From NCBI RefSeq assembly GCF_035918095.1, contig NZ_CP109137.1, positions 3,288,001 through 3,352,000 on the forward strand: DNA of 64,000 nucleotides, written 5' to 3'. The DNA comes from Streptomyces sp. NBC_01750. Its GTDB lineage: Bacteria; Actinomycetota; Actinomycetes; Streptomycetales; Streptomycetaceae. This document shows, piece after piece, positions 1 to 64,000 of the stretch; within the stretch, counting starts at the first letter, position 1, and each line of letters starts with the position of its first letter. The notes under the pieces were generated by a model. The model saw nothing but the letters and a program-made list of their open reading frames with translations, had not been told where the DNA came from and ran no database searches. A program made the translations under genes and the position numbers.

Positions 1-1124
1 ACATGAAGCTCAACAAGAACATCGTGATCAAGCAGACCTCGATCGAGCGGAACGAGAACTACTACCCGCAGCTGCTGACGCATCTGGGCAGCGGCAGCGG
101 ACTGGCAGACATCCAGGCCGTCGAGGTCAACAACATCGCCGAGATAACCGCCACTCAGGCCGGCAAGCTCGTCGACCTGGGCAGGACCGACGGGGTCCAG
201 AAGGACGCGTTCCTGCCGTGGAAGCTGGCGCAGGCCACCACCAAGGACGGCAGGACGATCGCGCTGGGCACCGACATCGGGCCGCAGGGCATCTGCTACC
301 GCAAGGACCTCTTCGCCAAGGCCGGACTGCCCACCGACCGTGAGGCGGTCGGCAGACTGTGGGCCGGCGACTGGAACAAGTACCTGGACGCGGGCAAGCA
401 GTTCAAGGCCAAGGCGCCGAAGGGTACGGCGTTCGTGGACTCCGCGTCCGGCGTGATGGCGGCGATAACCGGCAGCAACGAGAACCGCTTCTACGACAAG
501 GACGGCAAGGTCGTCTACAAGACCAACCCGTCCGTGAAGCAGGCCTGGGACATCGCCGCGGCGTTCGCGACGGAGGGCCTCACCGGCAAGCTCCAGCAGT
601 TCACACCCGCCTGGGACCAGGGCTATGCGAACGGCACCTTCGCGACCGTCTCCTGCCCGGCCTGGATGCTCGGTTATATCCAGGACAAGGCCGGGGCGCC
701 GGGCAAGGACAAGTGGGACGTGGCCGCGGCGCCGAAGCCCAGCAACTGGGGCGGCTCGTTCCTGACCGTCCCCGAAGCCGGCAAGAACAAGGCCGAGGCG
801 GCGAAGCTCGCAGCCTGGCTGACCGCGCCCGAGCAGCAGGCGAAGCTCTTCGCCAAGCGCGGCAGCTTCCCGAGCGCCAAGGCCGCGTACTCCCTGCCTG
901 CCGTCTCCGGCGCCAAGCACACCTACTTCGGGGGCGCGCCCATCGGGCAGATCTTCTCCGAGGCCGCCGAGGGTGTGCCGGTCCAGATCATCGGGCCGAA
1001 GGATCTGATCATCGCGCAGAACCTGGCGGACATCGGCATGCTCCAGGTCGACCAGAAGGGCCGTTCGTCCAAGGAGGGCTGGAACGCGGCTGTGAAGGCG
1101 ATCGACAACGCTCTGGACCAGTGA
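1..1124 (+). CDS. cebE: Cellobiose/cello-oligosaccharide ABC transporter substrate-binding protein, 5' truncated
   Basis: This is the extracellular solute-binding protein of a carbohydrate ABC importer. It is open from the window edge, so the lipoprotein signal and N-terminal lobe lie outside; about 373 residues from the first visible Met are present. The visible part has the family's central and C-terminal features, with repeated aromatic residues suited to sugar stacking (for example the PAWDQGYANGTF and SNWGGSF stretches). Its stop overlaps the next gene's possible GTG (GTGA). The order binding protein, two permeases, GH1 beta-glucosidase is that of the streptomycete cebEFG-bglC cluster, which imports cellobiose and cellotriose and is repressed by CebR. 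The substrate is inferred from this order. Confidence 0.85.
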   Translation, partial: MKLNKNIVIKQTSIERNENYYPQLLTHLGSGSGLADIQAVEVNNIAEITATQAGKLVDLGRTDGVQKDAFLPWKLAQATTKDGRTIALGTDIGPQGICYRKDLFAKAGLPTDREAVGRLWAGDWNKYLDAGKQFKAKAPKGTAFVDSASGVMAAITGSNENRFYDKDGKVVYKTNPSVKQAWDIAAAFATEGLTGKLQQFTPAWDQGYANGTFATVSCPAWMLGYIQDKAGAPGKDKWDVAAAPKPSNWGGSFLTVPEAGKNKAEAAKLAAWLTAPEQQAKLFAKRGSFPSAKAAYSLPAVSGAKHTYFGGAPIGQIFSEAAEGVPVQIIGPKDLIIAQNLADIGMLQVDQKGRSSKEGWNAAVKAIDNALDQ

Positions 1125-1126
1125 GC

Positions 1127-2173
1127 ATGAGCATGCTGGGGCCCGGGGAGCGTCCCCCGGCAGGACACAGCACCACGGCGGTAGCCGCCGCGCCCTCCCC
1201 GGGGGAGGAGGGCGCGGCCCCGCCGCTCGCCCCGGCGCCGTCCGCGGCCGAGGAGCGGCGCCGCGCCCGGCGCAGCCGCCGTTACCGGCTGGACGTGAAG
1301 TGGAGCCCGTACGCCTTTGTCATGCCGTTCTTCGTCTTCTTCCTGGCTTTCGGGCTCTTCCCGCTGCTCTACACCGGCTGGGCCTCGCTGCACCGGGTGG
1401 AGCTGACGGCGCCCACCGACATGGAGTGGGTGGGGCTGCGGAACTTCTCGCGGCTGCTCGAGGACGAGTTCTTCTGGAACGCGCTGCGGAACACCGTCAC
1501 CATCGGGCTGATCTCCACGGTGCCGCAACTGCTGATGGCGCTGGGCATCGCGCATCTGCTCAACTACCGGCTGCGCGGCTCGATGTTCTTCCGGGTCGCC
1601 GCGCTGACTCCCTACGCCACTTCGGTGGCCGCGGCGACGCTCGTCTTCGTGCTCCTCTTCGGACGCGACTACGGGATGATCAACTGGACGCTGGGGCTGG
1701 CCGGTTTCGACAACGTCGACTGGCAGAACGGCGAATGGACCTCCCAGCTGGCCGTCTCCACCATCGTGATCTGGCGGTGGACGGGGTACAACGCGCTGAT
1801 CTACCTCGCCGCGATGCAGTCCATCCCGAATGACCTGTACGAGTCGGCCGCGCTGGACGGTGCCTCGCGCCGGCAGCAGTTCATCCATGTCACGGTCCCT
1901 TCGCTGCGGCCGACCATCCTGTTCACCTGTGTGGTCTCGACGATCGGCGCGACCCAACTGTTCGGTGAGCCGCTGCTGTTCAACGGCAGTGCGGGCGCGA
2001 CCGGTGGAGCCGACCACCAGTTCCAGACCCTCGGTCTCTATCTGTACGAGCAGGGCTGGGTCAATCTCCACCTCGGCCGGGCCTCGGCGATCGCCTGGGC
2101 GATGTTCCTGATCCTGCTGGTGATCGGCGCGGTGAACTGGCTGCTCGCCCGCCGTCTGAGCAAGAGCGCGTAG
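1127..2173 (+). CDS. cebF: Carbohydrate ABC transporter permease (MalF type)
   Basis: This inner-membrane permease of the cellobiose importer has 348 residues. A long Pro/Ala/Arg-rich cytoplasmic tail of about 65 residues precedes six predicted membrane segments. The permease EAA loop is visible as YESAALDGASRRQQF near residue 245, where the MsiK-type ATPase would dock. No ATPase gene is in this operon, as is usual for streptomycete sugar importers that share MsiK. A GTG at 1121 overlaps the cebE stop and would add two residues; ATG 1127 was preferred, but neither start has a strong ribosome-binding site, so translation is probably coupled to cebE. It pairs with cebG downstream. Confidence 0.88.
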   Translation: MSMLGPGERPPAGHSTTAVAAAPSPGEEGAAPPLAPAPSAAEERRRARRSRRYRLDVKWSPYAFVMPFFVFFLAFGLFPLLYTGWASLHRVELTAPTDMEWVGLRNFSRLLEDEFFWNALRNTVTIGLISTVPQLLMALGIAHLLNYRLRGSMFFRVAALTPYATSVAAATLVFVLLFGRDYGMINWTLGLAGFDNVDWQNGEWTSQLAVSTIVIWRWTGYNALIYLAAMQSIPNDLYESAALDGASRRQQFIHVTVPSLRPTILFTCVVSTIGATQLFGEPLLFNGSAGATGGADHQFQTLGLYLYEQGWVNLHLGRASAIAWAMFLILLVIGAVNWLLARRLSKSA

Positions 2174-2182
2174 GGGGACGAG

Positions 2183-3028
2183 ATGTTCAGCGCCAGACGT
2201 GCCGGACGCCGGCTCCACGGTGGCCGGATCACCCATGCCGTACTGATCGTGTTCACTGCCGGCTCGCTCTTTCCGCTGGTGTGGACAGCGATCGCGGCTT
2301 CCCGCAACAGCTCCCGGCTCGCCCGGACTCCCCCGCCGTTCTGGTTCGGCGGCAATCTCCTGGGGAATCTCGAGATCGCCTGGACCGACGCCAATATGGG
2401 CACCGCCCTGCTCAATACGACGATCGTCGCCGGGTCGGTCGCGACCGGGACCGTGGTCTTCTCCACGCTCGCCGGCTTCGCCTTCGCCAAACTCCGCTTC
2501 CGCTTCAAGAACCTCCTGCTGCTGCTGGTGATCGGCACGATGATGGTGCCGCCGCAGCTCAGCGTCGTACCGCTGTACATGCTGATCGCCGAGCTGTCCT
2601 GGACGGATCAGCTGCAGTCCGTCGTCCTGCCCACCCTGGTCAGCGCCTTCGGGGTGTTCTTCATGCGGCAGTACCTGATCGAGGCGCTGCCCACCGAGCT
2701 GATCGAGGCGGCCCGGGTGGACGGCGCGAACAGCTGGCGCGTGGTGTGGCATGTCGTCTTCCCGGCGGCCCGCCCCGCGATGGCGGTGTTGGGCATGCTG
2801 ACGTTCGTGATGGCCTGGAACGACTTCTTCTGGCCGATCATCGCGCTGACCCAGAACGGCAACCCCACCGTGCAGGTGGCGCTGACCGGACTCGGCCGCG
2901 GCTATATCCCCGACCAGTCGGTGATCATGGCCGGCGCGCTGCTGGGCACGCTGCCGCTGCTGATCGCCTTCGTCGTCTTCGGCAAGCACATCGTCGGCGG
3001 CATCATGCAGGGCGCGGTCAAGGGCTGA
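2183..3028 (+). CDS. cebG: Carbohydrate ABC transporter permease (MalG type)
   Basis: This is the second permease of the cellobiose importer, with 281 residues and about six membrane segments. The EAA loop is visible as [15 protein letters not shown] near residue 175. The start follows a GGGGACGAG ribosome-binding site and lies 9 bp after the cebF stop, so the two are cotranscribed. The length and late-cytoplasmic EAA loop are usual for MalG-type subunits. CebF and CebG should form the heterodimeric channel energised by a distant MsiK-like ATPase. Confidence 0.9.
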
Positions 3029-3061
3029 CGCCTCCTCACAGTCCCGTATCCACACACATGC

Positions 3062-3075
3062 TGGGAGCACACCCA
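3062..3075. promoter_or_regulatory. CebR-like operator overlapping the bglC start codon
   Basis: The 14-bp sequence TGGGAGCACACCCA matches 12 of 14 positions of the published CebR box TGGGAGCGCTCCCA. Its last base is the A of the bglC ATG. CebR is the LacI-family repressor of the cebEFG-bglC genes and is released by cellobiose. A site at this position could block an internal bglC promoter or act as a roadblock. The site is read directly; the binding is inferred. Confidence 0.6.
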
Positions 3076-4502
3076 TGTCTGTCAGGCCTGTGACCTTTCC
3101 TCCCGCCTTCCTGTGGGGCACCGCCACCGCCGCGTACCAGATCGAGGGCGCGGTAGGCGAAGGCGGCCGCACCCCGTCGATCTGGGACACCTTCAGCCAT
3201 ACGCCGGGCAAGGTGGAGGGCGGTGACACCGGGGACACGGCCGTCGACCACTTCCACCGCCGGGCCGAGGACGTCGAGCTGATGGCCGGCCTCGGCGTCA
3301 ACGCGTACCGCTTCTCGGTCTCGTGGCCGCGCGTGCAGCCCACCGGCCGTGGCCCCGGCGTCCAGCGCGGCCTCGACTTCTACCGCGGCCTCGTCGACGA
3401 TCTGCTCGACCACGGCATCCGTCCCGTGCTCACCCTCTACCACTGGGATCTGCCGCAGGAACTGGAGGCGGCGGGCGGCTGGCCGGAGCGGGACACCGCG
3501 CAGCGCTTCGCCGACTACGCCCGTATCGTCGCGGAGGCGCTCGGCGACCGTGTCGATATGTGGACCACCCTCAACGAGCCCTGGTGCAGCGCCTTCCTCG
3601 GATACGGCTCTGGGGTCCACGCACCCGGCCGCACCGATCCGGTCGCCGCCCTGCGTGCCGCCCACCATCTCAACCTGGGCCACGGCCTGGCCGCCCAGGC
3701 GCTGCGCTCCGTACTCCCCGCCGGCGCGAAGCTCTCCATCAGCCTCAACCCGAGTGTCGTCAGGGCGAGGAGCCAGAGCCCCGGTGACCTGGACGCCCGG
3801 CGCCGTATAGACGCGCTCGCGAACCGGATCTTCGCGGGCCCGCTGCTCAAGGGCGCGTATCCGCAGGATCTGTTCGCGGACACGGCGGCCCTGACCGACT
3901 GGTCCTTCGTCCACGGCGACGACCTGGCCGTCATCAAGCACCCCCTGGACTCGCTCGGACTGAACTATTACGCACCTGCAGTTGTATCGGACGCCACTGA
4001 CAGTCACGGCGAGCGCAGCGACGGCCACGGCGCGAGCGAGCACTCGCCGTGGCCCGGCGCGGACGCGGTCTCCTTCCACCAGCCGCCCGGCGAACGCACC
4101 GAGATGGGCTGGTCGGTCGACCCGACCGGGCTCTACGACCTGCTGCTCCACTACACCCGCGAGGCGCCGGGACTGCCGCTGGTGATCACCGAGAACGGTG
4201 CCGCGTACGTCGACAAGCCGGCCGCCGACGGTACGGTCCACGACCCCGACCGCATCCGCTATCTGCACGGCCATCTCTCGGCGGTCCACCGGGCGATCGC
4301 CGACGGCGCCGACGTACGCGGCTACTTCCTCTGGTCCCTGATCGACAACTTCGAGTGGTCCTACGGCTACGGCAAACGCTTCGGCGCGGTCTACGTCGAC
4401 TACGAGACCCTGACCCGTACGCCCAAGTCCAGCGCCCACTGGTACGCAGCGCTGGCGCGGACCGGAGTGCTGCCGGGGCTACCGGGGCTGCCCGAGGCCT
4501 GA
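3075..4502 (+). CDS. bglC: GH1 family beta-glucosidase
   Basis: This cytoplasmic enzyme hydrolyses imported cellobiose and cellotriose to glucose. At 475 residues it is full length for glycoside hydrolase family 1. The N-terminal signature [14 protein letters not shown] is present. The catalytic acid/base Glu lies in TLNEPW near residue 175 and the nucleophile Glu in VITENGA near residue 375. No signal peptide is seen. It is the last gene of the ceb operon, 46 bp after cebG, and a CebR-like box covers its start. Its 3' end overlaps the convergent protease gene by 24 bp, with no terminator between them. Confidence 0.93.
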
Positions 4503-5432
4503 CACATAGGGCGGACGCTTGATGTCCGCGTCCTTCGTGCCCGCGACGGCGTCGTTGAAGAGGGCCTGCGCGTCCGCGCCGTAGAGCGGCGAATAGGTGA
4601 TCCAGTCGACGTTCTGGTCGTTGCCGCCGCCGTTGTAGCCGCCGGTGTTGCCGATGACCTTGCCGGTGCGGGTCCGGGGGTCGTAGTCAGTGATCCACGG
4701 ACCGCCGGAGACCCCGCCGTGGAAGCCGCCGCAGACCATCCGCATCTGCCGGAAACCAGGCAGTGAGGAGGTGTTGACATCGCAACGGAACGCCTGGTGC
4801 TGCTTGTTGACGTCTTCGCCGCCGGGATAACCGATCACGGTGGCGGTGTGGCGATAGCCGGACGCCCGGGTGAAGGTGAGTGCACCGGTGACGTTCTCGG
4901 CCTTGCCCCTGCCGTTCGGCGCGAGCTGCGCGAAGGCGAGGTCCAGGTCGGAAACGGGCTGCTTGGTGTTCTGCCGGTACCTCGGGTCCACGAAGATCCG
5001 CTTCACCTCGAAGACGCCGCTGGGCTGGTTGGCCGCGGAGGATCCGTGGCGGTACTGCGGTACGAAGACGGGGTGCGTGGCGCTCCTGAGGCCGATGGCG
5101 CAGTGACCGGCGGTGAGGACCAGATCCTTGCCGCGGCTGTGGACGACGCTGCCCGTGCAGGACGTCTCCCTGCCGCCGAACGGCTTGCCGTCGTAGAAGA
5201 ACGTGCCCACCATCGGCAGGCCGCCGAAGTACGTCCCCTGTTTGGTGCCGCCGGGCGCTTCCGCCCGCTCCGGCCCGTACCGGTCCGAGTCGACGGGTAC
5301 GGCGTCCGCCATGCGCTCGGCCGTCCAGAACCTCTCGCCCTCGGTGCGGGTCGCTGCCGAAGCGGGACCGGGGCGGAGTACTCCCGCGAAGACGATCAGA
5401 GCGAGTACAGGAAGCCAACGTGAGCGCAACAC
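4479..5432 (-). CDS. Secreted trypsin-like serine peptidase
   Basis: This is a secreted chymotrypsin-fold peptidase of 317 residues. The signal peptide is VLRSRW followed by a hydrophobic core and ASAA cleavage region. The catalytic triad is visible as His in TAGHC, Asp in SDLDLAF and Ser in GGVSGGP. Two Cys flank the His motif and two more lie near the Ser, consistent with disulfides. GTG 5432 was chosen because it gives a standard signal peptide; an upstream in-frame ATG at 5501 would add 23 polar residues. Homologues are common in streptomycetes and their substrates are unknown. It converges on bglC with a 24-bp coding overlap. Confidence 0.85.
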
Positions 5433-5527
5433 ACTGTCTCTCTGCTGGAGGGGCAACGGCCGTGACGAGGCGATACTTGTACCCAAGGGGTCCGGCGACA
5501 TTCCAGGACCCGTCGGAGCCGGCGACC

Positions 5528-5980
5528 TCAGTCGTCGCCGAGCACTGGCCACGTACTCCGTCGGGCGCGACGCAGCAGCACCGGATCGTCGCCCACGACC
5601 ACCGGATTGCCGACCTCGGTCAGCAGGGCGAGGTCGGCCGCCTCGTCCGCGTACGCCGAGCAGTCCGCCGGGTCGAAGCCGTACTCCCGCATCAGCGTGC
5701 GCGCGGCGTACCCCTTCCCCCGGCCGCGCATGCACGTCAGCATCTCGTCCGCGCCCAGGCGCGCGGCCAGCGGCGCCACCACGGGCAGCGGAGAGCTGGA
5801 GACCAGCACCATCAGATCGCCCGCCACCGCGTGCCGCACATACGCGGCGAGGCCGGGCTCGTTCCACAGTGCCCGCCGCACCAGCGTGCCTCCCACGTCG
5901 AAGAACGCGGCCTTGCGCGGGACTTGGCGGGTTTTGACGGTGATGGGAGTGATCGGGGCAACCGTGTCGCTCATGCCCAT
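5528..5980 (-). CDS. Short HAD-IB-like hydrolase
   Basis: This is a 150-residue HAD-superfamily protein. Motif I is FFDVGGTLVR, with the nucleophile Asp near residue 24; motif II is VSSSP; and the acidic end motif is in AYADEAADLALL. The C-terminal stretch GNPVVVGDDPVLLRRA resembles the SerB-like IB subfamily. It lacks the cap segment usually found between motifs I and II (about 40 residues separate them), so it is shorter than typical 200-280 residue members. Motif I has Gly at the third position where most HAD phosphatases have a second Asp, which may alter or abolish phosphatase activity. The gene is divergent from the S41 peptidase gene. Confidence 0.7.
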   Translation of the reverse strand: MGMSDTVAPITPITVKTRQVPRKAAFFDVGGTLVRRALWNEPGLAAYVRHAVAGDLMVLVSSSPLPVVAPLAARLGADEMLTCMRGRGKGYAARTLMREYGFDPADCSAYADEAADLALLTEVGNPVVVGDDPVLLRRARRSTWPVLGDD

Positions 5981-6133
5981 CAGTACGAAGTGCCGCCACG
6001 CATCACTCAAAAGTCGTGGGGGTTTTCCCCACCCCGGAGTGACCGGACAGCGGGATGTCGCCGACAGGTCGGACGGTCGATCGTGGTGGTACGTGATCGA
6101 CGACGTGGGACGACGTAAGGGGAAGGCACCATC

Positions 6134-7549
6134 ATGCAGCTCAGGAGTGGTTCGGGCACCATCTGCAGGACGATCGCGGCGGCGGCGCTGCTGGCCGTGA
6201 CCGCGAGCGTGGCCCTGCCGCTCGCCCCCGCAGACGCGCGGCCGTCGCAGCCGCCGCAGCCGCCCGCCGGTGTGTGGCAGGCCGACGGCTACGGCGAGGT
6301 GTTCTCGCTGGACGGGAGCCGGCTGCAGGAGTACCAGGTCACCGGCGTCAGCTGCATCAAGGGCGTTTCGGCCGGGCGCGCGGGCGGGCAGGCGGGAGGC
6401 GCCCGGTACGCCAACGCGCACGGCGATGTCTTCACCGTACGGTCCACGGGCCGTCCCGACCGGGCCGCGATGCATATCGACGGCTCACCGGGCGACCGCG
6501 GTCTGCGGCGCATCGGCGCTCTGCCCGCAGACTGCCTCAAGGAGAAGCCCGGCGGGCCGGTGGCCGCCTTCGACGTCTTCTGGCAGACCTTCGAGGAGAA
6601 CTACCCCTTCTTCGCTGCCAAGGGCATCGACTGGCAGGCGGTCCGGGACCGCTACCGCCCCCACATCGGCCCACGCACCACCGACGCAGAACTCTTCGCG
6701 GTCTTCCGGGAGATGGTCTCACCGCTGCATGACGCGCATGTCGCCGTGCTCGCCGGCGAGACCGGCCGCTTCGGCTCGACCCGGCCCGGCACCGAGATGC
6801 CCGGCGAGGCGCTGGACACCAAGGTCACCTCGTACATCGAGAAGCGCGATCTGTTGGGCACCAAGCTCAGGAAGTTCGCGGGCGGCCGGATCGGATACGC
6901 CGAACTGCCCGGCGGCCAGGGATACTTGCGTATCTCCGGCTTCGGCGGCTACGCCGAGGCGAACGACTTCGCCGCCAACAGCGCCGTGCTGGACGAGACC
7001 CTGGACACGATCTTCACCCGAGCGAGCACCGCCCGGCTGCGCGGCCTGATCATCGATCTGCGGATCAACGGCGGCGGCTCCGACTCGCTCGGGCTCCAGC
7101 TCGCCGGGCGCCTCACCGGCCGCCCGTACTTCGCCTACGCCAAGCGGGCCCGTAACGACCCCGCCGACGCGAGCCGGTTCACCCGCCCGCAGCCGCAGTA
7201 CGTACGGCCCGCGGCCGCACCCCGGTACACCGGCCCGATCGCGGTGCTGACCGGAGGCTCCACCATCAGTGCCGGAGAGACCTTCACCCAGGCGCTGATG
7301 GAGCGGCCCGGCCGGACCGTACGGATCGGCGAGAACACTCAGGGCGTGTTCTCCGACGCGATGGAGCGCGAGCTGCCCGGAGGCTGGCAGATCCGGCTGC
7401 CGAACGAGGAGTTCCTGACCCGGTCGGGCGGTACGTTCGACGGCCCCGGAATCCCGCCGCAGCTGCCCGAACCGGTCTTCACCGAGGAGGAGTTCGCGAA
7501 GGGTCGCGACTCGGCCTTCGACCGGGCCGTCGCCGTGCTCGGCCGCTGA
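6134..7549 (+). CDS. Secreted S41 family (tail-specific/tricorn-like) peptidase
   Basis: This 471-residue exported protein has an N-terminal signal peptide ending near PADA. The S41 core spans roughly residues 240-460. The substrate-binding strand region is LIIDLRINGGGSDSLG, and the nucleophile Ser is probably that of GGSTISAGETF, the usual S41 position. A ribosome-binding site (AAGGGGA) precedes the ATG. The upstream part includes DVFWQTFEENYPFFAAKG, which is typical of C-terminal processing and tricorn-core relatives. The gene is monocistronic and ends at a strong hairpin shared with the convergent chitinase gene. The substrate is unknown. Confidence 0.85.
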   Translation: MQLRSGSGTICRTIAAAALLAVTASVALPLAPADARPSQPPQPPAGVWQADGYGEVFSLDGSRLQEYQVTGVSCIKGVSAGRAGGQAGGARYANAHGDVFTVRSTGRPDRAAMHIDGSPGDRGLRRIGALPADCLKEKPGGPVAAFDVFWQTFEENYPFFAAKGIDWQAVRDRYRPHIGPRTTDAELFAVFREMVSPLHDAHVAVLAGETGRFGSTRPGTEMPGEALDTKVTSYIEKRDLLGTKLRKFAGGRIGYAELPGGQGYLRISGFGGYAEANDFAANSAVLDETLDTIFTRASTARLRGLIIDLRINGGGSDSLGLQLAGRLTGRPYFAYAKRARNDPADASRFTRPQPQYVRPAAAPRYTGPIAVLTGGSTISAGETFTQALMERPGRTVRIGENTQGVFSDAMERELPGGWQIRLPNEEFLTRSGGTFDGPGIPPQLPEPVFTEEEFAKGRDSAFDRAVAVLGR

Positions 7550-7566
7550 AGGACCCCGCAAGGGCA

Positions 7567-7606
7567 CGCGTCCCGGCCGGGGTGGGGGAAGGCCGGCCGG
7601 GACGCG
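7567..7606. terminator. Bidirectional hairpin terminator between S41 peptidase and chitinase
   Basis: A 14-bp perfect stem (CGCGTCCCGGCCGG and its complement) with a 12-nt loop lies between two convergent genes. No T tract follows, as is common in streptomycetes. Confidence 0.7.
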
Positions 7607-7634
7607 CGGTGGGGGGCGGGTGGATCCGTGGTGC

Positions 7635-9122
7635 CTACTTGAAGGCGGCGAACGCCTTCGTGAAGGCCAGCGGGTCCTGGACGATCGAGCTGCACGTCGC
7701 GTCCGCGGTGTTCTTCGCGCCGCCCGGGCACGCCTTGTCGCGGGCCGCGGACCACATCGCCAGCCAGCCGAGGCCCTTCGACTTCGCGAAGTCGACCAGC
7801 TGAGTGGCGTCGTCGACCTTGAAGATCTCGGTCGCGACGTCGTTGACGCCGATCATCGGCGTGACGGCGACGGCCTTCCACGCGGCGGCTTCGGAGAGAC
7901 CGAGCACGCCCTTGATCTGCGCCTGGGTCGCGGTCGCGGCCTGGATCGCGTAGTCGCCCATGTCACCGCTGTACGCCGGCCCGTAGTCCATCGCCATGAT
8001 GTTGACCGCGTCGACCTTCACGCCGTTCTTCTTGGCGTCGGCGATCAGATCCACGCCGGGCTGGGTCAGACCTTCGGGCATGACCGGAAGCGTGAAGGAG
8101 ACATCGAGCCCCGGGTGGGACTTCTGCAGCTGCGCGATCGCCTGCGAGCGGCGGGTGTTGGCGGCGGTGTCCGGCAGGGCCGCGCCCTCGATGTCGAAGT
8201 CGACCTTGGTGAGCTTGTACTCGTCGATGACCTTGCCGTACGCCTTGGCGAGCTCGTCGGCGGAGGAGCACTTGAGCCCGAGCTCGGAGCCCGCCGCGCC
8301 GCCGAAGGAGACTCGGACGTCGCCGCCCTTGGCGCGCAGCGCGCCTATCTGGGAGGCCACCTTGTCACTGGCGAGGTCGGTGACTCCGCCCCAGAGCGGG
8401 GCGCAGCTGCCGCCGGAGGTGATGAAGGCGAGGTTGAACTCCTTGATCCCGGCCTTGGTCGCGGTGTCCACCAGGTCGTACGCCGGGTAGAGCGAGGTGT
8501 CGACGTACGGCGCGAAGCCGGCGCCCGACGCGGTGCCGCCTCCGGAGGTCTCGGTCGGCGTCGGGGTGGGGTTGGTGGGCGTGGATGTGGGGGTGGGCTT
8601 CTGCGTGGGTGTGGCGGTCGCCGTCGGGGTGGGGGTGGGGTTCTCGGTGGGCCGGCCGCTCGGCTGCGGCGTCGCGCCGTCGTCGACCGAACACTTGACC
8701 TTGTCGATCGTGCAGGAGGTCGGGTCGCCGGCCGTCGCCGTACCACTCGCGGAGGTCACGAAGCCGACGGTGACCGACTTGCCGGGCGCGAGCTCCTTGT
8801 TCCAGCTCGCGGGCGTCACGGTGACGTGCTGCCCCTTGACCGTGTGCTCACCGTTCCAGAGCGAACCGATCGTGGTTCCCGTGGGCAGATCGAATTCGAG
8901 CGTCCACCCCGACTGTGCCTTGCCGGTGTCATTGGTGATGACGTACTGGCCGGTGTATCCACCGTTCCAGGAGCTGGTCTTGGTGTACGCGGCGCCTACC
9001 GCGGCGGCTTGGGCCGTGCCGGTGAGCGCGAACGCCGCGCCACCGATCACCGCGGCCGCGACGATCGCGCCGACCGCCTTGGTCCTGCCGCTCGCCCTGC
9101 GCCGGTGCGTGGTGCTGCCCAT
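7635..9122 (-). CDS. Secreted chitinase: CBM2 plus GH18 catalytic domain
   Basis: This exported protein has 495 residues. It begins with a signal peptide with a basic n-region and cleavage near AQAAA. A CBM2-type carbohydrate-binding module follows at residues 45-150, with a Cys pair near its C-terminal edge and exposed Trp residues. A Pro/Thr-rich linker covers about 155-200, and a GH18 barrel covers 205-495. The GH18 signature is TKVDFDIEG: the last Asp-x-Asp-x-Glu is intact, but the first Asp of DxxDxDxE is Thr. It should cleave chitin outside the hypha to feed the N-acetylglucosamine pathway. A DasR-type box lies 130 bp upstream. Confidence 0.9.
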   Translation of the reverse strand: MGSTTHRRRASGRTKAVGAIVAAAVIGGAAFALTGTAQAAAVGAAYTKTSSWNGGYTGQYVITNDTGKAQSGWTLEFDLPTGTTIGSLWNGEHTVKGQHVTVTPASWNKELAPGKSVTVGFVTSASGTATAGDPTSCTIDKVKCSVDDGATPQPSGRPTENPTPTPTATATPTQKPTPTSTPTNPTPTPTETSGGGTASGAGFAPYVDTSLYPAYDLVDTATKAGIKEFNLAFITSGGSCAPLWGGVTDLASDKVASQIGALRAKGGDVRVSFGGAAGSELGLKCSSADELAKAYGKVIDEYKLTKVDFDIEGAALPDTAANTRRSQAIAQLQKSHPGLDVSFTLPVMPEGLTQPGVDLIADAKKNGVKVDAVNIMAMDYGPAYSGDMGDYAIQAATATQAQIKGVLGLSEAAAWKAVAVTPMIGVNDVATEIFKVDDATQLVDFAKSKGLGWLAMWSAARDKACPGGAKNTADATCSSIVQDPLAFTKAFAAFK

Positions 9123-9218
9123 TGCTGCCTGCCTCTGCGTTACGGGAGTGGGGGGTGTGGCAGCACGCTAGCGACCCGGAAACGGACAAATGACCGGTTC
9201 GGGGCGGAGGTTGAGCTA

Positions 9219-9238
9219 TTTAGGACGCCCTTAAGGGA
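9219..9238. repeat. 20-bp motif (CCCTTAAGGG core) upstream of chitinase, copy 1
   Basis: This AT-richer 20-mer contains the perfect 10-bp palindrome CCCTTAAGGG. It recurs at 19 of 20 positions next to the second chitinase gene (28036-28055). Here it lies between the DasR-type box and the chitinase start, probably in the 5' untranslated or promoter region. I recognise no regulator for it. Confidence 0.6.
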
Positions 9239-9254
9239 GGCATCGGAACGGATT

Positions 9255-9270
9255 AATGGTCGAGACCACT
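9255..9270. promoter_or_regulatory. DasR response element (dre) upstream of CBM2-GH18 chitinase
   Basis: The sequence AATGGTCGAGACCACT matches 13 of 16 positions of the dre consensus ACTGGTCTAGACCAGT. It sits about 130 bp before the chitinase start. DasR is the GntR-family N-acetylglucosamine regulator that controls chitinase genes in streptomycetes. Binding is inferred from the match. Confidence 0.75.
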
Positions 9271-9352
9271 CAGCAGGTCGTCAGGTGCTGAACCGGCTGC
9301 CGGACGGGCCCGGACGCGCAGCGAGGTCACGCCTCGCGGTCACGCATCCCGG

Positions 9353-10753
9353 TCACCGCGCCAGGCCCACGCGCTTGCGGCGCTTGACCGTCCCTCGGTG
9401 GCCGCGCCTGCGCTCACCGCCCGCGCCCTCCCGGCCGTCGAGCCCGATCCAGATCCGTATCTCCGTGCCACCGAGCACCGAGCTGCCGATCCGCACGTCC
9501 CCGCCCGTCGACTCCGCGACCCTGCGCACGATGTCCAGGCCGAGGCCCGTCGAGCCGTCCCTGCCGCCGCTGTTGCCGCGGGCCATCGCCGCCTCCGGGT
9601 CGGCGATGCCGGGACCCGCGTCCGAGACCAGGACGATCACCGCGTCCTCGCTGTTGTGGACGTCGACCGAGAACGCCGTGCCCTCGGCCGTGTGCCGGAA
9701 GACATTGCCGAGCAGAGCGTCGAGCGCGGCGGCCAGTTCGGGTCGCGCGACCGGGATGCGAACGGGACGGTCGACACCCGCAACCCGTACCTTGCGGCCC
9801 TCGTCCTCCGCAAGCGCCGACCAGAAGTCCATCCGCTCCCGGACGACCTCCGACGCGTCACAGCCGGCACCGGGACCGATTGCCGCGGTCTGTGGTTTGG
9901 CATCCCGCGCCGTACGGATGATCGTGTCGACCTCGCGCTCGAGCTGGGCAACGGCGGCCCGGGTCTGGTCGGCGGCCGGGCCGTCGCCGAGTGAGGCCGC
10001 GTTGAGGCGCAGCACGGTGAGCGGCGTACGCAGCCGATGCGACAGATCGGCCGCCAGCTCACGCTCGTTGGCGAGGAGCTGGACCACCTGATCGGCCATG
10101 GAGTTGAAGGCTATGGCGGCGGAGCGCAGCTCGGTCGGCCCCTCCTCCGGGACGCGCGCGCCGAGCTTTCCCTCGCCCAGATCGTGCGCGGCGCCCGCGA
10201 GCCGCTGGGCGGGCTGCACCATCCGGACGCCGAGCCGGTCGGCGACGGCGACCGAGCCGACTATCAGCGCGATGCCGACGCCGGCGAGCACCAGCCAGGC
10301 GGTGTCGACGCCGTTGGAGACCTCACCCTCGGGCACGAAGACCTCGACGACGGCGATCTGGCCGGTGCTGATGGCGGTCGGCTGGAGCAGCGCGGAGCCG
10401 CCGGTGACCTCGGTGATGGAGGCCCGGCCGAGCCGCTGCGTGGTCTCCAGGTCGTCCTGTGCGGCCCGGCGGGTGCCGATGTCGACCGGCGGGCTGCCCG
10501 CATCGGCGGCGGCCGGAATGTGCACGGCCATCCGCCCGGCCGCACCGGCCTGAGTGGACATGACAGCCCGCTCCAGCGGATCGCGGTCGGCGGTGATGGA
10601 GAGGGTGGGGCCGATGGCGGCGGCCTGCCGCTCGGCGTTGGAGAAGGCCCTGTCCCTGGCCATCTCCTGGACAACGAGCCCCAGCGGCACGGCGAAGGCC
10701 ACCACGACCATCGCCGTGACGGCCAGGGAGACCTTGACGAGCGCCCATCTCAT
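9353..10753 (-). CDS. Two-component sensor histidine kinase
   Basis: This membrane sensor kinase has 466 residues. Membrane segment 1 is at 5-30, a sensor region of about 120 residues follows outside, and membrane segment 2 is near 155-180. A HAMP region follows, then the HisKA phospho-acceptor in DLSHRLRTPLTVL near residue 247. The HATPase domain has an N box at GNVFRHT, a G1 box at DAGPGI and a G2 box at GSTGLGLDIV. It is downstream of and translationally coupled to its response regulator (ATGA overlap at 10750-10753). The stimulus is unknown. The C-terminus is strongly basic. Confidence 0.9.
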   Translation of the reverse strand: MRWALVKVSLAVTAMVVVAFAVPLGLVVQEMARDRAFSNAERQAAAIGPTLSITADRDPLERAVMSTQAGAAGRMAVHIPAAADAGSPPVDIGTRRAAQDDLETTQRLGRASITEVTGGSALLQPTAISTGQIAVVEVFVPEGEVSNGVDTAWLVLAGVGIALIVGSVAVADRLGVRMVQPAQRLAGAAHDLGEGKLGARVPEEGPTELRSAAIAFNSMADQVVQLLANERELAADLSHRLRTPLTVLRLNAASLGDGPAADQTRAAVAQLEREVDTIIRTARDAKPQTAAIGPGAGCDASEVVRERMDFWSALAEDEGRKVRVAGVDRPVRIPVARPELAAALDALLGNVFRHTAEGTAFSVDVHNSEDAVIVLVSDAGPGIADPEAAMARGNSGGRDGSTGLGLDIVRRVAESTGGDVRIGSSVLGGTEIRIWIGLDGREGAGGERRRGHRGTVKRRKRVGLAR

Positions 10754-11496
10754 GGCCGGTGTCCGTTCGGCTGTGCTCCGCCCGGCTGCTGACCGCCCGG
10801 CTGTGGTCCGATCGGCGGCTCCAGCTTGACGCCGACTCCGCGCAGGGTGTGAAGGTAGCGGGGCCTGGCCGCCGTTTCGCCCAGTTTCCGCCGCAGCCAC
10901 GACAGATGTACGTCGATGGTCTGGTCGTCGCCGTAACTCTGCTGCCAGACCTCGGCGAGGAGTTCCTTGCGCGGTACGACCACACCGGGCCGCCCGGCCA
11001 GGAAGGCCAGCAGGTCGAACTCGCGGCGGGTCAGGTCGAGGGCGGCGCCGTCCAGCTCGGCCTGACGGCGCAGCGGATCGATGGAGAGCCCGCCGACCTG
11101 GATGACGCGCGAGGGCGCGGCCTCTCCGGCGGCGGCGCGCGAACGGCGCAGCACGGCGGACATTCGCGCCGAAAGATGCTCAACCGAGAAGGGTTTGATG
11201 AGGTAGTCGTCGGCGCCGTCGTTGAGCAGCCGGACGATCTCCGCCTCGTCGTCGCGCGCGGTGGCGATGATGACCGGCACGTCGGTGATACCGCGCAGCA
11301 TCTTCAGCGCCTCGGCCCCGTCCAGATCGGGCAGGCCGAGGTCGAGAATGACGACGTCGAAGCGGAAATGGGCCACCTCGCGCAGCGCCTCGAGGGCCGT
11401 GCCGACGCTCCGTACCGTGTGGGAGGCCTCGGTCAAGTGCCGGATGAGGGCGGAGCGCACGAACTGGTCGTCCTCGACCACGAGCACACTTGCCAT
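10750..11496 (-). CDS. OmpR/PhoB-family response regulator
   Basis: This DNA-binding response regulator has 248 residues. The receiver domain (1-115) shows acidic residues in VVEDDQF, the phospho-acceptor Asp in VVILDLGLPDLDG near residue 51, Thr in IIATARDDE and Lys in LIKPFS. The winged-helix output domain covers 130-225, ending in the typical YLHTLRGVGVKL. A Gly/Pro/Gln tail follows. It is the first gene of an operon with the sensor kinase. It is divergent from a small secreted protein gene, whose promoter region of about 70 bp it shares. Confidence 0.92.
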   Translation of the reverse strand: MASVLVVEDDQFVRSALIRHLTEASHTVRSVGTALEALREVAHFRFDVVILDLGLPDLDGAEALKMLRGITDVPVIIATARDDEAEIVRLLNDGADDYLIKPFSVEHLSARMSAVLRRSRAAAGEAAPSRVIQVGGLSIDPLRRQAELDGAALDLTRREFDLLAFLAGRPGVVVPRKELLAEVWQQSYGDDQTIDVHLSWLRRKLGETAARPRYLHTLRGVGVKLEPPIGPQPGGQQPGGAQPNGHRP

Positions 11497-11565
11497 GGGC
11501 GGCACCGTACGCCATTCGGAGGACCTGGGTCCCCCTAAGGACAGACGTGGGGCGCGTGGTGCAGT

Positions 11566-12105
11566 ATGGCCGGGATGCACCGAGGACTCGTACATGCCAT
11601 GGCGTGGTCGCTGTCCACCGGCGCGGCGGTGACGCTGTCCTGGTGGGGCGTTCATACCGTCATGTCCGGGACGGCGTACGACCGGCCGCGCGCGCTGCCG
11701 ATCAGCGCGGACAGCGCCACCCAGCAGGGAGCGAGGCCGCAGTCCTCCTCCACGCAACGGCCGCCGACTCCCTCGGCGTCGAACCCGTCCGCGCCGGAGA
11801 AGAGCCGTAAGCCGTCCGCCACGTCTCCCGCCCCGAAGCCGAGCAAGGCGAAGCCGCCGTCGCCCTCTTCGACGCCGGCATCCGGGAATGTGAAGAGCTA
11901 CACAGTCGACGGCGGCCGGGTCGTCTTCGACATCGGCGAGGTCTCGGCGGAGCTGGTGTCGGCGACCCCGGACGCGGGCTGGCAGATGCAGGTGTGGAAG
12001 CAGCCGGAGTGGATCCGGGTGACCTTCACTCAGAACGGCCGCGAGGCGTCGGTGTTCTGCACCTGGAACGGCCATCCGCCGATGGTCGAGTTCGACGAGC
12101 GCTAG
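11566..12105 (+). CDS. Hypothetical exported Ser/Pro-rich protein
   Basis: I do not recognise a family. The 179-residue product has an N-terminal hydrophobic segment (about 8-33), then a Ser/Pro/Lys-rich low-complexity linker to about residue 108. A compact C-terminal domain of about 70 residues follows with several Trp and one Cys (GWQMQVWKQPEWIRVTF, FCTWNGHPPMVEF). This suggests a membrane-anchored extracytoplasmic domain. A second ATG at 11575 is possible. It is divergent from the two-component operon and overlaps the convergent synthase-like gene by 4 bp. Confidence 0.65.
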   Translation: MAGMHRGLVHAMAWSLSTGAAVTLSWWGVHTVMSGTAYDRPRALPISADSATQQGARPQSSSTQRPPTPSASNPSAPEKSRKPSATSPAPKPSKAKPPSPSSTPASGNVKSYTVDGGRVVFDIGEVSAELVSATPDAGWQMQVWKQPEWIRVTFTQNGREASVFCTWNGHPPMVEFDER

Positions 12106-12977
12106 CGGAACACGGCCGGTGGCGGTACGGGTGAGGGCTTGGCGCTCGCGTCGGTGACCGCGGCCGCGCCGCCCGTGAAGTCGGCGAGCGCCCTTCCGTG
12201 TTCGACCCGGCCGGGGTGCGGATCGCTCGCGACGCGGCGGGTCAGTTCGGCGACGGGCAGCGGTACGTCCGAGGCGAGCAGCACGGCGTTGCCGAAGCGG
12301 CGGGCGCGCAGCACGGTCGGGTCCGCGGCGAGCGCGAGTTCGGGGAAGACGGTGGCGGCGGTGGCGACCTGGGCGCGGATATGGGCGAGCGGCGGACCGT
12401 CGGCGAGGTTCGCCGTGTAGTGCCCGCCCGGTTTCAGGGCCCTTCGCACCTCGGCGAGGAACTCCGTACTGGTCAGATGGGCGGGTGTGCGGGCGCCGCT
12501 GAAGACATCGGCGATGACCAGGTCCGCCCAGCCGTCGGGGATCTTCCCGAGTCCGTCGCGGGCGTCGCAGGACCGGACTCGTATGCGCGCACCGGGATCC
12601 AGCGGCAGCTGTCTGCGGACCAGTTGGACCAGCGCCGCGTCCAACTCGACGATCTGCTGGGTGGATCGGGGGCGGGTGGCGGCTATGTAGCGGGCGAGCG
12701 TGAAGGCTCCGCCGCCGAGATGGACGACCTGGAGAGGGCGGCCGGGCGGGGCGACGAGATCGGCGATATGGCCGAGGCGGCGCTGGTACTCAAAGGAGAG
12801 ATACGTAGGGTCGTCGAGGTCGACATGGGACTGCGGCGCGCCGCCGAGGACCAGCGTCCAGGCACGGGGGCGCTCGCGGTCGGGTATCAGCTCGGCCAGC
12901 CCGCCGTCCACCTGCTCGACGACGGGTTCGGGGCTGCCGCCCCCGCCCGTACGGCCGCGCCGCTTGCTCTTTGCCAT
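12102..12977 (-). CDS. Spermidine synthase-like methyltransferase-fold protein
   Basis: This 291-residue protein has the Rossmann-type fold of polyamine synthases and SAM methyltransferases. The nucleotide-binding loop is VVHLGGGAFTLARY near residue 84. Acidic residues follow at IVELDAAL and CDARDGL, and the post-motif is ADLVIADVFSG. The N-terminal 25 residues are basic and Gly-rich. Streptomycete relatives are usually annotated as spermidine synthase or fused MFS/spermidine synthase, but polyamine activity is not established for this short form. The key putrescine-binding residues cannot be judged without alignment. Confidence 0.7.
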   Translation of the reverse strand: MAKSKRRGRTGGGGSPEPVVEQVDGGLAELIPDRERPRAWTLVLGGAPQSHVDLDDPTYLSFEYQRRLGHIADLVAPPGRPLQVVHLGGGAFTLARYIAATRPRSTQQIVELDAALVQLVRRQLPLDPGARIRVRSCDARDGLGKIPDGWADLVIADVFSGARTPAHLTSTEFLAEVRRALKPGGHYTANLADGPPLAHIRAQVATAATVFPELALAADPTVLRARRFGNAVLLASDVPLPVAELTRRVASDPHPGRVEHGRALADFTGGAAAVTDASAKPSPVPPPAVFR

Positions 12978-13056
12978 CAGCCCATTATCGGCACCGATCC
13001 GGGTGGGCTGCCCGCGCAGGGCTCAGCGGGAAGGACGCCCTGGCGGCGGCCGTGGC

Positions 13057-13512
13057 TCAGCTGCAGTTGTCGGCGGCCTCGATGAGGCGGGCCGCCTCGC
13101 CGAGCGCCTCGCGAAGGACCGCGGGGTCGGTGACCGGATCGGCGTCGTCCGGCGGCAGCAGCCAGCCGCTGCCGGTGACCGGTGGCTCGGCCGGGATCCG
13201 CAGACCGCGTCCCGACGTCTGCGTACAGGCGCTGCCCGGCATGTCCCAGCCGTCTGCGGTGCCGGGGGGCACGAGGAAGCCGAGAGTGTCGCAGGCGCCG
13301 TCATGAAGAACCGGGCCGACGGCCGGGGCGTCCGCCCGGCGCAGGATGTCCACCGCCTCGAGGCCCTGCCGGGCGGGGACGGTCACCAGATCACAGGGTC
13401 CGGCGACGGCGTCGTCCCCGGGTGGTGCGCTGCTGTCCTGGGTGGGCCTGTGCTGAGCAGTCGTCGCCGTCGTCGCAGTCGTCCTTGGGGCGCCGTTGAC
13501 GCTGGTCTCCAT
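13057..13512 (-). CDS. Conserved hypothetical protein
   Basis: The family is not recognised. The product has 151 residues. The start at ATG 13512 is fixed by a good GGAGG site 6 nt upstream. The N-terminal 40 residues are Thr/Pro-rich and probably disordered. The rest holds four Cys (GPCDLV, GACDTLG, SACTQ, ADNCS), which could form disulfides or bind metal. There is no signal peptide or membrane helix. Its neighbour to the right is a divergent regulator gene. Confidence 0.6.
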   Translation of the reverse strand: METSVNGAPRTTATTATTAQHRPTQDSSAPPGDDAVAGPCDLVTVPARQGLEAVDILRRADAPAVGPVLHDGACDTLGFLVPPGTADGWDMPGSACTQTSGRGLRIPAEPPVTGSGWLLPPDDADPVTDPAVLREALGEAARLIEAADNCS

Positions 13513-13751
13513 GCCGACCTCCAACAAGGGGATCCCTCCTCGCTCGAGTGGAGACACGTAGCGGGCCTCCGAATGGTTCAACGCCCGTACGCGTCAAGGG
13601 CAACGGCGGCACGCCGCCGCAAAGGATGGCAGTTCATGGCAGATCGTGGTGGAGATATCCCTTTTGTAACCAAACTCTGTGTGCGCGGCCTGTCACAGCA
13701 GGTACGTTCTTGCTCCGCCGGAACACGGCTGCACCAAGAGAGGGCTCGGCC

Positions 13752-15143
13752 ATGACGTCGTCGTCACAGGCATCACGGGCAGTTCCCAACCTCGCCTTCC
13801 GCGGGCTGCGCGGGCTGCGCTCACCCGGCGAGTTCGCGGCGGCGGTACGCAAGGCCGCTCGGGAGATCGGCGAGCAGGTCTCGTGCGACGCCCGCTACAT
13901 CGGGCGCGTCGAGGCCGGCGAGATCCGCTGTCCGAACTACGCGTACGAGCGGGTGTTCCTGCACATGTTCCCCGGTCTGACGCTGTCGGATCTGGGCTTC
14001 ACGGCGCGGGAACAGGTGCGGGGCGGCCGGCGCCGGCCGCATGCGCCGGCTCATCCCTTCTGTCCCTTCGACGGCAACAGTCACAGCGACATCGACGAGG
14101 AGAGCGACGTGCTGCGTCGCGCATTCATGACGAGCGGCTCCGCCACGGTGGCGGCCGCGTCCCTCGGGTTCGGACTCGGGTCCGCACCCGGCAGGCCCGG
14201 CCCCGGCATCTCCGGTTCCGTGCCCGATCAGCGGCGAGTCGGCGAGGCGGAGGTGAGCGCCGTCGAAGAGGCGGTACGGCGGATCCGGCTGCTCGACGAC
14301 CGGCACGGCGCGGACGGTCTCTACCGGCGGGCCGCGCAGCCGCTGCGGGCCGCGTACGCGCTGCTCGACGCGGGGACGACGGCCCGTGCCTCGACCGCCG
14401 GCCGACTGCACACCGGAGCGGGCGAACTCGCCATCTCGGTGGGCTGGTTGGCCCATGACTCGGGCCGCTTCGACGATGCGCGCTCGCACTACGCGGAGGC
14501 TCTGGCGACGGCTCGGGTGGCGGGCGACCCGGCGCTGGAGGCACACGCGTTCTGCAATACGTCGTTCCTGGCGCGGGACGCGGGGCGGTACCGGGAGGCG
14601 GTGCGCTCGGCGCAGGCGGGCGAGCGCGCCGCGCGGCAGCTGGCCTCGCCACGACTGCTCTCGCTTCTCTCACTTCGCCAGGCGGGCGGCTGGGCGGGGC
14701 TCGGCGAGCGCGCGGGCTGCGAGCAGTCGCTGTCCCGGGCGCACTCGTACTTCGACCGGGGTGCTTCGGACGCGGACCCGGAGTGGATGTCGTTCTTCGC
14801 GGAGCCGGAGCTGGAGGCGCTCCAGGCACAGTGCTGGGCAGCGCTCGGCGAATGGTCCCGGGCGGCCCGCCACGCGCGCCGGGCGGCGGCGCTCCAGGAC
14901 CCCCGCTTCATGCGCAACCTGGCGCTGTACCGGGCGGAACTGGCGGCGGACCTGGCGCGGGCGGGCGCGCCGGACGAGGCGGCGGAGGCGGGCCACCAGG
15001 TGCTGGACCTGCTGGACGGGGTGCAGTCCTCGCGCATCCAGTCGATGCTGTCGGACACGGCGAGGGTGCTGCTGCCGCAGCGGCGTACGGAAGGCGTAGG
15101 GGCGTTCCTGGACCGGCATGCGGAGACACTCCGCAGGGCATGA
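13752..15143 (+). CDS. NsdA-like regulator: XRE-type helix-turn-helix plus TPR domain
   Basis: This 463-residue cytoplasmic protein begins with a helix-turn-helix region (about 20-90, with RKAAREIGEQVSCDARYIGRVEAGEIRCPN), typical of the NsdA/NsdB family of streptomycete regulators. A twin-motif linker (LRRAFMTSGSATVAAASLGF near 125) resembles a Tat or membrane-like segment and is common in this family. The C-terminal 300 residues are TPR-like helical repeats (HYAEALATARVAGDPALEAHA and similar). NsdA represses antibiotic production and sporulation in S. coelicolor; assignment here is to the family, not the orthologue. It is a single gene with its own promoter region. Confidence 0.75.
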   Translation: MTSSSQASRAVPNLAFRGLRGLRSPGEFAAAVRKAAREIGEQVSCDARYIGRVEAGEIRCPNYAYERVFLHMFPGLTLSDLGFTAREQVRGGRRRPHAPAHPFCPFDGNSHSDIDEESDVLRRAFMTSGSATVAAASLGFGLGSAPGRPGPGISGSVPDQRRVGEAEVSAVEEAVRRIRLLDDRHGADGLYRRAAQPLRAAYALLDAGTTARASTAGRLHTGAGELAISVGWLAHDSGRFDDARSHYAEALATARVAGDPALEAHAFCNTSFLARDAGRYREAVRSAQAGERAARQLASPRLLSLLSLRQAGGWAGLGERAGCEQSLSRAHSYFDRGASDADPEWMSFFAEPELEALQAQCWAALGEWSRAARHARRAAALQDPRFMRNLALYRAELAADLARAGAPDEAAEAGHQVLDLLDGVQSSRIQSMLSDTARVLLPQRRTEGVGAFLDRHAETLRRA

Positions 15144-15269
15144 CGCAGGGGGCTCGTCGCCGGGCGTGGGCGCAGGCGCCCCGGTCGTGGGGAGTGGCGC
15201 CGGGACTTCGTCGCCGGGCACAAGGCCGGGGCCTCGTCGCAAGGCGTGGCGCAGGGGCCCGGTCGCGGC

Positions 15270-15866
15270 TCAGACCTCCAGGTGGCTCGTGTCGTTCCAG
15301 TGGTCCACCGCCGGGGAGCCGTAGGCCCAGCCAAGGATCGACAGGCTCGTCGGGTCCAGGCGGATACGGGCCGCGAAGGACGGGTCCAGGCCCAGCCAGC
15401 GGGCGCCGAGCACCCGCAGGATGTGGCCGTGCGCGAAGACCAGCACATCGCGGTCGGCCGAGCGCGCCCATTCGATGACCTTGTCCGCGCGGGCGCCGAG
15501 GTCGGCCAGCGTCTCGCCGTCCGGGACCCCGTCGCGCCAGATGAACCAGTCGGGCCGGTCCGCCTGGATCTCCGCCTGGGTCAGGCCCTCGTACGCCCCG
15601 TAGTTCCACTCCATGAGCGCCCCCCAGTCGGAGGCCCGGTCCGCGAAGCCCGCGAGCGCGCAGGTCTCGCTGGCCCGTACGAGTGGACTGGTGCGGACCT
15701 CGACACCCTCCAGGTCCGACCACGGCGCCCGGTGCAGCCGTTCGCCCAGCAGCTTCGCGCCACGCCGGCCCTCGTCGATGAGAGGGATGTCCGTCCTGCC
15801 GGTGTGCTTGCCCAGCAGGGACCATTCGGTCTGGCCGTGCCTGGCCAGCAGGATGCGCGGTGCCAT
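15270..15866 (-). CDS. Histidine phosphatase family protein
   Basis: This 198-residue phosphoglycerate mutase-like enzyme has the N-terminal RHG motif in [11 protein letters not shown] near residue 9, which forms the phospho-histidine. The second catalytic region is [11 protein letters not shown] near residue 147, with Glu in [11 protein letters not shown]. Such short bacterial members are usually broad phosphatases, not glycolytic mutases. It is monocistronic, and a divergent promoter region of about 190 bp separates it from the PAP2 gene. The 126 bp beyond its 3' end contain imperfect GC-rich repeats only. Confidence 0.85.
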
Positions 15867-16053
15867 GAAGGGCTCTCCCTGAGGTTCACATTCGGTGGCG
15901 TTCCATCATCGCGCACCTGAACGCAGGGCAACCTCCCGAGCGATCTCGACGTCCTCGTAGAGGTCGGGTACCCGATGAACGCGCGCCTTCTTGTACACCG
16001 TACGGTTGAGCGGCGGCCGACCGCCGCCTGAACACACAATGGAGATCGTTCGG

Positions 16054-16932
16054 ATGCCGCACACCGCGCCTCGTCATCGGCCCCGCTGGTGGACCGAACT
16101 GATGCTCATCGTCGTGGTCTACGCCGCCTACTCGGCCGGCCGGCTGCTCGCACGCGGCAACGAGGCAGCCGCGGTCGAGCACGGCCTGGCGATACTCCGG
16201 GCCGAGAAGGCACTCCTGCTCAACGCCGAACACCCGCTCAACCGCCTCCTCAGCAGCACCCCGGCCCTCGGCGTTCCCGCCGATTTCGCCTACGCCTCCC
16301 TGCACTATCTGGTCACTCCGGCCATTCTGGTCTGGCTCTTCCGGCGCCGCCCCGCCCGCTACCGGGCCGCCCGCACATGGCTCATGCTCTCCACGCTCCT
16401 CGGGCTCGTCGGCTTCACGCTGCTGCCGACCTGCCCGCCGCGGCTGCTGGACGCAGGCCAGGGCTTCGTCGACACGATGGCCCAGTACAGCTCGTACGGC
16501 TGGTGGGGTGGCGAGGCGAGTGCGCCGCGCGGTATGGGCTCAATGACCAACCAGTACGCGGCGATGCCGAGTCTGCACGTCGGCTGGGCCCTGTGGTGCG
16601 GGGTGATGCTGTGGCGGCACGGCCGCACGCCGCTGATGAAGTTCCTCGGCGTCGCCTACCCGCTGCTCACCACGTTCGTGGTGATGGGGACGGCGAACCA
16701 CTACTTCCTGGACGCGGTCGCGGGCTGCGCCGTGATGGGCATCGGCCTGCTGCTGACCCGCCCCGCGCTGCGCCTCGCCGACCGGATGCGTACGCGCTTC
16801 ACCGCCGCCGCTTCCGGCTCGAAGTCCCCGATTGTCAGTGCCGGATGCGAGACTTCCGCGGGTGAGCGAATCCCTGGGCAGCGGACCTCCTCCGCAGGCG
16901 CCGACGACAGCACTCCGGCAGCGGCTCGCTGA
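16054..16932 (+). CDS. PAP2 superfamily membrane phosphatase/phosphotransferase
   Basis: This 292-residue membrane protein has about six membrane segments. The C-terminal PAP2 motifs are visible as AMPSLHVGWA (Ser-x-x-His) and TANHYFLDAVAG (His with downstream Asp). Together with the GSMTNQYAAM segment this places it near the AUR1/inositolphosphotransferase-like branch common in actinobacteria. It should act on a lipid phosphate or phospho-head group at the membrane. ATG 16054 was chosen with GGAG 9 nt upstream; ATG 16039 is an alternative. Its last 71 bp overlap the next gene, so the downstream operon may be read from the same transcript. Confidence 0.82.
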   Translation: MPHTAPRHRPRWWTELMLIVVVYAAYSAGRLLARGNEAAAVEHGLAILRAEKALLLNAEHPLNRLLSSTPALGVPADFAYASLHYLVTPAILVWLFRRRPARYRAARTWLMLSTLLGLVGFTLLPTCPPRLLDAGQGFVDTMAQYSSYGWWGGEASAPRGMGSMTNQYAAMPSLHVGWALWCGVMLWRHGRTPLMKFLGVAYPLLTTFVVMGTANHYFLDAVAGCAVMGIGLLLTRPALRLADRMRTRFTAAASGSKSPIVSAGCETSAGERIPGQRTSSAGADDSTPAAAR

Positions 16933-18016
16933 GCTGCGCGGCCCCGCCGCCCAGCCCCATCCGCTCGACGCCCGGGCGCTGGCCGCCCTCGCCGCCAACC
17001 CCGGCTGCAAGCGCCGCGCGCTGCTGGACGGCGCCGGGGTGGACAAGGCGGCGCTCGCCTCCGCGCTGGGGTCGCCTGCCGCGTTCGGGCAGTCGCAGTT
17101 CGCTTTCATGCGCGGCAATGCCTTCGAGGCGAAGGTCAAGGCCGACGGCGGCAAGGAGCTGACACGACTCCTCGGCGTGGAAACCGCGGCGGAGATCCGG
17201 GTGCCCGATCTGTCGGCGGCCGGTCCCGAGGGCCGCGCGGCACGTACGGCACTGGCGCTGCGCGAGGCCACCGCGGCCGGTGGGTGGACGCTGCTCGACC
17301 ACCCGATGCTGGCGTTGCAGGTCGCGGGCTCCCCCGCCTATCTGGAGCCGGACGCGGTGGTCGTGCACCCCGACGGACGGTGGACGGTCGTCGAGATCAA
17401 GTCCTTCCCCATGATCGACGGCTCGGCGGACGCGGCGAAGGTGGGCGCGGCGGCGCGACAGGCCGCGGTGTACGTACTGGCGCTGGAGCGGGTCGCCGCG
17501 CTGACGGACGGCGCGCGGGTCGCGCACAGCATCCTGCTGGTCTGCCCGAAGGACTTCTCGAACCTGCCGACGGCGTCCGTCGTCGACGTGCGCAAGCAGC
17601 TCTCGGTGACCCGCCGCCAGCTGGCCCGGCTGACCCGGATCGAGGACATCGCCGCCGCGCTGCCCGAGGGCACCACCTTCGACCTGGAGCGCCCGGCCGA
17701 TGAGCTGACCGCGGCGGTCGAGTCGGTGTCCGCGGCGTATGCGCCCGAGTGCCTGGCCGCCTGCGAGCTGGCCTTCCACTGCCGCGACCGGGCCCGCGAG
17801 GCCGGAGCCGTGGAAGCGCTGGGGCGCGGGGTGCGCGGCGAGCTGGGCGGACTGACGACGATCGGCGAAGTGCTGGCGGCGGCACGGGGCTCGGCCGCCG
17901 CCGCGCCTTCCGGCGAGACCACCGCCGGAGCCCCGGAGGACGATCCGGCGGTCGCGGCCCTGCGCAGGGCCGCGACGCTGCGGGCCGAGGCGCTGGAGGA
18001 GGCCGGATGTCGCTGA
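16862..18016 (+). CDS. Cas4/AddB/Dna2-type PD-(D/E)XK nuclease with probable Fe-S cluster
   Basis: This 384-residue cytoplasmic protein shows the RecB/Cas4 nuclease motifs. RGNAFEAKV is near 84-92, the motif II Asp is 164 in LEPDAVVV, motif III is Glu178-x-Lys180 in VVEIKSF, and the QxxxY motif is Gln200-Tyr204 in RQAAVYVLA. One Cys near 49 (NPGCKRRALLD) and three near 297, 301 and 307 (CLAACELAFHC) have the spacing expected for the 4Fe-4S cluster of Cas4, AddB and Dna2 nucleases. GTG 16862 was chosen; a TTG at 16832 is possible. It overlaps the following gene by 10 bp. It is the first gene of an operon with a helicase, so a DNA-end processing role is likely but unproven. Confidence 0.7.
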   Translation: MSESLGSGPPPQAPTTALRQRLAELRGPAAQPHPLDARALAALAANPGCKRRALLDGAGVDKAALASALGSPAAFGQSQFAFMRGNAFEAKVKADGGKELTRLLGVETAAEIRVPDLSAAGPEGRAARTALALREATAAGGWTLLDHPMLALQVAGSPAYLEPDAVVVHPDGRWTVVEIKSFPMIDGSADAAKVGAAARQAAVYVLALERVAALTDGARVAHSILLVCPKDFSNLPTASVVDVRKQLSVTRRQLARLTRIEDIAAALPEGTTFDLERPADELTAAVESVSAAYAPECLAACELAFHCRDRAREAGAVEALGRGVRGELGGLTTIGEVLAAARGSAAAAPSGETTAGAPEDDPAVAALRRAATLRAEALEEAGCR

Positions 18017-19638
18017 TCTCCATCCTTGCCCGGCTGGAGGCCGTGGAGTCGGGGCGGGCCACCCCGCTGGCGACCGTGCGGCACCGGCATCTGTCCGAGC
18101 GGCCGCTGGTACTCGTACCGCTGACCACGGCCGGTGAGGCGGGTGCGCCACTGGGCGCGCTGGTGGGAACGGATCCCCAGGAGCCGCGGTTGCTGGTCGT
18201 GCCGCAGCCGCGCGACCGCGATCTGCGCTTCACCTTCCTGGCCGAGCTGGCCGATGCCGTACTGCCGCACCTCGACGCGTACGCCGACGATGTCGAGCCT
18301 GTCGGGCCTGGGGGCACCTCCCGGCCGAAGGCCGGGGGAGAAACCGGCACCGAGACCGGCAAGGGCGACAAGGCCGACAAGGCCGAGGTCGAACTGTGCG
18401 CGGACGCACCGCAGTTGATCGTGCCTGGACGGGCCGGCGTCGACTTCGTACGGCTCCTCGGCCGCTCGATGCGCTTCCGGCGTACGGCCGAGGATGACCC
18501 CGACGCGCCCTACCCCGCGCCGCCGCGCGTCCCGCTGCTCGGCCGCTGGCTGACGCACTACGGCGAGCGCGCCCGGGTGCCCGGCTCCTCGCTGCTGCTC
18601 GCGGCGACCGATCTGCTGAACCGGCACTGGGCGACCGGCCAGTCGAGCCTGGAGGACCAGCATCTGGGCGCGTTGCTCGCCTGGATCGACCCGCCCGACG
18701 GCACATCGGGCGCTCAGGCCGCGCTGCGGGCGGAGCTGGCGCGGGACCGGGCCGGGCAGCTGCTCTGCCCGCCGGCCGGCCCGGCCACCGACCCGGCCTT
18801 CGACAACAGGCTGCTGGCCCCGGCCGTCGAGCGCTACGACCGGGCGCGCCAGGCGCTGGCGGCGGCCGAGGACGGTGCGGCGGCCGACGCGCGTCTTGGC
18901 GAACTGACCGTCGCCGAGCGGGAGATCCGCCGACTCGTGGCCGGCCAGCTGCAGCCCACCTGGCAGGCGGTGTGGCGCGGCCTCGAGCTGCTGCGGGAGC
19001 TGCCGGAGGGGCCGCGGGCGGCGGATCGCTGGACGCGCGACCGCTGGTCGTTCACCGCGCAACGCGATCGCGTACGGGCCGGGGAACCACCGCAGCCGCG
19101 GCGCGACGACGCGGTGACGGCCGCGCGGAAACTCGCCTCCCGCGAGACGGCCCAGGCGCAGCTGGAGGCCCAGGAGGCGCTGGACGACCCACTGGTGCTG
19201 GCGGGGCGCAGACTGGCGGGCGAGGCGTTCATGGGCGAGGTGACCGAGGTCGTGATGGCCTGGTCCGAGTCGAAGCGGCCGAGCCCGCGTCCCCTGCTGA
19301 CCGTCCGTACGGACGACCGCCCGCATCTGAGCGAGCGCGTGAAGGTGTACCGCTCGCTGGACGGCAAGCCGCAGACGGCCGAGTTTGTCGGGTTCACAGG
19401 GTCCGAGGCCGAGGGTGTGCTGGTGCTGCGGCTGACCGACCGCATGGGCCGGTCCAAGGACCCTGCGGAAGGCTCCGTACCGGAGAAGGGCGAGCGGATC
19501 GCGTGGACCCTGTTCGAGCACGGCCGGCGGGGCGGCCCGAAGCTGCCGGACCAGGAGGAAACCCCATGGACCCACGGCGGCCCTCCGGGCACGGCCGCGG
19601 AGAGCCCGGACCCCGTGACCCCGGAGGACATTCTGTGA
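18007..19638 (+). CDS. Unknown protein between nuclease and helicase genes
   Basis: No family is recognised. The product has 543 residues. Residues 1-100 look globular (beta-rich, no Cys). Residues 100-125 are a hydrophilic linker that coincides with a palindromic repeat in the DNA. Residues 125-390 are mainly helical, with Trp-rich stretches near PTWQAVWRGLELL. A C-terminal basic-to-beta region around 400-510 (SERVKVYRSLDGKPQTAEFVGF and VLVLRLTDRMG) could be an OB or SH3-like fold. No membrane helix or catalytic motif is seen. Its start overlaps the nuclease gene, so the product is probably made in fixed ratio with it. A DNA-binding or scaffold role is only a guess. Confidence 0.7.
   Translation: MSLISILARLEAVESGRATPLATVRHRHLSERPLVLVPLTTAGEAGAPLGALVGTDPQEPRLLVVPQPRDRDLRFTFLAELADAVLPHLDAYADDVEPVGPGGTSRPKAGGETGTETGKGDKADKAEVELCADAPQLIVPGRAGVDFVRLLGRSMRFRRTAEDDPDAPYPAPPRVPLLGRWLTHYGERARVPGSSLLLAATDLLNRHWATGQSSLEDQHLGALLAWIDPPDGTSGAQAALRAELARDRAGQLLCPPAGPATDPAFDNRLLAPAVERYDRARQALAAAEDGAAADARLGELTVAEREIRRLVAGQLQPTWQAVWRGLELLRELPEGPRAADRWTRDRWSFTAQRDRVRAGEPPQPRRDDAVTAARKLASRETAQAQLEAQEALDDPLVLAGRRLAGEAFMGEVTEVVMAWSESKRPSPRPLLTVRTDDRPHLSERVKVYRSLDGKPQTAEFVGFTGSEAEGVLVLRLTDRMGRSKDPAEGSVPEKGERIAWTLFEHGRRGGPKLPDQEETPWTHGGPPGTAAESPDPVTPEDIL
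18308..18340. repeat. Streptomycete palindromic repeat inserted in frame
   Basis: This 33-bp GC-rich element has inverted ends (GGGGGCACCTCCCGG and CCGGGGGAG type). It resembles the short palindromic repeats scattered through Streptomyces genomes. Here it is 11 codons long and keeps the reading frame, adding a hydrophilic linker (GPGGTSRPKAGGE) to the host protein. A related element disrupts a gene at 38826-38868. Confidence 0.6.
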
Positions 19639-19685
19639 CGGCCGCTGTTGACCCCTCCGCCGCTGCGGGCGGAGGTGCGCTGTGA
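19635..19685 (+). CDS. 16-codon coupling minigene between unknown and helicase genes
   Basis: A GTG overlapping the upstream TGA opens a 16-codon frame. Its own TGA overlaps the GTG of the helicase gene (GTGA at both ends). The peptide VTAAVDPSAAAGGGAL resembles the start of the helicase (VFDPSAEAARATDA), so it may be a remnant or partial duplication of that N-terminus. It could act only as a translational-coupling bridge across the 43-bp gap. Expression is not shown. Confidence 0.3.
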   Translation: MTAAVDPSAAAGGGAL

Positions 19686-21019
19686 GCGGGCGCGTCTTCG
19701 ATCCGTCTGCCGAGGCCGCCCGGGCCACCGACGCGATCCTCTCCGACACGCTGCACGGAACACACCGCGGCGTCGTCGTGGACTCGCCTCCCGGCGCGGG
19801 CAAGTCGACGCTCGTCGTGCACACCGCGCGGGAACTGGCGGCTGCCGGGCGACCGTTGATGGTCATCGCGCAGACCAACGCGCAGGTCGACGACCTGGTG
19901 GTCCGGCTCGCCGGGAAGGAGCCCGACCTGCCGGTCGGGCGGCTCCACAGCAACGACGCCGACCCGTACGACAAGGCCCTCGACGAGCTCGACAACGTAC
20001 GCAAGTCCGCGAAGGCCGGTGACCTGGCAGGCCTGGACATCGTCATCTCGACCGCCGCGAAGTGGGCGCATGTGCAGGGCGTGGAGCCCTGGCGGCACGC
20101 CATCGTCGACGAGGCGTACCAGATGCGTTCCGATGCGCTGCTCGCCGTCGCCGGGCTCTTCGAACGGGCGCTGTTCGTGGGTGACCCGGGCCAGCTGGAC
20201 CCGTTCTCGATCGTGGGCGCGGACCAGTGGGCCGGGCTGTCGTACGACCCGTCCGCGAGCGCGGTCTCGACCCTGCTCGCGCACAACCCGGAGCTCCCGC
20301 AGCACCGGCTGCCGGTCTCCTGGCGGCTCCCGTCGTCCGCCGCACCGCTGGTCTCGGACGCGTTCTACCCGTACACACCCTTCCGCAGCGGTACGGGCCC
20401 GGACGACCGGCGGCTGGCCTTCGGTGTGCCGTCGGACGGCTCGGGGCCGGACCGGGTGCTGGACGAGGCGGCGGAGTCCGGATGGGGTCTGCTGGAGCTG
20501 CCCGCGCGCAGCACGCCCCGTACGGACCCCGAGGCGGTACGGGCCGTGGCCCTGGTGGTCCGCCGGCTGCTGGACCGCGGTGGCGCGGCGACCAGCGAGC
20601 GGTCGGCGGACCCGGTCCCGGTGACCGCGGAGCGGATCGCGGTCGGCACGGCCCACCGCGACCAGGCCGCGGCGGTACGGGCGGCCCTGGCCGAGGTGGG
20701 CGTCGCCGATGTCACCGTGGACACCGCCAACCGCCTCCAGGGCCGGGAGTTCGACGTCACGGTGGTCCTCCACCCGCTGTCGGGCCGCCCGGACGCGACG
20801 GCGTTCCATCTGGAGACGGGCCGGCTGTGCGTACTGGCCTCCCGCCACCGGCACGCGTGCATCGTGGTGTGCCGCGCGGGCATCACGGACCTGCTGGACG
20901 AGCACCCCTCGACGGAGCCTGTCCAGCTGGGCGTCACGGTCAAATTCCCGGATGGATGGGAGGCGAACCACGCGGTGCTGGCCCACCTGGCGGAACACCG
21001 TGTGAGCTGGCGACCGTGA
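19682..21019 (+). CDS. Superfamily 1 (Upf1/Dna2-like) DNA helicase
   Basis: This 445-residue P-loop helicase has Walker A PPGAGKST at 36-43, motif II DEAY at 143-146 and motif III GDPGQLDPF at 167-175. A motif IV region is HRLPVSWRLP near 208-217, motif V is VDTANRLQGREFDV at 346-359, and motif VI is LASRHRHA near 385-392. These are in the order of the SF1B Dna2/Upf1 group. It is a compact form without a fused nuclease; the nuclease-like gene is two genes upstream in the same operon. The GTG start is coupled to a 16-codon minigene. ATP-dependent unwinding or translocation on DNA is expected; RNA cannot be excluded. Confidence 0.85.
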   Translation: MSGRVFDPSAEAARATDAILSDTLHGTHRGVVVDSPPGAGKSTLVVHTARELAAAGRPLMVIAQTNAQVDDLVVRLAGKEPDLPVGRLHSNDADPYDKALDELDNVRKSAKAGDLAGLDIVISTAAKWAHVQGVEPWRHAIVDEAYQMRSDALLAVAGLFERALFVGDPGQLDPFSIVGADQWAGLSYDPSASAVSTLLAHNPELPQHRLPVSWRLPSSAAPLVSDAFYPYTPFRSGTGPDDRRLAFGVPSDGSGPDRVLDEAAESGWGLLELPARSTPRTDPEAVRAVALVVRRLLDRGGAATSERSADPVPVTAERIAVGTAHRDQAAAVRAALAEVGVADVTVDTANRLQGREFDVTVVLHPLSGRPDATAFHLETGRLCVLASRHRHACIVVCRAGITDLLDEHPSTEPVQLGVTVKFPDGWEANHAVLAHLAEHRVSWRP

Positions 21020-21176
21020 GTACCGGGAAACGCGGCGTGCGGCGGCAACCGCAGGCCCCCTTGCGGGGACCGGGACAATGGACGGTGGCCCCGGGCACCG
21101 GGCGGAGTCCGGCCACGCGCGCGAGTCGAGGAAAGGCGGCCGGATCAGGGCCGCACCGTACGAGGAGGAGAACCAC

Positions 21177-21515
21177 ATGGCGGATCCCGAGCGGAGCGAG
21201 CGGAAGCTGCGACCGGCCCCGCTGCTCTTCGAGCCGTCGGAGGCTGCCGCCGATCCCGAGCACTTCTTCGACCTGGAGTCCATCGAGGACCCGCGGGAGC
21301 TGCTGGCCCGCTCCACGGAACTGACCCTGGCGTTCCGCGCGGCGACCGACCGGGCGGCGGAGTACCAGGCGCTTGCGGCGGCCCAGCTCGCCGACCCGCG
21401 GCGCTTCGACCGGCTCACCCCCGCGGACATCGCCCAGCGGGCGGAGTGGACGGAGGACTACGCCAAGAAGATGATCGAGTTCGGCCGCGACCTGCTCCGC
21501 AACACCACCCCGTAG
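21177..21515 (+). CDS. Conserved hypothetical protein, acidic, helical
   Basis: This is a 112-residue streptomycete hypothetical protein. It starts after a strong GAGGAGGAG site. The sequence is acidic and mainly helical (residues 38-110, with LLARSTELTLAFRAATDRAAEY and YAKKMIEFGRDLL), without Cys, signal or membrane segment. It lies 158 bp after the helicase gene on the same strand, so it may be an operon tail gene or separate. No function can be assigned from the sequence. Confidence 0.65.
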   Translation: MADPERSERKLRPAPLLFEPSEAAADPEHFFDLESIEDPRELLARSTELTLAFRAATDRAAEYQALAAAQLADPRRFDRLTPADIAQRAEWTEDYAKKMIEFGRDLLRNTTP

Positions 21516-21677
21516 TGGCCGGAAGCAGCCGAACGGGCACCGGCACGCAGGGGCACGCACCGGCCAACATCTCGCCTGGCATATGCAGGGGGGCAAGGTA
21601 CCCCTCCCCGCCCCGCCCTGTCCCCATTTCCGCAAACTCTCAGAGACAGAACCGTCACTCACGGTAGATCTTGTTTT

Positions 21678-22334
21678 ATGAGCGCATGGCTGCGAGACGA
21701 ACTCCTGCGAGACCCCGGCGCCGCTGACGACGAGCGCCGTACGGACATCCTCGCCCTCCTGCAGGAGGAGGGCAGCCATCGCGCGGCACAGGTAACCACC
21801 CCCGGCGCCCGCTGGCTCACCTCCGCCGGGGCGTATCCGCGCTCGATACTCTCCCTTTGGGAGACCCGGCCGACCGCCCCCGCCGTGCTCCCCTGCGGCG
21901 CCGTCTTCGATGTCGTGAACGTGCCCACGATCTTCGGCCGGCGGATGCTCGACCGACTCTGGGAGGAGGGGCCGGGATCCGGCCCCGTCGCCATGCACCG
22001 CGGCCGGATGATGATCTTCGCCGCGCCCGGCACCGCCCAGCGTCTGCCGTCCCTGCTCGACTGGGAGGAGTGGGGCTGTTCCGTACCGCCGATGATCTAC
22101 CACGGCATCGGCGACGCGGTGACCGTCCCGCCGCTGGCGCAGAGCCAGGACGCCACCGGGCCGCGCTGGCTGGTGGCCCCGGACGCCCGCCATCCGTGGC
22201 TTCCGGGGCCCGAGGTACTGCTCTGGTCGTGCGTCCGGGCGGTCCGTGCGGCCTCGTCCTCGAGCGTGCGTATATCGATTTTTCCTCCCGCCGATCAGGA
22301 TGCTAAGGTCTACGACGTCAGCAGGCGCCGCTAG
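21678..22334 (+). CDS. Primase-polymerase (prim-pol N-terminal domain)-like protein
   Basis: This 218-residue protein resembles the short streptomycete proteins annotated as bifunctional DNA primase/polymerase. It shares the pattern RPTAPAVLPCG, the FDVVNVPTIFGRRMLDRL helix, the GPVAMHRGRMMIFAAPG strand pair, and a VPPMIYHGIGDAVTVPP stretch. The catalytic acidic triad of true AEP primases is not obvious, so it may be inactive. The ATG has no clear ribosome-binding site. The last ten bases, including the TAG stop, lie inside the tRNA-Lys gene, so the present C-terminus (KVYDVSRRR) may be secondary. Confidence 0.55.
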   Translation: MSAWLRDELLRDPGAADDERRTDILALLQEEGSHRAAQVTTPGARWLTSAGAYPRSILSLWETRPTAPAVLPCGAVFDVVNVPTIFGRRMLDRLWEEGPGSGPVAMHRGRMMIFAAPGTAQRLPSLLDWEEWGCSVPPMIYHGIGDAVTVPPLAQSQDATGPRWLVAPDARHPWLPGPEVLLWSCVRAVRAASSSSVRISIFPPADQDAKVYDVSRRR

Positions 22335-22398
22335 CTCAGTTGGTTAGAGCAGCTGACTCTTAATCAGCGGGTCCGGGGTTCGAGTCCCTGGCGGCGCA
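22325..22398 (+). tRNA. tRNA-Lys (anticodon CTT), copy 1
   Basis: The 74-nt cloverleaf folds fully. The acceptor is GCGCCGC/GCGGCGC with discriminator A, the D arm is GCTC/GAGC, the anticodon arm is GCTGA/TCAGC with loop CTCTTAA, and the T arm is CGGGG/CCCTG around TTCGAGT. CCA is not encoded. It is identical to the copies at 37877 and 42642. Its 5' end overlaps the stop of the upstream coding frame. Confidence 0.97.
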
Positions 22399-22405
22399 CA
22401 GACGG

Positions 22406-22437
22406 AAGAAGCCCCTCGCGAGAGCGAGGGGCTTCTT
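22406..22437 (+). terminator. Hairpin terminator after tRNA-Lys 1
   Basis: A 14-bp perfect stem (AAGAAGCCCCTCGC) with a GAGA loop begins 8 nt after the tRNA. The right arm ends in TTCTT. Confidence 0.8.
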
Positions 22438-22518
22438 CGCTTTCCCGCGCCGAAGCGACCCGAAGGGCCACCCGCACCAAGGCGACGACCCGCATCGCGG
22501 CAGCCCGCACCCGCGCCG

Positions 22519-23781
22519 CTACGCCGTCGTGATCCTGATCGTCCACGCGCCCGACCGCGTCCGATCCACCACCTGCACCCTTGTGCGCTCACCCGGCGTC
22601 CCCGGCATCGTGAACGTCTCGCCGACCCCCAGCGGCGCGTCCGCGAGCGGTGGATAGACCGACCGGTCCCAGCACGCCTCGGTGTCCGGATGCGTGTCCA
22701 CCACCTCGATCGGACCGCCGCCCGACGCCGTCTCGGCCTGTACGCGGTACAGCAGCACTCCCTCCGCGCAGGTCTCCCGGTCGTTGCCCATCGAGCTGCG
22801 CGCCTCGATCGCGAGCGCGGTGTCCTCCCCGGTCCTGACGACGGCGAGCCGCGTGCCGAGGCTCCCGCCGGGCGCGGCCTCCACCGTCTCCAGCGTGATC
22901 AGCTCGGACTTCTGCACACACCGCACGGACCGCTGGTCCAGCCAGCCCAGCTTCCACTTGTGCCAGGCGAAGAGATCCGGCGCGAGCCCGAACTGGCTGC
23001 CCATCACATCCCAGTCCCCGACGTACGTGTCCCAGTCCCCCTTGCCGTCCGTCGGCCGGTGGTAGAGATCCGGCAGGTCGAAGGCGTGCCCGGTCTCGTG
23101 GGCCAGCACATTGTGGTCCGGCGGATGGCTCTCGAAGACGGTGACCACCCGTTTGATGTCCGTGCCGTCGGCATGCAGCGGCTGCTCCAGGTTGACGACC
23201 TTCGTCGCGTCGGCGTCCACACCGGGCGCGTCCGGGTCGGCGACGAGATAGACGACGTCGTAGCGGGAGAAGTCGACCGTCGAGTCCGCCGCGGCGACCG
23301 CGTCGCGCAGATAAGCGCTGCGCCGCGCCGAGTCCCAGTCCCGCTTTATCCCGTACCCGGTCGAGGACTTCGGCATCGGCACCCACTGGTGCTGCGGATG
23401 CGGGCGCAGCGCGAACTGCCCGTACGAGGCACGCGCGAAGAACTGGCTGGTGGCCGGGAAGTGGTCCCTCGCGAGGTCGTCCGGTGAGTTCAGCGGCACC
23501 GAGTCCGGGAACGACAGGAAGATCATGACCGCGTCCAGGTTCCCGACAGGTCGCGGGTAGGCAGAGTCCCAGGAGTCGACGCCGAGCGAGTGGTGAGCGG
23601 CAGTGCGGGGCAGCGCACAGGGCCCTCCGGGCGACTCGGCCACGGCCGGGCCGGCCACCAGGCCGGTGGCGGCGAGCGCCATGAGGGAGGTGAGGGCGGC
23701 CGCGGCGCTGCGCAGGCGTCCCCATTCCACTCCCGGGGCCACTCCCACGGGTGTTCCCTCGGGTGACTGCTGACCCTCCAC
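22519..23781 (-). CDS. Secreted M6-like zinc metalloprotease
   Basis: This 420-residue exported protein carries the zinc motif VLAHETGHAFDLPDLY near residue 218, which has the HExxH signature with a downstream Gly/His/Asp pattern typical of InhA-like and snapalysin-like M6 enzymes. The start at GTG 23781 is supported by GGAGG 5 nt upstream. It gives a long basic n-region before the signal core (ALTSLMALAATGLVAGPAVA). The C-terminal 130 residues are beta-rich and may be a domain for substrate binding or folding. It is divergent from cdgA across a 398-bp region. Confidence 0.82.
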   Translation of the reverse strand: MEGQQSPEGTPVGVAPGVEWGRLRSAAAALTSLMALAATGLVAGPAVAESPGGPCALPRTAAHHSLGVDSWDSAYPRPVGNLDAVMIFLSFPDSVPLNSPDDLARDHFPATSQFFARASYGQFALRPHPQHQWVPMPKSSTGYGIKRDWDSARRSAYLRDAVAAADSTVDFSRYDVVYLVADPDAPGVDADATKVVNLEQPLHADGTDIKRVVTVFESHPPDHNVLAHETGHAFDLPDLYHRPTDGKGDWDTYVGDWDVMGSQFGLAPDLFAWHKWKLGWLDQRSVRCVQKSELITLETVEAAPGGSLGTRLAVVRTGEDTALAIEARSSMGNDRETCAEGVLLYRVQAETASGGGPIEVVDTHPDTEACWDRSVYPPLADAPLGVGETFTMPGTPGERTRVQVVDRTRSGAWTIRITTA

Positions 23782-24179
23782 GTGGACCTCCGGCTGAGGA
23801 ATGCGGGACACCTCACCCACCCTGTGTTGATTTCAGCTGGTACGCCCTGCCGGCTGCCCCACTCGGGTGACCGACCCGACACCGGGCCGACACCGACCCG
23901 AGACCCGCCGACACTCCGATGGCTCACGGAACGTCACAATCGGTCAGGACGGAATCGGCCGCCGCGCAGACCTGTGCAGAAACGATCGTCCGTAGCCCTG
24001 GGGCGGCCTGATCCACTACGCCGCAGCTGGAACAGCCGCCGGGTGGCCTCTATGATCGGCACACTTTCCCGGCGTCTTCCCCGAGTTCATACCGGCTTCA
24101 TCGCCGATCGCGTGGGGCGGCCATCCCGACCACATCTGTACGACCCTGTACGAAAACAACTGCACTGCGGGAGCGAGCG
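23782..24179. other. Divergent intergenic region between metalloprotease and cdgA-like genes
   Basis: This 398-bp stretch should hold both promoters. I see no complete BldD box or long palindrome. There is an isolated GTCAC half site around 23932 and a GGGAGCGAG ribosome-binding site just before the GTG at 24180. No open frame here has convincing coding features. Confidence 0.5.
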
Positions 24180-25994
24180 GTGAGCGGAACCTCCGAAGGA
24201 ACAGGGCCGGCCGGAGTCGCAGTCCCCGGAAGCAACCGGCCGTTACTCACAGAGCGTCACAGCGCCGGCCGGGCGGCCGCCGAACTGCGTGACTACCGCG
24301 CCGCGTTCAACGCCGCGCACCTCGCGATGGCCGTCGTCGACCACGAGGGCCTGACGGTCAGCGCGAACGAGGCCTTCGCCGCGCTGCTCGGCACCGAGCC
24401 CGTCACCCTGCTGGACCAGTCCGCGGCCGATCTCGTCGACCTGGCATCGGACGGCCGTACCTGGCAGGCGTACCGCGAAGTGCTGCGCGGCCGCCGCTCC
24501 AGGTTCCGCTGCACGCGCCGCCTCAAGCACCCGGACGGGCGCACGCTCTGGGCCGAAGTCACCGTCGCGCCGGTGCCGGAAAGCAGCAATGTGCTGCTCT
24601 CCATCACGGACGTCAGCGACCGGCGCGAGCTGCTCGCGCGGCTGCGGCAGGTCCAGATGCACGACCCGGTGACGCGGCTGCCCAACCGCACGCTCTTCTT
24701 CGAGCGGCTCTCGGCGGCGCTGGAGTCATCGGCCTACGACCAGGGCTCCACCGGGCGGATCGGGCTCTGCTACCTGGACCTGGACGGCTTCAAGGCGGTC
24801 AACGACACGCTCGGGCACAGGGTCGGCGACCGGCTGCTGGCCGCCGTCGCCACCCGGCTCACCGAGTGCGCGGACAGCGACGGCCACACGCGCAGCGGCA
24901 GCCATCTGGTGGCCCGCCTCGGGGGCGACGAGTTCGCGATCCTGGTCGAGGACTCCACCGGTACGGAGCAGCTCGCCGACCTCGCCAGATCCGTACTGGT
25001 CGCGCTCCAGCAGCCGTTCGACCTCGCGGGACAGCGGCTCTCGGTGTCGGCGTCGATCGGGGTCGTGGAACGGGCAGCGGCCGGGACGACCGCGACGGGT
25101 CTGATGCAGGCCGCGGACACCACACTGTACTGGGCGAAGGCGGACGGCAGGGCTCGCTGGACCCTCTTCGACCCCGAGCGCAACGCGCACCGGATGACGA
25201 GGCAGGCGCTCTCCTCCACGCTCCGGCCGGCCGTGGAGCGCGGCGAGTTCGCCCTGGAGTACCAGCCGCTGGTGGGGATGGCGGACGGGGTGCCGCGAGG
25301 CGTGGAGGCGCTGGTGCGCTGGAACCACCCGCAGTTCGGCACGCTCGCGCCGAATCGGTTCATCGCCATCGCGGAGGAGGACGGCTCGATCGTCCAGCTC
25401 GGCCGGTGGGTGCTGCGTACGGCGTGCCGCCAGGCCCGCCAGTGGCAGAAGGACCATCCGGACGCCCTGCCGCTGTTCGTGAGCGTCAATGTCGCCGTGC
25501 GGCAGGTCTGGGACTCCGACCTGGTCGCGGACGTGGCGGAGATCCTGGCCGAGACGGGCCTGCCACCGCATCTGCTGCAGCTGGAGCTCACCGAGTCCGC
25601 GGTGATGGGTTCGGCCGGCCGCCCGCTCCAGGCGCTGCAGGCACTGAGCGACATGGGTGTGCGGATCGCGATCGACGACTTCGGGACCGGGTACTCGAAC
25701 CTGGCGTATCTGAGCCGGCTGCCGGTGTCCGTACTGAAGCTCGACGGATCGTTTGTCCGCGGCTTCCAGGACGAGGCGCACCCGAACCCGGCGGACGAGA
25801 CGATCGTCGAGGCGATGGTGCAACTGGCGCACCGGCTGGGCCTGACGGTCACGGCGGAGTGCGTGGAGACGGCCGGCCAGGCGTCGCGTCTGCGGCGGAT
25901 CGGGTGCGACACGGGTCAGGGCTGGCTGTACTCACGGGCGGTGGCGCCGGAACGGATCGCGGAGCTGATCGGCTCCGGCGCGCTGTCGGTCTGA
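24180..25994 (+). CDS. cdgA: PAS-GGDEF-EAL c-di-GMP turnover protein
   Basis: This 604-residue cytoplasmic protein has a PAS domain (about 35-150), a GGDEF domain (about 155-330) and an EAL domain (about 340-600). The diguanylate cyclase signature RLGGDEFAIL is intact; no RxxD inhibitory site precedes it. The phosphodiesterase motifs are EALVRWNHP, IDDFGTGYSNL, LKLDGSFVRG and TAECVET, all apparently complete, so both activities are possible. C-di-GMP controls development through BldD in streptomycetes. The symbol rests on domain order and remembered neighbourhood of S. coelicolor cdgA (SCO2817); RmdA has a similar architecture and is the alternative. Confidence 0.78.
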   Translation: MSGTSEGTGPAGVAVPGSNRPLLTERHSAGRAAAELRDYRAAFNAAHLAMAVVDHEGLTVSANEAFAALLGTEPVTLLDQSAADLVDLASDGRTWQAYREVLRGRRSRFRCTRRLKHPDGRTLWAEVTVAPVPESSNVLLSITDVSDRRELLARLRQVQMHDPVTRLPNRTLFFERLSAALESSAYDQGSTGRIGLCYLDLDGFKAVNDTLGHRVGDRLLAAVATRLTECADSDGHTRSGSHLVARLGGDEFAILVEDSTGTEQLADLARSVLVALQQPFDLAGQRLSVSASIGVVERAAAGTTATGLMQAADTTLYWAKADGRARWTLFDPERNAHRMTRQALSSTLRPAVERGEFALEYQPLVGMADGVPRGVEALVRWNHPQFGTLAPNRFIAIAEEDGSIVQLGRWVLRTACRQARQWQKDHPDALPLFVSVNVAVRQVWDSDLVADVAEILAETGLPPHLLQLELTESAVMGSAGRPLQALQALSDMGVRIAIDDFGTGYSNLAYLSRLPVSVLKLDGSFVRGFQDEAHPNPADETIVEAMVQLAHRLGLTVTAECVETAGQASRLRRIGCDTGQGWLYSRAVAPERIAELIGSGALSV

Positions 25995-26061
25995 GGTCGT
26001 CGGCCGGGAGGCGGACCAGGAGACAGACGAGACAGGCCGGAAGGCAGACCGGGAACGCCGA

Positions 26062-26100
26062 ACCGCCCCCGGCCGGAATTGAGTTCCGGCCGGGGGCGGT
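26062..26100. terminator. Bidirectional terminator between cdgA-like and chitinase genes
   Basis: A 17-bp perfect stem (ACCGCCCCCGGCCGGAA and complement) with a 5-nt loop lies between two convergent genes. Confidence 0.85.
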
Positions 26101-26128
26101 CGCCTGTGGGGGGACTGGAGAGGTCGGG

Positions 26129-27850
<1,722 letters not shown>

Positions 27851-27902
27851 GTGCAGCCTCCGGGGGTGCGTGGGACGTAATCCGGAACGGGAGTTGGAGT
27901 AG

Positions 27903-27931
27903 AGATAGCGATCCGGCCACTGCCGCGTCAA
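27903..27931 (-). promoter_or_regulatory. Promoter of the second chitinase gene
   Basis: On the minus strand TTGACG (27931-27926) is followed after exactly 17 bp by CTATCT (27908-27903), about 53 bp before the GTG. The -35 box touches the proximal TGGTC repeat, as in other streptomycete chitinase promoters. Confidence 0.65.
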
Positions 27932-27961
27932 TGGTCTGAACCAAATGAGGACTAGACCAAT
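27930..27961. promoter_or_regulatory. Paired DasR-type repeats upstream of the second chitinase
   Basis: AATGGTCTGAACCAAA (27930-27945) and TGAGGACTAGACCAAT (27946-27961) each match 11 of 16 dre positions. Read on the minus strand they form two direct repeats beginning TTGGT. Paired 12-bp direct repeats over the -35 region are a known feature of streptomycete chitinase promoters controlled by DasR and other factors. Confidence 0.65.
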
Positions 27962-28004
27962 TTCTTCGAGAAACCGCTTGTCAGACCCCCGTGCCCGAAA
28001 TGCG

Positions 28005-28037
28005 AAACCGCCCGCCACCATCGGTGACGAGCGGTTT
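28005..28037. terminator. Imperfect hairpin after the flavin oxidoreductase gene
   Basis: A 15-bp stem with two mismatches and a 3-nt loop starts with AAACCGC and ends with GCGGTTT. It lies 34 bp past the oxidoreductase stop. Confidence 0.5.
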
Positions 28038-28055
28038 TAGGACTCCCTTAAGGGA
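28036..28055. repeat. 20-bp motif (CCCTTAAGGG core), copy 2
   Basis: This copy matches the element at 9219-9238 at 19 of 20 positions. It lies between the stop of the oxidoreductase gene and the dre pair of the second chitinase, partly overlapping a hairpin. Its function is unknown. Confidence 0.6.
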
Positions 28056-28070
28056 CTGCGGACAAGAGGT

Positions 28071-29168
28071 TCAGGAATGAACCAGTCCACCCGGCAAATC
28101 GTAGGCATCCGCGATCAGTTCGTACGAGCGCAGCCGCGCGTCGCCGCCGTGCGCATTGGCCGTGATCATCAACTCGTCGGCGCCGGTGCGCTTCTGGAGG
28201 TCGTCCAGGCCGGTGCGCACCGCGTCCGGAGTGCCGTGGATGACATTCGACAGCCAGCTGTCCACGAACTCCCGCTCGATGGCGCTGAATTCGTACGCCG
28301 CCGCCTCCTCGGGCGTGGGGATCAGCCCGGGGCGGCCGGTGCGCAGCCGGACCATCGACAGCGCGCCGGTCAGTACCTGACGGCGCGCCTCCCGCTCGTC
28401 GTCCGAGGCGAGCGCGGAGACGCCGATCACCGCGTACGGGGCGTCGAGGATCTGCGAGGGGCGGAAGGAGTCGCGGTAGAGGTCCAGCGCAGGGACGGTG
28501 TTCTGCGCCGAGAAGTGGTGCGCGAAGGCGAAGGGCAGTCCGAGGACGCCGGCCAGCCGCGCGCTGAAGCCGGAGGAGCCGAGCAGCCAGATCGGCGGGC
28601 GGGCCGAGGGGCCCTGGACCGGCCCGGGGACCGCGTGGATACGGGCGTACGGATGGCCGTCCGGGAAGTCGTCGTCGAGGAACCGGGTCAGCTCGGCGAG
28701 TTGCTGCGGGAACTCGTCCGCGCCCTCTCCCCTGGCCTCCGGCAGGGAGGACCCCAGCCGGTCGGCACGCCGGAGCGCGGCGGCGGTCGCACCGTCGGTG
28801 CCCGGCGCGCGGCCCAGACCCAGGTCGATCCGGCCCGGCGCGAGGGCCTCGAGCGTGCCGAACTGCTCGGCGATCACGAGCGGCGCGTGGTTGGGGAGCA
28901 TCACACCGCCGGAACCGAGACGGATGCGCTCGGTGTGGGCGGCGAGGTGGGCGAGGATCACGGCCGGCGAGGACGAGGCGACCCCCGGCATGGAGTGGTG
29001 CTCGGCGACCCAGTGGCGGTGGAAGCCGCGGCGCTCGGCGAGCCGCGCGATGTCCACGCTGGTACGCAGGGCGTCGGTCGCGGTACGGCCGCTGCCGACC
29101 GTCACCAGGTCCAGTACCGACAGCGGTACGGGGGCGGTTCCGTTCGCCGTGCCTCGAATCTCGTCCAC
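28071..29168 (-). CDS. LLM class (luciferase-like) flavin-dependent oxidoreductase
   Basis: This 365-residue protein is a bacterial luciferase-fold F420- or FMN-dependent oxidoreductase. It has the N-terminal LSVLDLVTVGSG pattern, the HWVAEHHSMPGVASSSPAV segment and IRLGSGGVMLPNHAPL, all characteristic of the single-component MsnO8/YvbT-like group. GTG 29168 with GGAGG upstream was preferred over ATG 29189. It lies 120 bp beyond the 3' end of the two isomerase-like genes on the same strand, so it may be the last gene of that operon and add an oxidative step. The substrate is not known. Confidence 0.82.
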   Translation of the reverse strand: MDEIRGTANGTAPVPLSVLDLVTVGSGRTATDALRTSVDIARLAERRGFHRHWVAEHHSMPGVASSSPAVILAHLAAHTERIRLGSGGVMLPNHAPLVIAEQFGTLEALAPGRIDLGLGRAPGTDGATAAALRRADRLGSSLPEARGEGADEFPQQLAELTRFLDDDFPDGHPYARIHAVPGPVQGPSARPPIWLLGSSGFSARLAGVLGLPFAFAHHFSAQNTVPALDLYRDSFRPSQILDAPYAVIGVSALASDDEREARRQVLTGALSMVRLRTGRPGLIPTPEEAAAYEFSAIEREFVDSWLSNVIHGTPDAVRTGLDDLQKRTGADELMITANAHGGDARLRSYELIADAYDLPGGLVHS

Positions 29169-29288
29169 CGGTGGGGCCCTCCTGCGCATGAAGATACGTA
29201 CAGGGAAGAAGAACAGGAGGGTCTCTCCGCTTATTCCCGCCCCGTCGTCCCCTTCGTCGTCCCCTTCGTCGTTCCTGCCACCTCGCCG

Positions 29289-30014
29289 TCATTCCCGTTT
29301 CGCGAACAGCGTGCCCAGCTTCGGCCCGTACACCCAGGCCCTGCGGTCGGCCAGCCGCAGCCCCTCCCACACCGTCACCTGGTTGGCGGTGAGCACCGGC
29401 TTGCCCAGCACCTCCTCCAGGTCTGCGAGGTACGCCGCGGTGTGCAGGGCCGTGTCGGGCAGCAGCACCACCTCCGCGTCCGGATGGTCGCCAGCGCGCG
29501 CCAGCTCCAGCACCTCCGCCCGGCCCCAGGTGCCCACCTCGGCCGCCGTGACGATCCCGCTCGCCCTGTCCGCGACCACCTCGGCGCCGGACGCCTTGAG
29601 GAAGGCGGTGAAGTGCGCGGTGACGTCCTCCGGATAGGTCGCGGCGACCGCGACGCGCTGCGCGCCCAGCTCCCGTAGCGCATGGGCGAAGGCGAACGAC
29701 GTACTCGACGCGGGCAGACCCGCGGCCCGGGCGAGGGAGCGGATCTGTTCGTGCGCCCCGTCCCAGCCGTACACAAAACTCCCGCTGGTGCACGCCCACA
29801 CCACCGACTCCGCCCCTTCGAGCCGGAGCTCCTCCACACCCGCGGCGAGCCGCTCCGCCGATCCCATCTCCAGCAGCGCGTCGACGCGGTGCGCGTCCTC
29901 GCCGATGTCGGTGTGGACGACGGGCAGTCTGATGTCGCTGTCGAGCAGCACCTCGAACCGGGGATAGTCGTCCTCGGCGGAGTGCCCGGGGTAGAGAAGT
30001 CCGACCGTGGTCAT
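29289..30014 (-). CDS. Maleate isomerase/Asp-Glu racemase-family protein lacking the second Cys
   Basis: This 241-residue protein belongs to the maleate cis-trans isomerase, arylmalonate decarboxylase and Asp/Glu racemase superfamily. The first catalytic Cys is present in WACTSGSF near residue 74. At the position of the second Cys the sequence reads LLPDTALHT, so it is not a two-Cys isomerase. A one-Cys enzyme would fit decarboxylase-like chemistry (arylmalonate decarboxylase, EutA-like) or a regulatory partner. It overlaps the upstream paralogue by ATGA (30011-30014), so the two are probably made together and may form a heteromer. Confidence 0.78.
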   Translation of the reverse strand: MTTVGLLYPGHSAEDDYPRFEVLLDSDIRLPVVHTDIGEDAHRVDALLEMGSAERLAAGVEELRLEGAESVVWACTSGSFVYGWDGAHEQIRSLARAAGLPASSTSFAFAHALRELGAQRVAVAATYPEDVTAHFTAFLKASGAEVVADRASGIVTAAEVGTWGRAEVLELARAGDHPDAEVVLLPDTALHTAAYLADLEEVLGKPVLTANQVTVWEGLRLADRRAWVYGPKLGTLFAKRE

Positions 30015-30847
30015 GTCCAGCCTTCCTGTTCTTCGGGCTGAGCCGGCTGGGCCTGCTGGGGCTGCGGTGCCTGGTGAGCCGACGGCATCTGTGGCGGCTC
30101 CACCTCAGCGGCCTCCGGCTGCAGCAGCAGCGCCTGGTACGGGCCGACCGCGTGCACCCCGATCCCGCGCAGCGCCGCCCACATCGTCACCTGGTTCGCC
30201 GAGAGCACCGGCATCCTCAGTTCGGCCTCCAGTTGCGGGATCGCGTCGTACGTCGGCAGATTCGTGCAGCTGATGAAGAGCGCGTCCGCCGCGCCCACCA
30301 CCGCTTGCCGCGCCATGTCCACGACCGACCGGTACGGCACCTTCCAGATGTGCCGGGTCAGCCCCAGAAAAGCGCGGCCCGTGACCGTTACCCCGGCTTC
30401 CGCCAGATACTCCTCCAAGGCCTGGGTCACCGATTCCGTATAGGGCGTGACCAGGGCGATACGGCCGGCGCCCAGCTCGTCGAGTGCTTCGAGCAGGGCG
30501 CCGGAGGTGGTCAGCGAGGGCACTTCCCCCGCCGAGCTCATCGCCTCGCACATGGCCCGCTCCCCGGCCAGGCCGCCGACGAAGCTGCCCGACGTACAGG
30601 CGTAGGCGACCACCTCGGGCTCGGAAGCGCCCAGTGCCCGTACCGCATCGCGCAGTGTCTCGTGCTCGCTCACCAGGCGGGCCAGGTCCAACGAGACCTC
30701 GACAGGCACATAAGGGGTACGGGTCAGACGCAGCGAGACATTGTCGGGGACCCAGCGCCACAGCTCCCGGTCCAGGGCGAAATCGAACGGGGCGACCACA
30801 CCGACACCGCGCTGTGGCCGTGGCCCGCCGAGAAAGGAGACATCCAT
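30011..30847 (-). CDS. Maleate cis-trans isomerase-family protein
   Basis: This 278-residue paralogue of the next gene keeps both catalytic Cys: YACTSGSF near residue 87 and FISCTNLPT near residue 196. It should isomerise, racemise or decarboxylate a small dicarboxylate or substituted malonate. The last 35 residues are a Pro/Gln-rich tail unusual for the family. It is the first gene of a leftward operon, divergent from the D-2-hydroxyacid dehydrogenase across 96 bp. EutA of the ectoine-degradation pathway is in this superfamily, which fits the ehu-type transporter nearby, but other eut/doe genes are missing. Confidence 0.8.
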   Translation of the reverse strand: MDVSFLGGPRPQRGVGVVAPFDFALDRELWRWVPDNVSLRLTRTPYVPVEVSLDLARLVSEHETLRDAVRALGASEPEVVAYACTSGSFVGGLAGERAMCEAMSSAGEVPSLTTSGALLEALDELGAGRIALVTPYTESVTQALEEYLAEAGVTVTGRAFLGLTRHIWKVPYRSVVDMARQAVVGAADALFISCTNLPTYDAIPQLEAELRMPVLSANQVTMWAALRGIGVHAVGPYQALLLQPEAAEVEPPQMPSAHQAPQPQQAQPAQPEEQEGWT

Positions 30848-30943
30848 CGCTGGCCCCCTTAGCGTGTTATTGACGACGTTAGGTTCGGGTGCGAGCGTGG
30901 GTCAATCCGTACATGTCAGACGTTACGAAACGGCTTCCGCTTG

Positions 30944-31906
30944 ATGTCTGAACCCACCCTCCTTGTCCTGGCGGCCGACCCCCCGCCGCGTCTCGGTCAA
31001 CTGGCCGGAAGGGTCCGCGTCCAGTACGCCGACGAGCAGACGCTCGCCTCTCGACTCCCCTACGCAGACGTCCTGTTGGTATGGGATTTCACCTCCGACG
31101 CGGTACGCCGCGGCTGGCCCGGCGAGGGCCCGCGGCCGCGCTGGGTGCACACCCCGAGCGCGGGCGTGGACCGGCTGCTGTGCCCCGAGCTGATCGCTTC
31201 CGACACGGTCGTCACGAACGCCCGCGGAGTCTTCGAGGAACCGATCGCCGAATACGTGGCGGGACTGGTGCTCGCCATGGCCAAGGACCTCCCCGGAACC
31301 CTGGAGCTCCAGCGGCAGCGGCGCTGGCGCCACCGCGAGGGCCTGCGGGTCGCGGGCACCAGGGCGACGGTCGTCGGCGCGGGCCCGATCGGCCGGGCCG
31401 TGGCCCGCACGCTGGAGGCTCTCGGCGTCACCGTGGCGGTCGTGGGCCGCACCGAGCGGCCCGGAATCCACGGCACGCAGGATCTCGACCGGCTGCTCGC
31501 CCGTGCCGACTGGGTCGTCTGCGCCGCGCCGCTCACCGACGCGACACGCGGGATGTTCGACGCGCGGCGCTTCGCACTGATGCAGCCGTCGGCGCACTTC
31601 ATCAATGTGGGGCGCGGTCCGCTGGTGGTGGAGGACGATCTCGTCACCGCGCTGAACAACCGGTGGATCGCGGGCGCTGCCCTCGATGTGTTCGTGTCCG
31701 AGCCGGTCACGCCCGACAGCGCGCTGTGGGACGTCCCCGGGCTGATCGTCTCGCCGCATATGAGCGGCGACACGGTCGGCTGGCGGGACCGTCTGGGTGA
31801 ACAGTTCGTCGAGTTGTACGAACTGTGGGAGGCCGGAAAGCCGTTCCCGAACGTGGTGGACAAGAAACGTGGGTACGTCCCCATGCATGATGTCTCCGCT
31901 GACTGA
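30944..31906 (+). CDS. D-2-hydroxyacid dehydrogenase
   Basis: This 320-residue NAD-dependent enzyme has the nucleotide loop VVGAGPIGRAVA near residue 142. The signature NVGRGPLVVEDDL is near 228, with the catalytic Arg in APLTDATRGMFD or nearby, Glu in FVSEPV and His in SPHMSGD. It should interconvert a 2-oxo acid and a D-2-hydroxy acid. The start is ATG 30944 without a strong ribosome-binding site (TTG 30941 is also possible). Its 3' end overlaps the amidase gene by 20 bp, so both are cotranscribed. The context suggests action on a product of the isomerase-like enzymes or amidase. Confidence 0.88.
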   Translation: MSEPTLLVLAADPPPRLGQLAGRVRVQYADEQTLASRLPYADVLLVWDFTSDAVRRGWPGEGPRPRWVHTPSAGVDRLLCPELIASDTVVTNARGVFEEPIAEYVAGLVLAMAKDLPGTLELQRQRRWRHREGLRVAGTRATVVGAGPIGRAVARTLEALGVTVAVVGRTERPGIHGTQDLDRLLARADWVVCAAPLTDATRGMFDARRFALMQPSAHFINVGRGPLVVEDDLVTALNNRWIAGAALDVFVSEPVTPDSALWDVPGLIVSPHMSGDTVGWRDRLGEQFVELYELWEAGKPFPNVVDKKRGYVPMHDVSAD

Positions 31907-33305
31907 CCTGACCGCACGCCAACTGCTGGCCGGCTACGAGAAGGGCGACTTCTCCCCCGTCGACGCGACCCTCGCCGCGCTGGAACGGATCGAGGTGGTG
32001 CAGCCGCTGGTCAATGCCTTTGTCCGGGTCGATGCCGAACAGGCACTGGCCCAGGCGCGGGCATCCACCGAGCGGTGGCACAGAAAGCAGCCGCAGGGGC
32101 TGCTCGACGGAGTGCCGGTGACGGTGAAGGACCTCCTGCTGCAGCGCGGGGTCCCGACCCTGCGCGGCTCCAAAACCGTTTCGGCGGAGGGCAAGTGGGA
32201 CGAGGACGCGCCGTCCGTCGCCCGGCTGCGCGCGCACGGCGCGGTCTTCCTCGGCAGGACGACGACGCCGGAGTTCGGCTGGAAGGGTGTCACCGATTCG
32301 CCGCGTCACGGAGTGACGCGCAATCCGTACGATCCGGCGCGGACATCCGGCGGCTCCAGCGGCGGCAGCGCGGTGGCCGTGGCGGTCGGCGCGGGTCCGC
32401 TGTCGATCGGCACGGACGGCGGCGGCTCGGTCCGCATCCCCGCGTCCTTCTGCGGGATCTTCGCGCTGAAGCCGACGTACGGACGGGTGCCGCTGTATCC
32501 GTCCAGCCCCTTCGGGACGCTCTCCCACGCGGGCCCGATGACACGGGACGCCGCGGACGCCGCGCTGATGCTCGATGTGATCAGCGGCGAGGACTGGCGG
32601 GACTGGTCGCATCTGGGCCCGGCGAGCAGCGTCCGCGACGGCCTCTCGGACGGAGTGAAGGGGCTGCGGATCGCCTACTCGCCGTCCTTCGGCGGTCAGG
32701 TAGCGGTGCGCCCCGCGGTCGCGTCCGCGGTGCGGCGGGCGGTGGGGGCGCTGGCGGGCCTCGGCGCGTACATCGAGGAGTCCGATCCGGACATCGCCGA
32801 CCCGGTGGAGGCCTTCCACACCCTGTGGTTCAGCGGTGCGGCCCGGCTGCTGCAGCATTTCGGCGCGGAGCAGCGGGAGTTGCTGGACCCGGGGCTGCGC
32901 GAGGTCTCCGGGATCGGGGCGCGGTACAGCGCGCTGGAGTACCTGGCGGCCGTGGACACCCGGATGGAGCTGGGCCGGCGCATGGGGAGGTTCCACACCT
33001 CGTACGACCTGCTGGTCACGCCGACCCTGCCGATCACGGCCTTCGAGGCCGGGTTCGAGGTGCCCGTCCACTCGGGGCAGCACCGCTGGACGGGGTGGAC
33101 GCCGTTCACGTACCCCTTCAACATGACTCAGCAGCCCGCCGCGACCGTGCCGTGCGGCGTGGACGAGGACGGGCTGCCGATCGGTGTCCAGTTGATCGGG
33201 CCGCGGCACGCGGACGCGCTGGTACTGCGGGCGGCGCACGCCCTGTACGAGTCGGGCGCGGCCGCGATGCCGGTGCCCGCTCCTACGGCGCCCGGCGGAA
33301 GCTGA
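31887..33305 (+). CDS. Amidase (amidase signature family)
   Basis: This 472-residue hydrolase carries the amidase signature. The catalytic Lys is in VTVKDLL near residue 79, and the Gly/Ser-rich segment is TSGGSSGGSA near 150-160. The cis-Ser and nucleophile Ser lie in SIGTDGGGSVRIPASFCG near 175-190. It should hydrolyse a carboxamide to acid plus ammonia; homologues include AtzF-like and indoleacetamide hydrolase-like enzymes, and GatA is less likely because gatB/gatC are absent. The start at ATG 31887 overlaps the dehydrogenase gene. The 3' end overlaps the convergent DUF3830 gene by 23 bp. Confidence 0.9.
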   Translation: MMSPLTDLTARQLLAGYEKGDFSPVDATLAALERIEVVQPLVNAFVRVDAEQALAQARASTERWHRKQPQGLLDGVPVTVKDLLLQRGVPTLRGSKTVSAEGKWDEDAPSVARLRAHGAVFLGRTTTPEFGWKGVTDSPRHGVTRNPYDPARTSGGSSGGSAVAVAVGAGPLSIGTDGGGSVRIPASFCGIFALKPTYGRVPLYPSSPFGTLSHAGPMTRDAADAALMLDVISGEDWRDWSHLGPASSVRDGLSDGVKGLRIAYSPSFGGQVAVRPAVASAVRRAVGALAGLGAYIEESDPDIADPVEAFHTLWFSGAARLLQHFGAEQRELLDPGLREVSGIGARYSALEYLAAVDTRMELGRRMGRFHTSYDLLVTPTLPITAFEAGFEVPVHSGQHRWTGWTPFTYPFNMTQQPAATVPCGVDEDGLPIGVQLIGPRHADALVLRAAHALYESGAAAMPVPAPTAPGGS

Positions 33306-33786
33306 GCGTCTCGCCCAGCGCACCGGCTCGCCACAGGTCGTGGCAGGCCTCGGCCATCCGGTCGAGGCCGTCGACCACCGAGCCCCAGACGATGCCGGGG
33401 ACCCAGCCGGTGTCGCCGTTGAGCAGCAGGTTGTTGCGCTCGTAGAAGAGCGCGAGGTCGACGACGGTACGGCGGCCATGGTGGGCGGCCTGCTCCCCGT
33501 ATCCGTAGGACGCCGTGCCCAACTGCACATCGGAGAAGGTGAAATAGCACAGATCACCCGGAATGGGCGTCACCGTCGGGTTCTCCAGCGGTGGCTCCTG
33601 CTCCGCGAACGCCGGCAGCAGGGCATAGATCTCATTACGGGCATACTTCGCGTGGTAGACATCCCCGGCCAGGGGCAGCGCGTCCCACACAGCCGCGCAG
33701 GTCAGCGGGGCCTTTTCGGTCAGCAGTTTCGCGGTGCACTGCACACCGCGCTTGTCGAGGGCAACGGTCACGTATCGGTCGGCCAT
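33283..33786 (-). CDS. DUF3830 (cyclophilin-like fold) protein
   Basis: This 167-residue protein matches the DUF3830 family in length and motifs (PLTCAAVWDALPLAGDVYHAKYARNEIY and PGDLCYFTF). The family is thought to have a cyclophilin-like beta barrel, and its members often sit beside amidase and ABC-transporter genes in catabolic islands. Its activity is unknown. It lies between the amidase gene, which it overlaps by 23 bp at the 3' ends, and the divergent ehuB-like gene, 42 bp away. This position suggests it belongs to the same pathway. Confidence 0.75.
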   Translation of the reverse strand: MADRYVTVALDKRGVQCTAKLLTEKAPLTCAAVWDALPLAGDVYHAKYARNEIYALLPAFAEQEPPLENPTVTPIPGDLCYFTFSDVQLGTASYGYGEQAAHHGRRTVVDLALFYERNNLLLNGDTGWVPGIVWGSVVDGLDRMAEACHDLWRAGALGETLSFRRAP

Positions 33787-33828
33787 CCCGTACGCATACC
33801 CCGCGTGGAGCCGGGTAGCCGCGCGGCC

Positions 33829-34710
33829 ATGGCTCGTACAAGACAAGCAGGATCGATACGCAGACGCACACTGCTGTTCGGCACCGCTGCCGCCGGTGCG
33901 CTCGGCGCCGCGGGCGCGGCGGGCTGCGGACGGGTGCCTTCCGGGGACGCCCTGGCCCGGCTGAAGTCCCAGCGCACGGTGCGCCTCGGCATCGCCGGCG
34001 AGGTGCCCTACGGCTATGTCGACAAGAACGGCGAGTTCACCGGCGAGGCCCCTGAGCTGGCCCGTGTCATCTTCAAACGGCTGGGCATCGACACCGTCCA
34101 GCCCGTCGCCACCGACTTCGCCTCGCTCATCCCGGGTCTCAACTCCCAGCAGTTCGACGTCGTCTCGGCCGGGATGTACATCAACAAGGAGCGCTGCCAG
34201 CAGGTCATATTCGCCGACCCCGAGTACCAGATGCTCGACTCGTTCATCGTGCGCAAGGGCAATCCGAAGAAACTGCGGACGTACGAGGACGTGGTGAGGA
34301 CCAAGGCGAAATTCGCCACCGGCACCGGCTACGCGGAGATCGACTACGCGGTCGCCGCCGGCTACCCGGAGAAGGACGTCGTCATCCTCCAGGACCAGGT
34401 GGCGGGGCTGAACGCGGTCGAGTCGGGCCGGGTCGACGTCTTCGCCGGCACCGCGCTCACCATCCGCGAGGTGGTGAAGAAGAGCGCGAAGGCGGAGGCG
34501 ACCGAGCCGTTCGCGGCCGTGGTCGACGGCAAGAAGAAGATCGACGGCGGCGGGTTCGCCTTCCGGCCCACCGACACGGAGCTGCGCGACGCCTTCAATC
34601 TCGAGATCCACAAGATGAAGAAGAGCGGCGAACTCTTCCGCATTCTGCGGCCGTTCGGCTTCACCGAGAACGAGATGACCAAGCTCACTGCCAAGGAGCT
34701 GTGCCGATGA
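33829..34710 (+). CDS. ehuB: Amino-acid/ectoine-type ABC transporter substrate-binding lipoprotein
   Basis: This 293-residue exported protein has a basic Arg-Arg n-region (SIRRRTLLFG), a hydrophobic core and a lipobox-like AAGCG, so it is a Tat- or Sec-exported lipoprotein. The mature part is a family 3 solute-binding protein (VRLGIAGEVPYGYVDKNGEFTGEAPELA). Streptomycete homologues are annotated EhuB for ectoine or hydroxyectoine. The ligand here could differ, because no ectoine-degradation genes are adjacent. It starts a four-gene operon ending with the ATPase and overlaps the next gene by ATGA. Confidence 0.82.
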   Translation: MARTRQAGSIRRRTLLFGTAAAGALGAAGAAGCGRVPSGDALARLKSQRTVRLGIAGEVPYGYVDKNGEFTGEAPELARVIFKRLGIDTVQPVATDFASLIPGLNSQQFDVVSAGMYINKERCQQVIFADPEYQMLDSFIVRKGNPKKLRTYEDVVRTKAKFATGTGYAEIDYAVAAGYPEKDVVILQDQVAGLNAVESGRVDVFAGTALTIREVVKKSAKAEATEPFAAVVDGKKKIDGGGFAFRPTDTELRDAFNLEIHKMKKSGELFRILRPFGFTENEMTKLTAKELCR

Positions 34711-35435
34711 CAGCCGGACTCTGGCAGAACTGGGTACTCCCGGGCATCTGGATCACCGTCCAACTGCTGGTGTACAGCGCCGTGCTGGCAGCGGCGGTCG
34801 CCTTCACGGTCGGCATCGCCCGCACCCACCGCTCGCGCTTCGTCCGCTTCCTCGCGGGCTTCTACACCGAGATCTTCCGCGGCACATCGGCGCTGGTGCT
34901 GATGTTCTGGCTGTTCTTCGTGCTGCCGCCACTACTGGGCTGGCAGCTGGTCCCGATGTGGGCCGCGGTGCTCGCGCTCGGACTCTCCTACGGCGCGTAC
35001 GGCGCGGAGATCGTGCGCGGCGCGCTGAACGCGGTGACTCCCGCGCAGCGCGAGGCGGGTGTCGCACTCAGCTTCACGCCCTGGCAGCGGATGCGGCTGA
35101 TCCTGCTGCCGCAGGCGGTGCCGGAGATGATGCCGCCGTTCTGCAATCTGCTGGTCGAGCTGCTCAAGGGCACGGCACTGGTGTCGCTGCTCGGCGTGGG
35201 TGACGTCTCCTTCGCCGCGTACCTGGTGCGCCTGGCCACGCAGGAGAGCGCGCAGATCTACACCATCAGCCTGGTGATCTACTTCGTGCTCGCGTTCGTC
35301 GTGACACGCTCCATGAAGGCGCTGGAGAAGAAGACCAAGCGGAATATCGGCATCGCGGTTCCCGGAAGCGGCCCCGGTGCGTGGTTCGCCAGGCGGGCCG
35401 TCACCACTTCCACCTCCGGAGGTGGTTCGAAGTGA
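34707..35435 (+). CDS. ehuC: Polar amino acid/ectoine-type ABC transporter permease
   Basis: This 242-residue His/Glu-type permease has about five membrane segments. The EAA loop is AEIVRGALNAVTPAQREAG near residue 97-115, typical of HisMQ/GltJK permeases. ATG 34707 overlaps the ehuB stop; GTG 34701 is possible. An unusually long polar C-terminal tail (about 25 residues rich in Ser/Gly/Thr) follows the last helix. It pairs with the next permease. Confidence 0.85.
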   Translation: MTAGLWQNWVLPGIWITVQLLVYSAVLAAAVAFTVGIARTHRSRFVRFLAGFYTEIFRGTSALVLMFWLFFVLPPLLGWQLVPMWAAVLALGLSYGAYGAEIVRGALNAVTPAQREAGVALSFTPWQRMRLILLPQAVPEMMPPFCNLLVELLKGTALVSLLGVGDVSFAAYLVRLATQESAQIYTISLVIYFVLAFVVTRSMKALEKKTKRNIGIAVPGSGPGAWFARRAVTTSTSGGGSK

Positions 35436-36082
35436 CCTGGGACTGGTCCGCGGTCGCGGACTTCATGCCACGCTTCTGGGACGGCGTGCTCGTCACGCTG
35501 CAGATCCTGGTACTCGGCTCGCTGATCTCCTTCACGCTCGGCCTGGTCTGGGCGATCGGATTCAGGGCGCCGACCCGTTTCCTTCGGTGGCCGGTGAACG
35601 TCGTCACGGAGTTCATCCGCACCACCCCGCTGCTGGTACAGCTCTTCTTCCTCTACTTCGTACTGCCGGAGTGGGGCGTGCAGTTCTCGGCGCTCACCAC
35701 CGGCACGATCGCGATCGGGCTGCACTACTCGACGTACACCGCGCAGGTCTACCGGGCCGGTATCGAAGCCGTGCCGGCCGGTCAGTGGGAGGCGGCGAAG
35801 GCGCTGAGCCTGCCCGCCCACCGCACCTGGTTCGCGGTGATCCTGCCGCAGGCGGTCCGGCGCATCACGCCGGCCCTCGGCAACTACGTCATCGCGATGC
35901 TGAAGGACACGCCGCTGATCGCCGCGATCGGCGTGCTGGAGATGCTGCAGCAGTCCCGGCTCGAGAGCGCCGCGACCTTCCAGTACACCGAGCCGCTGAC
36001 CGTGATCGGCATCGCCTTCATCCTCATCGCCTACCCGGCTTCTCTTCTCGTACGAGCCCTGGAGCGCCGCCTTGTCTCCTGA
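35432..36082 (+). CDS. ehuD: Polar amino acid/ectoine-type ABC transporter permease
   Basis: This is the second membrane subunit, with 216 residues and about five membrane segments. The EAA loop is AQVYRAGIEAVPAGQWEAA near residue 105. The GTG start overlaps the ehuC stop (GTGA) and has GGAGGT 9 nt upstream. Its own stop overlaps the ATPase gene. Together with EhuC it should form the heterodimeric channel. Confidence 0.86.
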   Translation: MTWDWSAVADFMPRFWDGVLVTLQILVLGSLISFTLGLVWAIGFRAPTRFLRWPVNVVTEFIRTTPLLVQLFFLYFVLPEWGVQFSALTTGTIAIGLHYSTYTAQVYRAGIEAVPAGQWEAAKALSLPAHRTWFAVILPQAVRRITPALGNYVIAMLKDTPLIAAIGVLEMLQQSRLESAATFQYTEPLTVIGIAFILIAYPASLLVRALERRLVS

Positions 36083-36866
36083 CACCACCCCCGATATCGC
36101 CACCCCCGCCACCACGACCCCCGAGAAGTCCGGTGAGCTGATCCGCTTCGAGAATGTGACGAAGAGCTTCGGCGACAACACCGTGCTGGACGATCTCTGC
36201 TTCTCGGTGAAGCCGGGTAAGCACGTCACGCTGATCGGCCCCTCCGGCTCCGGCAAGACGACGATCCTGCGGCTGCTGATGACTCTGGAGTCGCCCGACC
36301 GGGGCACGATCCAGGTGAACGGTCAGCGACTGTTCCCGGCCGCGGAGAAGGAGCGCCGCGAGGCACGCAAGCAGATCGGCATGGTCTTCCAGCAGTTCAA
36401 TCTGTTCCCGAACATGACCGCCCTGCGGAACATCACCGAGGCCCCGGTACGGGTGCTCGGCATGTCCAAGGACGAGGCGGAGGAGCGCGCCAAGGAGTTG
36501 CTGGACCTGGTCGGCCTCGGCGACCGCTGCGACGCGAAGCCGACGCAGTTGTCGGGCGGCCAGCAGCAGCGGGTGGCGATCGCCAGGGCGCTGGCGATGC
36601 GGCCACAGGTGCTGCTCCTCGACGAGGTCACGTCGGCGCTCGACCCTGAACTGGTCGCCGGTGTGCTGGACGTGCTGCGGGACATCGCCCGCTCCACCGA
36701 CATCACGATGCTCTGCGTCACACACGAGATGAACTTCGCCCGGGACATCTCTGACGAGGTGCTGATGTTCGACTCCGGCAAGGTCATCGAGTCCGGATCT
36801 CCGGAGAAAATCTTCTCCACGCCGGAGCATGATCGTACCCGCGAGTTTCTCGGTGCGGTGCTCTGA
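36072..36866 (+). CDS. ehuA: Polar amino acid/ectoine-type ABC transporter ATPase
   Basis: This 264-residue nucleotide-binding subunit has Walker A GPSGSGKTT near residue 57, a Q loop at MVFQQFNLF, the signature LSGGQQQRVAIARAL and Walker B VLLLDEVTSALD. The H-loop His is in CVTHEMN. The start must be TTG at 36072, overlapping the ehuD stop, because no ATG or GTG precedes the first strand; the Pro/Thr-rich first 20 residues are unusual. It completes a BCDA transporter operon, which ends at the hairpin at 36913. Confidence 0.9.
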   Translation: MSPDTTPDIATPATTTPEKSGELIRFENVTKSFGDNTVLDDLCFSVKPGKHVTLIGPSGSGKTTILRLLMTLESPDRGTIQVNGQRLFPAAEKERREARKQIGMVFQQFNLFPNMTALRNITEAPVRVLGMSKDEAEERAKELLDLVGLGDRCDAKPTQLSGGQQQRVAIARALAMRPQVLLLDEVTSALDPELVAGVLDVLRDIARSTDITMLCVTHEMNFARDISDEVLMFDSGKVIESGSPEKIFSTPEHDRTREFLGAVL

Positions 36867-36867
36867 C

Positions 36868-36889
36868 CACTTACTCATACCGGTAAGTG
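36868..36889. promoter_or_regulatory. Short inverted repeat after ehuA
   Basis: CACTTAC and GTAAGTG face each other across 8 nt directly after the ehuA stop. It may be a weak hairpin or an operator half of the adjacent regulator. Confidence 0.35.
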
Positions 36890-36895
36890 TGACGC

Positions 36896-36907
36896 TGGCA
36901 TATGCCA
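36896..36907. promoter_or_regulatory. Perfect 12-bp palindrome upstream of the IclR-type gene
   Basis: TGGCATATGCCA is a perfect palindrome 127 bp before the regulator start and just before the operon terminator. The length and symmetry are suitable for an IclR-family operator. The regulator is inferred. Confidence 0.4.
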
Positions 36908-36912
36908 AGCGA

Positions 36913-36943
36913 GTGCGCCCCAGCGTATGACGCTGGGGCGCAC
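36913..36943 (+). terminator. Terminator after the ehu-type operon
   Basis: A 14-bp perfect stem (GTGCGCCCCAGCGT) with a 3-nt loop lies 47 bp after the ehuA stop. Confidence 0.85.
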
Positions 36944-37033
36944 GATACTTCTCGCCAACAGGCGCCCTCTGAACGGCTCTTGGCCGCTATCGTGGTAGGG
37001 AAACTTGCGGTCACAACCTGCTAGGGGGAAACC

Positions 37034-37792
37034 GTGGCGCTGAAGCCCGAGCCGACCGCGCCGTTCCATTCAATACAGTATGTCTTGCGTGTCCTGGAAA
37101 CGATCTCCAAGCACGGTGGCGGTGTCACCGACGTCCAGGTCGCACGCGAGACAGGTCTGCCGACCGGCCACCTGGCCCCCATGCTGGCGATGCTGCGCCG
37201 CGAGGGCTATGTCGAGCAGGTCGCCGACGGCGCCTATGTGATCGGCGACTCACTGATCCTGCTCGGCTCCGGGGTCACCCGCCAGCAGGCGCTCCAGGCG
37301 AAGCTGCAGGAGACCCTCACCGAGCTGCGCGACTCGGTCGGCGCGGCGGTCTACATCAGCCGGTACATCGACGGCGAGGTGAAGATCACCCAGTTCGCCG
37401 ACGGCCCACGCACGCCGAAGGTCAACGAATGGGTGGACTTCCGCTCGGCCGCCCACGCGAGCGCGGTCGGGAAATGCCTGCTGACCCAGCTCGACCAGAA
37501 CGGCCGCCGCGACCACCTCTCGCGCCACAAGATCGCCCGCCTCACGTCACGGACGATCACCAGCGAGAAGCTGCTCTTCTCCAAACTGGACAGCCAGCCC
37601 CCGACGGTCCCGATGCTGGACCTCCAGGAGTACGCGGTGGGCACGGTCTGCGCGGCGGTTCCGCTCACGGCGGGCTCGGCAGTGGGCTGCCTGGCGCTGT
37701 CCCTGCCGATCGAACACGCCCACCGGCTGCGCGTAGCGGCGGACACGCTCAACCGCAAGGCGGCGCCGGTGGTGCTGTCGCTGGCGATCTAG
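37034..37792 (+). CDS. IclR-family transcriptional regulator
   Basis: This 252-residue regulator has an N-terminal winged helix-turn-helix (about 8-70, with VLRVLETISKHGGGVTDVQVARETGLP). The C-terminal GAF-like IclR effector domain covers about 85-250 (RSAAHASAVGKCLLTQL and YAVGTVCAAVPL). A GGGGGAA site precedes the GTG start. It lies downstream of the ehu-type operon and just before tRNA-Lys. It may control the catabolic island to its left, but its ligand is unknown and it may act elsewhere. Confidence 0.87.
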   Translation: MALKPEPTAPFHSIQYVLRVLETISKHGGGVTDVQVARETGLPTGHLAPMLAMLRREGYVEQVADGAYVIGDSLILLGSGVTRQQALQAKLQETLTELRDSVGAAVYISRYIDGEVKITQFADGPRTPKVNEWVDFRSAAHASAVGKCLLTQLDQNGRRDHLSRHKIARLTSRTITSEKLLFSKLDSQPPTVPMLDLQEYAVGTVCAAVPLTAGSAVGCLALSLPIEHAHRLRVAADTLNRKAAPVVLSLAI

Positions 37793-37876
37793 GGCGGACG
37801 CCGAGGGTGTCCGAACCACCCACCGGGGCCAGGTACTATTAGCTAGTCATCAGCCGCGCGCGGCTGGTGCCAGTAA

Positions 37877-37950
37877 GCGCCGCTAGCTCAGTTGGTTAGA
37901 GCAGCTGACTCTTAATCAGCGGGTCCGGGGTTCGAGTCCCTGGCGGCGCA
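37877..37950 (+). tRNA. tRNA-Lys (anticodon CTT), copy 2
   Basis: The 74-nt sequence is identical to the tRNA-Lys at 22325, with the same arms and CTT anticodon. It follows the IclR gene by 84 bp. Confidence 0.97.
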
Positions 37951-37958
37951 CAGCTGAT

Positions 37959-37996
37959 CCTCTGGGGCTTCTCGGTCATCCGAGAGGCCCCAGAGG
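37959..37996 (+). terminator. Hairpin terminator after tRNA-Lys 2
   Basis: A 17-bp stem (CCTCTGGGGCTTCTCGG with one T-G pair) and a 4-nt loop begin 8 nt after the tRNA. Confidence 0.8.
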
Positions 37997-38053
37997 CGTT
38001 TGCGGGCCGGAGGCAACCGGCACCCGCGGCGGAGGCAATCCGCGCCACACCCT

Positions 38054-39045
38054 TCAGGGGGCGAGCAGACCCGCCCTGCCGTGATCCCCGTACTGCGCCA
38101 GCAGCGCCGTCCTGTCCGCCTTCGTCAGCCGGCGGTAGGCCGCGCTGCCCGGGGGCAGCCACCAGACCGGTTCCTCACAGCCGAAGCCCGCGCGCCGGAG
38201 CGCCACTCGGTGGATCTTGTTCGTCGCGGTCACAGGCAGCTGCCGCAGCACTCTCACAAAGCGCGGCGCCATCTTCGTACCCAAGTCCGTCTGCGACGCC
38301 AGAAAGTCCCCGAATCCCACCGGATCGAACGAGACGCCGTCCCGCAACGCGAGCGCCGGTGCCCAGTTGGCGATCACCGCGTTGCCGTGGAACAGCGGCA
38401 TGCAGATGTAGTGGACGTCGTCCTCGCGCACACCGAAGTGACGCACCAGGGACGCGCCCGCCGCCGCCAGCCGCCCCTGGGAGCAGATGGCGGCCTTGGG
38501 CGCGCCCGTCGACCCGGAGGTGAAGCAGAGCAGCAGCCGACTGCCGGGCCCGACCGGCCCGAGCCTGGCGTCGCCGGGTTCCGCGGCGGCGTACGGGGCG
38601 AGCAGCGCGGCGTACGCGGCGTTGTCGGGATCGGTCACCAGCACCCGTACCCCCGGCAGGGTGAGCCCGTCGAGGAGGGGAAGGTGGGCGCGTTCGGTGA
38701 CCAGCACCCGGCAGTCGGTGTGCAGGATGTCGCGGGCCAGTTCGGGCCCGCGCCGGGTCGGATTGATGCCCGCCACGGCGGCCCCGGCCAGGGCCGCCGC
38801 GCTGAGCCACAGGGGAAACTCCGGGGTGGGGGTCCCCCCCCACGCCCTCAGGGCGTAGGGGGAGTGTCGAGCAGTACCCCGAGGTGCGGCTCGGCTCCGC
38901 GCGGCAGGAGATCCACGAGGAGCGCGGCCCGTGCGGCGGCGCCCGCGGCGACCTGGTGGTGGCTGAGTGCGAAGTTCTGGCCGCTCAGCCCCACCCGGTG
39001 GTCGCCCCATTGGCGCTGTACGAGTTCCGCGACGGTACTCATCAT
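38054..39045 (-). pseudogene. Decayed long-chain acyl-CoA synthetase (FadD-like) gene
   Basis: The fragments come from one acyl-CoA ligase. The N-terminal piece (39045-38848, STVAELVQRQWGDHRVG to HLGVLLDT) ends at a TGA inside an inserted palindromic element. The protein then resumes in another frame (TPEFPLWLSAAALAGA), runs through the substrate-binding region (TSGSTGAPKA) to MPLFHGNAV and APALAL, and jumps straight to the C-terminal FDPVGFGDFLASQTDLGTKMAP, which ends normally at 38054. About 200-260 residues with the adenylation core motifs are missing. It is therefore non-functional twice over. The N-terminal stop lies before the C8 tract, so a homopolymer sequencing error cannot explain it. 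Confidence 0.85.
38826..38868. repeat. Palindromic element inserted in the acyl-CoA synthetase pseudogene
   Basis: An element of about 43 bp (inverted GTGGGGGT and ATTC-free GGGGGAGT-type ends around CACGCCCTCAGGGCGT) separates the two reading frames of the ligase gene. It belongs to the same general class as the repeat at 18308. It introduces a stop and a frameshift. Confidence 0.65.
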
Positions 39046-39071
39046 GGCGCCGCACGATAACTGACTACCTG

Positions 39072-39683
39072 TCAGAACTGAACATCCGAGCAGGCGTAGA
39101 AGGCGTTGCCCGTGTCATGCACGGTCCACACAGCCAGGATCAGATGCCGGCCGGACTTCGACGGCAGCGTCCCGGAGTGACTGAGCGTGGCCGGCGGGCG
39201 CTGGCCGTTGTACGGGATCGTCAGGAACGGCTGCGAATCGAGCGAGGCGCGGGTGAGCTTCTGACTCGGGTTCCAGCCGTTCTTGGTGATGTAGTACTTG
39301 AAGTCGGTCGTCGCGTGCATGGCGGTGAACTGCCACCGGAAGGTGTAGTTCTGCCCCGAGGAGACCTTGGTGGTGGGCCAGGTGCCGCCGCGCGGGTCGT
39401 CCAGCTGCGCGAAGCGGCTGTTGCCACCGGCGCAGATCGCTCCGTCGGCCGGACCCGCCGCCGGGAAGCCCTTGGGGCCTTCGACGCTCTGGGGTTCGTA
39501 GATGATCTCGCCACAGTTGGCGACCGTGCGGTTGGCGCACAGCTTCTGGCGGCTGATGGGCGAGTCGGTGTAGCCATGGCTGGTGGCGCTGCCGGTCGCG
39601 AGCATGGTGGTGCCCGCCACTACGAGGCCGACTATCGCCGCACTTACCCGCGGCGGAGCCGCGAATCGAGACAGTTTGCGCAT
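39072..39683 (-). CDS. Secreted AA10 lytic polysaccharide monooxygenase
   Basis: This 203-residue exported protein is a single-domain AA10 enzyme with no carbohydrate-binding module. Cleavage after SATS would expose the N-terminal His of HGYTDSP, one half of the copper histidine brace; the second His is probably in FTAMHATTDFKYY. Four Cys can make two disulfides. It oxidatively cleaves chitin or cellulose. By position near cslA it corresponds to the S. lividans LPMO10E type, reported active on chitin. Two DasR-type boxes lie upstream. Confidence 0.92.
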   Translation of the reverse strand: MRKLSRFAAPPRVSAAIVGLVVAGTTMLATGSATSHGYTDSPISRQKLCANRTVANCGEIIYEPQSVEGPKGFPAAGPADGAICAGGNSRFAQLDDPRGGTWPTTKVSSGQNYTFRWQFTAMHATTDFKYYITKNGWNPSQKLTRASLDSQPFLTIPYNGQRPPATLSHSGTLPSKSGRHLILAVWTVHDTGNAFYACSDVQF

Positions 39684-39755
39684 GCTTCGCTCCAGGAGAA
39701 CGTGGGGGAGTTCTGTGGGCCGTGCTGCACGCGTGCGGTGGTACACATTCCGGTT

Positions 39756-39771
39756 TCCGGTCTAGACCAAG
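39756..39771. promoter_or_regulatory. DasR response element upstream of the AA10 gene
   Basis: TCCGGTCTAGACCAAG contains the perfect palindrome GGTCTAGACC and matches 12 of 16 positions of the dre consensus. It lies about 73 bp before the AA10 start. Confidence 0.75.
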
Positions 39772-39795
39772 TACCAGAGTATTAACGAAACTTGA

Positions 39796-39811
39796 ACATG
39801 TCCAGACCAAT
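39796..39811. promoter_or_regulatory. Second DasR-type box upstream of the AA10 gene
   Basis: ACATGTCCAGACCAAT matches 12 of 16 dre positions. It is exactly 40 bp from the first box (about four helical turns) and ends at the stop codon of the SPFH gene. Confidence 0.5.
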
Positions 39812-40968
39812 CACGAGCCTTCCGGAAGCCCCGAACGCCCCTGGTAGAAGGCGACGGTGAGGGCCTTCACCAGAGCCTTGCGCCCGTAGCCGTCGAGCTC
39901 GACGAGCCCGCGTTCGGTGAGCCGGTTCACGGTGTCGTCCACCGCGTCCACCACCGAAGTCAGCACACCCTCCTGGTGCCTGGCGTCGATCGCGGCGATC
40001 CGTCGGCGCTGCATCGCGACCGCCACCTCCGGCGCGTACACGATCCCCGTCGGCTGCGCCGAGAAGAGCTGGATCCCGGCCGGCGCGCACTCCGCCGACA
40101 GCAAACGCGTCAGCGCGTCGCCGACCGCCTCGGCATCGCGCAGGGTGGGCGCGTCCTCGTGGAAGGCATCGGCCGGCAGCTGCGAGAGCACCCGCGCCAT
40201 CGCCGCACCGACCTGCTCGCTCAGATAACTCTCGTGGTTCTCGATGCCGAGCACCGCCCGCGCGGTGTCCTTGACCCGCCACACGACCAGCACCACGACG
40301 CGCAGCTCCGTGCCGTCCGCGTCGACCGCCGGCATCGGTTCGCTGCGCCAGTGCCGCAGCCGTACGTCGACCCCACGGCGCAGCAGCGTCGGATTCACCC
40401 ACACCAGTCCCGTACGCCGCACACTCCCCTGGTAGTCGCCGAAGAGCGTCAGCACCCAGGCGTGTCCGACCCGGCCGCATCCGAGCCCGCCGAAGGCGAA
40501 GAGCGTCAGCAGTACGCCCAGCGTGAGCAGGCACCACAGCCCGATCCCGATGCCGTGGTACGGATACGAGGGCAGCCCGAGCGGCCTCGTCACCCTGCCC
40601 GGCAGCGCTCCGACCCCCCACAGCAACGCGCCGATCCCGGCCAGCGCGCACAGCCCGGCGACCACCGCGGTCCAGCCGGGCAGCACGGGCGCGGCCCGCT
40701 CGACCAGGTCCGGGTCGACGGGTGGCGCGGGCCGCGTCTGGACGGCTGCCGGCCGGGGCGCCGCGGGTCTGCGTCCGACCTTCGGCTGTTCACCGGTGCT
40801 CTGACGCCGCGGCACGACGGTGGACCACGGGGCGAGCGGCTGGGAGTCGTCTTCGCGGAAGAGGAGGTGCACCGGGATCTCGGTGGTGACCTCCTGGGCG
40901 ATGACCGGGGTGTGCCGCGGGCTGTCGGACGGCACGGTGCCGTCCGGCTCCGGGGTCGTGGTGTTCAT
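39811..40968 (-). CDS. SPFH/Band 7 domain membrane protein
   Basis: This 385-residue protein has a polar, Pro-rich N-terminal tail of about 100 residues and two membrane segments near 105-165. An SPFH/prohibitin-type domain follows (about 185-360; GLVWVNPTLLRRGVDVRLRH, ELRVVVLVVWRVKDTARAV and DAFHEDAPTLRDAEAVGDAL). SPFH proteins scaffold membrane microdomains. The start has GGAGG 8 nt upstream. It lies between the AA10 gene and a cell-wall hydrolase-like gene in the cslA neighbourhood, so a role near the hyphal tip is possible but unproven. Confidence 0.83.
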   Translation of the reverse strand: MNTTTPEPDGTVPSDSPRHTPVIAQEVTTEIPVHLLFREDDSQPLAPWSTVVPRRQSTGEQPKVGRRPAAPRPAAVQTRPAPPVDPDLVERAAPVLPGWTAVVAGLCALAGIGALLWGVGALPGRVTRPLGLPSYPYHGIGIGLWCLLTLGVLLTLFAFGGLGCGRVGHAWVLTLFGDYQGSVRRTGLVWVNPTLLRRGVDVRLRHWRSEPMPAVDADGTELRVVVLVVWRVKDTARAVLGIENHESYLSEQVGAAMARVLSQLPADAFHEDAPTLRDAEAVGDALTRLLSAECAPAGIQLFSAQPTGIVYAPEVAVAMQRRRIAAIDARHQEGVLTSVVDAVDDTVNRLTERGLVELDGYGRKALVKALTVAFYQGRSGLPEGS

Positions 40969-41078
40969 GACTGCCACCTCCACTGGTCGTTCCGTACCGC
41001 CGTCGCTCTGCCGGGCAGCGCGGGCGGACCCTCTGCCGCGCGGCCGGGCCGCGTCTGCCGCGCCGGACAGGCGTGCCG

Positions 41079-42443
41079 TCAGGCGAAGAGCCGCCGCCAG
41101 GTCTCGGGTCCCGGGACACCGTCGGCCGCGCCGCCGCGCCAGCCCTGCGCTCGCTGGAACGCCTCGACATTGCGCCGGTCGGCTTCGCCCCAGACCGGCC
41201 CGGGCCCCGACGTGTAGTGCTTGTTGTAGCCGCGCTTCACCAGCTGCCGGCCGAGCTGGGCGACATGAGGACTGGACCGGCCGGCACGGAAGTAGTCACG
41301 TCCCGGATACGCGGGCGTGACCGCGCTCTTGCCGGCGGGCCCCGTCACCGCCTTGCCGGTGATGTTCCTGCCCTTCCTGGTCACCAGCAGCCGCCAGGTC
41401 TCCGGTCCCGGCAGCCCGTCCGCTTCCGCGCCCTGCCAGCCCTGGGAGAGCTGGAACGCCTGGGTGGCCAGCCGGTCCGGGTCGTCCCAGAGCGGCCCCG
41501 GCCCCTGCGGGTAGAAGTGCTCTCCGCCGCGGCCGGCGAGCAGCTCGGCGAGCCGGGTGACGTACTTGTTGTTCGCGCCGGGGCCGAAGGCCGCCAACCC
41601 CGGATAGACGTCCATCCCGGGAGAGACGACCGTCCCGGGAGAGACAGCCGTCGCGGCACCGGCGCCGGCGGACGCCGACTCGACCGCGGCGCTGGTGAGG
41701 CCGTTGTAGCGATAGGGCAGGTACTTGCTGGAGTTGGTCCAGTACGCCATGGGCGTGGCCTGCCTACGGGTATGCGGCTTCACCTGTTCGTACGCGATGT
41801 AGTAGGTGTGCGTGTAGTCGGTCCAGCCCCCGAAGAGCACGACGTGCGAACCCGTGGTCGGGTTGTCCGGGTTGTGGAAGAGCAGCATGTCGCCCGGCTG
41901 CAGCTCCTCGCGCGTGATCCGGGTGCCGAACTCGGCGAGGCTCCCCGTCCACTCGTTGGACGCCAGGCCCCACGCCATCGAGACATAGCCCGAGCAGTCC
42001 TGGCGGTATCCGTCGGACCAGTACCGCTCCATGCTGTAGGGGACTTGGGCGCTCACCCATTTCTTGGCCCGGTTGATGATCTCGGCGCGGGTCGTCCTGT
42101 GCAGCGGAGCGCCGGGCGTGGCCGACTCGCCCGAGGGGCCGTGCAGCGGCCCGCTGCGGCCCTGCTCGGTCGCGGGCTCCGGGTCCGTGGTGGCTCGCGC
42201 GTCGACGGCCTCGCCCGGAGGCGCCGTAGCGCCCGGCGGCGCGGTAGCGCCCGGGGGACCGAGGGCGTCCGCCACTCCCGTTCCACCGCTGCCGAGCACC
42301 ACGCCCGCCGCGATGAACACGGCCAGCGCCCGGCGGAAGCCGTGCGCGCTCGAGTGTCCTCCCGCCGCGAGGACGCGGTGCTGCTGGGCGCAGCCCGCGC
42401 AGTGGCAGTCGGCAGCGGGCTCGAACTCCTCGAACACCGGCAT
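41079..42443 (-). CDS. NlpC/P60-type cell-wall protein with peptidoglycan-binding repeats
   Basis: This 454-residue protein has an unusual N-terminus with a CHCAGC motif (residues about 13-18) before a hydrophobic segment near 38-60. A papain-like amidase domain spans about 110-250, with catalytic Cys in QDCSGYVSMAW, His in TGSHVVLFGG and GDMLLFHN. Two repeats at 300-365 and 390-454 end in GLPGPETWRLL and GVPGPETWRRL and resemble peptidoglycan-binding modules. It should bind and perhaps cleave peptidoglycan. The start has GGAGG 9 nt upstream. Cys-x-Cys near the N-terminus would be cytoplasmic and could bind a metal. Confidence 0.8.
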   Translation of the reverse strand: MPVFEEFEPAADCHCAGCAQQHRVLAAGGHSSAHGFRRALAVFIAAGVVLGSGGTGVADALGPPGATAPPGATAPPGEAVDARATTDPEPATEQGRSGPLHGPSGESATPGAPLHRTTRAEIINRAKKWVSAQVPYSMERYWSDGYRQDCSGYVSMAWGLASNEWTGSLAEFGTRITREELQPGDMLLFHNPDNPTTGSHVVLFGGWTDYTHTYYIAYEQVKPHTRRQATPMAYWTNSSKYLPYRYNGLTSAAVESASAGAGAATAVSPGTVVSPGMDVYPGLAAFGPGANNKYVTRLAELLAGRGGEHFYPQGPGPLWDDPDRLATQAFQLSQGWQGAEADGLPGPETWRLLVTRKGRNITGKAVTGPAGKSAVTPAYPGRDYFRAGRSSPHVAQLGRQLVKRGYNKHYTSGPGPVWGEADRRNVEAFQRAQGWRGGAADGVPGPETWRRLFA

Positions 42444-42641
42444 CGTTATTACCCTCCGCACTCATCTAAGATCTTTTGGCACTGTCGTACGGGTGCCGGC
42501 GTCCACGGTCGGTCACCAACTGTCCCGCCTCATCGCATTTTGACGGGATATAGGTAATAAAAGACGATTCGACAGGCCGGAACGATCAGAGAATGGTCAT
42601 GAGCACCCGCGGCCGTCGGGTAGAGTTCTCGAGGTCAGCAG

Positions 42642-42715
42642 GCGCCGCTAGCTCAGTTGGTTAGAGCAGCTGACTCTTAATCAGCGGGTCCGGGGTTCGA
42701 GTCCCTGGCGGCGCA
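42642..42715 (+). tRNA. tRNA-Lys (anticodon CTT), copy 3
   Basis: The 74-nt sequence is identical to the copies at 22325 and 37877. Eight bases before it (GTCAGCAG) are also shared with copy 1. Confidence 0.97.
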
Positions 42716-42721
42716 CGCAGA

Positions 42722-42758
42722 ACCAAGGCCTCCTCACCGCGCGTGAGGGGGCTTTGGT
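42722..42758 (+). terminator. Hairpin terminator after tRNA-Lys 3
   Basis: The arms ACCAAGGCCTCCTCAC and GTGAGGGGGCTTTGGT pair with small imperfections 7 nt after the tRNA. Confidence 0.7.
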
Positions 42759-43161
42759 CGTACATACGGACGTTTTCGGCCACTCGATGCCCGTGTGATC
42801 CACCCCCGCAAGGGGGCCTCAAATCGTGCATATAAGCGATTAACGCCCCGTTTCACCCTTGCGATCATGACGGGGGTCGTAGACCCTGTCCTGGAGCCAA
42901 TGCCCTCAATGGGGCATCCTTTTAACGCAGTTGGGCGTATTTGGAGAGGAAAATCCCGCTGCGGGAATAAGGAGCAGGGGGCCCGTTCACAGACCGAACA
43001 CGTTACGGGCATCATGCAACCAGCAGGTGACCGTTTCGTGTCTGTAGTGACGGTGGCCCGCCACTGATGCGTCCAGGGCTGATGGTCGAGGGGGACCGAC
43101 GGTCAGGACGAGACGACCGACCACAGCTCACGCAGCCAGCTTGCGTGCGGGGGGATAACTC
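42759..43161 (+). promoter_or_regulatory. Upstream region of the cslA-glxA operon
   Basis: These 403 bp are somewhat richer in A and T than their surroundings and hold the operon promoter. A small hairpin is formed by ATGCCC and GGGCAT around 42900-42918. I see no known riboswitch and no open frame with coding character. A GGGGGGATAA stretch lies just before the ATG. Confidence 0.5.
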
Positions 43162-45087
43162 ATGACGTCGACGCCAGACGGCGCCCGGCAGCCCAACGAC
43201 CCTTCCCGGACGACTCAGCTCCGGATACCGGCGCACCTGCGCACCGCCGGGCAGCGACTGCGCCCCAAGAAGGCGCTGCCGCGGTACGACTACGAGCACT
43301 ACAGCCGGCTCGCCGGACCCCTGACCCAGCCCGACCCGGCCAAGCCGTACACCGTGCAGTACCGCTCGCTGCTCTCGCAGGAGCCGCACCGTATCCGGGC
43401 GGCCCTGCTGCTCGGCGCCGCGCCGCTGGTCTCGCTCGGCCTGTTCGCCTGGCTGATGCAGCCCCAACACTGGACCGAGCGCGACCCGAACCTCAAGAAC
43501 GACACGCTGCTCATCCTCGACGTCGTCATGCTCGTCTCGATCGGTCTGATCGAGCTCTTCCGCACGATGAACGTCCTGTCGAACGCGCACGCCACGCTGG
43601 TGGCCCGCGACCCCGTCCCCGTGGTGCCCGAGACCGGCACCAAGGTCGCCTTCCTCACCTCCTTCGTACCGGGCAAGGAGCCCCTGGAGATGGTGACGAA
43701 GACGCTCGAGGCGGCCGTGCGGATCCGGCACCGCGGGCTGATGCACGTCTGGCTGCTCGACGAGGGCGACGACCCCGCTGTCAAGGAGGTCTGCGCGCGG
43801 CTCGGCGTCCACCACTTCTCCCGCAAGGGCATCGCGCACTGGAACCAGGCCAAGGGCCCGCACCGGGCCAAGACCAAACACGGCAACTACAACGCCTGGC
43901 TCGAGGCGCACGGCGGCAACTACGACTTCTTCGCCTCCGTCGACACCGACCACATCCCGCTGCCCAACTACCTGGAGCGAATGCTCGGCTACTTCCGTGA
44001 CCCGGACGTCGGCTTCGTCATCGGCCCGCAGGTGTACGGCAATTACGACACCTTCGTCACCAAGGCCGCGGAGTCGCAGCAGTTCCTCTTCCACGCCCTG
44101 ATCCAGCGCGCGGGCAACCGCTACGGCGCGCCCATGTTCGTCGGCACGTCCAACGCCGTACGCATCAAGGCCATCAAGCAGATCGGCGGTCTGTACGACT
44201 CGATCACCGAGGACATGGCCACCGGCTTCGAGATGCACCGCGCCAGCAACCCGGACACCGGGAACAAGTGGCGTTCGGTCTACACGCCGGACGTGCTTGC
44301 CGTGGGCGAGGGCCCGACCGCCTGGACCGACTTCTTCACCCAGCAGCTGCGCTGGTCCCGGGGCACGTACGAGACGATCATCAAGCAGTACTGGAAGGGC
44401 TTCTACTCGCTGCCCCCGGGCAAGCTCTTCAACTACACGATGATGATCATCTTCTACCCGATGTCGGCCCTCAACTGGATCCTGGCGGCGCTGAGCTGTG
44501 CGCTGTTCCTGGGTATGGGCGCCTCCGGTGTGCAGATCGACCCGACGATCTGGATGATGCTGTACGGCAACGCCTCGGCACTCCAGATCGGCCTCTACAT
44601 CTGGAACCGCCGCCACAACGTCTCGCCGCACGAGCCCGAGGGCTCCGGCGGACTCGCGGGCATGGTGATGTCCGCGCTCTCCGCGCCGATCTACGCACGC
44701 TCGCTGATGGACGCCGTACTGCGCCGCAAGAGCAATTTCGTCGTGACCCCCAAGGGCGACTCGTCCAGCCCGGACACCCTCTTCGGCACCTTCCGGATCC
44801 ACCTCTTCTTCATCCTCGTCTTCGGCGGATCACTCGGCTCCTCCTTCTACTTCGGGCACGACCATCCGGCGATGATCACCTGGGCCACGCTGGCTCTGCT
44901 GATCACCGCAGCGCCGATCTTCGTCTGGCGGCACGGCATCCGCGAGGAGAAGAAGAAGCGCAGACGGCGGCACGGCGGCGGACAGCCGCCCGCCTCCACC
45001 CCGGAGGCCCAAGTGCCGCAGCAGCGGCCGCACCCTGCCACCACCGACCAGACCATGCAGATCGCCCTTGGGGGACGTAAGAAATGA
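43162..45087 (+). CDS. cslA: Cellulose synthase-like glycosyltransferase CslA
   Basis: This 641-residue GT2 membrane glycosyltransferase makes the beta-glucan at hyphal tips. Two membrane helices at about 80-140 precede the catalytic domain. The catalytic signature is visible as LLDEGDD, SVDTDHIP (DxD), ITEDMATG (TED) and QQLRWSRG (QxxRW). A cluster of C-terminal helices follows, then a basic tail (EEKKKRRRRHGG). It is not fused to a PilZ domain. It overlaps glxA by ATGA, and the two proteins cooperate in tip glucan synthesis and morphogenesis in S. lividans and S. coelicolor. Confidence 0.96.
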   Translation: MTSTPDGARQPNDPSRTTQLRIPAHLRTAGQRLRPKKALPRYDYEHYSRLAGPLTQPDPAKPYTVQYRSLLSQEPHRIRAALLLGAAPLVSLGLFAWLMQPQHWTERDPNLKNDTLLILDVVMLVSIGLIELFRTMNVLSNAHATLVARDPVPVVPETGTKVAFLTSFVPGKEPLEMVTKTLEAAVRIRHRGLMHVWLLDEGDDPAVKEVCARLGVHHFSRKGIAHWNQAKGPHRAKTKHGNYNAWLEAHGGNYDFFASVDTDHIPLPNYLERMLGYFRDPDVGFVIGPQVYGNYDTFVTKAAESQQFLFHALIQRAGNRYGAPMFVGTSNAVRIKAIKQIGGLYDSITEDMATGFEMHRASNPDTGNKWRSVYTPDVLAVGEGPTAWTDFFTQQLRWSRGTYETIIKQYWKGFYSLPPGKLFNYTMMIIFYPMSALNWILAALSCALFLGMGASGVQIDPTIWMMLYGNASALQIGLYIWNRRHNVSPHEPEGSGGLAGMVMSALSAPIYARSLMDAVLRRKSNFVVTPKGDSSSPDTLFGTFRIHLFFILVFGGSLGSSFYFGHDHPAMITWATLALLITAAPIFVWRHGIREEKKKRRRRHGGGQPPASTPEAQVPQQRPHPATTDQTMQIALGGRKK

Positions 45088-47036
45088 GCACGATGCCCGT
45101 GCGGCCTAACCACCGCAAGAACCGCGCCCGTCGTGTGGCGATAAGTGCGGCGGTGGTCGTCGTGGTGGCCGGGTTCAACGGGCCGGCGATGTGGCGCTTC
45201 GGCTCGGAGCAGTACCACGACTACGAGATCAACAAGCCGGAGTACAAGGCGGCCAACGGCCACTGGGACTTTCTGGACGTCCCCGCCGAGTACAAGATCA
45301 ACACGATTCACGCCGCGCTGCTGCACACCGGCAAGGTGCTGCTGATAGCGGGCTCCGGCAACAACCAGAAGAACTTCGACGCGAAGAAGTTCGAGTCGGT
45401 GCTGTGGGATCCGAAGACCAACGACTTCAAGATGATCCCCACGCCCAAGGACATGTTCTGCGCCGGGCACACCCAGCTGCCCGACGGAAAACTGCTGGTC
45501 GCGGGCGGCACCAAGAGGTACGAGAAGCTCAAGGGCGACACCACCAAGGCCGGCGGCCTGATGGTCGTCCACAATGAGGACCCCGACGAGCCCAAGACCC
45601 TGCCCGCCGGCACGAAGTTCACCGGCAAGGAGAGCGGCAAGACCTTCGTGTCCAAGGACCCGGTCCTGGTGGAGAAGGCGAAGAAGGTCTTCGACAAGAA
45701 GACCGGCAGGTTCCTGCGCAACGACCCCGGTCTCGGCCGTATCTATGTCGAGGCCGAGGAGTCCGGGAAGGACTACGAGACCGGTACCGAGGACAACTAC
45801 CGGGTGCAGGGCCTCAACGGCTCGGACGCCCGCAATGTCTACGGCATCGCGCAGAAGCTCGCGCTCGACAAGAAGGACTTCCAGGGCATCAAGGAGGCCT
45901 ACGAGTTCGATCCGGTGGCGGAGAAGTACATCACCGTCGACCCGATGAACGAGGCCCGCTGGTACCCGACGCTGACCACGCTCAAGGACGGCAAGGTCCT
46001 CTCGCTCTCCGGTCTCGACGAGATCGGGCAGATCGTCCCCGGCAAGGACGAGATCTACGACCCGAAGACCAAGACCTGGAAGTACACCGGGATCATCCGG
46101 AAGTTCCCCACCTACCCGGCGATCTTCCTGATGGACAATGGCAAGCTCTTCTACTCCGGCTCGAACGCCGGGTACGGGCCCGCCAACGTCGGCCGTGCCC
46201 CGGGCGTCTGGGATCTGGAGACGAACAAGTTCGACAAGATCCCGGGCCTGAGCGACCCGGACAGGATGGAGACCTCGGCGACCGTCATGCTGCCGCCCGC
46301 CCAGGACCAGCGGTTCATGGTCATCGGCGGTGGCGGGGTCGGCGAGTCCGAGAAGGCCAGCGAGAAGTCCCGGCTGGTCGACCTCAAGGCGCCGAACCCC
46401 CGCTTCAAGGACGGCGCTTCACTCGAGAAGGGCACCCGCTATCCGAGCGCCTCGCTGCTGCCCGACGACTCGGTCCTGGTCACCGGCGGCTCCGCGGACT
46501 ACCGCGGACGCGGCGGCTCCAATGTCCTCCAGGCGCGTACGTACGACCCGAAGACCGGCACGTACAAGCGGGTCGCCGACCCCGCGGTGGGGCGCAACTA
46601 CCACTCCGGCTCGGTGCTGCTCCCCGACGGCCGCGTCATGATCTTCGGTTCGGACTCGCTCTTCGCGGACAAGGCCAACACCAAGCCGGGCGTCTTCGAG
46701 CAGCGCATCGAGATCTACACTCCGCCGTACCTCTACAGGGACTCCAAGCCCGAGGTGAGCGGCGGGCCGAAGGCCATCAAGCGTGGGGACACGGGCACGT
46801 TCAAGGTCAAGAACGCCGCGTCCGTGAAGACGGCGAAGCTGCTGCGGCCGAGCGCCGTCACGCATGTCACCGACACCGACCAGCGCTCGATCGCGCTGGA
46901 CATGAAGAAGACGGCGGACGGAATCCAGGTCACCGTGCCGAAGAACCGGGCGCTGGTGCCGTCCGGCTGGTACATGCTCTTCGTGACGGACGACAAGGGC
47001 ACCCCGTCCGAGGGTGTGTGGGTCGAGGTGCCGTAG
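45084..47036 (+). CDS. glxA: Radical copper oxidase GlxA
   Basis: This 650-residue membrane-anchored mononuclear copper radical oxidase has an N-terminal anchor helix (about 17-32) and a kelch-like propeller with an additional C-terminal domain. The Cys-Tyr cofactor pair is visible as Cys126 (DMFCAGHT) and Tyr294 (ARWYPTL, with a stacking Trp next to it). Copper ligands appear as Tyr-His in GRNYHSGS and the C-terminal His in VTHVTDTDQRS. It oxidises an aldehyde or alcohol of the glucan made by CslA, producing H2O2, and is needed for tip glucan deposition. It ends at a strong terminator. Confidence 0.96.
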   Translation: MSTMPVRPNHRKNRARRVAISAAVVVVVAGFNGPAMWRFGSEQYHDYEINKPEYKAANGHWDFLDVPAEYKINTIHAALLHTGKVLLIAGSGNNQKNFDAKKFESVLWDPKTNDFKMIPTPKDMFCAGHTQLPDGKLLVAGGTKRYEKLKGDTTKAGGLMVVHNEDPDEPKTLPAGTKFTGKESGKTFVSKDPVLVEKAKKVFDKKTGRFLRNDPGLGRIYVEAEESGKDYETGTEDNYRVQGLNGSDARNVYGIAQKLALDKKDFQGIKEAYEFDPVAEKYITVDPMNEARWYPTLTTLKDGKVLSLSGLDEIGQIVPGKDEIYDPKTKTWKYTGIIRKFPTYPAIFLMDNGKLFYSGSNAGYGPANVGRAPGVWDLETNKFDKIPGLSDPDRMETSATVMLPPAQDQRFMVIGGGGVGESEKASEKSRLVDLKAPNPRFKDGASLEKGTRYPSASLLPDDSVLVTGGSADYRGRGGSNVLQARTYDPKTGTYKRVADPAVGRNYHSGSVLLPDGRVMIFGSDSLFADKANTKPGVFEQRIEIYTPPYLYRDSKPEVSGGPKAIKRGDTGTFKVKNAASVKTAKLLRPSAVTHVTDTDQRSIALDMKKTADGIQVTVPKNRALVPSGWYMLFVTDDKGTPSEGVWVEVP

Positions 47037-47070
47037 ATCCGCAGCGCGGCAGGTCCGCAAGCGCTTGACC

Positions 47071-47120
47071 GTACGGGAGAGGGCCCAGCAGCTTCTCGGC
47101 TGCTGGGCCCTCTCCCGTAC
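47071..47120. terminator. Bidirectional terminator between glxA and cslZ
   Basis: A 21-bp perfect stem (GTACGGGAGAGGGCCCAGC plus complement) with an 8-nt loop lies between the convergent genes. Confidence 0.9.
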
Positions 47121-47128
47121 CGCGAAAG

Positions 47129-48133
47129 CTACTTGGTGTTGCGCGCCAGACCGAGCGCGTACTCCGGCCACCACTCGCCCGCCTTGGGCCCGCCCTTGCA
47201 GTCACCGTCCGACTCACCGGGCCGCTTCACCCACAGATACGCGTCGACCAGCGGGTCACCGGTCCTGGCGGTGGGCTCCTCGCCGAGCGCGCGGCCCGGC
47301 GGATTGCACCAGTTCTCCTTCGGGTCGCCGCCGGTGTACGGGCCGTTGCCGTTGCGGCTGGTGTCGATGACGAAGTGCTTTCCGCCGACCTTCGCGGAGA
47401 GCTTCTTGCCGAAGTCCTTGCTCAACGCGGTCGGAAAGAAGTTGGAGACATTGACGGAGAAGCCGTCCGCCTTGTCGATGCCGGCCCGCTGGAGCGGCTC
47501 GAAGAGCGCATCGGGCTGGGACCAGCCGGCGTTGCCCGCGTCCAGGTACACCTTCGTGTTCGGCTGCCGCTTCAGCCGCTCGACCGCGCCCTTGAGCAGG
47601 TCGAAGCGCTCCTCGTGGAACTCCTGCGGCGTACAGCTGTCGACCAGGTGCAGCACCGCGTCCGGCTCCAGGATCACCGTGGCCCGCCGGTCGCCGATAC
47701 CTCGCGCGACCTTGTCCACCCATGCCCGGTAGGCGTCGCCGTCTGCCGCGCCGCCCTTGGAGAACTGGCCGCAGTCACGGTGCGGAATGTTGTAGAGGAC
47801 CAGCAGCGCGTCCCGGTCGGTCTTGGCGGCCGCCTCGGTGAAGCCCTTCGCCTCGGACTCCGGATTGTCCGGACCGATCCACTCACCGACCGGCTGACCC
47901 GCGATCTTCGTGATCAGCTCGGCGTTCTTGTCGTCGCCGTCCTTACGGTAGGAGGCGACCTGCTTGGCGGCCTTCCCGTCGGGATTGACCCAGTACGGAT
48001 CCTTCTCCTTGGGCTGCTGGCTCACCACCGGCTTCTTGTCCTCGTCCCCGTCGGACGAGCAGCCCGCCAGCAGCAGCACCGCCCCCGCCACGGCCACGCA
48101 CAGCCGGGCACGCCCGGTGCAACTCCCGTACAT
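47129..48133 (-). CDS. cslZ: GH6 endoglucanase lipoprotein CslZ
   Basis: This 334-residue lipoprotein has the lipobox LLLAGCSS (Cys near 25) and a Lys/Glu-rich spacer, followed by a GH6 cellulase domain. The catalytic regions are visible as YNIPHRDC, VILEPDAVLHLVDSC (acid side), SVNVSNFFPT and FVIDTSRNGNGP. The Cys pair matches the usual disulfides. It is the cellulase partner of CslA and GlxA, thought to trim or remodel the tip glucan. It is convergent with glxA across a shared terminator and starts after GGGGGAG. Confidence 0.92.
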   Translation of the reverse strand: MYGSCTGRARLCVAVAGAVLLLAGCSSDGDEDKKPVVSQQPKEKDPYWVNPDGKAAKQVASYRKDGDDKNAELITKIAGQPVGEWIGPDNPESEAKGFTEAAAKTDRDALLVLYNIPHRDCGQFSKGGAADGDAYRAWVDKVARGIGDRRATVILEPDAVLHLVDSCTPQEFHEERFDLLKGAVERLKRQPNTKVYLDAGNAGWSQPDALFEPLQRAGIDKADGFSVNVSNFFPTALSKDFGKKLSAKVGGKHFVIDTSRNGNGPYTGGDPKENWCNPPGRALGEEPTARTGDPLVDAYLWVKRPGESDGDCKGGPKAGEWWPEYALGLARNTK

Positions 48134-48321
48134 CCACTCCCCCTTGGGTGCACTGATTCCAGGCCGTCTCCAGGCGCCCCGTCCCGGACAAGACCGGTCG
48201 AATCCATCCTGGCACACCCGCCGTGAGCGCCACGAGGCCGGCTTCGCTTCGTGGACATCCTGTGACCGGGCAGCGGGGATATCATGTGCCAGCTGTTTCG
48301 TCACACTCCCTGGAGGAGGGC

Positions 48322-49053
48322 TTGGTCAGTGCTCGCATGGCTGCCCTGCTGGACGAGCTGGCATTGCAGCGGACCGACGGACTCGACGCGTCCTTCGCGC
48401 GTCGGTGCGCCGATGTCCTCGGCGTCGACGGACTGGCGGTCACACTCTCCGGCGACGATTCCTTCGGCGAACTGGTGTGGGCGAGCGACCCGGTGAGCGC
48501 CCGGCTGGACGACCTCCAGTTCACTCTCGGTGAAGGACCTGGCGCGGACGCGGCGGACGGCGGCGTGCTGGTACTCGACGCCGATCTCCGCCTGGTCCCA
48601 CGTTCACGCTGGCCCGGTTTCGTCTCCCCCGCCGAAACACTGGGCCTGCGCGCGGTCTTCGCCTTTCCCCTGCAGATCGGAGCCATTCAGGTGGGCGTAC
48701 TCACCTGCCGGCGGTCCACGCCGGGACCGCTCGACGCGACCGAACTGACCGATGCCCTGGTGCTCGCGGACGCACTGACCCTGACCCTGCTGGGGGACGT
48801 GGCACACGGATTCGCCGAGCATGCCTCGCTGCACCGTGCCGAAGTCCACCAGGCGACTGGGATGATCGCAGCGCGGCTGGGTGTCACACCCGCCGTGGCG
48901 CTCGTACGACTGCGAGCGCACGCATACGCGACAGAACGTCCCATCGTGGATGTGGCCAGGGACATCGTGGCGCGGAGGCTTCGGCTTCCCGCCGATGGGG
49001 TAGAGCGGGACGGCGACGACACCGGCACGCGAAACCCCGACGGAGTTGGGTGA
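48322..49053 (+). CDS. GAF and ANTAR domain protein (first of pair)
   Basis: This 243-residue protein has a GAF-like sensor domain (about 10-165, with FTLGEGPGADAADGG and LRAVFAFPLQIGAIQVGVL) and a C-terminal ANTAR domain (about 170-235, with AEVHQATGMIAARLGVTPAVAL). ANTAR domains bind paired hairpins in RNA and act in antitermination. The start was set at TTG 48322, which has GGAGG at good spacing; ATG 48337 is the alternative. It overlaps the next gene by GTGA, so the pair is cotranslated. The ligand is not known. Confidence 0.78.
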   Translation: MVSARMAALLDELALQRTDGLDASFARRCADVLGVDGLAVTLSGDDSFGELVWASDPVSARLDDLQFTLGEGPGADAADGGVLVLDADLRLVPRSRWPGFVSPAETLGLRAVFAFPLQIGAIQVGVLTCRRSTPGPLDATELTDALVLADALTLTLLGDVAHGFAEHASLHRAEVHQATGMIAARLGVTPAVALVRLRAHAYATERPIVDVARDIVARRLRLPADGVERDGDDTGTRNPDGVG

Positions 49054-49811
49054 CAAGGATGGACAGCACCTTGCGCGAACAACGGATCGCCTCGGCCTTC
49101 GTGGAGCTCGCCGACACTCTCGTCGCCGACTTCGACGTGATCGAATTACTGCACCGGCTGTCGAGCCACTGCGTCGACCTGCTGGACGTCGAGGCCGCCG
49201 GACTGATGCTCGTGAACCAGCGCGGCCAACTGCAGACCGCCGCGTCCTCCGACGAACGGTCCTGGCTGCTCGATCTGTTGGAGCTCCAGCACAGCGAGGG
49301 CCCCTGCCTGGACACATACGGCAGTGGTACGGCGGTACCGCCGATCTCGCTCGACAGCCGCGAAGCGAAGCTCCGCTGGCCGCAGTTCGCCGCACAGGCC
49401 CGGCAGTACGGCTTCGAGGCCACCTACGCCGTACCCCTGCGGCTGCGCGAGCACGTGATCGGCGCACTGAACTTCTTCCTGATGAATCACCAGGAGCAGC
49501 AGTCACGGGGGCAGTTGACACTGGCGCAGGCACTCGCGGACGCCGCCACGATCGGCATTCTGCAGCAGCGGACCATACAACAGGGTGAACTCCTCGTAGA
49601 GCAGCTGCAGTCGGCGCTCACCAGCCGGATCCGGGTGGAGCAGGCCAAGGGCATGCTCGCGGAGCGGTGGGGGGTCTCCGTGGACGAAGCGTTCGAGTCG
49701 ATGCGCCGGTACGCGCGGTCGAAGCGGGAACCGCTCTCGCGCCTTGCGCAGCAGATCGCCAACGGCACACTGCCTTCCGAGGCGCTGCGGTGGGCCGGCG
49801 ACGGGAACTGA
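49050..49811 (+). CDS. GAF and ANTAR domain protein (second of pair)
   Basis: This 253-residue paralogue has a GAF domain at about 15-165 (HSEGPCLDTYGSG) and a C-terminal ANTAR domain at about 175-240 (IRVEQAKGMLAERWGVSVDEAFESMRR, split here by function). The start is GTG 49050, overlapping the previous stop; an ATG at 49059 is also possible. The pair probably forms a heteromeric sensor that acts on a target mRNA. A small hairpin follows at 49839. Confidence 0.85.
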   Translation: MTRMDSTLREQRIASAFVELADTLVADFDVIELLHRLSSHCVDLLDVEAAGLMLVNQRGQLQTAASSDERSWLLDLLELQHSEGPCLDTYGSGTAVPPISLDSREAKLRWPQFAAQARQYGFEATYAVPLRLREHVIGALNFFLMNHQEQQSRGQLTLAQALADAATIGILQQRTIQQGELLVEQLQSALTSRIRVEQAKGMLAERWGVSVDEAFESMRRYARSKREPLSRLAQQIANGTLPSEALRWAGDGN

Positions 49812-49838
49812 GGGCGACGACGTCACGACAAGGCGTCA

Positions 49839-49856
49839 TCCGGCCTCTAGGCCGGA
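49839..49856 (+). terminator. Small hairpin after the GAF-ANTAR pair
   Basis: TCCGGCC and GGCCGGA pair across a TCTA loop, 27 bp after the stop. It is short, so termination is uncertain. Confidence 0.45.
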
Positions 49857-50149
49857 CCAGTTCCCCGCCCTAGGGTGTGGGGCAACGGCCCGGCTCACGT
49901 GAACCGGACCACAAGACCTCCTGCGCCGGCCCGGGCTTCTCCCGCAGCCCGGGCACCCGCGGTAGAGGACCGGCTCGGCCGGCGGCTCCGGGGGGAGCGC
50001 GTCGCCGGTCGAGCCAGGTTGCCGGTCGGGCCGGGTTGCCGGTCGGGCCAGGTTGCGGGTCGGGCCGGGTTGCCGCACTCCGGAGCGGCTCTCCGCGGCA
50101 TTCGCTTCCCGGTTCACCGCCCGGTTCACTTCCCGGTCCGCTTCTTGAT
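49857..50149. other. Intergenic region of short repeats beyond the class F sortase
   Basis: Apart from the 17-bp tandem array (50004-50071), this stretch holds imperfect 18-bp repeats near 50100-50150 (GTGAACCGGGA on the minus strand). No convincing gene is present; long open frames across it are repeat-driven. Confidence 0.5.
50004..50071. repeat. Tandem array, four 17-bp units
   Basis: Four copies of the consensus GCCGGTCGGGCCGGGTT follow each other with one or two changes per unit (CGAGCCA, CGGGCCG, CGGGCCA, GCGGGTC variants). The array is a candidate variable-number locus. Confidence 0.8.
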
Positions 50150-50833
50150 TCACTTCTCGGCGACACCGGTCAGATATGCCGACACCACCACATTGGCGCT
50201 GTACGTGCGCGTCGCCCGGTCGAAGGTGCCGCCGCAGGTGATCAGCCTCAGTTCCGCGCGCCCGTCCTTGCGCGGCCCGTAGACCTTCTTCGCATCGAAC
50301 CGGTCCCGGCCGAAGACCTGGACGTCGTCGATGGTGAATTCGGCGACCGAGCCGTCGGTCCTGGTCACCCGTACCTTCTCGCCGGGCTTGGCGGCACTGA
50401 GACCGTAGAAGACGGCCGGTTTCGTCTCGGTGTCGACATGGCCGACGAGCAGCGCGGCACCCACCGCGCCCGGCTGCGTACCCCTGCCGTACCAGCCGAC
50501 CGTGCGCGGCATCGCGTACGGAGGCGGGTCTATCGCACCCGTGACATCCAGGCCACGCGGGACCACCGCGGCGGTGATGCCTATCGACGGGATGTCCACC
50601 TGGTGCGGCTTCGCCGGCTGCATCGGGTCGTGGGCGGGCGGCAGGGGCACGCCGAGCGGGCGGCCGACCGCGGCCACATCGCCTGTGGTGGGGGCGGAGC
50701 TGCCGCCGGGGCCGCCGGTGACCTCGCGGCCCCACAGCCACAGCCCGAGCAGCAGTACCGCCCAGGCCACCCCGATGAGCAGCCGGCCGGTGCCGGCCGG
50801 ACGTTCGGCGGACATGTCAGTCTCGGCGGACAT
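50150..50833 (-). CDS. Class F sortase
   Basis: This 227-residue membrane-anchored transpeptidase has an N-terminal anchor helix (about 18-36) and a sortase barrel. Catalytic His is in LLVGHVDT near residue 128, Cys in LRLITCGG near 200 and Arg in TRTYSANVVV. The first six codons are tandemly duplicated (MSAETDMSAERP), so ATG 50815 is an alternative start. It starts one base after the stop of the upstream secreted-protein gene and is cotranscribed with it. Its substrate is uncertain, because the partner has no evident LPxTG-type motif. Confidence 0.88.
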   Translation of the reverse strand: MSAETDMSAERPAGTGRLLIGVAWAVLLLGLWLWGREVTGGPGGSSAPTTGDVAAVGRPLGVPLPPAHDPMQPAKPHQVDIPSIGITAAVVPRGLDVTGAIDPPPYAMPRTVGWYGRGTQPGAVGAALLVGHVDTETKPAVFYGLSAAKPGEKVRVTRTDGSVAEFTIDDVQVFGRDRFDAKKVYGPRKDGRAELRLITCGGTFDRATRTYSANVVVSAYLTGVAEK

Positions 50834-50834
50834 G

Positions 50835-51428
50835 TCAGTCAGCGTCCGTGCGCCGGCGCCGCGAGGTGCGGGAGGCCACGGCGACCGCCGCCACGCCCGC
50901 GAGGACCAGGCCGATCACGGTGTGCGGGGTTCCGGGGCCGGCGTCCTGCGGGTCCGCGTCGCGGGCGGCGAGCTCGGCGGCAGCGCCGCCGCCGCCCGCC
51001 CGTACCGGTGCGACGGGCGTCGACTGCTCGGTCGGCTCGTGCGTCGGCTGGTGGGTCTGCTGGTGCTGGACGACCTGGACGACCTGGACGCGGCCGGTGC
51101 CGGCGTGGGCATGGCCGTCGCAGGTGACGCTCACGTTGTACGTGCCGGGCTTCACGGTGGATTTGACCGACGTGTTCCCGAACAGCTGGGTGTTCTGTCC
51201 CTCCCGGCGCGACAGCTCGGCGTCCGCGACGAATCCCTGCGACGCGACGGCTCCCGTCGTGCCCTTGCAGCCCGTGACACGGAACTGCACCTCGCCGCCG
51301 GGTGAGGCGGAAGCCGGGGCGACCGTGACCTTCACGGAATCGCTTGCGTACGCGGTGGTGGCCGCGGGCGCCAGGACGAGTACGGTGGCCGCCCCTGCGG
51401 CACGGAGAGCAATCAAACCTGAACGCAT
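50835..51428 (-). CDS. Secreted membrane-anchored protein, partner of the class F sortase
   Basis: This 197-residue protein has a signal peptide (ALRAAGAATVLVLAPAATTAYA), an extracellular beta-rich domain with two Cys (about 30-105), and a His/Gln/Thr-rich linker. It ends with a membrane helix and basic tail (GLVLAGVAAVAVASRTSRRRR). The topology is that of a sorting substrate, but the residues before the helix (DAGPGTPHT) do not match LPxTG or LAxTG. The start has AGGAGG 6 nt upstream. It is the first gene of the sortase operon, so it is a plausible substrate or accessory factor. Confidence 0.75.
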   Translation of the reverse strand: MRSGLIALRAAGAATVLVLAPAATTAYASDSVKVTVAPASASPGGEVQFRVTGCKGTTGAVASQGFVADAELSRREGQNTQLFGNTSVKSTVKPGTYNVSVTCDGHAHAGTGRVQVVQVVQHQQTHQPTHEPTEQSTPVAPVRAGGGGAAAELAARDADPQDAGPGTPHTVIGLVLAGVAAVAVASRTSRRRRTDAD

Positions 51429-51522
51429 CGTGAACCTCCTGATACCCAAAAGATTCACTCGCGCCGGGCGTTTTCGCATCCGCAGGGGCCGGCTCACTGC
51501 TCCATATGGGCCTCTGACGTGC

Positions 51523-52302
51523 TCAGATACGGTCGACGAGATCCGCGATCGAATCGACCACAGTCGACGGCCGGAACGGATACTTGTCCACGGTCTCGCG
51601 GTTGGTGAGCCCGGTCAGCACCAGAAACGTCTCCATACCCGCTTCCAGGCCGGCCAGCACGTCGGTGTCCATCCGGTCGCCGATCATGGCGCTGGTCTCG
51701 GAGTGCGCACCGATCGCATTCAGTCCGGTCCGCATCATCAGCGGGTTCGGCTTGCCCGCGAAGTACGGATCCCTGCCCGTCGCCTTGGTGATCAGCGCGG
51801 CGACCGCACCGGTGGCGGGCAGCGGGCCCTCGGCGGAGGGGCCCGTCTCGTCGGGGTTGGTGCAGATGAACCGGGCCCCGGCGTTGATCAGCCGGATCGC
51901 CTTGGTGAGCGCCTCGAAGCTGTAGGTACGGGTCTCGCCGAGCACCACATAGTCGGGCTCGTGGTCGGTCAGTACATAGCCGATGTCGTGCAGGCAGGTC
52001 GTCAGGCCCGCCTCACCGATGACGTACGCCGTACCGCCGGGACGCTGGTCGTCCAGGAACTGCGCGGTGGCGAGCGCCGAGGTCCATATGTTCTCCACGG
52101 GCACATCCAGGCCCATCCGGGCGAGCCTGGCGTGCAGGTCGCGCGCCGTGTAGATGGAGTTGTTGGTCAGCACCAGGAACGGCGTCCCGGTCTCCCGCAG
52201 CTTCTTGATGAAGGCGTCGGCGCCCGGGATCGGCACGCCCTCGTGGATCAGGACACCGTCCATGTCGGTGAGCCAGGATTCGATCGGCTTGCGCTCTGCC
52301 AT
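51523..52302 (-). CDS. NagD-like HAD-IIA phosphatase
   Basis: This 259-residue HAD phosphatase has motif I LTDMDGVLIH (Asp nucleophile and second Asp present), motif II FLVLTNNSI, Lys in FAGKPNPLMM and the acidic motif IMIGDRMDTDV-like stretch MIGDRMDTDVLAG. The cap is of type IIA. Relatives dephosphorylate small sugar or nucleotide phosphates; NagD lies in amino sugar operons in E. coli, but here the gene stands alone. Upstream is a fossil of a solute-binding protein gene. Confidence 0.9.
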   Translation of the reverse strand: MAERKPIESWLTDMDGVLIHEGVPIPGADAFIKKLRETGTPFLVLTNNSIYTARDLHARLARMGLDVPVENIWTSALATAQFLDDQRPGGTAYVIGEAGLTTCLHDIGYVLTDHEPDYVVLGETRTYSFEALTKAIRLINAGARFICTNPDETGPSAEGPLPATGAVAALITKATGRDPYFAGKPNPLMMRTGLNAIGAHSETSAMIGDRMDTDVLAGLEAGMETFLVLTGLTNRETVDKYPFRPSTVVDSIADLVDRI

Positions 52303-52344
52303 CTGACGGGACTCCTGCCGTGTGCAGTGTGCAGTGTGCTGTTC

Positions 52345-52386
52345 TGGGACGCCGGAGGCACGGCTCTGTGGCCCTCCGGCGTCCCA
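52345..52386. terminator. Hairpin between the NagD-like gene and the fossil gene
   Basis: A 14-bp perfect stem (TGGGACGCCGGAGG and complement) with a 14-nt loop. It probably terminates leftward transcripts from the LAATG gene or the lost transporter gene. Confidence 0.7.
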
Positions 52387-52437
52387 GCCTAATCACGTGG
52401 TGCTGATCTTGACCCCGGCGGTGCCCAGGTACCGGTG

Positions 52438-52650
52438 TCAGCTGCCGGTCGCGGACTTCCAGTCGAGCAGTCGAGCAGTTTCCGGCCGTTCTACTGTGCG
52501 GGGCCGCTTTGACGAGCCCTGCGGCGTACGGCAGCGCGAAGGTGGTGGGCCTGCCGCCGTCCTTCGCCGGGAACCAGATGCCGAGATTCGGCATGGACGT
52601 GGACTCAAGTCCACTTGCCGTCGCCGGACTGTCACCGCCCTTGACCCTGT
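52438..52650 (-). pseudogene. Remnant of an ABC transporter solute-binding protein
   Basis: The minus strand encodes a fragment resembling the C-terminal half of phosphonate/iron-type solute-binding proteins (IWFPAKDGGRPTTFALPYAA and GLVKAAPH). After a one-base frameshift it continues as NGRKLLD, the expected next motif. An 8-bp direct duplication (52463-52470, 52471-52478) then shifts the frame again, and the frame closes at LDWKSATGS. Nothing of the rest of the gene is recognisable. The family match is from memory of motif order, so it is moderate evidence. Confidence 0.5.
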
Positions 52651-52664
52651 CGGAGCCGGAACGC

Positions 52665-53648
52665 TCAGCGTCGCCCGGCACGCAGCCGCCGGGAGGCCAG
52701 GACCAGCGCCCCGCTGCACAGCAGTACGGCACCGAGGGCGGCGCTGAGGCGGAGCGGCGGGCCGATGCCGGTCGCGGCGAGCTCGTCGGGAGTGGCGGTG
52801 GCCCCGGAACCGTCGCCGTCCACAACGGCGAAGTGGTAGTCGCCGGACTCACCCACCCAGTCGCCGTCGTCGCCCTGCCGCTGCACGATCGCGGCGTTGA
52901 CCGTGACCTGGTTGGGCGGGGTATCGGCGGCGAGGGCGACCCGGACCTTGACGGTGACCGACTTACGAGCCGGGACGACGAAGCCGGGGAACCCTCCGTC
53001 GAGGACCCCGACGACCTCGTCCTCGGCGGTCGTCTCGAGGGCGACGGGGCGCCAGCGGGCCGTCAGGTCGTCGTAGAACTCCAGGGCGACCCGGGCGGCG
53101 GTGAGACCGCTGTCGCGTCCGCTGAAGATCATCACCGGGTGGATGCTGCGGCAGCTCTCGCCGGTGGTGTTGGCGAGGTCGACGGACCACTCCTGGAAGC
53201 CGCCGCCGGGCCGGTGGGCGGTGGGGCCGCCGTGGATGCGGGTGTCGATGGGGAAGTCGGGGTCGGAGACCTTGCCGCAGGTGGGCTGCTGGTCCGCGGG
53301 CTTTCCGGCTCCGGGTACCGGCACCGGTACGGCGGCGGTCCGGGGCGGCGCGGGCCGCTCAGGTGCTCCCGCCCGCAGAGGCGCCGCGGCCCGCTCGGGT
53401 ACCGCGGCCGCCCGCAGAGGCGCCGCGGCCCGCTCGGGTACCGCGGCCTGCTCACGCGCCGCTGCCTGCTCACGCGACCCTGCTCGCTCAGGAGCCTCGG
53501 CGGGCCCGGGCGCCTGGGCGGGCCCGGCGGCGGTTTCGGCGGCGGCGCGTACGGTCACAGCAGCGGCCATCGCGGCGGAGCCGAAGAGCGCCGCGGGCGC
53601 GATCGCGGCCGCGGCGACTCCGACGGCGAGGGCATTGCGCAGTCGCAT
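52665..53648 (-). CDS. Cell-wall anchored protein with LAATG sorting signal
   Basis: This 327-residue secreted protein has a signal peptide ending near SAAMAAA. A low-complexity Ala/Pro/Glu/Arg stretch at about 35-110 includes a 13-residue unit duplicated exactly. A globular domain with two Cys covers about 115-275. The C-terminus has the sorting signal DELAATG, a hydrophobic helix and RRLRAGRR. LAxTG is the preferred motif of class E sortases, and one is encoded 8 kb away at 60894. It is monocistronic. Confidence 0.82.
   Translation of the reverse strand: MRLRNALAVGVAAAAIAPAALFGSAAMAAAVTVRAAAETAAGPAQAPGPAEAPERAGSREQAAAREQAAVPERAAAPLRAAAVPERAAAPLRAGAPERPAPPRTAAVPVPVPGAGKPADQQPTCGKVSDPDFPIDTRIHGGPTAHRPGGGFQEWSVDLANTTGESCRSIHPVMIFSGRDSGLTAARVALEFYDDLTARWRPVALETTAEDEVVGVLDGGFPGFVVPARKSVTVKVRVALAADTPPNQVTVNAAIVQRQGDDGDWVGESGDYHFAVVDGDGSGATATPDELAATGIGPPLRLSAALGAVLLCSGALVLASRRLRAGRR
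53371..53448. repeat. Perfect 39-bp tandem duplication in the LAATG protein gene
   Basis: Two identical 39-bp units (53371-53409 and 53410-53448) lie in frame and encode the repeated stretch AAAPLRAAAVPER in the stalk region. Confidence 0.9.
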
Positions 53649-53783
53649 GGGTGACCTTTGCTGTTCGGCTGCTCACGAACCGCCGGGGATCGCCCGGTCC
53701 TCCCCAAGACCCTGCCACGCGCGCGCGTTCGAGGGCGCTCTCCGAGGCCTCATACGGCCGTACAGCCTCCCAATTTCCCCCTA

Positions 53784-54884
53784 TCAGCCTATTTTCGGTG
53801 CGGCGGGAGACGCTTCGGCGCGCCCGAAGACAGGCGCGAGGACCAACTGCGCGGCGCCCTCCGCGACGACGTGTGCGCCTGTGCCGGTGACGGCCACCGG
53901 GACGCGGACCCGCTCGCCGACTCCGCGTACGAACGGCTCGGCGGCCGCCACGACGATCCGGCCGCCGAGCAGCACCCGGTCGATGTCGAGCAGCTCGACG
54001 AGGTTCGCGGCGCCGGTGCCGAGGACGCTGGCGGCCAGGTCGAGATCGCCGCGGTCGACGGCCGCGAGGCAGAGCGCTTCGATACAGCCCCGCTTCCCGC
54101 ACCCGCACTCGGGCCCGTCGAGCTGGATGACCTGATGCCCGAACTCCCCCGCACCGGTGCGCGCGCCGCGGTAGAGCGCGCCGCCGAGGACGAGACCGGC
54201 GCCGAGCCCCGTACCGAGATGGAGATACGCGAAGGAGTCACCCGGCCCGCGCAGTGCGAGCCCGAGGGCCGCGGCATTGGTGTCCTTGTCCAGGACGACG
54301 GGCAACCCGAGCCGCGCGGCGAGCGCGTCGCGGAGGGGAAACCCGTCCCACTGCGGAAACCCGGTGACGCGATGCGGGACACCGGTGACGTGATCGAGCG
54401 GCCCGGGCATGGCCACGCCGACGCCGAGGACGCGTGCGCCCTCCAGCAGCGCCTCGACCTCCGTCGCCACCCGCTCCACGACCGCCTCGGCCCCCGCGCC
54501 CAGATCCAGCGGCGCCGTGCGGACCGCGACCGGAGCTCCCGCCAGGTCCAGCAGCACCGCCGTCAGCTCGTCGCGGTCCAGATGCAGCCCGACCGCGTGG
54601 CCCGCCGAAGGGACCAGCCGCAGCACCGTGCCCGGTCTGCCGCCGGTCGAGGCGCGGCGGCCCGCATCCGCCGCCAGACCCTCGTCGCGCAGCCGGGCCG
54701 TGATCTTGCTGACCGCCTGCGGGGTGAGCCCGGTGCGCTCGGCGAGCTCCATCCTGCTGATGCCGCCCTCACCCGCCGTACGCAGCAGATCGAGCGCCAG
54801 CGCCGCGTTATGGCTGCGCAGCGCAGGCAGGTTCGCTCCCGCAGCTCCCGTACCGCTCCTCACCGTCCTGTTCACGGACCCCAT
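53784..54884 (-). CDS. ROK-family transcriptional regulator
   Basis: This 366-residue regulator has an N-terminal winged helix-turn-helix (about 20-75, GISRMELAERTGLTPQAVSK). The ROK sugar-binding domain carries DKDTNAAALG, the GTGLGAGLVLGG loop and the Cys-rich zinc motif GHQVIQLDGPECGCGKRGCIE. It probably senses a sugar or sugar phosphate. It is divergent from a Gfo/Idh/MocA dehydrogenase gene, with an imperfect 27-bp palindrome between them, which suggests control of that gene and itself. The start has GGAGGGG close upstream. Confidence 0.9.
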   Translation of the reverse strand: MGSVNRTVRSGTGAAGANLPALRSHNAALALDLLRTAGEGGISRMELAERTGLTPQAVSKITARLRDEGLAADAGRRASTGGRPGTVLRLVPSAGHAVGLHLDRDELTAVLLDLAGAPVAVRTAPLDLGAGAEAVVERVATEVEALLEGARVLGVGVAMPGPLDHVTGVPHRVTGFPQWDGFPLRDALAARLGLPVVLDKDTNAAALGLALRGPGDSFAYLHLGTGLGAGLVLGGALYRGARTGAGEFGHQVIQLDGPECGCGKRGCIEALCLAAVDRGDLDLAASVLGTGAANLVELLDIDRVLLGGRIVVAAAEPFVRGVGERVRVPVAVTGTGAHVVAEGAAQLVLAPVFGRAEASPAAPKIG

Positions 54885-54899
54885 TGTCCCCTCCGCTTG

Positions 54900-54926
54900 C
54901 ACTTTGGCAACACCGTTGCTTAAGTG
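54900..54926. promoter_or_regulatory. Candidate ROK operator between divergent genes
   Basis: CACTTTGGCAAC and GTTGCTTAAGTG form an imperfect palindrome (10 of 12 pairs match) across 3 bp. It lies in the 48-bp gap between the regulator and the oxidoreductase genes. Confidence 0.55.
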
Positions 54927-54932
54927 GAATAC

Positions 54933-56030
54933 ATGACTGGCACCGGCCCCCGTACCCGTACCCCCCTCCGCGTCGGACTCATCGGCTACGGCCTGGCGGG
55001 CTCCGTCTTCCATGCCCCGCTGATCGCCGCGACCGAGGGTCTCGCCCTCGACACGATCGTCACCTCGAACCCGGAGCGGCGGGAGCAGGCCCGCGCCGAG
55101 TTCCCGGATGTACGCTTCGCGGCCTCGCCCGACGAGCTGTGGGAGCGGGCCGGCGAGCTCGATCTGATCGTGATCGCCTCCCCCAACAAGACGCATGTCC
55201 CGATCGCCACTGCTGCCCTCAAGGCCGGCCTCCCGGTCGTCGTCGACAAGCCCATCGCCGGCACCGCCGCCGAGGCGCGTGAGCTCGCCGCCCTCGCCGA
55301 GGAGCGCGGCCTGCTGCTCTCCGTCTTCCAGAACCGCCGCTGGGACAACGACTTCCTCACCGTCCAAAAGCTGATCGCGGACGGCGAGCTCGGCGACGTA
55401 CTGCGCTTCGAGTCGCGCTTCGAGCGCTGGCGCCCCCAGCTCAAGGGCGGCTGGCGCGAGTCGGGCGACCCGCAGGAGATCGGCGGTCTGCTGTACGACC
55501 TGGGCAGCCATGTGGTCGACCAGGCGCTGACCCTGTTCGGCCCGGTGGTACGGGTGTACGCCGAGGCCGATGTCCGCCGGCCCGGCGCCGAGACCGACGA
55601 CGACACGTTCATCGCTCTCACGCATGCGAACGGCGTCCGCTCGCATATGCACGTCAGCGCCATGACCGCGCAGCTCGGCCCGCGTTTCCGGGTGCTCGGC
55701 TCGACGGCCGGCTATGTGAAGTACGGCCTGGACCCGCAGGAGACTGCCCTCCGCGACGGCACGCGTCCCGACTCCGACCCGAGCTGGGGCACCGAGCCCG
55801 AGTCGCTGTGGGGCCGCCTCGGCGCGGGCGAGTCCCCGCTGACCGGCGGCGGCCGCCCCGTCGAGACGGTTCCGGGCGACTACCCGGCGTACTACGCGGC
55901 CATCGCCACCGCCCTGCGCGAGGGCACGGCCCCGCCGGTCACCGCCCATGAGGCGGCGGCCGCACTCGAGGTCCTCGAGGCCGCGCGCCGCTCGGCCAGT
56001 GAGGGCATCACCGTGGAGGTCTCCGCATGA
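54933..56030 (+). CDS. Gfo/Idh/MocA family oxidoreductase
   Basis: This 365-residue NAD(P)-dependent sugar-type dehydrogenase has the Rossmann loop VGLIGYGLAGSVFHAP near residue 15. The conserved Lys-Pro motif is VVDKPIAG, and the catalytic GGLLYDLGSHVVDQAL places the His. GTG 54924 is an alternative start. The stop overlaps the next gene by ATGA. The regulator is divergent, so a sugar acid or inositol-like substrate is likely but unknown. Confidence 0.9.
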   Translation: MTGTGPRTRTPLRVGLIGYGLAGSVFHAPLIAATEGLALDTIVTSNPERREQARAEFPDVRFAASPDELWERAGELDLIVIASPNKTHVPIATAALKAGLPVVVDKPIAGTAAEARELAALAEERGLLLSVFQNRRWDNDFLTVQKLIADGELGDVLRFESRFERWRPQLKGGWRESGDPQEIGGLLYDLGSHVVDQALTLFGPVVRVYAEADVRRPGAETDDDTFIALTHANGVRSHMHVSAMTAQLGPRFRVLGSTAGYVKYGLDPQETALRDGTRPDSDPSWGTEPESLWGRLGAGESPLTGGGRPVETVPGDYPAYYAAIATALREGTAPPVTAHEAAAALEVLEAARRSASEGITVEVSA

Positions 56031-56545
56031 CCGTCCCGCCCACCCCCTCCACCTCGCCCACCCCGTCCGCGGCGCCCGTGCCCGCGGCGCTCACCGTCGA
56101 CGAGCTCATCGACCAGGAACGCCGGCTGACCCTGCGCCGGTTCACATACGAGGACGCCTGGATGCTCGGCAGCCTGCTCGTCGAGCTGGCCCGCGAGCGC
56201 CGGTCGCCGGTCGCGATCGACATCCGGCGCGGAGCGCAGCAGCTCTTCCACTGCGCGCTGCCGGGCTCGAGCGCCGACAACGACGCGTGGATCGACCGCA
56301 AACGGAGGGTCGTCGAACGGTACGGCCAGAGCTCGTTCCTGGTCGGCACCCGCCACCGCGCGAAGGGCACGACGTTCGAGGAGTCGTCGCGCCTGGACCC
56401 GGACATGTACGCGGCCCACGGCGGCTCGTTCCCGATCACGGTCGAGGGCGCGGGCGTCATCGGCTCGGTCACGGTCTCGGGCCTGCCACAGGCGGAGGAC
56501 CACGCGATGGTGGTCGAGGCGCTGGAGCGTTTCATCGCGGCGTGA
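56027..56545 (+). CDS. Heme-degrading/HbpS-like (UPF0303) family protein
   Basis: This 172-residue protein has a Pro/Ser/Thr-rich tail of about 22 residues. Its domain has VDELIDQERRLTLRRF, PVAIDIRRGAQQLF, the FLVGTRHRAKGTTFEE segment and the closing GGSFPITVEGAGVIGSVTVSG, typical of the UPF0303 branch of the DUF336/heme-degrading fold. It overlaps the upstream oxidoreductase gene by ATGA. Its role with that enzyme is unknown; many such pairs exist in actinobacteria. Confidence 0.8.
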   Translation: MTVPPTPSTSPTPSAAPVPAALTVDELIDQERRLTLRRFTYEDAWMLGSLLVELARERRSPVAIDIRRGAQQLFHCALPGSSADNDAWIDRKRRVVERYGQSSFLVGTRHRAKGTTFEESSRLDPDMYAAHGGSFPITVEGAGVIGSVTVSGLPQAEDHAMVVEALERFIAA

Positions 56546-56959
56546 GACGAGGAATGAGCCCACCCGGGGCACCCCACCCCGGGACGGACCCACTCCCAGC
56601 CCGCCCGGCGCCCTTTCACCCCGCCCGCCGCGTAATTCAGCCCGCCCGCCGCTTGAGGACAACCCACCACCGGACAGACCCATCGCCCGGCGCGTATTTC
56701 AGCCCGTCCGGCGACTGAGGACAACCCACCGCCGGACAGACCCATCCCAGCCCGTCCGCCGCCCATTCCAGCCCGCCCGGCGACTGAGGACAACCCACCG
56801 CCGGACAGGCCCATTTCAGCCCGTCCGGCGATTGAGGACGACCGGCCGCCCGGACGGACCCGGCCACCAGCGCCCGGCCCGCACCCCCACCCACGGGGAT
56901 CCCGCACCCACCCCCACAGGGATCCCGCACCCCACCCACGGCCCCTCGCCGGGAGGCGC
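56546..56959. other. Intergenic block of streptomycete repeats
   Basis: The 414 bp hold no convincing gene. The left and middle parts carry four copies of a 23-bp element (see next entry) separated by imperfect copies of AACCCACCGCCGGACAGACC. The right part is Pro-codon-like low complexity (CACCCCCA runs). Confidence 0.6.
56638..56840. repeat. Four copies of a 23-bp Streptomyces repeat
   Basis: Copies of CAGCCCGTCCGGCGATTGAG with GAC following lie at 56638, 56700, 56769 and 56818, with C/T and A/T variations. This element is frequent between genes in Streptomyces genomes. Each is followed by a spacer ending in GGACAG or GGACGA. Confidence 0.75.
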
Positions 56960-57820
56960 CTACGCGTTCTTGAGCTCCTGGCGCTGGCGGCCGAGCCCCT
57001 CGACCTCCAGCTCCACCACATCACCGGCCCGCAGGAACGGCTTCGGCTCCGGCTGCCCGAGCGCGACGCCCGCCGGCGTACCCGTGTTGATGACGTCCCC
57101 GGGGTACAGCGTCATGAACTGGCTGACGTACCGCACCACCTCAGCCACCGGGAAGATCTGGTCGCCGGTCGTGCCGTTCTGCTTCAGCTCGCCGTTCACC
57201 CAGAGCCTGAGCGAGAGCGCCTGCGGGTCCGGCACCTCGTCCGCCGTCACCAGCCACGGGCCCAGCGGGTTGAACGTCTCGCAGTTCTTGCCCTTGTCCC
57301 AGGTGCCGCCGCGCTCGATCTGGAACTCGCGCTCCGAGACATCGTGCGAGACCGCGTATCCCGCGACGTACGACAGCGCGTCCTCGCCGTCCTCCAGATA
57401 GCGGGCCGTACGTCCGATCACGACCGCGAGCTCGACCTCCCAGTCGGTCTTCCGGCTGCGGCGCGGCACGAGCACGGTGTCGTAGGGCCCGACGACCGTG
57501 TCGGCCGCCTTGAAGAACACCACCGGCTCGGCCGGAGTCTCCGCGCCCGTCTCGGCGGCGTGGTCGTGGTAGTTCAGCCCGATGCACACGACCTTGCCGA
57601 TACGGGCGAGCGGCGCCCCGGTACGCAGACCGTCGGCGTCCAGTACGGGCAGCCCACCGGCGTCCGCCGCGGCCCGTATCCGGGCGAGCGCCGACGCGTC
57701 GGCGAGCAGCTCCCCGTCGATGTCCGTGACAAGGCCGGACAGGTCGCGCAGCGTCGTCCCGTCCTTGTCGAGCAGAGCCGGGCGCTCGGCGCCCGCCGTA
57801 CCGACTCGCAGCAGCTTCAT
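56960..57820 (-). CDS. Fumarylacetoacetate hydrolase family protein
   Basis: This 286-residue enzyme has the FAH fold. The motif CIGLNYHDHAAETG is near residue 73, and the metal-binding Glu residues lie in DWEVELAVVIG. The KGKNCETFNPLGPWLV segment and the INTGTPAGVALG loop are typical. Activities of this family include acylpyruvate hydrolysis, 2-oxo acid decarboxylation and lactone hydrolysis; none can be chosen from sequence. GGGGAG precedes the ATG. The gene is on its own. Confidence 0.9.
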   Translation of the reverse strand: MKLLRVGTAGAERPALLDKDGTTLRDLSGLVTDIDGELLADASALARIRAAADAGGLPVLDADGLRTGAPLARIGKVVCIGLNYHDHAAETGAETPAEPVVFFKAADTVVGPYDTVLVPRRSRKTDWEVELAVVIGRTARYLEDGEDALSYVAGYAVSHDVSEREFQIERGGTWDKGKNCETFNPLGPWLVTADEVPDPQALSLRLWVNGELKQNGTTGDQIFPVAEVVRYVSQFMTLYPGDVINTGTPAGVALGQPEPKPFLRAGDVVELEVEGLGRQRQELKNA

Positions 57821-57972
57821 GGTCAATCTCCCCTGGTCGAGTGGGAAATCCGGCCAATGGGGCTCCCTGCCGGAGGCAGGGGACGGGTGGCGGCCATCGG
57901 GAGGATCGGAGGATTGGCTGATCCTCCAAGACAGCGGACCACTCCGCAAGACCCCGTTCACAACCTGGACCT

Positions 57973-58731
57973 TTACATCGCGGTAGCAAGCGCGTTCGCG
58001 GCAGGCATGTCCCGGTAGAGGAAGGCCCGCTCGACCGCCGTCCAGGTGGTGCTGGTGACCACATAGAGCGCGGCGGCCAGCGGCACCCAGGCCACGGTCA
58101 GGAGCGTGGCGAAGGAGAGCAGCGGCATGACCTTCGTCATCGCGCTCATCGCGCCCATCGCGCCCATGCCCGGCATCTGCTGGTCGGACATCATGGGCGC
58201 GGCCGCCATCTGACGCTTCGTACGCCGGTAGTTGAAGGTGGCCACGGCGGCGACGATCGCGAAGAGCGCGACGTACACCAGTCCCGCGCCGCCGAAGACC
58301 CCGCCGTGCGCGAGCGCGTCCGACCAGCGGTCGCCGAGGGGCGCGGCGCCGAGCGTGTGGCTGAGCAGACCGTTCGGCCCGCCGCCGATCCGCGCGCTGG
58401 AGAACAGGTGGTACATCAGGAAGAACGCAGGCAGCTGCAGCAGGCTCGGCAGGCACCCGGAGAGCGGCGAGACCTTCTCCTTCGCGTGCAGTTCCATCAG
58501 CGCCTTCTGCATCCGCTCCGGGTTCTTGCCGTGCTTCTTGCGCAGCTCGGCGATCTGGGGCGAGAGCCTGGCCTTGGCCTTCTGGCCGCGGGCGGCCGCC
58601 CGGGAGAGCGGATGGACGGCGAGCCGCACGAGCGCGGTGAAGACGATGATCGCGGCGGCCGTGGCGGACGCGTGGAAGAGCGGCTGGAGCAGGTCGGCGA
58701 GGTGTGTGACCAGGCTGGCGAAAACGGACAT
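57973..58731 (-). CDS. YidC/Oxa1-family membrane insertase paralogue
   Basis: This 252-residue protein matches the Oxa1 core: five membrane segments, a basic cytoplasmic loop (SRAAARGQKAKARLSPQIAELRKK), and the conserved LSGCLPSLLQLPAFFLMYHLF region. Streptomycetes have a main YidC near the chromosome origin, so this is a second copy. Met-rich MPGMGAMGAMSAM lies in the second cytoplasmic loop. The next gene upstream encodes a DUF6412 protein, and the two may form an operon. Confidence 0.9.
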   Translation of the reverse strand: MSVFASLVTHLADLLQPLFHASATAAAIIVFTALVRLAVHPLSRAAARGQKAKARLSPQIAELRKKHGKNPERMQKALMELHAKEKVSPLSGCLPSLLQLPAFFLMYHLFSSARIGGGPNGLLSHTLGAAPLGDRWSDALAHGGVFGGAGLVYVALFAIVAAVATFNYRRTKRQMAAAPMMSDQQMPGMGAMGAMSAMTKVMPLLSFATLLTVAWVPLAAALYVVTSTTWTAVERAFLYRDMPAANALATAM

Positions 58732-58832
58732 GGGTGAGCCCTCCGAGGGTCTCGTCGTGCCGGGATGAGGACATGGCGGCATGACGACCCGCGAGGGGTG
58801 ATTCGAGGGGGTTTGTGCGAGTTGAGGTTCCC

Positions 58833-59150
58833 CTACGCGGCCGTCAGGAGGGAACGGCCGGGTGCTCGGGGCCGGGTCCGGCCCTTGGCGTCGGGATCGC
58901 GCTGTGGCAGGAACGCGGTGCGTTGCTCACGGTCGCGGATGGCGGTGCGGACCCGGGTGGGTGGCACGGCAGGCGCGCAGCGTGCGCTGATGACCGCGCA
59001 GACGACGAGCGCGGAACCGGCGGCAGCGGTGGCGGTCGCGGCGAGCGCCACCGCCGCGGAGAGGCTGCCGCCGTCGATGAGCAGCACTTCGACGAGGAGG
59101 AGGATCAGCAGCGCGGCGGGCCGGAGCAGCCGCGTCGGACGACCGGTCAT
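58833..59150 (-). CDS. DUF6412 small membrane protein
   Basis: This 105-residue protein has two hydrophobic segments (about 10-30 and 31-52) and a basic tail with the family ending AFLPQRDPDAKGRTRPRAPG. Streptomycete homologues are commonly found next to the YidC paralogue, as here, 101 bp upstream of it. Its function is unknown. Confidence 0.75.
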   Translation of the reverse strand: MTGRPTRLLRPAALLILLLVEVLLIDGGSLSAAVALAATATAAAGSALVVCAVISARCAPAVPPTRVRTAIRDREQRTAFLPQRDPDAKGRTRPRAPGRSLLTAA

Positions 59151-59195
59151 GCTCCCCCCTCACTCACGCACTCGTCGAATTCGAACCTCCAGCCG

Positions 59196-60686
59196 TTATA
59201 CACGATCGGCATCGGGGAGCGGATCCTCCGCAAGTACGTCCTGGTCCGGCCGCGGATCACGACCAGCCGGCCCCGCGTACGTCACCGCCAGCGCCACGAC
59301 CAGGTTGGCCGCGAGCGCGACCATCCCCGCGTTCACTCCCCACACCGGATCGTGCCCGGTGAAGACCAGTACACAGACGATCGCCACTCCGGCCGCGAGC
59401 CCGCTCACCGCGCCGGCGAGGGTCAGCCGCCGCCAGGTCAGACCGAGCAGCAGCATCGGCAGGAGCTGCGCCATCCCTTCGTACGAGACGAGGGAGAGCC
59501 GTACGAGCGTGTTGGGCGCGGTGTACGTCATCAGCAGCGCGATCCCGCCCGCCGCCACGACGACGGCCTGCGCCGCGCCCTTCTGCCGCCGTCGCAGCCG
59601 CGGCGCGAGCGAAAGGACGCTCCGCCCCCACATCGTCCCGATGACCAGCATGAAAACGGCCATCGGCACGATGGAGGAGAGCGCGGCGGCGACCCCGATG
59701 ATCCCGACCACCCAGGGCGGCAGCGAGTCGACCACCAGCTTGAACAGGGCCAGATTGGACTCCGCGCCGACGAGGCCGGGCACCACGAAGAGCGCGGCCA
59801 TGCCGAGCAGCATGGGGACGAAGAGCAGGACGTTGTAGGCGGGCAGCCAGATGGCGTTGCGTCGGAGCGCGTCCGCGTCGCGGGCGCCGAGATAGCCGGC
59901 GACGGTGGTCGGGAAGATCACGACGGTGAGGGAGTTGAGGACCGTCGTCGTCATGAACCAGGCCTCGCCGAACCCGCTGCCGCCGTGCCCGGGCAGGGTC
60001 AGCCACTCGCTCTTCTCTGCGACGAGCCGCCCGAGGAAGTCGCCGTATCCGTCGAAGTAGTGCAGCGGCACATAGATCGCCAGGAAGGCGAGGGTGACGA
60101 TGACAAGGCTGTCCTTGAGGACGGAGACCCAGGCGCTGCCGCGCAGACCGCTCACCACCACAAAGCCGGTGGTGACGGCGAAGGCGAGGAAATAGGCCCG
60201 GTTGAGGCTGATCGCGCCGTACGAGATCGTCGAGACGACCACGCCCATGCCGGTGATCTGCAGCTGGATGTACGGCAGCAGGAAGACGGTCGCGAGGACG
60301 GCGACGAGCGCGCCCAGCCAGGGCCGTCCGTAGCGGTGGGCGACCATGTCCGTGATCCCCACGAGTCCGTGCTTGCGGGCGTAGCCCCACAACATGGGCC
60401 CGACCACATAGCCGACGGCGTAACCGCAGGACATGTACGCGACCACATAGAGCACCGGTGACCCGTAGTTGTAGCCCCAGCCCGCGGCGCCGAGATAGCT
60501 GAAGCTGGTGTAGCCCTCGCCCGCCATCAGCACCCAGATGAAGACGGCGCCGAGGCTGCGCCCGCCGACGGACCACTCGGCGAGCCCACCGGTCCCGCCG
60601 CCGCGGCCGCGGACGGCGAGCAGCCCGAGGGCGACGGTCGCCACCATGAAGACGCCGAAGATCGACGTCGCGATCGCGCCGTTCAC
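59196..60686 (-). CDS. Sodium/solute symporter (SSS family)
   Basis: This 496-residue symporter has about 13 membrane segments. Sodium-symporter motifs include the unwound helix GEGYTSFSYLGAAGWGYNYG and the segment GYLGARDADALRRN. Homologues with a DUF3311 partner transport short monocarboxylates or similar compounds. The GTG start has AGGAGG upstream. Its first codon overlaps the DUF3311 stop (60683-60686), so the two are cotranslated. Confidence 0.9.
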   Translation of the reverse strand: MNGAIATSIFGVFMVATVALGLLAVRGRGGGTGGLAEWSVGGRSLGAVFIWVLMAGEGYTSFSYLGAAGWGYNYGSPVLYVVAYMSCGYAVGYVVGPMLWGYARKHGLVGITDMVAHRYGRPWLGALVAVLATVFLLPYIQLQITGMGVVVSTISYGAISLNRAYFLAFAVTTGFVVVSGLRGSAWVSVLKDSLVIVTLAFLAIYVPLHYFDGYGDFLGRLVAEKSEWLTLPGHGGSGFGEAWFMTTTVLNSLTVVIFPTTVAGYLGARDADALRRNAIWLPAYNVLLFVPMLLGMAALFVVPGLVGAESNLALFKLVVDSLPPWVVGIIGVAAALSSIVPMAVFMLVIGTMWGRSVLSLAPRLRRRQKGAAQAVVVAAGGIALLMTYTAPNTLVRLSLVSYEGMAQLLPMLLLGLTWRRLTLAGAVSGLAAGVAIVCVLVFTGHDPVWGVNAGMVALAANLVVALAVTYAGPAGRDPRPDQDVLAEDPLPDADRV

Positions 60687-60883
60687 CTGCGGCCTCCTCG
60701 GTGGTCCCCGCGCCAGGTCAGCCATACGGCGACGGGCGTGAGGAGCGTCGCTCCGAGCAGCCATACAAAGAGGAAGGGCAGCCCGAGGACGATCGGCCGG
60801 ACGCGGTTCACCAGCGGCAGCGCGCCGACGAAGAAGACGTACGGAACGAGCAGCCACAGCAGTTGAGGACGACGTTTGAGCAC
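60683..60883 (-). CDS. DUF3311 small membrane protein
   Basis: This 66-residue protein has two membrane helices (about 8-28 and 35-58) with the family pattern VPYVFFVGALPLVNRV and GLPFLFVWLL. DUF3311 proteins are the small partners of SSS-family transporters. The start is GTG 60883, and the stop overlaps the symporter start (GTGA). Confidence 0.88.
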   Translation of the reverse strand: MLKRRPQLLWLLVPYVFFVGALPLVNRVRPIVLGLPFLFVWLLGATLLTPVAVWLTWRGDHRGGRR

Positions 60884-60893
60884 GTCCGGGACC

Positions 60894-61721
60894 CTAGCGC
60901 GGTCGCATCGACGTCAACTTCGCCCACACGACAAGCCGGTACTTGGAGGTGTACTCCGGCGTGCAGGTGGTGAGGGTGAGGTAGTACCCGGGCGCGCTGT
61001 ACCCGGCACCGGTGTTCACCATGCTGCGCGGCACAGCCGCGATCACCCCCGTATCCCGGCTCGAGGTCTGAGCCACCCCCTTGTCCACCTCATACACATA
61101 GACCCCCTCCCGGGTCTCGACCCGGACCTCGTCGCCGCCCCTCAGCCGGTTGATGTACCGGAAGGGCTCCCCGTGCGTATTGCGGTGCCCGGCGACGGCG
61201 AAGTTCCCGGCCTCGCCGGGCTGGACGGTCTGCGGATAGTGCCCGACGTACCCCTTGTCGAGTACACCCTTCCTCCCGATGCCCTGGGCGACGGGCGCGA
61301 CGACGCCGAGCCGTGGGATGCGGAGGACGGCGTAGGCCTGGTCCCAGCGGGGAGTGCGGGCGGCGGCTCTGCGGGCGGGCGACGAGCCGGGCGCTTCGGT
61401 CGCCGTACCGGTCCCGGTCTCCCCGGCGGCGGGCGTCCCGGCAGGAACGGGCTCGCCGGGCACCTCGACGGACGGTGCCTCCCCTCCCCCTTCTCTCCCC
61501 CACTCCCGCTCCAGGGCCTGGACCTTGTGCTCCGCGCCCTGCCGGGCCTCCCGGTTGGTCCACCACAGCTGATGTACGACGAGGAGGAGTACGACGACCC
61601 CGAGGGTGACCGTGACCTCGGCGCTCGTCCACAGCCCACGGGCGAACGTGGCCCGCCGCCGCGAGCCGCGCCCCTGCGCCACCACCAGCATCCGTTCCCG
61701 TTCTCTCTCCCGCTGCCGCAC
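60894..61721 (-). CDS. Class E sortase
   Basis: This 275-residue transpeptidase has a basic N-terminus, an anchor helix (about 33-52) and a 70-residue Gly/Pro/Ala linker. The barrel carries catalytic His in FAVAGHRNTHG near 170, the Cys of LTLTTCTPEY near 255 and the Arg of SKYRLVVW. Class E sortases of streptomycetes attach LAxTG proteins such as chaplins. A candidate LAATG substrate is encoded at 52665. The start is GTG 61721, and ATG codons lie nearby (MLVVAQG). It is 10 bp from the DUF3311 gene. Confidence 0.9.
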   Translation of the reverse strand: MRQRERERERMLVVAQGRGSRRRATFARGLWTSAEVTVTLGVVVLLLVVHQLWWTNREARQGAEHKVQALEREWGREGGGEAPSVEVPGEPVPAGTPAAGETGTGTATEAPGSSPARRAAARTPRWDQAYAVLRIPRLGVVAPVAQGIGRKGVLDKGYVGHYPQTVQPGEAGNFAVAGHRNTHGEPFRYINRLRGGDEVRVETREGVYVYEVDKGVAQTSSRDTGVIAAVPRSMVNTGAGYSAPGYYLTLTTCTPEYTSKYRLVVWAKLTSMRPR

Positions 61722-61784
61722 GGCGGCACGATAGGTGCCGGCCCGTCAACTCACCAGACCCACGACCTCCTACGATGGCGCCGC

Positions 61785-62207
61785 ATGAGTCCCTTCTGGT
61801 TCCTGACCCTCGTGCCCTTCCTCGCAGGCCTTGCCATCTGCGCCGTACAAGGCACGAACTACATCCTGGCGGAGCTCGTACGCAGCACCGGCCGCAGCGC
61901 GCTCGGCACCGTGACCGGCCACATAGCCACGCGCGAGGCCTCCTACTCCACGGCTCATCCGGTCGTGCGCTGGACGACGGACGACGGTACGGAGGTCGAG
62001 CAGCCGCTGATCGACAACAGCGGCAGCCCGCACCGGCTCCCCGAGGGCTCACAGGTCCGCGTCCTCTATACCCCTCACAACCCGCAACACGCCCAGCTCG
62101 ACTCGCCGGCCGCCCGCTCCACGGCGCTCCTCACGCTGGCGCTGGGCACGGCGCTCTGGCTCGGATCGCTCATGGCCGTACTCGTGAGAATCGGCTCATC
62201 CCTGTGA
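61785..62207 (+). CDS. DUF3592 membrane protein
   Basis: This 140-residue protein has a membrane helix at each end (about 4-26 and 115-137). A beta-rich extracytoplasmic or cytoplasmic loop lies between them (VTGHIATREASYSTAHPVVRW and VRVLYTPHNPQHAQLD), as in the DUF3592 family. It is divergent from the class E sortase. Its function is unknown. Confidence 0.75.
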   Translation: MSPFWFLTLVPFLAGLAICAVQGTNYILAELVRSTGRSALGTVTGHIATREASYSTAHPVVRWTTDDGTEVEQPLIDNSGSPHRLPEGSQVRVLYTPHNPQHAQLDSPAARSTALLTLALGTALWLGSLMAVLVRIGSSL

Positions 62208-62235
62208 ACCGCCGTACAGCAGTACGGTGTCCACC

Positions 62236-63252
62236 ATGCGCCCCGACACGCCTGCTGACCACACCGCCGAAGCCGAGCGCCTGCTGCGTACCGCGGACCG
62301 GTACCCCGAGGACCACGAGCCACTGCTGCTCCAGGCCGCGGCCCACCTGGAACTGGCGGGCGACCGCGAACACGCCTCCACCCTTTACGACCGCCTGCTC
62401 GCGGCCGGCCCCGAGCACCCGCTGCTGATCAAGGCCCTCCAGGCGGCGAACCTCTGGGAGTACGGCCACGAGGCGGAGGCCCGCGCCCTGATCACCGGCA
62501 TCCGCACGGCGGCCCCGGCGGACCCGGCGCCCTGGGAGATCGTGGCGGAGACGCTGGAGTCCCATGACGAGCTCGAGGCGTCCCACGACTGCTTCACCAC
62601 GGCCCTCACCCTGCTCCTCCCCCCGGGAGAGGACGAGGTCCCCTACGCGACCCAGTCCCTCCTCACGGGCCGCCACCGCGTCCGCCGCCTCCTGGGCCTG
62701 CCGCACGACGAGTGGGACGCCCAGGCCGACTCGGTCCACACGTCCCACACGGCGGACATCTCGCTGGACGAACTCCACGACCCGAAGCGCCTGTGGGCCC
62801 TGGGCTCGGACAACCCGGCAGAACTCCAGGCCGAAATCGCCCGCCTGAGGTCTGAACTGGGCTCGTACCGCTCGGCCCTGTCACGTCCGTTCCCGGTGGC
62901 GGTGCTCCACTGGCCGGAGGGCGAACTGAACGAACTCCTCGCGGCGTACCCCGAGTTGGAATCGGAGTACCCGACCCGGAGGGCCCACCTCACGGACATC
63001 GAGGCCTCGATGCGGGACCTGTCGTCGACGGGCACGGAGAACCTGGGCATCGTGACGGCGACGGTCCCGTCGTACGAGGCGTTCGCAGCCTCGGAACAGT
63101 CCTCACCGGCGAACGCGGACCTGCTCCCGCAGTACGCAACGACACTGGCGGCGAGGGGCCGGGCGGTGGCATGGCCGCCGGCGAAGGGGGCGGCGTGCTG
63201 GTGCGGGTCGGGGGCGGTGTACCGGGACTGCCACGGGGGAGCAGTTTCATGA
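62236..63252 (+). CDS. SEC-C zinc-binding motif protein with helical repeats
   Basis: This 338-residue protein has TPR-like helices over residues 5-160 (LLLQAAAHLELAGDREHASTLY) and a central acidic region. The C-terminal SEC-C zinc motif is CWCGSGAVYRDCHG. SEC-C motifs are found on SecA and on many small proteins as zinc modules. GTG 62227 is an alternative start. No function can be assigned beyond the domain types. It is the last gene before the lower-GC edge region. Confidence 0.8.
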   Translation: MRPDTPADHTAEAERLLRTADRYPEDHEPLLLQAAAHLELAGDREHASTLYDRLLAAGPEHPLLIKALQAANLWEYGHEAEARALITGIRTAAPADPAPWEIVAETLESHDELEASHDCFTTALTLLLPPGEDEVPYATQSLLTGRHRVRRLLGLPHDEWDAQADSVHTSHTADISLDELHDPKRLWALGSDNPAELQAEIARLRSELGSYRSALSRPFPVAVLHWPEGELNELLAAYPELESEYPTRRAHLTDIEASMRDLSSTGTENLGIVTATVPSYEAFAASEQSSPANADLLPQYATTLAARGRAVAWPPAKGAACWCGSGAVYRDCHGGAVS

Positions 63253-63343
63253 CTGTTCCTGGAGCACCCAGGATCGGATCCGAAGAGCCATGAGTCTGCC
63301 TCGAACTGATCCACGAACGTCAACCAGTTGACATCATGTGCTC

Positions 63344-64000
63344 ATGGCTAGTGAGTCGAAGCAGGTTATGTTTGGCACCCCCGACGGCGTCTCTGAGGGC
63401 GACTGGTTCAAGGGGCACAACGACCTCCACGCTGTCGGGTTGCACCGATTTCTCGGTCGCGGCATCTCCGGGACGGCCAAGACAGGCGCCGACTCCATCG
63501 TCCTCTCCGGTGGGTATATAGACGACAAAGATGATGGCGCCGAAATCATCTACACCGGCGAAGGCGGCCGGGACCGGGACACCGGCCATATGGTTGCCGA
63601 TCAGTCGCTGACCGACGAGGGAAATGCGGCTCTGGTTGTATCGCAGGGCCTCGGCTATCCAGTTCGCGTGATCGAAGGACTGGAGATCAAGGGAAAGACC
63701 CGGCGGCGAGCAACTGGCGGTTACCGGTATCGCGGCCTCTACCAAGTGGCAGACCATTGGATTACCAATGGGCAGGAAGGTTTCCGCATCTGCCGATTTA
63801 AGCTCCTCAAACTCGCTCCAGGCGAAGAGGCGAAGCCGCAGTCGGTGGACCCTGACGCGGGCGAGGACACCGATCTCGAGGAGGAGGTGCGACGGTACGT
63901 CGCCCATAACCGCCTGGCGCGGGACTCAAAGGTGGCTCGGGAGATCAAGGCTCTACATAACAACACCTGCCAGATATGTGGGCTTCGGCTTGTTATTTCA
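63344..64000 (+). CDS. SRA (YDG) domain plus HNH endonuclease, 3' truncated
   Basis: This frame is open to the window end for 219 codons. Residues about 5-155 are an SRA/YDG domain (FKGHNDLHAVGLHRFLGRGI, HMVADQSLTDEGNAAL, RYRGLYQVADHW), which flips and recognises modified bases. An acidic linker follows, and the last visible residues (HNNTCQICG) are the first metal-binding half of an HNH nuclease domain. This is the architecture of streptomycete type IV enzymes that restrict methylated or phosphorothioated DNA (ScoMcrA-like). The GC content and codon use are visibly lower than the rest, which suggests horizontal transfer. Confidence 0.85.
   Translation, partial: MASESKQVMFGTPDGVSEGDWFKGHNDLHAVGLHRFLGRGISGTAKTGADSIVLSGGYIDDKDDGAEIIYTGEGGRDRDTGHMVADQSLTDEGNAALVVSQGLGYPVRVIEGLEIKGKTRRRATGGYRYRGLYQVADHWITNGQEGFRICRFKLLKLAPGEEAKPQSVDPDAGEDTDLEEEVRRYVAHNRLARDSKVAREIKALHNNTCQICGLRLVIS

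Follow-up and report, generated by a model that had tools for sequence, protein, structure and literature searches.

A conserved three-gene locus of Streptomyces that may encode a split DNA2-like helicase-nuclease

The window analysed herein is a stretch of 64,000 nucleotides from Streptomyces sp. NBC_01750 (contig NZ_CP109137.1). Three ORFs, all of which were confirmed, lie on its plus strand in the order N, M and H, and these genes and their conspicuous features are located as follows.

16862..18016, plus strand: gene N, predicted PD-(D/E)XK nuclease with a four-cysteine (Fe-S type) set, 384 amino acids
17006..17008, plus strand: codon for C49 of N, first cysteine of the predicted Fe-S cluster, conserved in 64/64 sequences
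17351..17401, plus strand: N active site, D164 ... E178-x-K180, from sequence and alignment
17750-17752, plus strand: codon for C297 of N, conserved in 64/64
17762-17764, plus strand: codon for C301 of N, conserved in 64/64
17780-17782, plus strand: codon for C307 of N, conserved in 64/64
18007..18016, plus strand: 10-bp overlap of N and M, read from the sequence; overlaps also occur in relatives
18007..19638, plus strand: gene M, bridging protein, 543 amino acids, model pLDDT 89
19105..19518, plus strand: M residues 367-504, predicted stalk helix and beta-barrel, best structural match IGHMBP2 7-140
19635..19685, plus strand: 16-codon ORF between M and H, GTGA at both ends, read from the sequence
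19682..21019, plus strand: gene H, SF1B helicase core of the UPF1/DNA2 type, lacking domain 1B, 445 amino acids

The first-pass annotation described these genes as joined by a 10-bp overlap and by GTGA links. The overlap between N and M is as described, but no single GTGA links M to H, and the 16-codon ORF with GTGA at each end is found there instead. This short ORF likely serves as a translation-coupling element; of 20 other Streptomyces loci, 15 have H directly overlapping the stop codon of M by 4 bp. The same frames and gene order recur in relatives of approximately 36-90% identity, and therefore the arrangement is not due to chance. Fusions of N to M or of M to H were absent both among 36 loci carrying all three genes and among 80 named loci.

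The product of N had been proposed to be related to the Cas4, AddB and Dna2 nucleases on the basis of residues Asp164 and Glu178-x-Lys180, a QxxxY motif (Q200-xxx-Y204 in the window protein) and cysteines 49, 297, 301 and 307. All of these are present and conserved in an alignment of 64 sequences that extends down to 26-29% identity, wherein the four cysteines, K180 and Y204 are invariant (each 64/64) and E178 (62/64), Q200 (62/64) and D164 (59/64) are nearly so. A separate set of 39 sequences that includes paralogues retains D164 and all four cysteines throughout, and carries L and R in place of E178 and K180 in three members (L067-L069). The proposed kinship is also borne out by the predicted structure (pLDDT 91.5), which adopts a PD-(D/E)XK fold with Cas4, LHK-Exo, RecE, both chains of AddAB and lambda exonuclease as its best structural matches, and with EXO5, AdnA and Dna2 also among the matches. 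A Pfam search had been expected to place N as well, but the window protein matches neither PDDEXK_1 nor Cas4 at E <= 1; PDDEXK_1 is matched weakly by 10 of the 64 relatives (best E 0.0014). More broadly, no significant family was recovered for N or M of the window in Pfam, NCBIfam, PADLOC, PHROGs or PDB sequence searches, including NCBIfam at E <= 1. The modelled fold and the alignment support the classification of N as a PD-(D/E)XK nuclease with the cysteine pattern of Fe-S (‘iron staple’) nucleases, and the protein very probably carries an Fe-S cluster.

The identification of H as an SF1B helicase proved correct. AAA_11 (45.6 bits) and AAA_12 (33.6 bits) both exceed the Pfam cut-off of 27, and profile comparison, which matches H to SMUBP-2, DNA2, UPF1 and SEN1 chains, assigns it to the UPF1/DNA2 type. 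From its family membership, H would be expected to move 5'-3'. In PADLOC-DB 2.0.0, it matches the helicase stretches of other, mostly larger proteins, the best of which is MkoC (E 1e-8). Motif I occupies residues 36-43 and the DE pair residues 143-144, such that only 35 residues precede motif I and the H profile starts at residue 197 of SMUBP-2. A stalk and domain 1B were not found ahead of motif I in the H chain, and a similar element is present in residues 367-504 of M.

M had been annotated as an unrecognized protein, and this description holds insofar as it matches no family significantly, but the predicted fold of its C-terminal third resembles a helicase stalk and domain 1B, which are the very parts missing from H. 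Given this resemblance, it is likely that the helicase itself is divided between M and H, rather than only the nuclease being separated from the helicase. One additional M match, in G085 (L064), lies in the reading frame of an ORF that resembles an oxidoreductase and was rejected as a chance match.

The characterized enzyme nearest to N-M-H, judged from its description, is Bad, a bacterial DNA2-like helicase-nuclease from Geobacillus stearothermophilus (PMC7430649). Bad has an Fe-S nuclease first, a central domain of unknown function and an SF1B helicase last, is like N-M-H distinct from AddAB and RecBCD, and adjoins a methyltransferase in Geobacilli (PMC7430649). Its authors describe a sporadic distribution among bacteria and a second class from Mycobacteria and Rhodococcus. 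However, Bad is a single polypeptide of sporadic occurrence, whereas N-M-H comprises three genes in the same order and is near-universal in Streptomyces. Eukaryotic DNA2 is also a single chain, and its sequence similarity to N-M-H was found only in the motor.

Proteins of the TM0106 family, which we compared using four copies of approximately 1110 amino acids from Rhizobium and Sphingomonas plasmids, resemble N-M-H in having a RecB-like nuclease (by annotation), a middle part and an AAA_11/AAA_12 helicase that matches H (hhalign E 1e-20), but they are single chains with an RNase_H_2 domain. PDDEXK_1 is matched weakly, below its cut-off, by one of the two scanned. A simple split of a TM0106 protein found no support in the sequences of N and M (profile E 0.56 for N and 0.7 for M), in a comparison that is a weak test given a target profile of only four close sequences. 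H has no TIGR03491 match, and this family is also absent from the window's genome by a family search that matched 7 of 14 control genomes. AdnAB and AddAB contribute nuclease domains to the fold matches of N and likewise process DNA ends, but their motors are of the UvrD-type SF1A, whereas H is of the UPF1 type; adnAB is reportedly essential in Streptomyces.

N-M-H is a co-inherited module that is near-universal in Streptomyces, where it is both unnamed and unannotated. M was found in 79 of 81 Streptomyces, and the genes neighbouring the core copy are conserved. Conservation across streptomycetes had been put forward at the outset as grounds for preferring repair over defence, and by this criterion a role in upkeep is favoured. 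The suggestion of a linked module withstands scrutiny with regard to co-inheritance, but linkage has exceptions: two genomes, both from a single genus, have H 36 and 49 kb away from N-M, and H is missing after M in 10 of the 80 named loci (4.7-9 kb of sequence after M covered), all of them from Micromonospora or Verrucosispora. A weak N match (E 1e-10) was noted in G357. In four named genomes, SbcCD (Mre11-Rad50), a neighbour rather than a homologue, comes immediately after X-N-M-H or N-M-H in the same orientation. SbcCD is not beside the window copy, X was absent by profile within 21 Streptomyces core loci including that of the window, and one divergent query found no X homologue in the window's genome.

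Several other explanations merit consideration. M could act independently, as an adaptor or a DNA-binding protein whose beta-barrel is an ordinary one, in which case H would act alone and the three proteins would work sequentially. We consider this unlikely, given that the best matches for the barrel come from H's own helicase family, in the region that H lacks, and that each of the four plasmids tested from Rhodococcus, Mycobacterium and Euzebya (L092, L093, L095, L097) carries a distant M (M') ahead of H', whereas neither N nor X was found there by profile. A function on RNA or R-loops is suggested because the H relatives UPF1, Senataxin and SMUBP-2 act on RNA, and H matches UPF1, SMUBP-2 and SEN1 chains in addition to DNA2. 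Nevertheless, we judge this very improbable: in fold, N is matched best by DNA nucleases, and SbcCD, Wadjet and a DNA methyltransferase adjoin the genes in several lineages.

N-M-H could also be a restriction-like or anti-plasmid defence module that degrades incoming DNA, with the Streptomyces core copy representing a domesticated or genus-wide immune system. Its mobile relatives are consistent with such a role. Two Streptomyces plasmid copies lie directly upstream of Wadjet jetABCD, and two IMG/VR contigs carry X-N-M-H with a convergent C5-cytosine methyltransferase (51-53% identical to each other) and either a serine recombinase or two phage-type integrases. Several taxa carry members of a distant N clade, with Mycolicibacter, Dietzia, Kineosporia and Acidimicrobiia MAG proteins 69-70% identical to L065 among the best 120 of 736 matches, and an integrase gene lies near L065. 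The methyltransferase beside Bad (PMC7430649) points in the same direction. Yet the presence of M in nearly all Streptomyces and the conserved neighbours are unlike the patchy distribution of defence genes, N and M match no PADLOC model at E <= 1 (PADLOC-DB 2.0.0), and Wadjet genes are lacking in the flanks examined of six other Streptomyces paralogue loci and of the 80 named loci. Moreover, the methyltransferase queries matched in only 3 of 112 loci, Euzebya included, although other methyltransferase types escape these queries, as does the cytosine methyltransferase annotated approximately 7.6 kb after H' in L093. We therefore regard defence as a rather unlikely function for the core copy. 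Its role is probably DNA upkeep, and there is a reasonable likelihood that this is its main role, with mobile cousins adjoining defence genes.

On balance, we lean towards the view that N-M-H is a three-subunit DNA2-like helicase-nuclease in which H is completed by M, and that it is a core Streptomyces enzyme for the processing of DNA ends or flaps. H would provide the core of a single-strand motor driven by ATP (RecA1 and RecA2), and M would act as a hub whose C-terminal stalk and beta-barrel bind H in place of its absent domain 1B, while the remainder positions N at the motor's mouth. N, its PD-(D/E)XK fold stapled by an Fe-S cluster, would cleave the single strand as the motor delivers it. 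There is a good chance that M docks on H, and contact between N and M also seems fairly likely. In Streptomyces, this core and vertically inherited enzyme may process DNA ends or flaps alongside AdnAB, and in some actinomycetes it may act together with SbcCD. A bolder version, which we offer tentatively and consider doubtful as a whole, is a bacterial heterotrimeric DNA2 with an SF1B motor split over two proteins, wherein M gives domain 1B in trans and the motor is on only once the nuclease has docked. With SbcCD, this enzyme would be the counterpart of eukaryotic MRN-DNA2 end resection, core in streptomycetes, which have linear chromosomes, and the same machine would serve immunity in mobile copies accompanied by X, a C5-methyltransferase or Wadjet.

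DNA-end processing in Streptomyces is described as atypical, and deletion of the helicase-nuclease presumed to start resection is said not to be viable in S. ambofaciens (PMC5124664). A near-universal and unannotated three-gene enzyme of the DNA2 type would reside in this same genus. If M does complete H in trans, the pair would offer a genetic and biochemical handle on the role of domain 1B in DNA2, UPF1 and IGHMBP2 motors, because this domain could then be added or omitted. The gene runs of N-M-H with SbcCD would likewise allow an MRN-DNA2-like pathway to be tested in bacteria, and the kin beside Wadjet and a methyltransferase point to a single machine that operates on both sides of the line between repair and defence.

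Among 396 genomes of the phylum, the distant N clade was found in three at E <= 1e-15, one of which (G050) is a window-type locus. No match to window N or L186 N was present in 50,697 phage records, and plasmids gave no match to N queries from the distant clade, L185 or L186. The IMG/VR search with the N profile returned 17 pattern matches, none of them confirmed as a relative; this reflects a limit of the search and not absence, because the H profile recovered the two contigs described above, both of which hold N by hmmsearch. On a Pseudarthrobacter plasmid (L192), the gene order near H' is unlike that of the other plasmids seen.

The three open reading frames reported in the first-pass annotation, which code for a predicted Fe-S-type PD-(D/E)XK nuclease (N, 384 aa), a bridging protein (M, 543 aa) and an SF1B helicase (H, 445 aa), are all present on one strand as described. 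The 10 bp overlap claimed between N and M is likewise evident, and the boundaries are as follows.

16862-18016, + strand: ORF of N
18007-19638, + strand: ORF of M
19635-19685: 16-codon ORF separating M from H, with GTGA at both its ends
19682-21019, + strand: ORF of H

In 15 of the 20 other Streptomyces loci, H directly overlaps the stop codon of M by 4 bp. The window occupies 3.29-3.35 Mb of an 8.9-Mb contig, and the eight neighbouring ORFs scanned include those for a TPR-like protein (upstream), a GGDEF/EAL protein (downstream) and a response regulator.

The proposal that these genes constitute a module is borne out by their distribution. Among 197 genomes sampled from the class, strong matches to N, M and H (E <= 1e-20 for H) occur in the identical 29 genomes, and the chance coincidence of two such 29-genome sets has p = 2e-35 if kinship is ignored. 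One additional genome (G357) has a weak N match, and an M match in another (G085, locus L064) was rejected as a chance hit. A genus-level search with M found it in 79 of 81 Streptomyces genomes (77 of 78 high-quality), and N and H are missing too from the two M-less genomes, G413 (estimated completeness 100%) and G426 (82%). The order N-M-H was recovered by tblastn in 36 of 40 fetched regions, the exceptions being two with N-M only (L054 and L057), the chance hit L064, and L065, a distant N-M'-H arrangement joined by 4-bp overlaps whose middle gene, M', was missed by tblastn yet matches the M profile (E 2e-21).

Named relatives were collected by scanning genome contigs with the M alignment, and the best 80 loci of at least 586 confirmed stretches include Streptosporangium, Nonomuraea, Actinomadura, Micromonospora and Amycolatopsis. 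N adjoins M (<=361 bp) in all 80 of these best loci, and H is present in 69, of which 64 have a gap to M of no more than 200 bp. H was not found in the other 11, one of which (L169) meets a contig edge while 10 extend 4.7-9 kb past M. Two genomes of a single genus have H on the same contig as M at distances of 36 and 49 kb, so that N and M are the tighter pair in that lineage.

Profile searches agree with the helicase assignment, as AAA_11 and AAA_12 both score above their cut-offs in H, and a 34-sequence H profile matches SMUBP-2/IGHMBP2 (E 1e-14), DNA2 (7e-14) and UPF1 (7e-12). Motif I of H is PPGAGKST (residues 36-43). The alignment opens by pairing SMUBP-2 residue 197 with position 19 of the profile (about H residue 18), and H therefore offers no room for the ~180 preceding SMUBP-2 residues, which contain the stalk and domain 1B.

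N, M and H are arranged like DNA2, as nuclease, putative 1B-bearing bridge and RecA1-RecA2. We view N-M-H as DNA2 spread over three chains, wherein H would pull a single strand, M would complete H and carry N, and N would trim the DNA. We found no description of the trio in the literature searched, and we file it as a split DNA2-like enzyme whose kind is known and whose three-gene form is new. Among characterised enzymes the nearest is Bad, a bacterial DNA2-like protein formed by a single chain rather than three. It has an Fe-S cluster and a motor of 5'-3' polarity, along with a central domain to which no function is assigned, and its authors place a second class in Mycobacteria and Rhodococcus and report a methyltransferase adjoining bad in Geobacilli (PMC7430649). 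Proteins of the TM0106 family also differ, since a single chain unites a nuclease annotated as RecB-like with RNase_H_2 and a helicase; H matches them (E 1e-20), and profile comparison yielded no match for N or M. On a Rhizobium leguminosarum plasmid (L195, 1797-5131), the TM0106-type protein is annotated as a nuclease ORF that overlaps a separate ORF for a DNA2/NAM7-family helicase, where relatives have a single ORF. In genome G504 (L187, 5059-6753, - strand), the N-M-H run has an exonuclease-like extension, an ORF that ends in an RNase_H_2 domain and overlaps the 3' end of H.

A fourth gene, X (255-361 aa, starts uncertain), is located <=158 bp before N in 60 of the 80 best named loci by tblastn and 61 by profile, and is also present in L052, L053, L058, L062 and L066-L071. 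By profile search it is absent from all 21 Streptomyces core loci, including that of the window. SbcD and then SbcC follow H on the same strand in L145, L151, L154 and L172 (H-SbcD gap 2-133 bp). Of six Streptomyces paralogue loci, three (L066, L070 and L071; contigs from draft assemblies may be chromosomal) have a divergent SbcD next to X, as does the plasmid copy L094, and L096 gave partial matches; Pfam confirmed SbcD/SbcC identity for L145, L154 and L094. One query located SbcD-like genes elsewhere in the window's genome at 1.4 Mb and near each main-contig end. The terminal pair (G000 C1, 13930-14778 and 8871201-8872049) is equal-scoring and oppositely oriented, the arrangement that terminal inverted repeats of a linear chromosome would give.

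Constant neighbours flank the core Streptomyces copy, namely the TPR gene (20 of 20 loci, one a short match) and the GGDEF/EAL gene (17 of 20). These fixed, housekeeping-like surroundings, together with SbcCD beside some copies, favour DNA end or flap processing as its role. A defence function is kept alive by other copies that are accompanied by Wadjet, methyltransferase or recombinase genes. Wadjet genes lie ~150 bp after two Streptomyces plasmid copies, and two IMG/VR contigs (L185 and L186) carry X-N-M-H by profile search, where a convergent C5-methyltransferase lies downstream of H and the close surroundings include integrases or a serine recombinase. Methyltransferase queries matched three of 112 loci, the third being a Euzebya plasmid.

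H matched 50 plasmid records. On four tested plasmids (L092, L093, L095 and L097), a distant M' lies upstream of the helicase gene H', and profile searches recognised neither N nor X. An M' profile that included the L065 middle protein aligned with M (hhalign probability 97.7, E 1e-12), and among these four the M profile matched only the Euzebya M' by hmmsearch (E 4e-8). Rhodococcus, Mycobacterium and Xylanimonas plasmids have MoxR/AAA and VWA-like genes upstream of M'-H' or of a gene in the M' position. In L092 and L097 the AAA gene seems truncated or disrupted, and a Pseudarthrobacter plasmid has a different gene order around H'. A gene run that recurs on large actinobacterial plasmids (L092, L093, L097, L191 and L193) starts with a MoxR/AAA ATPase, followed by a VWA-like protein, which in L092 is DUF2201, a protein of ~60 aa, M' and H'. 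For L191 and L193, M' is assigned from its position alone.

The X-N-M-H paralogues of three Streptomyces genomes (L067-L069) have the active-site E and K of N replaced (L-x-R) and retain D164 and the four Cys, so N may be structural in these paralogues.

In three of 20 Streptomyces loci, the final 73 bp of H (window 20947-21019) recurs downstream as two to three further tandem copies. These share a common 5' boundary, and their periods are 169, 253-269 and 140 bp.

L080, 11233-11735: tandem copies of the H 3' end
L084, 6318-6912: tandem copies of the H 3' end
L088, 11638-11914: tandem copies of the H 3' end

By hand count, 19 genomes have two or more such copies <300 bp apart (150 Streptomyces genomes sampled, 121 with a match), and in a few of the 150 a copy lies far off or near contig ends. 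The repeated end may mark a site of integration or recombination. Three of the 20 Streptomyces loci (L078, L080 and L089) have the conserved downstream neighbours of H absent or displaced, a pattern suggestive of an insertion hot spot at the H 3' end.
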